From positions 1 through 20,328 of the IMG/VR virus record IMGVR_UViG_3300018080_000690: a stretch of 20,328 bases of DNA; one strand, given 5' to 3'. This document shows, one piece after another, positions 1-20,328 of this stretch. Position 1 is the first letter of the stretch. The number at the start of each line of letters is the position of its first letter. The position numbers and the translations under genes were made by a program. The stretch is from a virus. The notes beneath the pieces were generated by a model. The model saw nothing but the letters and a program-made list of their open reading frames with translations, did not search any database and was not told the origin of the DNA.

Positions 1-843
1 GTTTTCAAAATGAGCTTCACTTGTATATGAGGGATGCCCTTCAACAGCATCACCGGGTGTTCCGATAATTTTACACCGCTTAAAAAGTGCTTGTCCGCCG
101 TTAGATTCCAACCGCAGTTCCTGTCCTAAAATCGTTCCATCAGTTACGATAGTTGTCGGATTTGATCCTTTTGTATAGTTAAGGCTGTGATTTCCATATT
201 TTACTCCCGCAGTGACATTCCCCTGAATTTTGAGAGTGCTGGCACTATTTTGAAACCCGTATCCCGGATAATCCAAACCAGCACCACCGGTCACATTCCC
301 AACAATCATTAAACTTCCACCACCTGAAATATAAACCCCGTTATCTGTCGAGTGATCCCCCGATCCCAGTCCACCTTTTATGTTTCCTTCAATAAAAACA
401 TCGGAACTGGAACCGGATATCCGTACACCGTTGTCATAGGAGACGGAGGTTCCAACACCGATATTAATTTTCAGAGAGCAGTGGACATTTGCCCCGTTAT
501 CTGTAATCCCTTTCGATATAAGCGTTTCAAATGGATCAACGGCAATAATGTTAACATAATCTTTCAGTGTCAGGCGTTCGTCATAAACTCCCGGATAAAC
601 CAGCACGGCATAAATCTTTCCCGATCCCGCATCCGTGATCGAATCAATCGCATCCTGGATTAACGAATATTCACCCCCGACTTGTGCTACGGTCACGATC
701 TGCTGTGGACTAATCTTGTCCTGCAGGTCGGTGATATTTGTCTCGTTGCTGAGTGTCCCGCCCTGAAAGTCTACGTCCCCAAACTTATCTGCAATAATCG
801 CCTTACCGGGTACGACCTTCCCGTATTTTGTTAGTAAGCTCAT
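1..843 (-). CDS. Parallel beta-helix tailspike, N-terminal 281 residues (cut by window edge)
   Basis: The frame runs open from an ATG at 843 to the left edge, 281 codons without a stop. It has the best SD of the window (AAAGGAGG, about six bases upstream). After an N-terminal region (1-48), QIVTVAQVGGEYSLIQDAID and AVLVYPGVYDERLTLKD give the entry to a pectate-lyase-like right-handed beta-helix. From about 150 the rungs repeat with an 'I-GN-x-GG' unit (IEGNIKGG at 151, IVGNVTGG at 180, IQGNVTAG at 206). Such proteins bind and often depolymerise surface polysaccharide. Whether this one has enzymatic residues cannot be told, because the C-terminal part is missing. Confidence 0.82.
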   Translation of the reverse strand, partial: MSLLTKYGKVVPGKAIIADKFGDVDFQGGTLSNETNITDLQDKISPQQIVTVAQVGGEYSLIQDAIDSITDAGSGKIYAVLVYPGVYDERLTLKDYVNIIAVDPFETLISKGITDNGANVHCSLKINIGVGTSVSYDNGVRISGSSSDVFIEGNIKGGLGSGDHSTDNGVYISGGGSLMIVGNVTGGAGLDYPGYGFQNSASTLKIQGNVTAGVKYGNHSLNYTKGSNPTTIVTDGTILGQELRLESNGGQALFKRCKIIGTPGDAVEGHPSYTSEAHFEN

Positions 844-855
844 TTTTTTCCTCCT

Positions 856-1188
856 TTAATACGGACGGGCAACCATCTTGAGGGTTCGATCCCCGGTCTC
901 AGATACGTCCGATTTTAGTTTAATATCTCCCAGATTCGCAAAGTCGCTGGGGAGTAAATACGCAATCCTGTTAGTCGCAGAAATTTCAAGCGGGTTCCCG
1001 AATTGGTCCCCAACCGCTAAATAGTCCCCCTCGCCGTCATTATGCAGGACGCTCACCTGGGTTCCGTCAAAGGTCGCCGGGAAGATTAACAACCCTCCCC
1101 GGAAAGCATCCATATCCTGTGCATCGCTTTCCTGATTCCCGGATGCAATGGTAAACGTGATTATTATATCGTTTTCAAAAAACCCCAT
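856..1188 (-). CDS. Small beta-rich phage protein, unknown
   Basis: This 110-residue protein begins GFFENDIIITFTIASGNQES, contains FRGGLLIFPATFDGTQVSV, and ends in DVSETGDRTLKMVARPY. It is almost all beta, with a Gly/Asp-rich centre (HNDGEGDYLAVGDQFGN). No family is recognised with confidence. A clear AAGGAG SD is present. Its position between two adhesins suggests a structural or fibre-accessory role. Confidence 0.68.
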   Translation of the reverse strand: MGFFENDIIITFTIASGNQESDAQDMDAFRGGLLIFPATFDGTQVSVLHNDGEGDYLAVGDQFGNPLEISATNRIAYLLPSDFANLGDIKLKSDVSETGDRTLKMVARPY

Positions 1189-1216
1189 GGTATCCTCTCC
1201 TTGTTCTGTTTATTTA

Positions 1217-3346
1217 CTAATAGCCTTTCATCCACTCTACCTGCCAATCGTCCCCACCCAGGCTAACACTTAATTGCATCCCATTACACGCCGTCCATGT
1301 TGTGTCTTGAACTGTTCCGAGAGAAGTCCCATCCAAAAACAATTCAAAATTTCCGTCCGAATCCCGTGTGATTTTCACCGTATGCCAGTTCGTATCAGGT
1401 GTCCATAGCGTATCAATGATATTTGTCCGACTGGATGCCGTTACTTCCTGCAACCGAAATCCTCCACCCCCGTTGATTTGTACCTGATACCCATTAGCAA
1501 GGTCAATATCCCCGGACGTAGCAACGGTTTCCCCGAAAAATCCAAGCGTAACGACTTTCCCCACCGTATTTGTGGAAGCTTTTACCCGAAACTCCCAAAC
1601 ACCCTCGGCTTTAGTTTCGGGGGTTGTGAGAGTCATATTGACTCCAGCATCAGCGGTCAGGGTTAAAACACCGCCGGTAACACTGGCAGCTCCCGCTACC
1701 AGGGTCCATTCAAAACGGTCTATATTCACAAACCCCCACTTGCCGGGCTGTGTTCTTCCCGAATACACATTATCCTCAAAATCGTCATATATATATGTCT
1801 CCAGTTCTACTGGTGCTGCGGTGATTGTCCCTCCGTTGCCATTCGTATCGGGGTTTACAACAGGATTAAAAATTCCCGTCCCGGTCAGTTCTCGGATATT
1901 AATCAATATATCCTTATAGGTTTCCGAAGCATCGAGTAACCCGGAAACGACTAATACCTTTTCGGCTTCATACGCATTTTGAGTCATTCCGGCTAATTGT
2001 AAATCACGGGTTAACCCCCGTGTCGCATCCTCGATCTTTACCCAATTCAAACCCGCATCATAGGAACGCCATACCTGCAGATCCCGCTTATTGGTATCTG
2101 CTTTCAAAACATAGACATCAACGACCGAATCATTATAAGCGTAAACTCCATATGGTTCTTCCGTCCGTCCGCCAGAACCTTCAACATCAGTATGTGTGCT
2201 AAACATTGGCAGGCTATTATGTACCCATAGCCCCGTACTGGAGTTATAATAGGAAAGGTAAAACTCATCCCATTCCCAACCTGCAACGGTATCCTGTCCC
2301 TGTTTAATTGTAATAAACATCCGCCCGGTGGGAGCCATAGAAGCCGCAGTTGCCATGAGCAGAGCACCGCTCACTTCTTCTTTTTTTACGACACAATGTG
2401 TATCAATATCAGTGAGATTCAATGTGCCGGAACTACTAACTGTTTTACTCCACGATCCGTCAACATTTTCCCAGGTATCCCAATCCCCGACCGCCGTTCG
2501 AATATCATAAATATGGGTATAACTATACTGTGCGGCATAAGTATCGTCCCGAAGCCAACCGATTATATGTATATAGGCATCGTCTTTTTTTTGAATAACC
2601 CCAATATGATATGCCCAGTAATTTGAAGAGCCGAAATCGACAATATCCCTGAGATACGTCCACGTTTGCCCATGATCGGTTGATTTTAATACGGCAATAT
2701 CGTCCCGGATATTCCGGGCAACGCAATACAGGTCACCGCCCGGCTCTTTGATGAGTGTCGGATAGGCAAACGATCCCGTGACAGAATCGGCTTGTGTAAA
2801 TCCTCCGCTGACATCTTCGGCGTTATTCGACCGCTTAAAGAGCATATTTGAATTGTGAGGAAGGGCTTCATGAGCAACAAGAATATGTCCATCGTCTGCC
2901 ACAATAATTGCCCCTCGGGCATGAGCATCGTCCCCGGAGGCTGCCCCTGTCCCATAATCACCGGATATCTGATTGGTATCATGGTTGTATTCCATCACCC
3001 GGTTTTCAATATTTCCTGATTCATCGGTAAACCAGACAAGATACGTTTTCCGATAAGTTCCCTCGTAATAGAATGCCACCGGGGTTACCAGCATTCCTGC
3101 TGTGGCGTTTCGATGCCCTCGTTCACTGGTATCATAAACGAAGGTTTGCCGGGTTCCACTACTAAGTATCTGAGAGCTACTCCCCCCGGTGCTGGCATAC
3201 GCTAAATTATTCCAGAATGAAGTCCCGTCCCCGAATTTCCATAAGCCGGTATCAGTCTCGTATCCGATCTCCCCGGAAGCCAAGATCGGGTTTACTGCTG
3301 TCCATTTTTCGGCGGCTCCACGCCGGACTTGTATACGCTGTGCCAT
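1217..3346 (-). CDS. Large adhesin: Mtd-like N-terminus, Asp-box propeller repeats, lectin-like C-terminus
   Basis: The 709 residues divide into three parts. Residues 1-50 (RIQVRRGAAEKW, then GEIGYETDTGLWKFGDGTSF) match the N-terminal attachment domain of the Bordetella phage Mtd family, used to join fibres to the tail. The middle (about 80-490) is a sialidase-like beta-propeller with Asp boxes STDHGQTW (222-229) and SYDAGLNW (428-435). This points to glycan binding or cleavage, but catalytic arginines are not obvious. The C-terminal 190 residues look like a concanavalin/LamG-like jelly roll (VWEFRVKAST, NWHTVKITRDSDGNFELFLD). The likely role is receptor binding. It has no C-type-lectin variable region, so no diversity-generating retroelement target is implied. 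An A8 run is listed separately. Confidence 0.8.
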   Translation of the reverse strand: MAQRIQVRRGAAEKWTAVNPILASGEIGYETDTGLWKFGDGTSFWNNLAYASTGGSSSQILSSGTRQTFVYDTSERGHRNATAGMLVTPVAFYYEGTYRKTYLVWFTDESGNIENRVMEYNHDTNQISGDYGTGAASGDDAHARGAIIVADDGHILVAHEALPHNSNMLFKRSNNAEDVSGGFTQADSVTGSFAYPTLIKEPGGDLYCVARNIRDDIAVLKSTDHGQTWTYLRDIVDFGSSNYWAYHIGVIQKKDDAYIHIIGWLRDDTYAAQYSYTHIYDIRTAVGDWDTWENVDGSWSKTVSSSGTLNLTDIDTHCVVKKEEVSGALLMATAASMAPTGRMFITIKQGQDTVAGWEWDEFYLSYYNSSTGLWVHNSLPMFSTHTDVEGSGGRTEEPYGVYAYNDSVVDVYVLKADTNKRDLQVWRSYDAGLNWVKIEDATRGLTRDLQLAGMTQNAYEAEKVLVVSGLLDASETYKDILINIRELTGTGIFNPVVNPDTNGNGGTITAAPVELETYIYDDFEDNVYSGRTQPGKWGFVNIDRFEWTLVAGAASVTGGVLTLTADAGVNMTLTTPETKAEGVWEFRVKASTNTVGKVVTLGFFGETVATSGDIDLANGYQVQINGGGGFRLQEVTASSRTNIIDTLWTPDTNWHTVKITRDSDGNFELFLDGTSLGTVQDTTWTACNGMQLSVSLGGDDWQVEWMKGY
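2585..2592 (-). repeat. A8 run forming a canonical -1 slippery heptamer in the adhesin gene
   Basis: The coding strand reads CAA AAA AAA GAC, so the zero frame contains A-AAA-AAA, the standard -1 slippery heptamer. It encodes Gln252-Lys253-Lys254. A -1 slip would add 20 residues (RRCLYTYNRLASGRYLCRTV) and stop at 2523, giving a protein of about 274 residues cut inside the propeller. No downstream stimulator is obvious. Replication slippage is another possibility. Confidence 0.65.
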
Positions 3347-3549
3347 TAAAAGCTCCCCGGTTCTCCCCCGTCAACCCCATCTTCGTCTAAATAACTACTA
3401 TCGGGATATCCTCCATCTATATATCCCCACGCTTCTTTCAGTTGTTCTAACCAATAAATAACATACCGGAACAGGTAGACAGTTTGCGGTCCCGACTCGC
3501 TCTCAACCAGCGGGGGAAAATTATCCGGGATTGTCTGATTGACTGCCAT
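3346..3549 (-). CDS. Small tail protein between two adhesin genes, unknown
   Basis: This 67-residue protein has an aromatic-rich middle (YLFRYVIYWLEQLKEAWGYI) and an acidic Gly/Asp C-terminus (YLDEDGVDGGEPGSF). It has a weak SD (AAGAAG). No family is recognised. A linker or adaptor role between fibres is possible but unsupported. Its stop overlaps the start of the next gene (TAATG), which suggests coupled translation and a true gene. Confidence 0.62.
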   Translation of the reverse strand: MAVNQTIPDNFPPLVESESGPQTVYLFRYVIYWLEQLKEAWGYIDGGYPDSSYLDEDGVDGGEPGSF

Positions 3550-3564
3550 TTTATTAGCTTCTTC

Positions 3565-4851
3565 TTATGTTGGTAATCCCAGAATATGGTGATTCCGGGC
3601 ATAAAACGTCCCCGTCCCCGGATCGATAATCATTTCCAGAATAATAAGTTTATGCCCTGAACTGACCTCGGAGACATTAATTACTGCCTGTTTTTTACCC
3701 CAGTTTCCAGCTTGATATCCGTTATCATATTCTGTTCCGACCACGATTGATCCGGTGGCTAAATTCGCTCCATCATAGGTATCCCGGACGGCTAACCGTA
3801 ACGTTGATCCTGAGAGATCACTGCCTGTATCCGTAGTGACTTCCGCATTCAATTGGAGAGAATTCATCCCCGCAGATTTATAAAAGGGAATAATATGGGT
3901 TCGCTTCCATCCCGCACCCTGCGCCGTCCGATATTCTAAGGCATACGGCTCCCCGTTTGTATCGGGATTATCTTCGGCTGCAACCTCGGAATAGATATCC
4001 CACGCCCCAATAGTCTCTAATTTGGTAAAGACACGCTGGGAAATAATAGTATCTAACTTCCGTAGTGCATTAAAGACGTGCGAAATCCCATCGAGAAATG
4101 TCGTGCCTTGCAGTGTATTGGTGACCGTACTGTTTTCCAGTCCGAGCTGGGATGCTAATATTGCTATTGCGGATTCTACGTTTTTATGTAGCGATGAAAA
4201 TCGATCTCCGTTGTCCGCAAGCGTAATATTTAACGGGTCAATGGTTGCATCAGGAGAGAGCGAGTTCCATACTGCGCTCCCCACAACAGGATTCTCGCAA
4301 ATAAACAGTTCCGGTGTACTGAGATTTGCCCAGAGGGATCCCTGTGCGTATCCATCACCGGCATCGTCTGTTTCGATTGGATCTCGGGTGGCAGTAAAAT
4401 TATGCTTGAGGTTCAAGACCTTATCCAAACTCAACTGCGCTGCCGTTACCTCATGCGGATTAGCCGTATCTCCGGTGTGGGTCGTAATCAGATTATTGAT
4501 ATACGATCCGCTCCAAAGGTCGGTTACGGCTGTCCCTCCATCATTGATTTCCCGGTGCTTTGACAGGTTTTCCAAGTGGGTAATTAGATCGTCTGCCGGA
4601 AAGAGCAGGTCTTGATTCTCGGTCTGTCCCTGCAGCCCTCCGTTCACATAGACATCATATTTATTGGTTTCCGAGATCGTCCCGATCCAGATTTCGGCAA
4701 TGGTGTACTGCTGCTGGTCGATGGTCACCGTGAGATACCCGGCGTTCGTACAGTCAATTGCCCCGTTTGGATATTCTTGATCGGTCGGCTGATATTGAAC
4801 GGATGTTGGTTCTAAGGCTTCGTTGATTATAACTGATTTTATGACTGACAT
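3565..4851 (-). CDS. Tail-fibre-like structural protein
   Basis: This 428-residue protein begins with a beta domain (about 1-90). It has a fibre motif at 125-148, HTGDTANPHEVTAAQLSLDK, matching the 'H-G---NPH-VT--QL-L--V-N' repeat of phage tail fibres. Next comes DDAGDGYAQGSLWANLSTPE to AVWNSL (about 162-197), the 'GY--GS-W-N ... C--a--gaAvW' element also common in phage tails. The middle has helices that may trimerise (SLHKNVESAIAILASQLG). The C-terminal region (about 280-428) is beta-rich and may be the receptor-facing end. Its neighbours are tail-tip genes and a chain of adhesins. Confidence 0.75.
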   Translation of the reverse strand: MSVIKSVIINEALEPTSVQYQPTDQEYPNGAIDCTNAGYLTVTIDQQQYTIAEIWIGTISETNKYDVYVNGGLQGQTENQDLLFPADDLITHLENLSKHREINDGGTAVTDLWSGSYINNLITTHTGDTANPHEVTAAQLSLDKVLNLKHNFTATRDPIETDDAGDGYAQGSLWANLSTPELFICENPVVGSAVWNSLSPDATIDPLNITLADNGDRFSSLHKNVESAIAILASQLGLENSTVTNTLQGTTFLDGISHVFNALRKLDTIISQRVFTKLETIGAWDIYSEVAAEDNPDTNGEPYALEYRTAQGAGWKRTHIIPFYKSAGMNSLQLNAEVTTDTGSDLSGSTLRLAVRDTYDGANLATGSIVVGTEYDNGYQAGNWGKKQAVINVSEVSSGHKLIILEMIIDPGTGTFYARNHHILGLPT

Positions 4852-5291
4852 CAGAACACTCCTGTTACATCAGTTATTGCCCCATACAGGTTCGCATCGG
4901 GCTTTTCTTTTTTCAGTTGTTTTCCTTCCACGTAGAACCCGTATCGCCCCCGATCCGGCTGGATATCATAGACATCTGCCTCCGTGCTGATAATCCCGAT
5001 ATCCCGGTACGGGTAGAACCGGACGGTATGTTTCCACGAAAGAATTTTCCTGATATGCTGGAAATCGGATTCGGGCAGTCCGGGTCCCCAGTAGTATTCG
5101 TTTTTGAGCCGAAATCCCAAGAGCCGCTTCCGCTTGATAAAATCCACGTCCTCATCTTTAATCGATTCTTCAAACCACGGATCTTCGTACTGCATATCCA
5201 GCGGAAAGGGGAGATCAATCGTCTCCACTGCACCCTGTTTCGCATTCAGGAGGATAACCCTCGGTCCCTCGTTGCCAATTATCCCGCTCAT
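4851..5291 (-). CDS. Tail-tip protein of unknown family
   Basis: This 146-residue, beta-rich protein contains GPRVILLNAKQGAVETIDLP, then KRLLGFRLKNEYYWGPG and HTVRFYPYRDIG, followed by YGFYVEGKQL. The strands and charged loops suit a structural tail protein. I do not recognise a family. It lies between the large tail-tip protein and the fibre-like protein, coupled to both by 4-base and 1-base overlaps, so a baseplate role is likely. Nothing else can be said from sequence. Confidence 0.68.
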   Translation of the reverse strand: MSGIIGNEGPRVILLNAKQGAVETIDLPFPLDMQYEDPWFEESIKDEDVDFIKRKRLLGFRLKNEYYWGPGLPESDFQHIRKILSWKHTVRFYPYRDIGIISTEADVYDIQPDRGRYGFYVEGKQLKKEKPDANLYGAITDVTGVF

Positions 5292-6469
5292 ACCGCTTTC
5301 CTTGCCCGGAGTCTCCCGGTTGCATTTTTATAGGCGTAATTCATGGATTCCAGATACCCGGTGAACTGGTTCGGGAAGGTGTAATACGCTCCCAGTTCGG
5401 GGATCGTGGCTCCGACCGTGTATTTTGCACTCACCGATCCCGGTCGGACATACCGGGAGATCGCCTTTGCCAGTCTATCGATGAGATAGGATTCCAGATA
5501 TCCCTGTGGATATTTTGCATCCTCAATAAACGGGGGTGGCGTGACCCAGTCAGGATCGACCTTTAAGTACGGCAACAAGCGTAACTCCCGTTCCAGCATA
5601 TTCTGTCCCTCTCCGCCAATCAGGATTTCAACCTGATCGCCTTTCCGGGATTCAGATTTGAGGAAGTTGCCGTAAATATCGTAAGTCATAAACTGGGCAG
5701 CCAGCCGGTGCGGGATTCCGCTTTTTGTAAACGACAATCGGATTCCATCATAAAACCGATCCGGGGGTTCGTATTGACTCCGATAGATCGGCGTACCGTT
5801 CCATTGATGAATCGTTGAAGGGTTCTCCCGGAGTTGAAAGACTAAGGATCGGGGATCCTTTTCGTAAATAATGAAAGCGTCAAAGAGCAGGGCAATCTCG
5901 TTTAATACCTGCCCGACAGTAATTTCCGGGTGATCTCCCCAAAATTCATGCATCACAAAGAGATAACATTTGCCGTTATACCAGATCGGCAGGCTTGATA
6001 AATCCACATCCTGCAAAAGGGAGAGCCGGTTCGATTCCCCGGTTAAGAGGGCAAACATCCATCCGATCATCGAATACAACGATCCCCAACCCGACTCTCC
6101 CCCCGTCCAGTTTACAATCGTATAGGCTCCATCGGTGATCCCGGTAGAAAGAATGAGGGTTCCGTGGAAGGTCTCATCGATCTCTAAGGATTCCGCCTTG
6201 ACAGGAGAGGGGATCAGATCCGTTTGGAAGGTTGCGGAATAGTCCAGATATGAGATTTTGACGGTAATCTTGGTAATATCCTTACTCCATTCCCGGCTTA
6301 GGAAGCCATCATCCCAGTCGAAAAACCGGAGCCGGAGTTCATCTTCGATAAACGCATACGGCGTATCCTCAATCTGCCGATCCAGGGTGAAGTCCATCAC
6401 ATAGGGATTGATAACCCTGTACCCGGACTGCGTATTTAATTTTGCCTGAATGACCGGATATCTGTTCAT
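5288..6469 (-). CDS. Tail-tip (baseplate/distal tail) protein, unassigned family
   Basis: This is a 393-residue protein immediately after the tape measure, the place of distal-tail or tail-hub proteins. It begins with an extended N-terminal part (VMDFTLDRQIEDTPYAFIED), has many beta segments and aromatic residues (FFDWDDGFLSREW, TGGESGWGSLYSMIGW), and ends in a basic tail (LRARKAV). I cannot assign it to Dit or Tal families from sequence alone. The N-terminal segment may fold like a phage beta-sandwich hub domain, but this is a guess. It overlaps the tape measure by one base and the next gene by four. Confidence 0.75.
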   Translation of the reverse strand: MNRYPVIQAKLNTQSGYRVINPYVMDFTLDRQIEDTPYAFIEDELRLRFFDWDDGFLSREWSKDITKITVKISYLDYSATFQTDLIPSPVKAESLEIDETFHGTLILSTGITDGAYTIVNWTGGESGWGSLYSMIGWMFALLTGESNRLSLLQDVDLSSLPIWYNGKCYLFVMHEFWGDHPEITVGQVLNEIALLFDAFIIYEKDPRSLVFQLRENPSTIHQWNGTPIYRSQYEPPDRFYDGIRLSFTKSGIPHRLAAQFMTYDIYGNFLKSESRKGDQVEILIGGEGQNMLERELRLLPYLKVDPDWVTPPPFIEDAKYPQGYLESYLIDRLAKAISRYVRPGSVSAKYTVGATIPELGAYYTFPNQFTGYLESMNYAYKNATGRLRARKAV

Positions 6470-8706
6470 CAGTTGATCCCTGCCCTTCGGATATGCCGTT
6501 TATTGACCTCCCGGATATTCCACTCTAAAAATTCGTGTTCCTGAAACTCCGGCGAAGCCACGACTTCCACATAGACATCAATCTGGGTCTGTTCCTGTCC
6601 GGCAGGAGTGATCTTGATATGTTCGTCCGGGTGAAATCGAAGTATGCCTTCCTGCTGAGCGATAAAATCCATGCCATACTGGGCAGAAGGAACAGCTGTT
6701 GAAAACACCCCTTTGAGAAAATTCAAAACCCCACCAATGATGCCACCACCTCCAAACGCCGCTAAGAGTTTTTCAATGGCTACAATCGTCGCCTTGAGTA
6801 CCAACGCACGGGTCACCATAGCCATCAAATATCGTCCGGCATTTTCAAAGGCGTCCTCCAGTTTTTCACCATACCACACGCATTCTGCCAGGGCTGAGGC
6901 AAACGGATCAATTGCGAACTGGAGGGCATATAAGTCTTCCCGGGTAAGCCAGACATTTTCTTTGAGCTGTTCGACCTGTTTTTCCGTCTCCCGGAATTTC
7001 CCGGTCATGATATCAGCTGCCGTACCAAACACATCTTTGGTAGTCATTCCCAGATCACGGACATCCACAGCCATCCGGAGATAGGCTCGGTGAATCTCCT
7101 GTTCTGCCTGTCTGGTCTGTTCCCGAATATCCCTGGTATTCTGTTGCAGCTGCTTGCCTGTATCTTTTCCAATAGTGATGGGAGGCAAACCCGGCATCGG
7201 TGGGATTTTTTCAATACCCAGAGCTTTAAATAACTGTTCTGCCTGCTCTGTACTGAGTTGCAGGGCTTCTTTGAGTTTGGTGAGCTCCTCAACCGTGACC
7301 TTTTTGCCTTTGCTGGCTCGCTCAAGTGCCGCTTCAAATAATTCTTGCTGCTTTTTCGCCGCTTCGGTTGCGGCGATATAGACAGCTCCAAGCCCCAGAG
7401 AGAGTCCGGTGAGTGCCGCAGACAGGGGATTAAGGGCTGCAACAAGTGCCACCAGTTTGATAACAATCGCCTCAATGGTTCCGACCACGAACAGCTTCCC
7501 CAGGATATCACCGTGTTTTTCCAGAAATCCGGCAATCTTCCCGATCCCGGCTGCTACCGTTCCAACCCAGACATCAATCTTCGTCTCGATGAGATCCTGA
7601 TTGGTCTGGACCCAGCTATTGAAACCTCTCAAGACATCACTTAATACCGGCAATAGGACATTCCCGATTTCAATCCCGATACTTTTCAGAGTCGAAAGTG
7701 TCTGCTGGAACTTGAATCCGGGAGTGGCAGCGACCCGTTCAAATCCTTCCCCTAATAGATCGGTGGAATTGGCAATACTTCTCGCAATCCGGACATACTC
7801 ATTTCCCTGAACTCCGGCTGTCCCCAGGACGGTTGCCAGCGCCCGGACATTCGGAATCATATTGCCGAGGGCTTCCTCATTGCCCTCAGTCAGCCGAATC
7901 AGATCGATTAAGGTCTGTGCCAGCCCTCGTTCCCGAACCGACCGCCGGACTTCTTCAATGGAGGTTCCGAGAGCCTTGAATTGTTTTTTAGCCTCAGGAG
8001 TGGCTTTAATCAGCGCATTCAGAATGCCCCGCAATCCGGTGACCGCTTCCTCAGCATTGACTCCCAACCGGGTAAAGGTGGCAATAGAGGCCCCAACCTC
8101 CGCAAACGAGATATCCATCTGGGCTGCCAGTCCGATCACCCGACCTAACACCGGAGCCAGGGAAGACGCCTCCAGATTCCCCTCCCGGACGGTGGCAATG
8201 AGCTGATTCACAGCCTTCGACGCATTCATATGCTCCGCGCCGTATGCCTGCACAATGGAGGTCACCGACCGGGCAATCTCTCCGGTCTGTCCCAGTCCAA
8301 TCGCCGCTGCTTTTGCCGATTGTTCCAGGACCTGCAGCGACTCGGCTCCTCGGAGTCCGGCACTGTTCACCACAAACAGGGCATCAGCCAGTTCTTTGGG
8401 AGCTCGAGCGGTTTCCCGGGACAGTGCCAGGACATCTGACCGCATACCCTGCACCTGTTCCCGACTTAACCCGACCAGTGTCTCAATCCGGGTCATGGAG
8501 GTATCGAAATCGGCAGCCAGCTTCACCGACATTGCCCCGATAGCTACAATAGCCACGGCAGTCAGCTTGGCAATCCGGTTCACAATCCGCTGGGTTCGGC
8601 GTACAAACTCCCGGGACCGGGCTTCACCACGGGCAAACCCCCGGACCAACCCGGTCTGATCGGTCGTTAATCGTAATACGGCTTCACCAAGATTCTCGTG
8701 TGCCAT
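6469..8706 (-). CDS. Tail tape measure protein, TP901 family
   Basis: This 745-residue protein sets tail length and is ejected with DNA. The TP901 core covers about residues 65-385: FDTSMTRIETLVGLSREQV, then LADALFVVNSAGLRG, AAAIGLGQTGEIA and ASIATFTRLGVNAEEAV are typical. Long helices flank it, and hydrophobic segments (around residues 400-450, such as AIVIKLVALVAALNPLSAAL) could form the membrane-crossing part. The C-terminus has Gly-rich and Phe-rich stretches (GGGGIIGGVLNFLKGVF). No lysozyme or peptidase motif was seen. The length suggests a fairly short siphovirus tail, roughly 0.1 micrometre by the usual residue-to-length rule. The stop overlaps the next ATG (TGATG). Confidence 0.93.
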   Translation of the reverse strand: MAHENLGEAVLRLTTDQTGLVRGFARGEARSREFVRRTQRIVNRIAKLTAVAIVAIGAMSVKLAADFDTSMTRIETLVGLSREQVQGMRSDVLALSRETARAPKELADALFVVNSAGLRGAESLQVLEQSAKAAAIGLGQTGEIARSVTSIVQAYGAEHMNASKAVNQLIATVREGNLEASSLAPVLGRVIGLAAQMDISFAEVGASIATFTRLGVNAEEAVTGLRGILNALIKATPEAKKQFKALGTSIEEVRRSVRERGLAQTLIDLIRLTEGNEEALGNMIPNVRALATVLGTAGVQGNEYVRIARSIANSTDLLGEGFERVAATPGFKFQQTLSTLKSIGIEIGNVLLPVLSDVLRGFNSWVQTNQDLIETKIDVWVGTVAAGIGKIAGFLEKHGDILGKLFVVGTIEAIVIKLVALVAALNPLSAALTGLSLGLGAVYIAATEAAKKQQELFEAALERASKGKKVTVEELTKLKEALQLSTEQAEQLFKALGIEKIPPMPGLPPITIGKDTGKQLQQNTRDIREQTRQAEQEIHRAYLRMAVDVRDLGMTTKDVFGTAADIMTGKFRETEKQVEQLKENVWLTREDLYALQFAIDPFASALAECVWYGEKLEDAFENAGRYLMAMVTRALVLKATIVAIEKLLAAFGGGGIIGGVLNFLKGVFSTAVPSAQYGMDFIAQQEGILRFHPDEHIKITPAGQEQTQIDVYVEVVASPEFQEHEFLEWNIREVNKRHIRRAGIN

Positions 8707-8707
8707 C

Positions 8708-9019
8708 TCAACTCACATGCCGGACAGGAATTCCCAACAAGGCGACCTGTCCTTCATACTCCTGTTTGGATTGTGATCGAAGTGTTCGTTGTCCGGCATC
8801 CCGTAAAAGCAAATGGGTTTGTCTCCATCGTTCCTCTTTTCGTATGGTTCCCGCGCCTAATGCAATATTCCGAACCTGCCAGAGTGCCTCTCGTGCTTGA
8901 ACCCTGGGGAGTTCGGTGATATACAGTTCCAGCATCCAGGACTCCATATGAAACCACCGTTCCGGGTCTCCACCATAAAACCGCTGCAGATACGGGATAA
9001 ATGCGAACACCTCATCCAT
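8708..9019 (-). CDS. Tail-module protein before the tape measure, possible second chaperone
   Basis: This 103-residue, Trp/Arg-rich helical protein (FIPYLQRFYGGDPERWFHME, then VQAREALWQVRNIALGAGT) lies immediately before the tape-measure gene, where a second tail assembly chaperone is commonly encoded. I see no firm family signature, so this is a positional inference. The start at 9019 lies a few bases before the DUF5675 stop, with GGAG about ten bases upstream; the frame is open to an earlier ATG at 9052. The stop is one base before the tape-measure ATG. Confidence 0.65.
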   Translation of the reverse strand: MDEVFAFIPYLQRFYGGDPERWFHMESWMLELYITELPRVQAREALWQVRNIALGAGTIRKEERWRQTHLLLRDAGQRTLRSQSKQEYEGQVALLGIPVRHVS

Positions 9020-9410
9020 AATCCAGAATCTCCAGCATAAAGGATTCAACATTATCGATCCGGTTCATAAACTCATTAAACCCTTCCTTGCTGTGCCAGA
9101 CCGCATAATTGTTTTGCAGATGCTCAAACCGCTCTGCCACCAGGATACATCCCTCGGTATCCCGAATACTGTTGCCGAGATGGAAATAAATCCCTGTCCG
9201 CCCGGGGACATCCTGTACCAGATAGGTGTCATATTTATTTTTATAGCGAGCCAGAGTACAGAAATAGCGACCGGGCGGGATACAGGAGATATTCTGTTTG
9301 TTGCCCCGCCAGATTTCTTCAGCAGTGACCGCAAACGGTTCCCCGTCCTGCAACAGCACTCCAAACGTTCCCTGAGCGGTATAGGCAATCCGCTTCAGCT
9401 GTATCAACAT
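9012..9410 (-). CDS. DUF5675 family protein
   Basis: This 132-residue protein matches DUF5675: GTFGVLLQDGEPFAVTAEE, then NISCIPPGRYFC, VPGRTGIYFHLGN and DTEGCILV. The 'H--N ... GCI' signature (His77, Asn80, Cys88) is loosely like the His/Cys active site of YkuD L,D-transpeptidases. A peptidoglycan-related reaction is therefore possible but unproven. The family has no established function. The frame can begin one codon earlier at a GTG; the ATG at 9410 was preferred although the SD (AAGG) is very close to it. Neighbours are two membrane proteins upstream and a tail gene downstream, whose start lies inside its last codons. Confidence 0.82.
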   Translation of the reverse strand: MLIQLKRIAYTAQGTFGVLLQDGEPFAVTAEEIWRGNKQNISCIPPGRYFCTLARYKNKYDTYLVQDVPGRTGIYFHLGNSIRDTEGCILVAERFEHLQNNYAVWHSKEGFNEFMNRIDNVESFMLEILDYG

Positions 9411-9414
9411 CACC

Positions 9415-9750
9415 TTACCAGAACTTCAGTTTGCGAAGCGCTCCGACTATAATCAGGAGACCTCGCTCCAGTAATCCACCGGTGACCTCTCGTACAATCA
9501 CCTCGATCACATCAATGGTCTCATCTTTAATAGTCGCTTTTTCCCGGGGGCTCAATTTGACCCCCAGCTCTGACGCCGGATGTTTCCCCTGCCGGTACGC
9601 TTCAATCGCCTCGGCAATTTCTTTTACCGGGCGTTTGTACTTTCCGGCAAGGTGTTTCGCCAGGATACCGAGCAGAATCACCACAATGCCAAGCCCGGCT
9701 GTGATGAGCTGCCACGTGTTTTCCGGGCTAAAAACCACAGACCAGTCCAT
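9415..9750 (-). CDS. Small membrane protein, holin-like candidate
   Basis: This 111-residue protein has one clear transmembrane segment near the N-terminus (ITAGLGIVVILLGILA, about residues 16-31). A charged soluble stretch follows (KRPVKEIAEAIEAYRQGK), and the C-terminus is hydrophobic and amphipathic (LLERGLLIIVGALRKLKFW). No family is recognised with confidence. Size and topology fit a holin or another small phage membrane protein. It has a clear AAGGAG SD eight bases upstream. It lies between the XhlA-like gene and the DUF5675 gene, all likely co-expressed. Holin, antiholin and exclusion protein are all open. Confidence 0.68.
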   Translation of the reverse strand: MDWSVVFSPENTWQLITAGLGIVVILLGILAKHLAGKYKRPVKEIAEAIEAYRQGKHPASELGVKLSPREKATIKDETIDVIEVIVREVTGGLLERGLLIIVGALRKLKFW

Positions 9751-9765
9751 ATGTCTTTCTCCTTG

Positions 9766-9960
9766 TTAAAACAGACTCTGGACAGTGAATCCGAGTAGTA
9801 GCAGTACAATGCCTCCGATAAACCACCACTGGATTTTGACTTGACCGCGGACTGCCTGAATCTGTGGGTATATTCCTTTTTCAGGGTCAATAATCCGCTC
9901 AATCTTTTCCGTCAGTTCTTCCACCTTTTCAATGAGTCGATCTACTCGGTCATTGTCCAT
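9766..9960 (-). CDS. Small membrane protein, XhlA-like
   Basis: This 64-residue protein has an N-terminal coiled-coil-like helix (DRLIEKVEELTEKIERII) and one C-terminal transmembrane segment (FIGGIVLLLLGFTV). That is the layout of haemolysin XhlA-type proteins, which take part in lysis in some Bacillus phages. There is a GAGGA SD overlapping the chaperone stop. It is the first gene of a three-gene insert between the chaperone and the tape measure. It could equally be a superinfection-exclusion membrane protein: HK97 gp15, a membrane protein that blocks DNA entry, has its gene next to the tape-measure gene. Function undecided. Confidence 0.72.
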   Translation of the reverse strand: MDNDRVDRLIEKVEELTEKIERIIDPEKGIYPQIQAVRGQVKIQWWFIGGIVLLLLGFTVQSLF

Positions 9961-9966
9961 TGTTCC

Positions 9967-10356
9967 TCATTGGTTGACAGGTTTACTTTTTTCTCCCTGA
10001 TACTCCTTTGCGTATTCACTGAACACCTGAAAAATATCCAGTCGCTGCATGTCGGTCAGATTCCGAAGTTTCTGTGCCGGGGCATCTGGAAGCAGGATCG
10101 GAATGATATCTTCCAGTGCCTGTGCCAGCTGGTCAATATCTTCCTCGCTCAACGTATCCCAGTCCAGCTCCTGTAATTCATCCGGATCTTCCTCCCCGGA
10201 GATCTTGAGCAATTGCTGTAATTTCCGCTGGTATACCTGAAACCGCTTTTGCTCCAGCAATCCCAGAGTAATCATGGTTTTGAGAGGATATCGTTCGCCA
10301 TCAATTTCGATGGCAGGGTGTTCCAGTTGGGTACTGAGAGAGAGTGTCTTTGCCAT
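9967..10356 (-). CDS. Tail assembly chaperone candidate (gpG-like)
   Basis: This 129-residue acidic helical protein follows the major tail gene. It contains HPAIEIDGERYPLKTMITLG, then LEQKRFQVYQRKLQQLL and an Asp/Glu-rich middle (DPDELQELDWDTLSEED). An 'I-(I/L)-G--Y-l------L' start is usual for siphovirus tail assembly chaperones, which coat the tape measure during tail assembly. Many such genes make a longer GT product by a programmed frameshift. Here both alternative frames hit stops soon after the A-rich end of the gene, so no frameshifted extension is evident. The stop is six bases before the next ATG. Confidence 0.72.
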   Translation of the reverse strand: MAKTLSLSTQLEHPAIEIDGERYPLKTMITLGLLEQKRFQVYQRKLQQLLKISGEEDPDELQELDWDTLSEEDIDQLAQALEDIIPILLPDAPAQKLRNLTDMQRLDIFQVFSEYAKEYQGEKSKPVNQ

Positions 10357-10359
10357 GGC

Positions 10360-10554
10360 TTACGTGCCTCCGCTTTTCGATTGATATTCCAGTTTAATAC
10401 CCAGTTCCCGACAGACTTCTTCCAATCGGGTCTGGGCTTGTCGGGCTTCCTGAGCCTGTTTTCGATGAAAACTTCGCGCCCGGTTGTGACTCCGGGCACT
10501 GGCATCAAGCACCCGGTAGGCTTCCTGAATGGCTTTGGTGACTTCCTCTGCCAT
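10360..10554 (-). CDS. Small helical basic protein between major tail and chaperone genes
   Basis: A 64-residue frame has a strong SD (AAAGGAG) and lies in the tail operon. It is almost all helix, rich in Ala, Arg, Gln and Glu (AIQEAYRVLDASARS, HRKQAQEARQAQTRLEEVC). I do not recognise a family. Its place between the major tail protein and the chaperone suggests a role in tube assembly, but that is inference. No slippery sequence was seen that would fuse it to the next gene. Confidence 0.68.
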   Translation of the reverse strand: MAEEVTKAIQEAYRVLDASARSHNRARSFHRKQAQEARQAQTRLEEVCRELGIKLEYQSKSGGT

Positions 10555-10571
10555 TTCAGACTCCTTTCAGA

Positions 10572-11165
10572 TTATTGCGCTGCCGCATCCTGAGCGACAA
10601 TCTTGCCAAACTCCTCGCCGTCACTCTGGGTGTCATCCCATAACGCCTCAAAACTGATTGCCAGTCCGGCTGCTTCCCCTTTTACATAGACCGGTGCCGG
10701 ATTCGTCGCCTGATGCACCTTGGGGACTTCATACTGCATATTGAAGGCATCACCATACGGTGAGACACCCCGACAGAGCAGGGCAAAGACCGCCACTTCC
10801 CGACCCTGTGCCAGATTCACATCCTTATGTCCGGGTGTCCCGGTTCCGGCAGCCACCTGGGTAACGGTATTATCATTCAGGATCTTGGCATACATCTCCA
10901 TCGTGAGATCCGCCAGCGTGAAGCTGATTGCCAGCCCTTCCTGTGTCCGCCACGCTTTTTTCGGTCCGGTGGCACCGAGTCCGAAAAATTTGCTGATTTC
11001 CTGCGAATGGGTGACGGTGACTCCATCCTCGGTGATGTTTTCCGACCCGCTAGTGCCGAGCTTCGTCCAGTTCCCAGCCGGTTCGGTATCTACTTCGGGA
11101 ACGGCTTCCCCGACCGGTGCCACCCAGGCATTAATAGGACCGGCAATGATTTCATACGGTTGCAT
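10572..11165 (-). CDS. Major tail (tube) protein
   Basis: This 197-residue protein matches siphovirus tail-tube subunits, which stack as hexameric rings to form the DNA channel. It contains AGPINAWVAPVGEAVPEVD and WTKLGTSGSENITEDGV near the N-terminus, then AISFTLADLTMEMYAKIL. These are characteristic of this family ('W--lG--se-gv', then 'ftL-e-t-e--a--l'). The second half has AVFALLCRGVSPYG and a C-terminal beta segment. An AGGAG SD sits seven bases before the ATG, overlapping the end of the upstream gene, consistent with high expression. No sheath gene accompanies it, so the tail is probably non-contractile. Confidence 0.88.
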   Translation of the reverse strand: MQPYEIIAGPINAWVAPVGEAVPEVDTEPAGNWTKLGTSGSENITEDGVTVTHSQEISKFFGLGATGPKKAWRTQEGLAISFTLADLTMEMYAKILNDNTVTQVAAGTGTPGHKDVNLAQGREVAVFALLCRGVSPYGDAFNMQYEVPKVHQATNPAPVYVKGEAAGLAISFEALWDDTQSDGEEFGKIVAQDAAAQ

Positions 11166-11166
11166 C

Positions 11167-11403
11167 TTAAGACTCCTTTATCTTGTCGATGTGAAAACCG
11201 GGCTGTCGACGCAATTGCCGATACCGCTCATAAGAGATAGTAATAGATCGGTTTCGCCGGACGATCTCTCCATCAATCTCAGCCTGATGTGCCGGACCCC
11301 GATAGACAATTTCCACCTTGGACGGCTTTGTGGGCTTTTTCGATTGCGCCTTGTCTTCCGATTTCTCTTGTTCTTTCGTTTGACTCTTTTTCTTTGCATT
11401 CAT
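11167..11403 (-). CDS. Lysine-rich small protein before the major tail gene, unknown
   Basis: This is a 78-residue protein with an N-terminal half almost entirely Lys, Glu, Gln, Ser and Pro, so probably disordered. The folded part (VEIVYRGPAHQAEIDGEIV, then SITISYERYRQL) looks like one small beta-alpha unit. I do not recognise a characterised family. The start at 11403 overlaps the previous stop (ATGA); an upstream in-frame start at 11457 is not favoured because it would lie deep in the previous gene. Small proteins at this position in other phages are generally unassigned. It ends one base before the major tail start. Confidence 0.68.
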   Translation of the reverse strand: MNAKKKSQTKEQEKSEDKAQSKKPTKPSKVEIVYRGPAHQAEIDGEIVRRNRSITISYERYRQLRRQPGFHIDKIKES

Positions 11404-11819
11404 GTGACTAACTCCTCTGCCATGGTCACGAGATAACTGCTGTTGATAAAGGGCCACCGGGTGACGGGATCCTGGATCTGTAGGGGACCACCCACCGGGA
11501 GGATATCATGTATCAATGTGCCGTTGATGGTCTCTCGCCGGAGGTGTTTCAAGCGTTCATACACCGCCCGGAAGACCTTCATCCCTTCGATATATGTCTC
11601 TCCATAGGTCTGAATATCCACCCGGGTATGTCCGATTCGCATATAGCCATTGCCACGCCCTGGCGATCCGGCTGGTTGAATGATGATAGCCTTCCGGGGC
11701 ATACCATTATGCTGTGCCTCGGGAATCTCCAATCCATAAATCCGACTACCGGTCAGATCAGTGATTTCGGTCGTGCCTTCCAGAATCCCAATCATGGCAG
11801 TAATCACATCCGGTATCAT
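11400..11819 (-). CDS. Tail completion/terminator-like protein (DUF3168/gp17 class)
   Basis: This 139-residue protein begins MIPDVITAMIGILEG and contains RKAIIIQPAGSPG, then VDIQTYGETYIEGMKVF and helices near AVYERLKHL. This resembles proteins that cap the tail tube at the head-proximal end (SPP1 gp17 / lambda gpU-like, DUF3168). Its order, after the neck protein and before the tail tube gene, is the standard one. The start at 11819 was chosen because it overlaps the neck stop codon by four bases (ATGA); the frame is open five codons further up. The family assignment is by pattern and position. Confidence 0.75.
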   Translation of the reverse strand: MIPDVITAMIGILEGTTEITDLTGSRIYGLEIPEAQHNGMPRKAIIIQPAGSPGRGNGYMRIGHTRVDIQTYGETYIEGMKVFRAVYERLKHLRRETINGTLIHDILPVGGPLQIQDPVTRWPFINSSYLVTMAEELVT

Positions 11820-12142
11820 AACCGCTCCATCCACTTCTCAACCGATTTTCCCAGATACGGGTAAAGATGGTCTGCCGCATTCCGGAGAAAACTCCCGTGC
11901 TTCAACTCCAGCCAGATCACATAATTCACACCCATGCTGCCCCATTCGCCATAGACCTTGCGTCCTTCACCTTTTGCCATCGTGATAATCCGGACCGACC
12001 CCTCGGCGGTTCCGGTGCGGTTCTGCCAGCCCGGATGATGCCGCTTCGCATGAATCACCGAATCCGCCATCGTCTCGTTGATCGCCGCTTTCGATGCCAT
12101 CCGGGTTTTTGCCAGAATTCGGTCTCCATTCCAGTGCAACAT
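11816..12142 (-). CDS. Neck protein, HK97 gp10-like
   Basis: This 108-residue protein resembles HK97 gp10 family neck proteins. It begins with a helical, basic stretch (AKTRMASKAAINETMADSV), followed by HHPGWQNRTGTAEGSVRI, a YGEWGSMGVNYVIWLELKHG segment, and a C-terminal helix (LYPYLGKSVEKWMERL). 'P--TG-L--SI ... Y--YVE-G---P--FL-PA' is the usual family pattern, and the segments here follow it loosely. It acts at the head-tail interface. Genes on both sides are connector genes, with 1-base and 4-base overlaps. Confidence 0.8.
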   Translation of the reverse strand: MLHWNGDRILAKTRMASKAAINETMADSVIHAKRHHPGWQNRTGTAEGSVRIITMAKGEGRKVYGEWGSMGVNYVIWLELKHGSFLRNAADHLYPYLGKSVEKWMERL

Positions 12143-12489
12143 CAGTCCACTCCCTGTAAGGTCAGTGCCAGGTGATCCCGTCTGGGGATCACACTGTCGA
12201 TCCCCACCGTCTGATTCAGCAGGATATTGCCCTGGCGATCCGTGACCTGGGTTACCCGATCTTCCTCCGTGATGTCCGTGGTTTTTGGGACAATCATTTT
12301 CGATTCCGCTACCGTTACCAAATCGCCCTGACTGGTGCGAACGGTTTTGGTCTCAGTCCAGAAATAGCAGGGGAGGTCTGTGAGATAATCCTGCCAGTCC
12401 GGCTGCACCGGCTGGTGATACTCATCCTCGCCGCTGGCTTGATTCCGCTGGACGGTCGCCCGCATGGTCATCACCGATCTGGCACTCAT
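12142..12489 (-). CDS. Head closure (head-tail adaptor) protein, gp16-like
   Basis: This is a 115-residue beta-rich protein in the position of the head-closure protein (SPP1 gp16 / Hc1 class), the stopper that seals the connector after packaging. It contains MRATVQRNQASGEDEY near the N-terminus, PCYFWTETK, and DRVTQVTDRQGNIL. The pattern 'V-R-----D-yG-----W-dl-cy----' is common in this family. It shares four bases with the upstream connector gene (ATGA), and its stop overlaps the next start (TGATG). The call depends mainly on gene order and this weak family pattern. Confidence 0.72.
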   Translation of the reverse strand: MSARSVMTMRATVQRNQASGEDEYHQPVQPDWQDYLTDLPCYFWTETKTVRTSQGDLVTVAESKMIVPKTTDITEEDRVTQVTDRQGNILLNQTVGIDSVIPRRDHLALTLQGVD

Positions 12490-13010
12490 GCAAAATCCAT
12501 CCTCCCAAGCCTGTTGAGGATCTTCCGGCGTTCATCTTCATACTCTCCCAGCGTCACCTTATAATCACCGATCCCCTCGGATTTTACTCCCCGGTATTCC
12601 AGTGCCAGCTTGACCAAATCAATCACCACCCGTTTTCGCTGTGCCGATTCATCCACCGGCGTATAATCGACCTCGATCACGTCCCCCCAGATTGGACGGG
12701 GATTGGTCCCGTCACTCAACCGTTCGATCCGGCGTTTGTCCGGCCAGACCTGATAGTCATCAGCAGCCAGATCGAGCGTGGTTCCACCAAACACACCCCA
12801 CAGGATTTCTGTGATCGAGGTGATGGTATCAGCCGGTCGGGACAGCACAATAAAATGTCCCCCCCCAAATATCTTCTCGATCTCCGTGGTATGGTCTCCA
12901 TAGCGCCGGATAATCTCTGCTTCCGCATCATTGATTAACCGACTCAGCGCCGGATCACTGATATCTGTCTCCACATGCTCCCGTACCTCTGCCGGACTTA
13001 ATAACGCCAT
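12486..13010 (-). CDS. Head-tail connector (adaptor) protein, gp6/gp15-like
   Basis: This 174-residue, largely helical protein matches the adaptor class (HK97 gp6 / SPP1 gp15) that docks under the portal. It begins ALLSPAEVREHVETD, continues with ALSRLINDAEAEIIRRYGD, and has a beta insert followed by C-terminal helices (KRVVIDLVKLALEYRG). These 'L-eV--hie-d--D--L--li--Ae--I--r-G' starts are typical. It stands first in a block of four connector genes, the expected position. The start at 13010 has an AAGGA SD; the stop overlaps the next ATG (ATGA). An 8-G run in the coding strand encodes three consecutive glycines and is listed separately. Confidence 0.82.
   Translation of the reverse strand: MALLSPAEVREHVETDISDPALSRLINDAEAEIIRRYGDHTTEIEKIFGGGHFIVLSRPADTITSITEILWGVFGGTTLDLAADDYQVWPDKRRIERLSDGTNPRPIWGDVIEVDYTPVDESAQRKRVVIDLVKLALEYRGVKSEGIGDYKVTLGEYEDERRKILNRLGRMDFA
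12859..12866 (-). repeat. Homopolymer G8 tract inside the connector gene
   Basis: The coding strand reads GGG GGG GG(A), encoding Gly-Gly-Gly after Ile-Phe. The run is eight bases on the minus strand. Tracts of this length can slip during replication; a one-base change would disrupt an essential connector protein. It may also be a sequencing error hotspot, although the reading frame is intact as given. Confidence 0.6.
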
Positions 13011-13015
13011 CACCG

Positions 13016-13306
13016 TTATCCTTTCAGCTGCTGCTGAATCTCCTCAGCGATCTTTTTCCCGATGCCCTTGATTGCCGTGAGATCCTCGATCTCCCGAACG
13101 GCTGACACCGTTAGAATCCCGGCTTCCACCAGAGATTCATATCCCGGAAAATCTTCAGGGAGAAATCCCAGCCGGTCGGCTTCTTTCTGCGGGATAATCT
13201 GTCCGGACGCTGCCAATAGAAATGCCGCTTCCGGATCGCCCTCGGGAACCACCTGTTCCCGGTCTGCGGTGAGATATAACCGCTGTTCTGCCTTGATACC
13301 CTTCAT
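13016..13306 (-). CDS. Small phage protein with C-terminal helix-hairpin-helix motif
   Basis: This 96-residue protein has a small N-terminal domain (AEQRLYLTADREQVV, then GDPEAAFLLAASGQIIP) of a type seen in other phage head modules. It ends in an apparent helix-hairpin-helix, EDLTAIKGIGKKIAEEIQ at residues 74-91, with the GIG hairpin. HhH motifs usually bind DNA backbone non-specifically. A role touching DNA at the head-tail junction is therefore conceivable, but no function is established. The frame continues upstream to an ATG at 13348 overlapping the previous stop. I prefer 13306 because AGGAG sits six bases upstream; the longer form (110 residues) remains possible. Confidence 0.78.
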   Translation of the reverse strand: MKGIKAEQRLYLTADREQVVPEGDPEAAFLLAASGQIIPQKEADRLGFLPEDFPGYESLVEAGILTVSAVREIEDLTAIKGIGKKIAEEIQQQLKG

Positions 13307-13347
13307 CTTCTGCTCCTGTTGCTTGATATGGGTTATCGTGAGTGCCA

Positions 13348-13692
13348 TCAGACCTGGAGGACTGCCACAGACAGCCCGGTCACCTCATCCACAGTGAATT
13401 TCAGATCCTGACTCCCGAAATCATTGTAGACCCTCGGTGGAAACGGACCGATAAACTTGTCCCCGGATGAAGCCGGGATAACAACCGTCCGCTCTGCCAC
13501 TGCCAGATCGTCCACTGCCTTCGGGGTCTGAATCGTCACCGTACAATCACCGGTCCCGGACTTTTTGAAATGGAGAATCGTCTTTCCGTCATTCCGAATC
13601 AGATAGGTATTCCCGACCGAGAGACTCCCGTGATAGATGGCAGCCAACCCGATACGCCGGACTTTTTCCGGTTCAAAACGAACTTCCGCCAT
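13348..13692 (-). CDS. Conserved phage structural protein of unknown function
   Basis: This protein has 114 residues and is predicted all-beta. It has the pattern TILHFKKSG...TVTIQTPKAVDDLAVAE, then VVIPASSGDKFIGPFPPRVYN. This 'I-Q-TP ... DLAVA-RT-V-PA--G--FIGPFPP-VYN' layout recurs in small phage proteins found between capsid and connector genes. Such proteins have no settled role; a decoration, stopper or spike-like function is possible. It has a good SD (GAGGAG, six bases before the ATG), and its stop overlaps an upstream ATG of the next frame (TGATG). Confidence 0.78.
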   Translation of the reverse strand: MAEVRFEPEKVRRIGLAAIYHGSLSVGNTYLIRNDGKTILHFKKSGTGDCTVTIQTPKAVDDLAVAERTVVIPASSGDKFIGPFPPRVYNDFGSQDLKFTVDEVTGLSVAVLQV

Positions 13693-13702
13693 AAGACACT
13701 CC

Positions 13703-13972
13703 TCAGTTTATTGCCAGATAGGTCACGATCAGTTTGCCCCCGGATGTATCCGTCCCTCCGGTATTATTGATCGTGTCGGCTGCCGTAATCGAAAACTCCG
13801 AGGTCAAATTGCTCACATCCGTCACATCCGTTCCAGCTCCGACTGCATAAAACACCGAAACCAGACGGTCACTCGTATCAATACCGGTCACCGTGTGATC
13901 TCCAGCGGCCCCACCAGTGATAATCGCCTGGGTCACGGCATCCCGGGGGATGGACCCTTTGATATAGTTCAT
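13703..13972 (-). CDS. Small conserved phage protein after the capsid gene (possible decoration protein)
   Basis: This is an 89-residue, mostly beta protein rich in Thr, Asp and Gly. It contains TVTGIDTSDRLVSVFYAVG, then DLTSEF-like SNLTSEFSI and TINNTGGTDTSGGKL, ending in LIVTYLAIN. Similar small proteins often sit directly after major capsid genes in siphoviruses, but I know no demonstrated function. Head decoration is a positional guess. The start at 13972 was chosen because GAGGAG lies eight bases upstream; an in-frame upstream start (14014) would run through the capsid 3' hairpin. Confidence 0.75.
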   Translation of the reverse strand: MNYIKGSIPRDAVTQAIITGGAAGDHTVTGIDTSDRLVSVFYAVGAGTDVTDVSNLTSEFSITAADTINNTGGTDTSGGKLIVTYLAIN

Positions 13973-13988
13973 GCTTTTCGCTCCTCTG

Positions 13989-14025
13989 AGACATAGCCGG
14001 GCATCCACAGACACCCGGCCTGTCT
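13989..14025 (-). other. Hairpin in the gap after the major capsid gene
   Basis: In the 70-base gap after the capsid stop, the minus strand holds AGACA-G-GCCGGGTGT and ATGCCCGGC-TA-TGTCT. These form a 5-bp lower stem, a small internal loop and a 9-bp upper stem with two G-U pairs. No T-run follows; instead the GAGGAG SD of the next gene comes directly after. It is more likely an mRNA stability or processing element, or a partial terminator, than a full terminator. Confidence 0.6.
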
Positions 14026-14042
14026 ATCATTTCCAGTTCAGA

Positions 14043-15293
14043 TTAGATTCCAGTCACCGTGCAAAAGGCCTGGGGTCGATACACAAGAAATGCCGACCGC
14101 AAATCTGCCCGTACTGCCTGTTTCCCGTTGATGAAATAATCCGAATGGGCATTGGTGATCTGCATATCGATCCCTCGCCGGTTCGCCAGCTCCGAGAAAT
14201 TCTGGAAGTCGCCCACCAGTCCTGTATTCTCGGTTTCGGCATCCGACTGGGTTACTGCCAGACCCCAGATCCGCTCGGGTCCCGGATCTGCCGGAGATCC
14301 CCAGATATAAATCCCGTCCGCCGTCTTCAGTAACCGGATTCCCTGCCAGTCATTGGGATGGAGGATCGTTGCACCGGGCATCGCCCGACCGGTCACCCTG
14401 ATTTTTGTCATGGCTTTATAGATCGCATCCGGGACCGGATCTTCACCAGCAGCCAGGGTCTGAATATTCGCGGTATTCAGTATGCCAGTCAGATTCGAGC
14501 CGGTTCCATCACCGGTCAGGATCTGTCCGTCCAGCCGCTGCTGTAACATGAATCGCAGCCGGTTGTCCAGATAGGTTCGTACCCGTGGCTCATCTTCCAC
14601 CTGTTCATCCGTCACCGGAATCCAGACCGCCACCTTTTTCACTGGACTGGACTTTTCTTCCAGCTTCAATGCACCTTCAGGATAGGTTCCGCCTTCCGCT
14701 GTCTCTGCCGCTGCATTGGTGAATACGGTTTCTTCCATATACACGATAGCGTTCTGCGTGGTGGTCGTTTGCGGAATGAGATCCGTCACCTGGATCGGTC
14801 GGGTCGGATACTCCACAATCCGTCCGGTCCGGGTGGTCTCTGGCGGCCAACCCGCCGTGGTCTGGAAAAGCGTCTTGAGTTCAATATCTATTGTCGCCTG
14901 TGGTCCTTGTCCGCCACCTTTGTACTCGGTAAACGCCTCCGATTCCGTAAACATCGTCCCGATAGATTTCTGCTGCGGTCCGGCTGGTGGATGCGGGATC
15001 TGCCCGTTGCCGTTTCCAGCGGGTTCATCCAACTGCTGATGAACCTTTTCCAGATTCTTTTCGGTCTCCGCTGCTTTGACCAGATCCTCGATCTCCTTGG
15101 AGAGATCGGTCATTTCCTGATTCATGTTGGCAACCTTTTCCGCCCGGGCTTTGGAATCACCTTCCAGCATATCCGCCTGGCTCAGATCCAGCTCGCCCTC
15201 ATCCGTCTTGGCAGCCTCAAAAATCTCATGGAGATCTTTGCGGAGTTGCTCCAGCTTGCCGCGTTTTTCCTTTAGTTTTTCTTTGAGTGTCAT
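14043..15293 (-). CDS. Major capsid protein, HK97 fold, with N-terminal delta domain
   Basis: This is the main shell protein of the icosahedral head. Residues 1 to about 90 are strongly helical and charged (KEKLKEKRGKLEQLRKDL and on), the delta or scaffolding domain that the prohead protease normally removes. A Pro/Gly/Asn linker (about 90-108) leads to KSIGTMFTESEAF, a typical start of the mature HK97 fold. Later segments such as AVWIPVTDEQVED and LDGQILTGDGTG are characteristic of this family. The 416-residue length is usual. An SD (GGAG, seven bases before the ATG) lies inside the end of the protease gene and the two genes share four bases. A stable hairpin follows the stop. The cleavage site near residue 108 is inferred, not shown. 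Confidence 0.95.
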   Translation of the reverse strand: MTLKEKLKEKRGKLEQLRKDLHEIFEAAKTDEGELDLSQADMLEGDSKARAEKVANMNQEMTDLSKEIEDLVKAAETEKNLEKVHQQLDEPAGNGNGQIPHPPAGPQQKSIGTMFTESEAFTEYKGGGQGPQATIDIELKTLFQTTAGWPPETTRTGRIVEYPTRPIQVTDLIPQTTTTQNAIVYMEETVFTNAAAETAEGGTYPEGALKLEEKSSPVKKVAVWIPVTDEQVEDEPRVRTYLDNRLRFMLQQRLDGQILTGDGTGSNLTGILNTANIQTLAAGEDPVPDAIYKAMTKIRVTGRAMPGATILHPNDWQGIRLLKTADGIYIWGSPADPGPERIWGLAVTQSDAETENTGLVGDFQNFSELANRRGIDMQITNAHSDYFINGKQAVRADLRSAFLVYRPQAFCTVTGI

Positions 15294-16456
15294 ATTTGTA
15301 CTCCATGTAATTGTGCTTGAATTTGTTGATACTGGAGATAGAGCTGTTTCGGATCGTACTCCTTTCCTTCGTCCTTCATCACCAGCATCTCGGTAATCTG
15401 TTGTTCCAATGCACTGAGCTGCGTCTGAAACTGCGTTAACCGATTCAGATGTGCCTCACTCAGTGTCCGGTTATCTTCCGCACGCAAGTCCGCAAGCGAC
15501 TTCGTCCGGTCGACAAAGGCAGAGACCTCGGCAAGCAAGATGTCTCCTTCATCGGTATAACTGAGATTCGACCGCTCCCCGACACTCCGAAAGTCCGGGG
15601 GGTCTTTCTCAAATTGTGCATAATGTTTTTTCAGATGATTATAGACCGACCGCCGATCACTGTCCGGGATATCCACACCGCCACGAGCTCCCAATAAAGC
15701 ACCCATCGCCGCCGCCACACCCCGCCAGATCACGGAAAATGTGCCGTCAATGATATCATGGTGGGGGAGCTTATACGCTCCGAAACTCTCTGCATCCTCT
15801 CGGTCATACCAGGTAAAACCCCGCCGATATTTCGACCAGGTAATGGTCTCCTTGTCACCCGATCCATCCGAGGACGCCCACTTGCGGAGTCGGTTGACGG
15901 CGGCGGTCGCATCCCAGGATCGCTCGTCCGGGGCAGGGGAGGAGGCTTCATACGAGACGGTCGATTTTGCTCCCTTGATATCAACCGTTTCCGTCTCAAT
16001 CCCCGCTCCCAGCAGTACCGGAGCCACTTCATGGACCTCCACGCCGTACGATCCATCCTCTCGAGGTTGTAAAAACCTCACTTCCTGTTCCTCAAATTCT
16101 CCGGATTCCGATCCGCCCGGCAGAATGTCAAACCCGTAACTCCATTGCTGTAATTCTCTTGAGCCTTTGACAGAGAAATACGTTTCCCGTGCGCTCTCCA
16201 TATCCATATAGAACTGTCCTGCCACCAACGCTTTCTCATCATCGGAATCAATAGTCCCGCGTCCAATCACCGGTTTATCATGCCAGGACGTATGCCCCCA
16301 CGCCCCGATTCTGACAGGAGCATCCTTTTGAAATGCCCCCGGTTTGGTTACGTCTCCATCACTATCAATAACATTGAACCGGGAAAAAATTGCCGTGAAT
16401 TGTCCCGTCTTATCATCAAAATCTTTGAGTTTGAATTGAACTGTTTTGTGTTCCAT
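15290..16456 (-). CDS. Prohead maturation protease with C-terminal extension and coiled coil
   Basis: This is a caudoviral prohead serine protease (HK97 gp4-like, U35), which cleaves the capsid scaffold domain during head maturation. In the first 160 residues the likely catalytic positions are His55 in AWGHTSWH (His59 is an alternative), Ser106 in WSYGF, and the VHEVAPVLLGAG segment at 141-152. It is 388 residues, far longer than a minimal protease. Residues about 179-290 contain KYRRGFTWYD, AYKLPHHDIIDG and GARGGVDIP, a conserved domain seen on some phage head proteases. Residues about 310-388 are Gln/Leu/Glu-rich and probably coiled coil, possibly scaffold-like. The start was set at 16456, with a GGAG SD five bases upstream; an in-frame codon at 16483 lies inside the terminator hairpin. 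The stop overlaps the capsid ATG (ATGA). Confidence 0.9.
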   Translation of the reverse strand: MEHKTVQFKLKDFDDKTGQFTAIFSRFNVIDSDGDVTKPGAFQKDAPVRIGAWGHTSWHDKPVIGRGTIDSDDEKALVAGQFYMDMESARETYFSVKGSRELQQWSYGFDILPGGSESGEFEEQEVRFLQPREDGSYGVEVHEVAPVLLGAGIETETVDIKGAKSTVSYEASSPAPDERSWDATAAVNRLRKWASSDGSGDKETITWSKYRRGFTWYDREDAESFGAYKLPHHDIIDGTFSVIWRGVAAAMGALLGARGGVDIPDSDRRSVYNHLKKHYAQFEKDPPDFRSVGERSNLSYTDEGDILLAEVSAFVDRTKSLADLRAEDNRTLSEAHLNRLTQFQTQLSALEQQITEMLVMKDEGKEYDPKQLYLQYQQIQAQLHGVQI

Positions 16457-16465
16457 AACGACTCC

Positions 16466-16521
16466 AAAAAAAAAGCCCGGCACAGTGCCGGGGGATGATT
16501 CCCTCGTACACTATGCCGGGC
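16466..16521 (-). terminator. Strong intrinsic-terminator-like hairpin upstream of the prohead protease gene
   Basis: On the minus strand, GCCCGGCATAGTGT pairs with GCACTGTGCCGGGC (two G-U wobbles, otherwise complementary, about 14 bp). The inner part can form a small GGGA/TCCC stem. Nine T residues follow immediately, then GGAG-TCGTT-ATG, the SD and start of the protease gene. A GC-rich stem followed by T9 is the classic rho-independent terminator. There is no room for a promoter between the T-tract and the start codon, so downstream expression needs read-through, antitermination or RNA processing. The 3' arm can also fold on itself (CCCGGC/GCCGGG), giving an alternative structure. Confidence 0.8.
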
Positions 16522-16546
16522 CAATGGGTTTTTGGTCACCGGTACC

Positions 16547-16565
16547 CTGTCGGGTATGCCGACAG
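16547..16565 (-). other. RNA hairpin just after the 58-residue gene
   Basis: A perfect 7-bp inverted repeat (CTGTCGG / CCGACAG) with a 5-base loop lies 8 bases after the TAA of the upstream gene. No T-tract follows on either strand, so it is not a standard intrinsic terminator. It could protect the mRNA 3' end or be a processing site next to the stronger hairpin downstream. Confidence 0.5.
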
Positions 16566-16573
16566 CGCAGGTA

Positions 16574-16750
16574 TTATTTCTGTGATGCCATTAAATCATA
16601 CGCAGAATACGTCTCTTTCCAGGTCGTCTCTGCACGTTTAATTTGTCCCTCTTTTACATGCAGTATAACGGTTCCGGTGAGGTGTTGGCAAGTAATTTTT
16701 TCCTTTAATGCCAGCAGGATCTTTTCGGTATTTTCTCCCGTCTTTGTCAT
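16574..16750 (-). CDS. Small YezD/DUF2292-like protein, 58 residues
   Basis: A 58-residue frame starts at an ATG overlapping the portal stop (ATGA) and ends in TAA. It has the layout of YezD-like (DUF2292) proteins: an N-terminal helix (EKILLALKEKI), then a strand-rich TVILHVKEGQIKRAE segment resembling the 'V-I-x-DG-x-I' core of that family. YezD proteins are small and of unknown role; phage copies are known near portal or head genes. Coupling to the portal argues that it is a real late gene. Directly after it come two RNA hairpins, so it is probably the last gene of the packaging segment. The family call is tentative because the protein is so short. Confidence 0.7.
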   Translation of the reverse strand: MTKTGENTEKILLALKEKITCQHLTGTVILHVKEGQIKRAETTWKETYSAYDLMASQK

Positions 16751-18840
16751 TCGACAGCTTCCATCTGCGGGGTGATCCCATACGGGGCGAAATCCATCGT
16801 GCCATTCGGATGTTCGATTGCCATATACTCCTCTGCTTCCTCAAAGCTGATAATCAATCCATCCCGAGCCTGACAGACCTCACAGGAAGTCGCAATCCTG
16901 CCATCAAACAGCATCACCGTCTGAATGACACCCGATTCCTTATATGCCATCAACGAAGATTTCCGTTGAGCATGTTTGACTTCAGTCCGGGCGATCACCT
17001 GCGCCCGGATTTCCGACGTAGACCACGGTCCCGCCGGCACCTCATTCCGAATGCGCCGGACAATTGCCGGAATTCCTTCCCCGGCTTCCCGAGCCTCCGC
17101 AATCACCGAAAATAATTTGTCTTTGGTATCCTGGGTCAAATCCAGCAACCCCAACCGGCGTCCCCCTTCCTTCAGAATCTCCTTCGCCACCATATCCGGC
17201 ATCTCAAAACTCAACCCAAGCGTGTTCTGCACCGAGTCAATAGTCGTGGTCAGGATATGGAGATACTCTTTCTCATAGGTCGGTTTCAGCCGCTTTTCCA
17301 TCCAATCCTCGACATCGAATTTCTTCAGGATTTCAAAGACCGTCCGCTCGATCTCCTCCCGGGCTAATCCCGGCAATGCCGCAGCCGTCGCACTTACCTC
17401 TTTCCCCAAATCATGAAAATCCCGGGTGAGCCGTTCCTCAAACCCTGCCTGTAACCGTTTCCGATCCCGATCCAGCGCCTCAATCATATTATCGATCAAC
17501 TCGGTGGGGAGATGCCCTTCCTCATCCGCCTTCCAGTGGATTTGTCCGTTCGTTTTTCGCCCGTTTCGACCCGGAACCAACGCCGAAGATTTTCCTCCAG
17601 ACGGGACTTCAGTCACCGTGAGTTTCTGGAGGTAGATATTATCTGCCTCGGTACTCTGCCGTCCCAGAGTCTCCCGACCCTCCGCCCGGGTAATCAGCCC
17701 ACCTTGATATTCCTCCACCGTCCGCTTCGACCGGTCATTCATGTCATCTTGCAACACCCGGACTTCCCGGATATCAAACCCGACCCGGTACCGGTCCAGC
17801 TGGGTGGTCTCTACAAAATCACTGAGCAGCTGGGTTTTCAGATCCTCTCCGAACAGCCGTTGGGTCGGAACAATATTATTTTCATACGCCAGCTCCCGGA
17901 GCTCCTTCATGGTCGCCCCGACCTTGGTCTGTTGCAATCCCGTCCCAAACCCCACCACGGCAGCCGGGATCCCCAACATCGCACAGGTCCGTTCTTCCGA
18001 GAGATTCCGTAGTTTGGAGAGATCCATATCTTTCGCCGAAAACCCGAGCTGTTCAATATCCACCGGGGCGGTAGCGACATACGGTTCTCCCCGGCGATCC
18101 CCGCCAAACTTCTGCATATATTTCTCTTTCATAGCCTCGGCATCCACCTTCATGCCCGCTTCTTTCGGGGACATCACCACGCCGGGGATTCCCAGATTGC
18201 GCAGCATGGCTGCCGAGAAATTCGAGGCCTCCAGATCGGTAAAGACTTCCCGAAGCACCGGATACATCGGGGAGAGACCCTTCCGGGTATTCCGGGGGTC
18301 AATCCCGTACCGGAAATGCACCACATCCTCCGGATCGAGCCTGATGGGTGAACGGTTGCCAGGGGAGTACTCGTAATAATCGATAAAGGCATCACTCCAC
18401 TCCAGCGACTTGGGTTCCATCAGGAAATGCGGACAATACCAGGTTTGTACCACCTTTCCGGCTCGGCTCCGAATCTTAATCCAGTATCCGTTTCCGTCCA
18501 TGGTGAAGGAGATTAACGTGCCCATCCAGAGCAGGGGAGCGGAGTAGAAAGGATTTGGTTTGCGCATTAACGTGAGAAAATCATGCTCCGGTATCTGGGT
18601 ATATTCTCCTTCGGTATCCATCTGTTCCAGTAAAACCGGGGCTTCCGGGAACGTCCGGGCGATCCACAACACCGGGGCCATAATCACCGAAGCCCCGAGT
18701 CCATCCCCAACTTCCTGCTTGTAATTGAATTTTGTCCGGGGGAGATCCCAGGACAGCCAGCCACCCAAGCGGGGAAAAACCATATCCCGCAACGCTTTCA
18801 GTCCCCGAATCGGAGCTGTTAATATCTTTTGAATGTTCAT
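16747..18840 (-). CDS. Portal protein fused to a Mu F-like minor head (head morphogenesis) domain
   Basis: The N-terminal part (about residues 1-430) is an HK97-type portal, which forms the dodecameric ring at the capsid vertex through which DNA passes. Residues such as DVVHFRYGIDPRN and an MLGIPAAVVGF segment are typical of the portal core. The C-terminal part (about 520-697) looks like the phage head morphogenesis (Mu gpF / SPP1 gp7) domain: IARTEVKHAQ at 616-625, CEVCQARDG with C653 and C656, and a late HPNG at 677-680. In most phages these are two adjacent genes; here one 697-residue frame holds both with no internal stop. The middle part (about 430-520) is helical and charged and may be a linker. 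The stop overlaps the next ATG by four bases (ATGA). Confidence 0.92.
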   Translation of the reverse strand: MNIQKILTAPIRGLKALRDMVFPRLGGWLSWDLPRTKFNYKQEVGDGLGASVIMAPVLWIARTFPEAPVLLEQMDTEGEYTQIPEHDFLTLMRKPNPFYSAPLLWMGTLISFTMDGNGYWIKIRSRAGKVVQTWYCPHFLMEPKSLEWSDAFIDYYEYSPGNRSPIRLDPEDVVHFRYGIDPRNTRKGLSPMYPVLREVFTDLEASNFSAAMLRNLGIPGVVMSPKEAGMKVDAEAMKEKYMQKFGGDRRGEPYVATAPVDIEQLGFSAKDMDLSKLRNLSEERTCAMLGIPAAVVGFGTGLQQTKVGATMKELRELAYENNIVPTQRLFGEDLKTQLLSDFVETTQLDRYRVGFDIREVRVLQDDMNDRSKRTVEEYQGGLITRAEGRETLGRQSTEADNIYLQKLTVTEVPSGGKSSALVPGRNGRKTNGQIHWKADEEGHLPTELIDNMIEALDRDRKRLQAGFEERLTRDFHDLGKEVSATAAALPGLAREEIERTVFEILKKFDVEDWMEKRLKPTYEKEYLHILTTTIDSVQNTLGLSFEMPDMVAKEILKEGGRRLGLLDLTQDTKDKLFSVIAEAREAGEGIPAIVRRIRNEVPAGPWSTSEIRAQVIARTEVKHAQRKSSLMAYKESGVIQTVMLFDGRIATSCEVCQARDGLIISFEEAEEYMAIEHPNGTMDFAPYGITPQMEAVE

Positions 18841-18841
18841 A

Positions 18842-20185
18842 TCACACCGCCGTCAGGATCGGTTTCTGCATCCGTTCAACGAATTGTGCCTGGACAAAGG
18901 CATCTCCGTAATCCGTAGACCGTCCGATCCGTTGTTTAATCGATTCTTTGGATTCCACCTTGATGACCTTTTCCTGCCGGATCTCATATCGGGGGGCAGT
19001 GAGATCCTCCAGCAGCAGGGGATACTCCTCGGTAAGCGAGACCTGTCCGGTCCGCAGTTGCTCCCGGGTATGCCACCACATCTGCGACCGGAGGTCGGCA
19101 AATTCATACGTGCTTTCCTTTTGCATCGCATCATTGACCGGCTTGGCTCCGGCACTGATTTCGATCACCTCATATCCCAGGGCGTTCAAGTGATCCACCG
19201 TCCCGGCGCCGAGTCCGACCACATCCACCCCGACCAGATCCGTATCAATCCCATGCTCCTCAATATCCTGTGCCGCATACTGGGCTGACTGAGTGGTATC
19301 GATCCCTTGCCACGCTTTCATCTCTGTCAGGTGGTTCCCCTGTAACCGGCAAAATACTGTCTTATCGTCGCCATACCGGGCAACATCGATCCCCAGTTTC
19401 TGCTTCCCGGCCTTGGGCAGCACAATATCAATCGCCTCCTGAATCCATTCGTATTTAATGAGCTGATCCGGTTCTTCCTCGTAATCCCAGTTCCCATATC
19501 TGAGACGCTCCCGCTGGGCGTTATTCTCAATACTTTCCAACGCTTCTGCCGATCCCCGTTCCCGGTACGGATTATCCGTCACCAGTGAGGGAATAAAGGC
19601 ATAGTCCAGAGGAAGGTTCTCATTTCTCCATGGCTTATAAAAATATTGATACAGCCAGTTCTTTTTCGGGTTGCTCGTAATCAGCATTTTTCTCATTAAC
19701 CCGTACTCATCATTGTTATGCCTGCCGATCCGTCCTTTCAGGGTATCAAAGGCACTGAAATGGACTTCCCCGGCTTCCTCGATCCAGCCTCCGGTATATT
19801 CCAGCGATCCGTACCGGTCATACATCGGATCACTTGGCAGGTATTTGAGATCCAGCAGACTAATCCGGCTCCCGTTCGCAAACAGGAAGTAATAATCCTG
19901 CCCGTTCCATTTCCAGACCGACCTCGGCACTTCATGAAAGCGTAACACCTTGTAAAACGTAACCAGGGTAGACTCCCGCAGTCGTTTAAGTTCATCCCGC
20001 CCGATAAACCACCGGCTTTCAGGATACCGGAGGCACATGAGCAAGAGCCATTCACACCCGAGCCAGGATTTCCCGCCGTTGGCAGCCCCTCCAAACAGGA
20101 GAAACCGGGTGACAGTATCCCGGAGGAGCTGGTACGCCTGATACTGTTTTTGATGCGGCTTGGCATTAATCTGGATCTGGTTCAT
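18842..20185 (-). CDS. terL: Terminase large subunit (ATPase and nuclease)
   Basis: The packaging motor translocates DNA into the prohead with an N-terminal ATPase and cuts concatemers with a C-terminal RNase H-like nuclease. With the start at 20185 the protein has 447 residues. A Walker A motif (GAANGGKS, residues 33-40) and a Walker B-like GGWIEEAGE (about 132-140) mark the ATPase. Nuclease acidic residues are likely D267 in GIDVARYGDD, D321 in VGVDVVGLGAG and D425/D428 in STDYGD. The frame extends upstream to a GTG at 20239 and an ATG at 20233. The 20185 ATG was chosen because homologues usually begin shortly before a KPH-K-Q segment and because it nearly abuts the terS stop. No good SD is visible, which fits coupling to terS. 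The portal gene starts one base after the stop. Confidence 0.95.
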   Translation of the reverse strand: MNQIQINAKPHQKQYQAYQLLRDTVTRFLLFGGAANGGKSWLGCEWLLLMCLRYPESRWFIGRDELKRLRESTLVTFYKVLRFHEVPRSVWKWNGQDYYFLFANGSRISLLDLKYLPSDPMYDRYGSLEYTGGWIEEAGEVHFSAFDTLKGRIGRHNNDEYGLMRKMLITSNPKKNWLYQYFYKPWRNENLPLDYAFIPSLVTDNPYRERGSAEALESIENNAQRERLRYGNWDYEEEPDQLIKYEWIQEAIDIVLPKAGKQKLGIDVARYGDDKTVFCRLQGNHLTEMKAWQGIDTTQSAQYAAQDIEEHGIDTDLVGVDVVGLGAGTVDHLNALGYEVIEISAGAKPVNDAMQKESTYEFADLRSQMWWHTREQLRTGQVSLTEEYPLLLEDLTAPRYEIRQEKVIKVESKESIKQRIGRSTDYGDAFVQAQFVERMQKPILTAV

Positions 20186-20328
20186 CGTCTGGTTTGATAA
20201 TATTAATTCCCGTGATCTGGATCGGTTCGCCATCTTCACCGGTCAGCTCGCGCCGTTCAGCATAGCCCCGCTCTTTACCTTTTCTCGTCAGATACCATTT
20301 TGCCGTCCCCACCACCTCATTTTTAATA
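20166..20328 (-). CDS. terS: Terminase small subunit, C-terminal part only (cut by window edge)
   Basis: This is an open frame running in from the right edge and ending at a TAA; 54 codons are visible. The small terminase subunit recognises phage DNA and recruits the large subunit for packaging. The visible tail contains WYLTRKGKERGY, then ELTGEDGEPIQI, and ends in an acidic DDEPDPD stretch. A 'W-L ... GY ... E-TG-DG-P' C-terminus is common in phage small terminases of this class. The N-terminal DNA-binding part is outside the window. The stop codon lies about 20 bases inside the large terminase gene, so the two are translationally coupled. The assignment rests on this short tail and on position directly before terL. 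Confidence 0.72.
   Translation of the reverse strand, partial: IKNEVVGTAKWYLTRKGKERGYAERRELTGEDGEPIQITGINIIKPDDEPDPD

Follow-up and report, generated by a model that had tools for sequence, protein, structure and literature searches.

A predicted intrinsic terminator flush with the head protease gene of an environmental phage, and promoter–terminator elements before head genes in other viral contigs

Head genes and the hairpin before the protease gene

The window analysed here, meaning the whole stretch of DNA under study, is the 20,328-base virus record IMGVR_UViG_3300018080_000690, with a G+C content of 51%. Its late genes lie on the minus strand, terminase first, as do the other features of the window described in this section. 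Pfam and PHROGs scans identified a terminase large subunit (18842..20239) followed by a portal protein (16747..18840) with a minor-head/MuF-like C-terminal part, in which Phage_Mu_F scored below the Pfam cut-off and phrog_115 and other families also matched. The portal gene overlaps by ATGA a 58-aa ORF, P0001 (16574..16750), that contains a promoter-like site; no family or homologue of this ORF was found in phages, Pfam, or PHROGs, its best match in the fetched loci was at chance level (E 0.88), and no zinc-ribbon motif was seen in it by eye. A prohead protease (15290..16456), composed of a Peptidase_S78 N-terminal part and an extra C-terminal domain, and a major capsid protein of the Phage_capsid family (14043..15293) come next, and the ORFs past the capsid gene have a tail-side appearance by eye. 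The C-terminal protease domain (window 15398-15961) also occurs in Thermus phage Riverbug, Moorella phage MTATph1, and an archaeal virus, Methanocaldococcus fervens tailed virus 1, with a 43-46% identity confined to that interval.

Directly ahead of the protease gene, folding predicts a hairpin of 20 pairs (16475..16521; -36.0 kcal/mol), with 14 continuous outer pairs, G-U included, followed by 2 + 4 inner pairs. A T9 tract (16466..16474) stands directly 3' of it and runs into the ribosome site (16454..16465), which reads GGAG (16465-16462), TCGTT, and the protease ATG (16456). An earlier note, made from the sequence alone, had placed a terminator with a stem of about 14 bp and T9 at 16466-16521, abutting the protease ribosome site and leaving no room for a promoter after it, and all of this was borne out: the coordinates are exact, the T9 tract passes straight into GGAG, and with 9 bases between T9 and ATG a promoter after the terminator does not fit. 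The corresponding 60-nt fold reaches -38.1 kcal/mol against a dinucleotide-shuffle mean of -17.3 (z -6.9; 0/200 shuffles as stable) and is the lowest among 4054 60-nt segments of the minus strand, where T9 is also the sole run of at least 7 T and the second-best hairpin-with-T candidate reaches -17.5 (tail TTTTATGGTG). A generic terminator consensus scan of both strands returned 23 sites against 19.3 expected, which is not significant, so the terminator claim rests on stem energy and the T-run.

The element has the GC-rich hairpin followed directly by a U-rich tract that marks an intrinsic terminator at the sequence level, and the late genes for protease and capsid lie downstream with no further promoter before them, as in units under Q- or AlpA-type control. 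The hairpin at 16521-16475 is, on sequence grounds, a predicted intrinsic terminator at the end of a short transcription unit, immediately upstream of the protease gene. As is generally known, a long stem so close to a ribosome site may instead be cleaved or shield the 5' end of an mRNA, here that of protease and capsid, with termination not its role; the T9 tract directly behind the stem is an intrinsic-terminator signature, no other such T-run occurs on the strand, and we consider a processing or stability hairpin extremely improbable.

The 3' arm can also fold into a nested 7-bp hairpin (16476..16492; -11.9 kcal/mol) that likewise stands before the T tract, which the earlier note had taken for a possible switch. 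An equilibrium calculation on the 190-nt leader assigns the 14 outer pairs probabilities of 0.90-1.0, except the outermost, at 0.73. When the 5' arm is forced unpaired, the nested hairpin forms with the T tract still directly behind it, and because both folds stand on that tract, both should terminate. The switch idea therefore fails, and the nested hairpin reads as a back-up terminator. A riboswitch or attenuator with alternative folds was likewise rejected, since no terminator-free fold appears when the 5' arm is blocked and no Rfam match was found.

Transcription arriving from the packaging genes, as the earlier note considered it, would face a barrier here; that account was incomplete, in that a promoter-like site about 140 nt upstream was not listed. 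This candidate sigma70 promoter, TTGCCA-18-TATACT (16662..16691), matches the consensus at 10/12 positions, lies inside P0001, and has a predicted start at ~16655, ~135 nt ahead of the terminator hairpin. Its score was reached by 32/1000 shuffles of the 230 nt upstream, and it is one of two 10/12 sites on the minus strand; the whole window holds 23 promoter-like sites against 20.6 expected by chance, with a weaker 9/12 site inside the portal gene at 17139-17112. The candidate is thus better than chance by a modest margin and suggestive of a true promoter, and by virtue of it the unit resembles a promoter, leader, and terminator in series.

The predicted leader carries 5' hairpins upstream of the terminator (16538..16573 by folding; core CTGTCGGCATACCCGACAG). 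A distant DNA search in phages returned no leader homologues, a degenerate pattern of the window hairpin had 0 matches in viral contigs, and Rfam gave no match at gathering score for the leader region. Membership in tfoR, a Vibrio sRNA, was rejected, the match of 23.1 bits lying well below the gathering score (70). The 5' hairpin and terminator architecture, together with this sub-threshold resemblance, would suit a small RNA gene in which promoter and terminator bound a stable trans-acting RNA and the capsid genes are reached by read-through; the lack of an Rfam match at gathering score and of any RNA homologue in these searches counts against it, and we regard it as very unlikely.

Portal–protease junctions in related phages

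Protein scans for related portal, protease, or capsid genes added 269 loci, several of them from the same contigs. Three of these scans contributed their best 80 matches each (of 541, of at least 570, and of 154), and removal of identical protease starts left 186 loci, including the window, Riverbug, and Microcystis phage loci. The portal–protease distance is known for 176 of them, namely the window and 175 relatives from among the matches listed. Portal and protease genes are tightly joined with no gap in 145/175 of these listed relatives, while 30/175, like the window, have a distance above 150 nt. In an earlier, non-deduplicated set of the matches listed, 3/149 tight junctions carried a hairpin and T-run, the strongest at -19.6 (L093). 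Given that 145 of the 175 listed junctions are tight, the terminator is, as far as sequence comparison goes, absent from the ancestral head module, and most of the relatives measured lack the gap, which is thus an insertion by comparison with them. Conservation of the stem pairing in relatives, which the earlier note had named as a check, was not seen: those 145 listed relatives have no gap to hold a stem, and no leader homologue was found.

A hairpin with a T-run (-11 or better) within 260 nt before the protease occurs in 31/186 loci among the matches listed, in 20 of which it lies before the portal stop. The remaining hairpins of -17 or stronger belong to the window, L015, L162 (the same element as in L163), L185, Riverbug (L200), L211, and L093, where the hairpin overlaps the portal stop; those in the weaker -11 to -17 class belong to L002, L014, L227, and L272. 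Separately, a simple hairpin with a T-run lies 31-56 nt past the end of the capsid gene in four loci (L010 4720, L011 4182, L003 6283, and L006 4791). A portal search in plasmids returned distant portals only, in 11 records.

At several of these junctions the hairpin has a promoter in front of it. L163 has the order portal, 64-aa zinc-ribbon-like ORF, promoter, ~80-nt leader, hairpin (-29.5), and protease, and the promoter of L163/L162, TTGACA-16-TATCAT, sits in the end of the zinc-ribbon-like ORF with a score that 0/1000 shuffles reach. L015 repeats this order with TTGACA-18-TACGGT (score reached in 1/1000 shuffles) and a hairpin of -30.8. L185, from a contig in a Chloroflexi bin, has TATACT (score reached in 10/1000 shuffles) followed by a hairpin. 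Each of the three promoters leads into a hairpin that is strong and has a T-rich tail, and a promoter–leader–terminator design, as predicted from sequence, recurs at the portal–protease junction in L162/L163, L015, and L185. The view of the earlier note that the barrier is crossed by antitermination or read-through fits this anatomy and its recurrence at the junction, although its switch component falls away and the upstream promoter had escaped it.

Riverbug offers a partial parallel. Here TATCCT is followed after ~45 nt by the hairpin CCCCCGGGAAGCCCCGGGGG (-18.1) and GTTTTCGTGGACCATG, which ends just ahead of the protease ATG, and the promoter is at chance level (324/1000 shuffles reach its score). 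In the accessible text of the Riverbug paper the word 'terminator' is absent and 'promoter' occurs solely within a reference title (PMC11437467).

In L185 an HNH-like ORF (8094-9149, opposite strand, by eye) lies between two terminator-like hairpins before the protease, placed as if inserted beside or into the promoter–terminator element.

The gap itself bears on a rather unlikely reading, in which an accessory unit, either P0001 or a non-coding RNA, was inserted with its own terminator between portal and protease; the terminator would shield the capsid genes in the prophage, and lytic polymerase would pass it by means of a general antiterminator. Moron cassettes of lambdoid phages are of this kind, being inserted between genes that are adjacent in relatives and closed by a terminator. 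The gap is an insertion by comparison with most relatives (30/175 of those listed exceed 150 nt), and inserted ORFs with a terminator-like hairpin in gapped L023 and L211, as well as the HNH-like ORF seen by eye in L185, argue for such an origin. The window ORF, in contrast, has no promoter before it and is coupled to the portal gene: the promoter-like site lies inside P0001 with none of 10/12 quality upstream of it, the start of the ORF shares ATGA with the portal stop, as is usual for genes within an operon, and the ORF has no known relative.

A box shared by promoter–terminator elements in viral contigs

In both L163 and L015, CAACCGAA occurs 5 nt past the -10 hexamer. A pattern built from these two seeds, TTGACA-N16-18-TAnnnTAG-nnn-CAACCGAA, matched 16 stretches in viral contigs, corresponding to 8 distinct elements of which two are the seeds, and a strong hairpin with a T-rich tail lies behind 8/8 of them. 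A relaxed pattern matched 28 stretches in viral contigs, 13 of them new loci. Four of these (L293, L295, L296, and L297) have a promoter and terminator, and the other nine loci, representing four distinct cases by eye, lack a terminator: in the L292 group (five loci) and the L301 group (two) the box is at the end of an ORF, and L302 is a further match without a terminator. In the last case (L298, reverse complement 4318), the CAACCGAATA box passes without a break into GGAGG and a gene that looks HNH-like by eye, and a terminator is absent.

Since box and spacing are fixed by the construction of the pattern, independent evidence comes from the terminator and the gene context alone. Each of the 12 distinct box elements has, no more than 190 nt from its presumed start, a hairpin whose energy lies between -22.2 and -45.2 kcal/mol, as against 28/480 random same-strand windows of the member loci that pass the same terminator criterion. 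The first T-run filter passed 11/12 members; it was loosened to 4 T in 9 to admit L296, and the loosened form was applied equally to the 480 random windows. With the seeds excluded, a terminator of -22.2 or stronger within 190 nt follows 10/14 distinct new matches. The elements of L274, L275, L276, and L281 look related by descent by eye. By our own estimate, chance would supply ~1 match to the first pattern and ~5 to the relaxed one in viral contigs.

A search of 16 records for TAnnnT-N5-CAACCGAA gave two copies in G418, from which L280 comes, and a single copy in each of the other 15, with 0 hits in a reversed control. TTGACA is present again at the second G418 copy, where a hairpin and a weak T-run can be seen by eye; the four proteins after it gave no family match, in one library each. 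The box pattern was found in 0/9 of the genomes behind the loci, and in 2/400 Chloroflexota genomes by the relaxed pattern (reversed control 0). Both Chloroflexota matches were rejected as box elements and treated as chance or unrelated, L290 having no terminator by eye and L291 having a T-box-like leader. In the latter (725-766), a chromosomal promoter with CAACCGAATA at its presumed start stands before the T-box-like leader and a trpE-like ORF, by eye. Inspection by eye found no general pairing of the box with the terminator loop. It also showed that the stretches between box and hairpin are not alike, a further point against a small RNA gene.

Head genes follow 10/12 of the distinct box elements. 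Pfam and PHROGs together identify a major capsid protein after the box in L275 and L276 and a scaffold in L281; PHROGs alone identifies a head protease in L277, and L278 has a long ORF with a capsid part. A portal follows in L293 and an S49 head protease in L296 (Pfam/PHROGs), genes like the protease and capsid protein of the window lie downstream in L163 and L015, and the next ORF in L274 resembles the L281-type scaffold by eye. Of the other two, the L297 element precedes other ORFs, one of them DNA-methylase-like by eye, with a terminase ~3 kb downstream, and the L295 element is ~570 nt ahead of an amidase (lysin). As judged from these gene calls, the box element stands in front of late genes in more than one kind of head module, which is what a late-gene regulon would look like.

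Several elements also have a zinc-ribbon motif within 600 nt upstream, namely 3/12 box elements (L163, L015, and L293) and L185, where a Com-like zinc-ribbon frame matches PF10122 below the cut-off (E 0.00054). The motif is absent at this distance in Riverbug and occurs in 2/145 tight relatives among the matches listed. Com of Mu is an RNA-binding zinc protein, and these counts are suggestive of a common role for the small upstream zinc-ribbon ORFs. In L296 the ORF before the S49 head protease (1317-2999), probably the portal, ends in a zinc-ribbon-like tail (CHRCG..CKCG), so that the ribbon is the tail of a larger ORF there and a separate small ORF in L163.

In the window, the CAACCGAATA box is absent beside the candidate promoter, and the two copies of CAACCGAA, at 1451 (+) and 7363 (-), are both far from the terminator element; the window is for this reason not filed under the box family. 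We tentatively propose, at a little less than even confidence, that environmental phages with different head modules share a promoter–CAACCGAATA box–leader–terminator control read by a trans-acting factor, and that the window may follow the same logic with a different recognition sequence. A literature search confined to titles and abstract openings, with subscription journals mostly outside its scope, returned no description of a promoter–box–terminator arrangement, and the literature matches listed for the box letters were unrelated by title; papers on Thermus antitermination, morons, and Com supplied background only. The box family is the more novel part of these findings, compared with the terminator gate of the window.

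A possible gate and its likeness to known systems

The anatomy before the protease gene would suit a promoter-proximal gate. A strong terminator flush with the ribosome site, with no later promoter and no comparable terminator on the strand, demands read-through for capsid synthesis. Regulated antitermination is the best supported means, because promoter–leader–terminator units occur at the same junction elsewhere and are known to serve in control of the Q and AlpA type. We therefore propose, at about an even chance of being right, that the window terminator acts as a gate for the capsid and following genes and is opened by antitermination. Polymerase would likely also start at the promoter-like site 16691-16662, for which the evidence is weak, yielding a ~190-nt RNA that ends at T9. 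Unaided, most RNA would stop there, leaving protease, capsid, and following genes at a low level. With a phage antiterminator, loaded at the promoter or earlier, polymerase would pass the terminator late in infection, which would turn on the capsid genes and the genes after them together. Against a gate stand the absence of the element from most of the relatives listed, the modest window promoter and its position inside an ORF, the chance-level total of promoter-like sites in the window, the missing box, the chance-level promoter of Riverbug, and the four of 14 box matches that are terminator-free.

Read-through could also be fixed rather than regulated, with no antiterminator involved and a constant share of portal-operon transcripts setting the dose of protease and capsid. 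The terminator lies within an operon and leaves no space for a later promoter, which is consistent with this, and no extra factor is needed. However, capsid protein is needed far above portal and terminase, and a -36 kcal/mol hairpin with T9 would be expected to lower it; the promoters before such terminators in other phages are also left unexplained. We judge a fixed partial terminator to be quite unlikely.

Among known systems, the proposed antitermination gate most recalls pR'-tR' of lambda, in which a sigma70 promoter, a short leader, and an intrinsic terminator precede the late genes under control of Q. The window unit has the same order of promoter, leader, terminator, and late gene, with the promoter a candidate. 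The lambda gate, in contrast, stands before the lysis genes and not between portal and protease, and in the window the promoter is weak and the gate comes after terminase and portal. Neither a Q gene nor a Q-binding site was seen within this 20-kb piece, which starts the late genes at terminase, and we do not file the window as a Q system.

In phage Mu, the late promoter PI lies before the protease gene I and is activated by C. The head genes of Mu are thus split into two units at the protease, as in the window, although we know of no terminator flush with the ribosome site at PI.

AlpA of Pseudomonas aeruginosa, which is loaded at the alpB and PA0807 promoters, is described as bypassing intrinsic terminators whose beginnings lie 54 and 26 nt downstream of the start sites of these two target promoters (PMC7969949). 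The AlpA system, with a promoter and then a close intrinsic terminator, resembles the window unit and its candidate promoter, and the AlpA element lies between -35 and -10, whereas the CAACCGAATA box of other phages is at the presumed start site. The CAACCGAATA box elements in turn have the window's order of promoter (a candidate in the window), short leader, and strong hairpin with T-run, mostly before head genes, and differ in that the window has no box beside its candidate promoter.

Should the gate prove real, termination and not a separate capsid promoter would set capsid expression in these uncultured phages, and the gate would divide packaging from capsid genes, unlike that of lambda. 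Riverbug, whose host is the laboratory strain Thermus thermophilus HB8, is a culturable phage with the terminator part, and the box common to different head modules is a concrete handle for finding the proposed factor.
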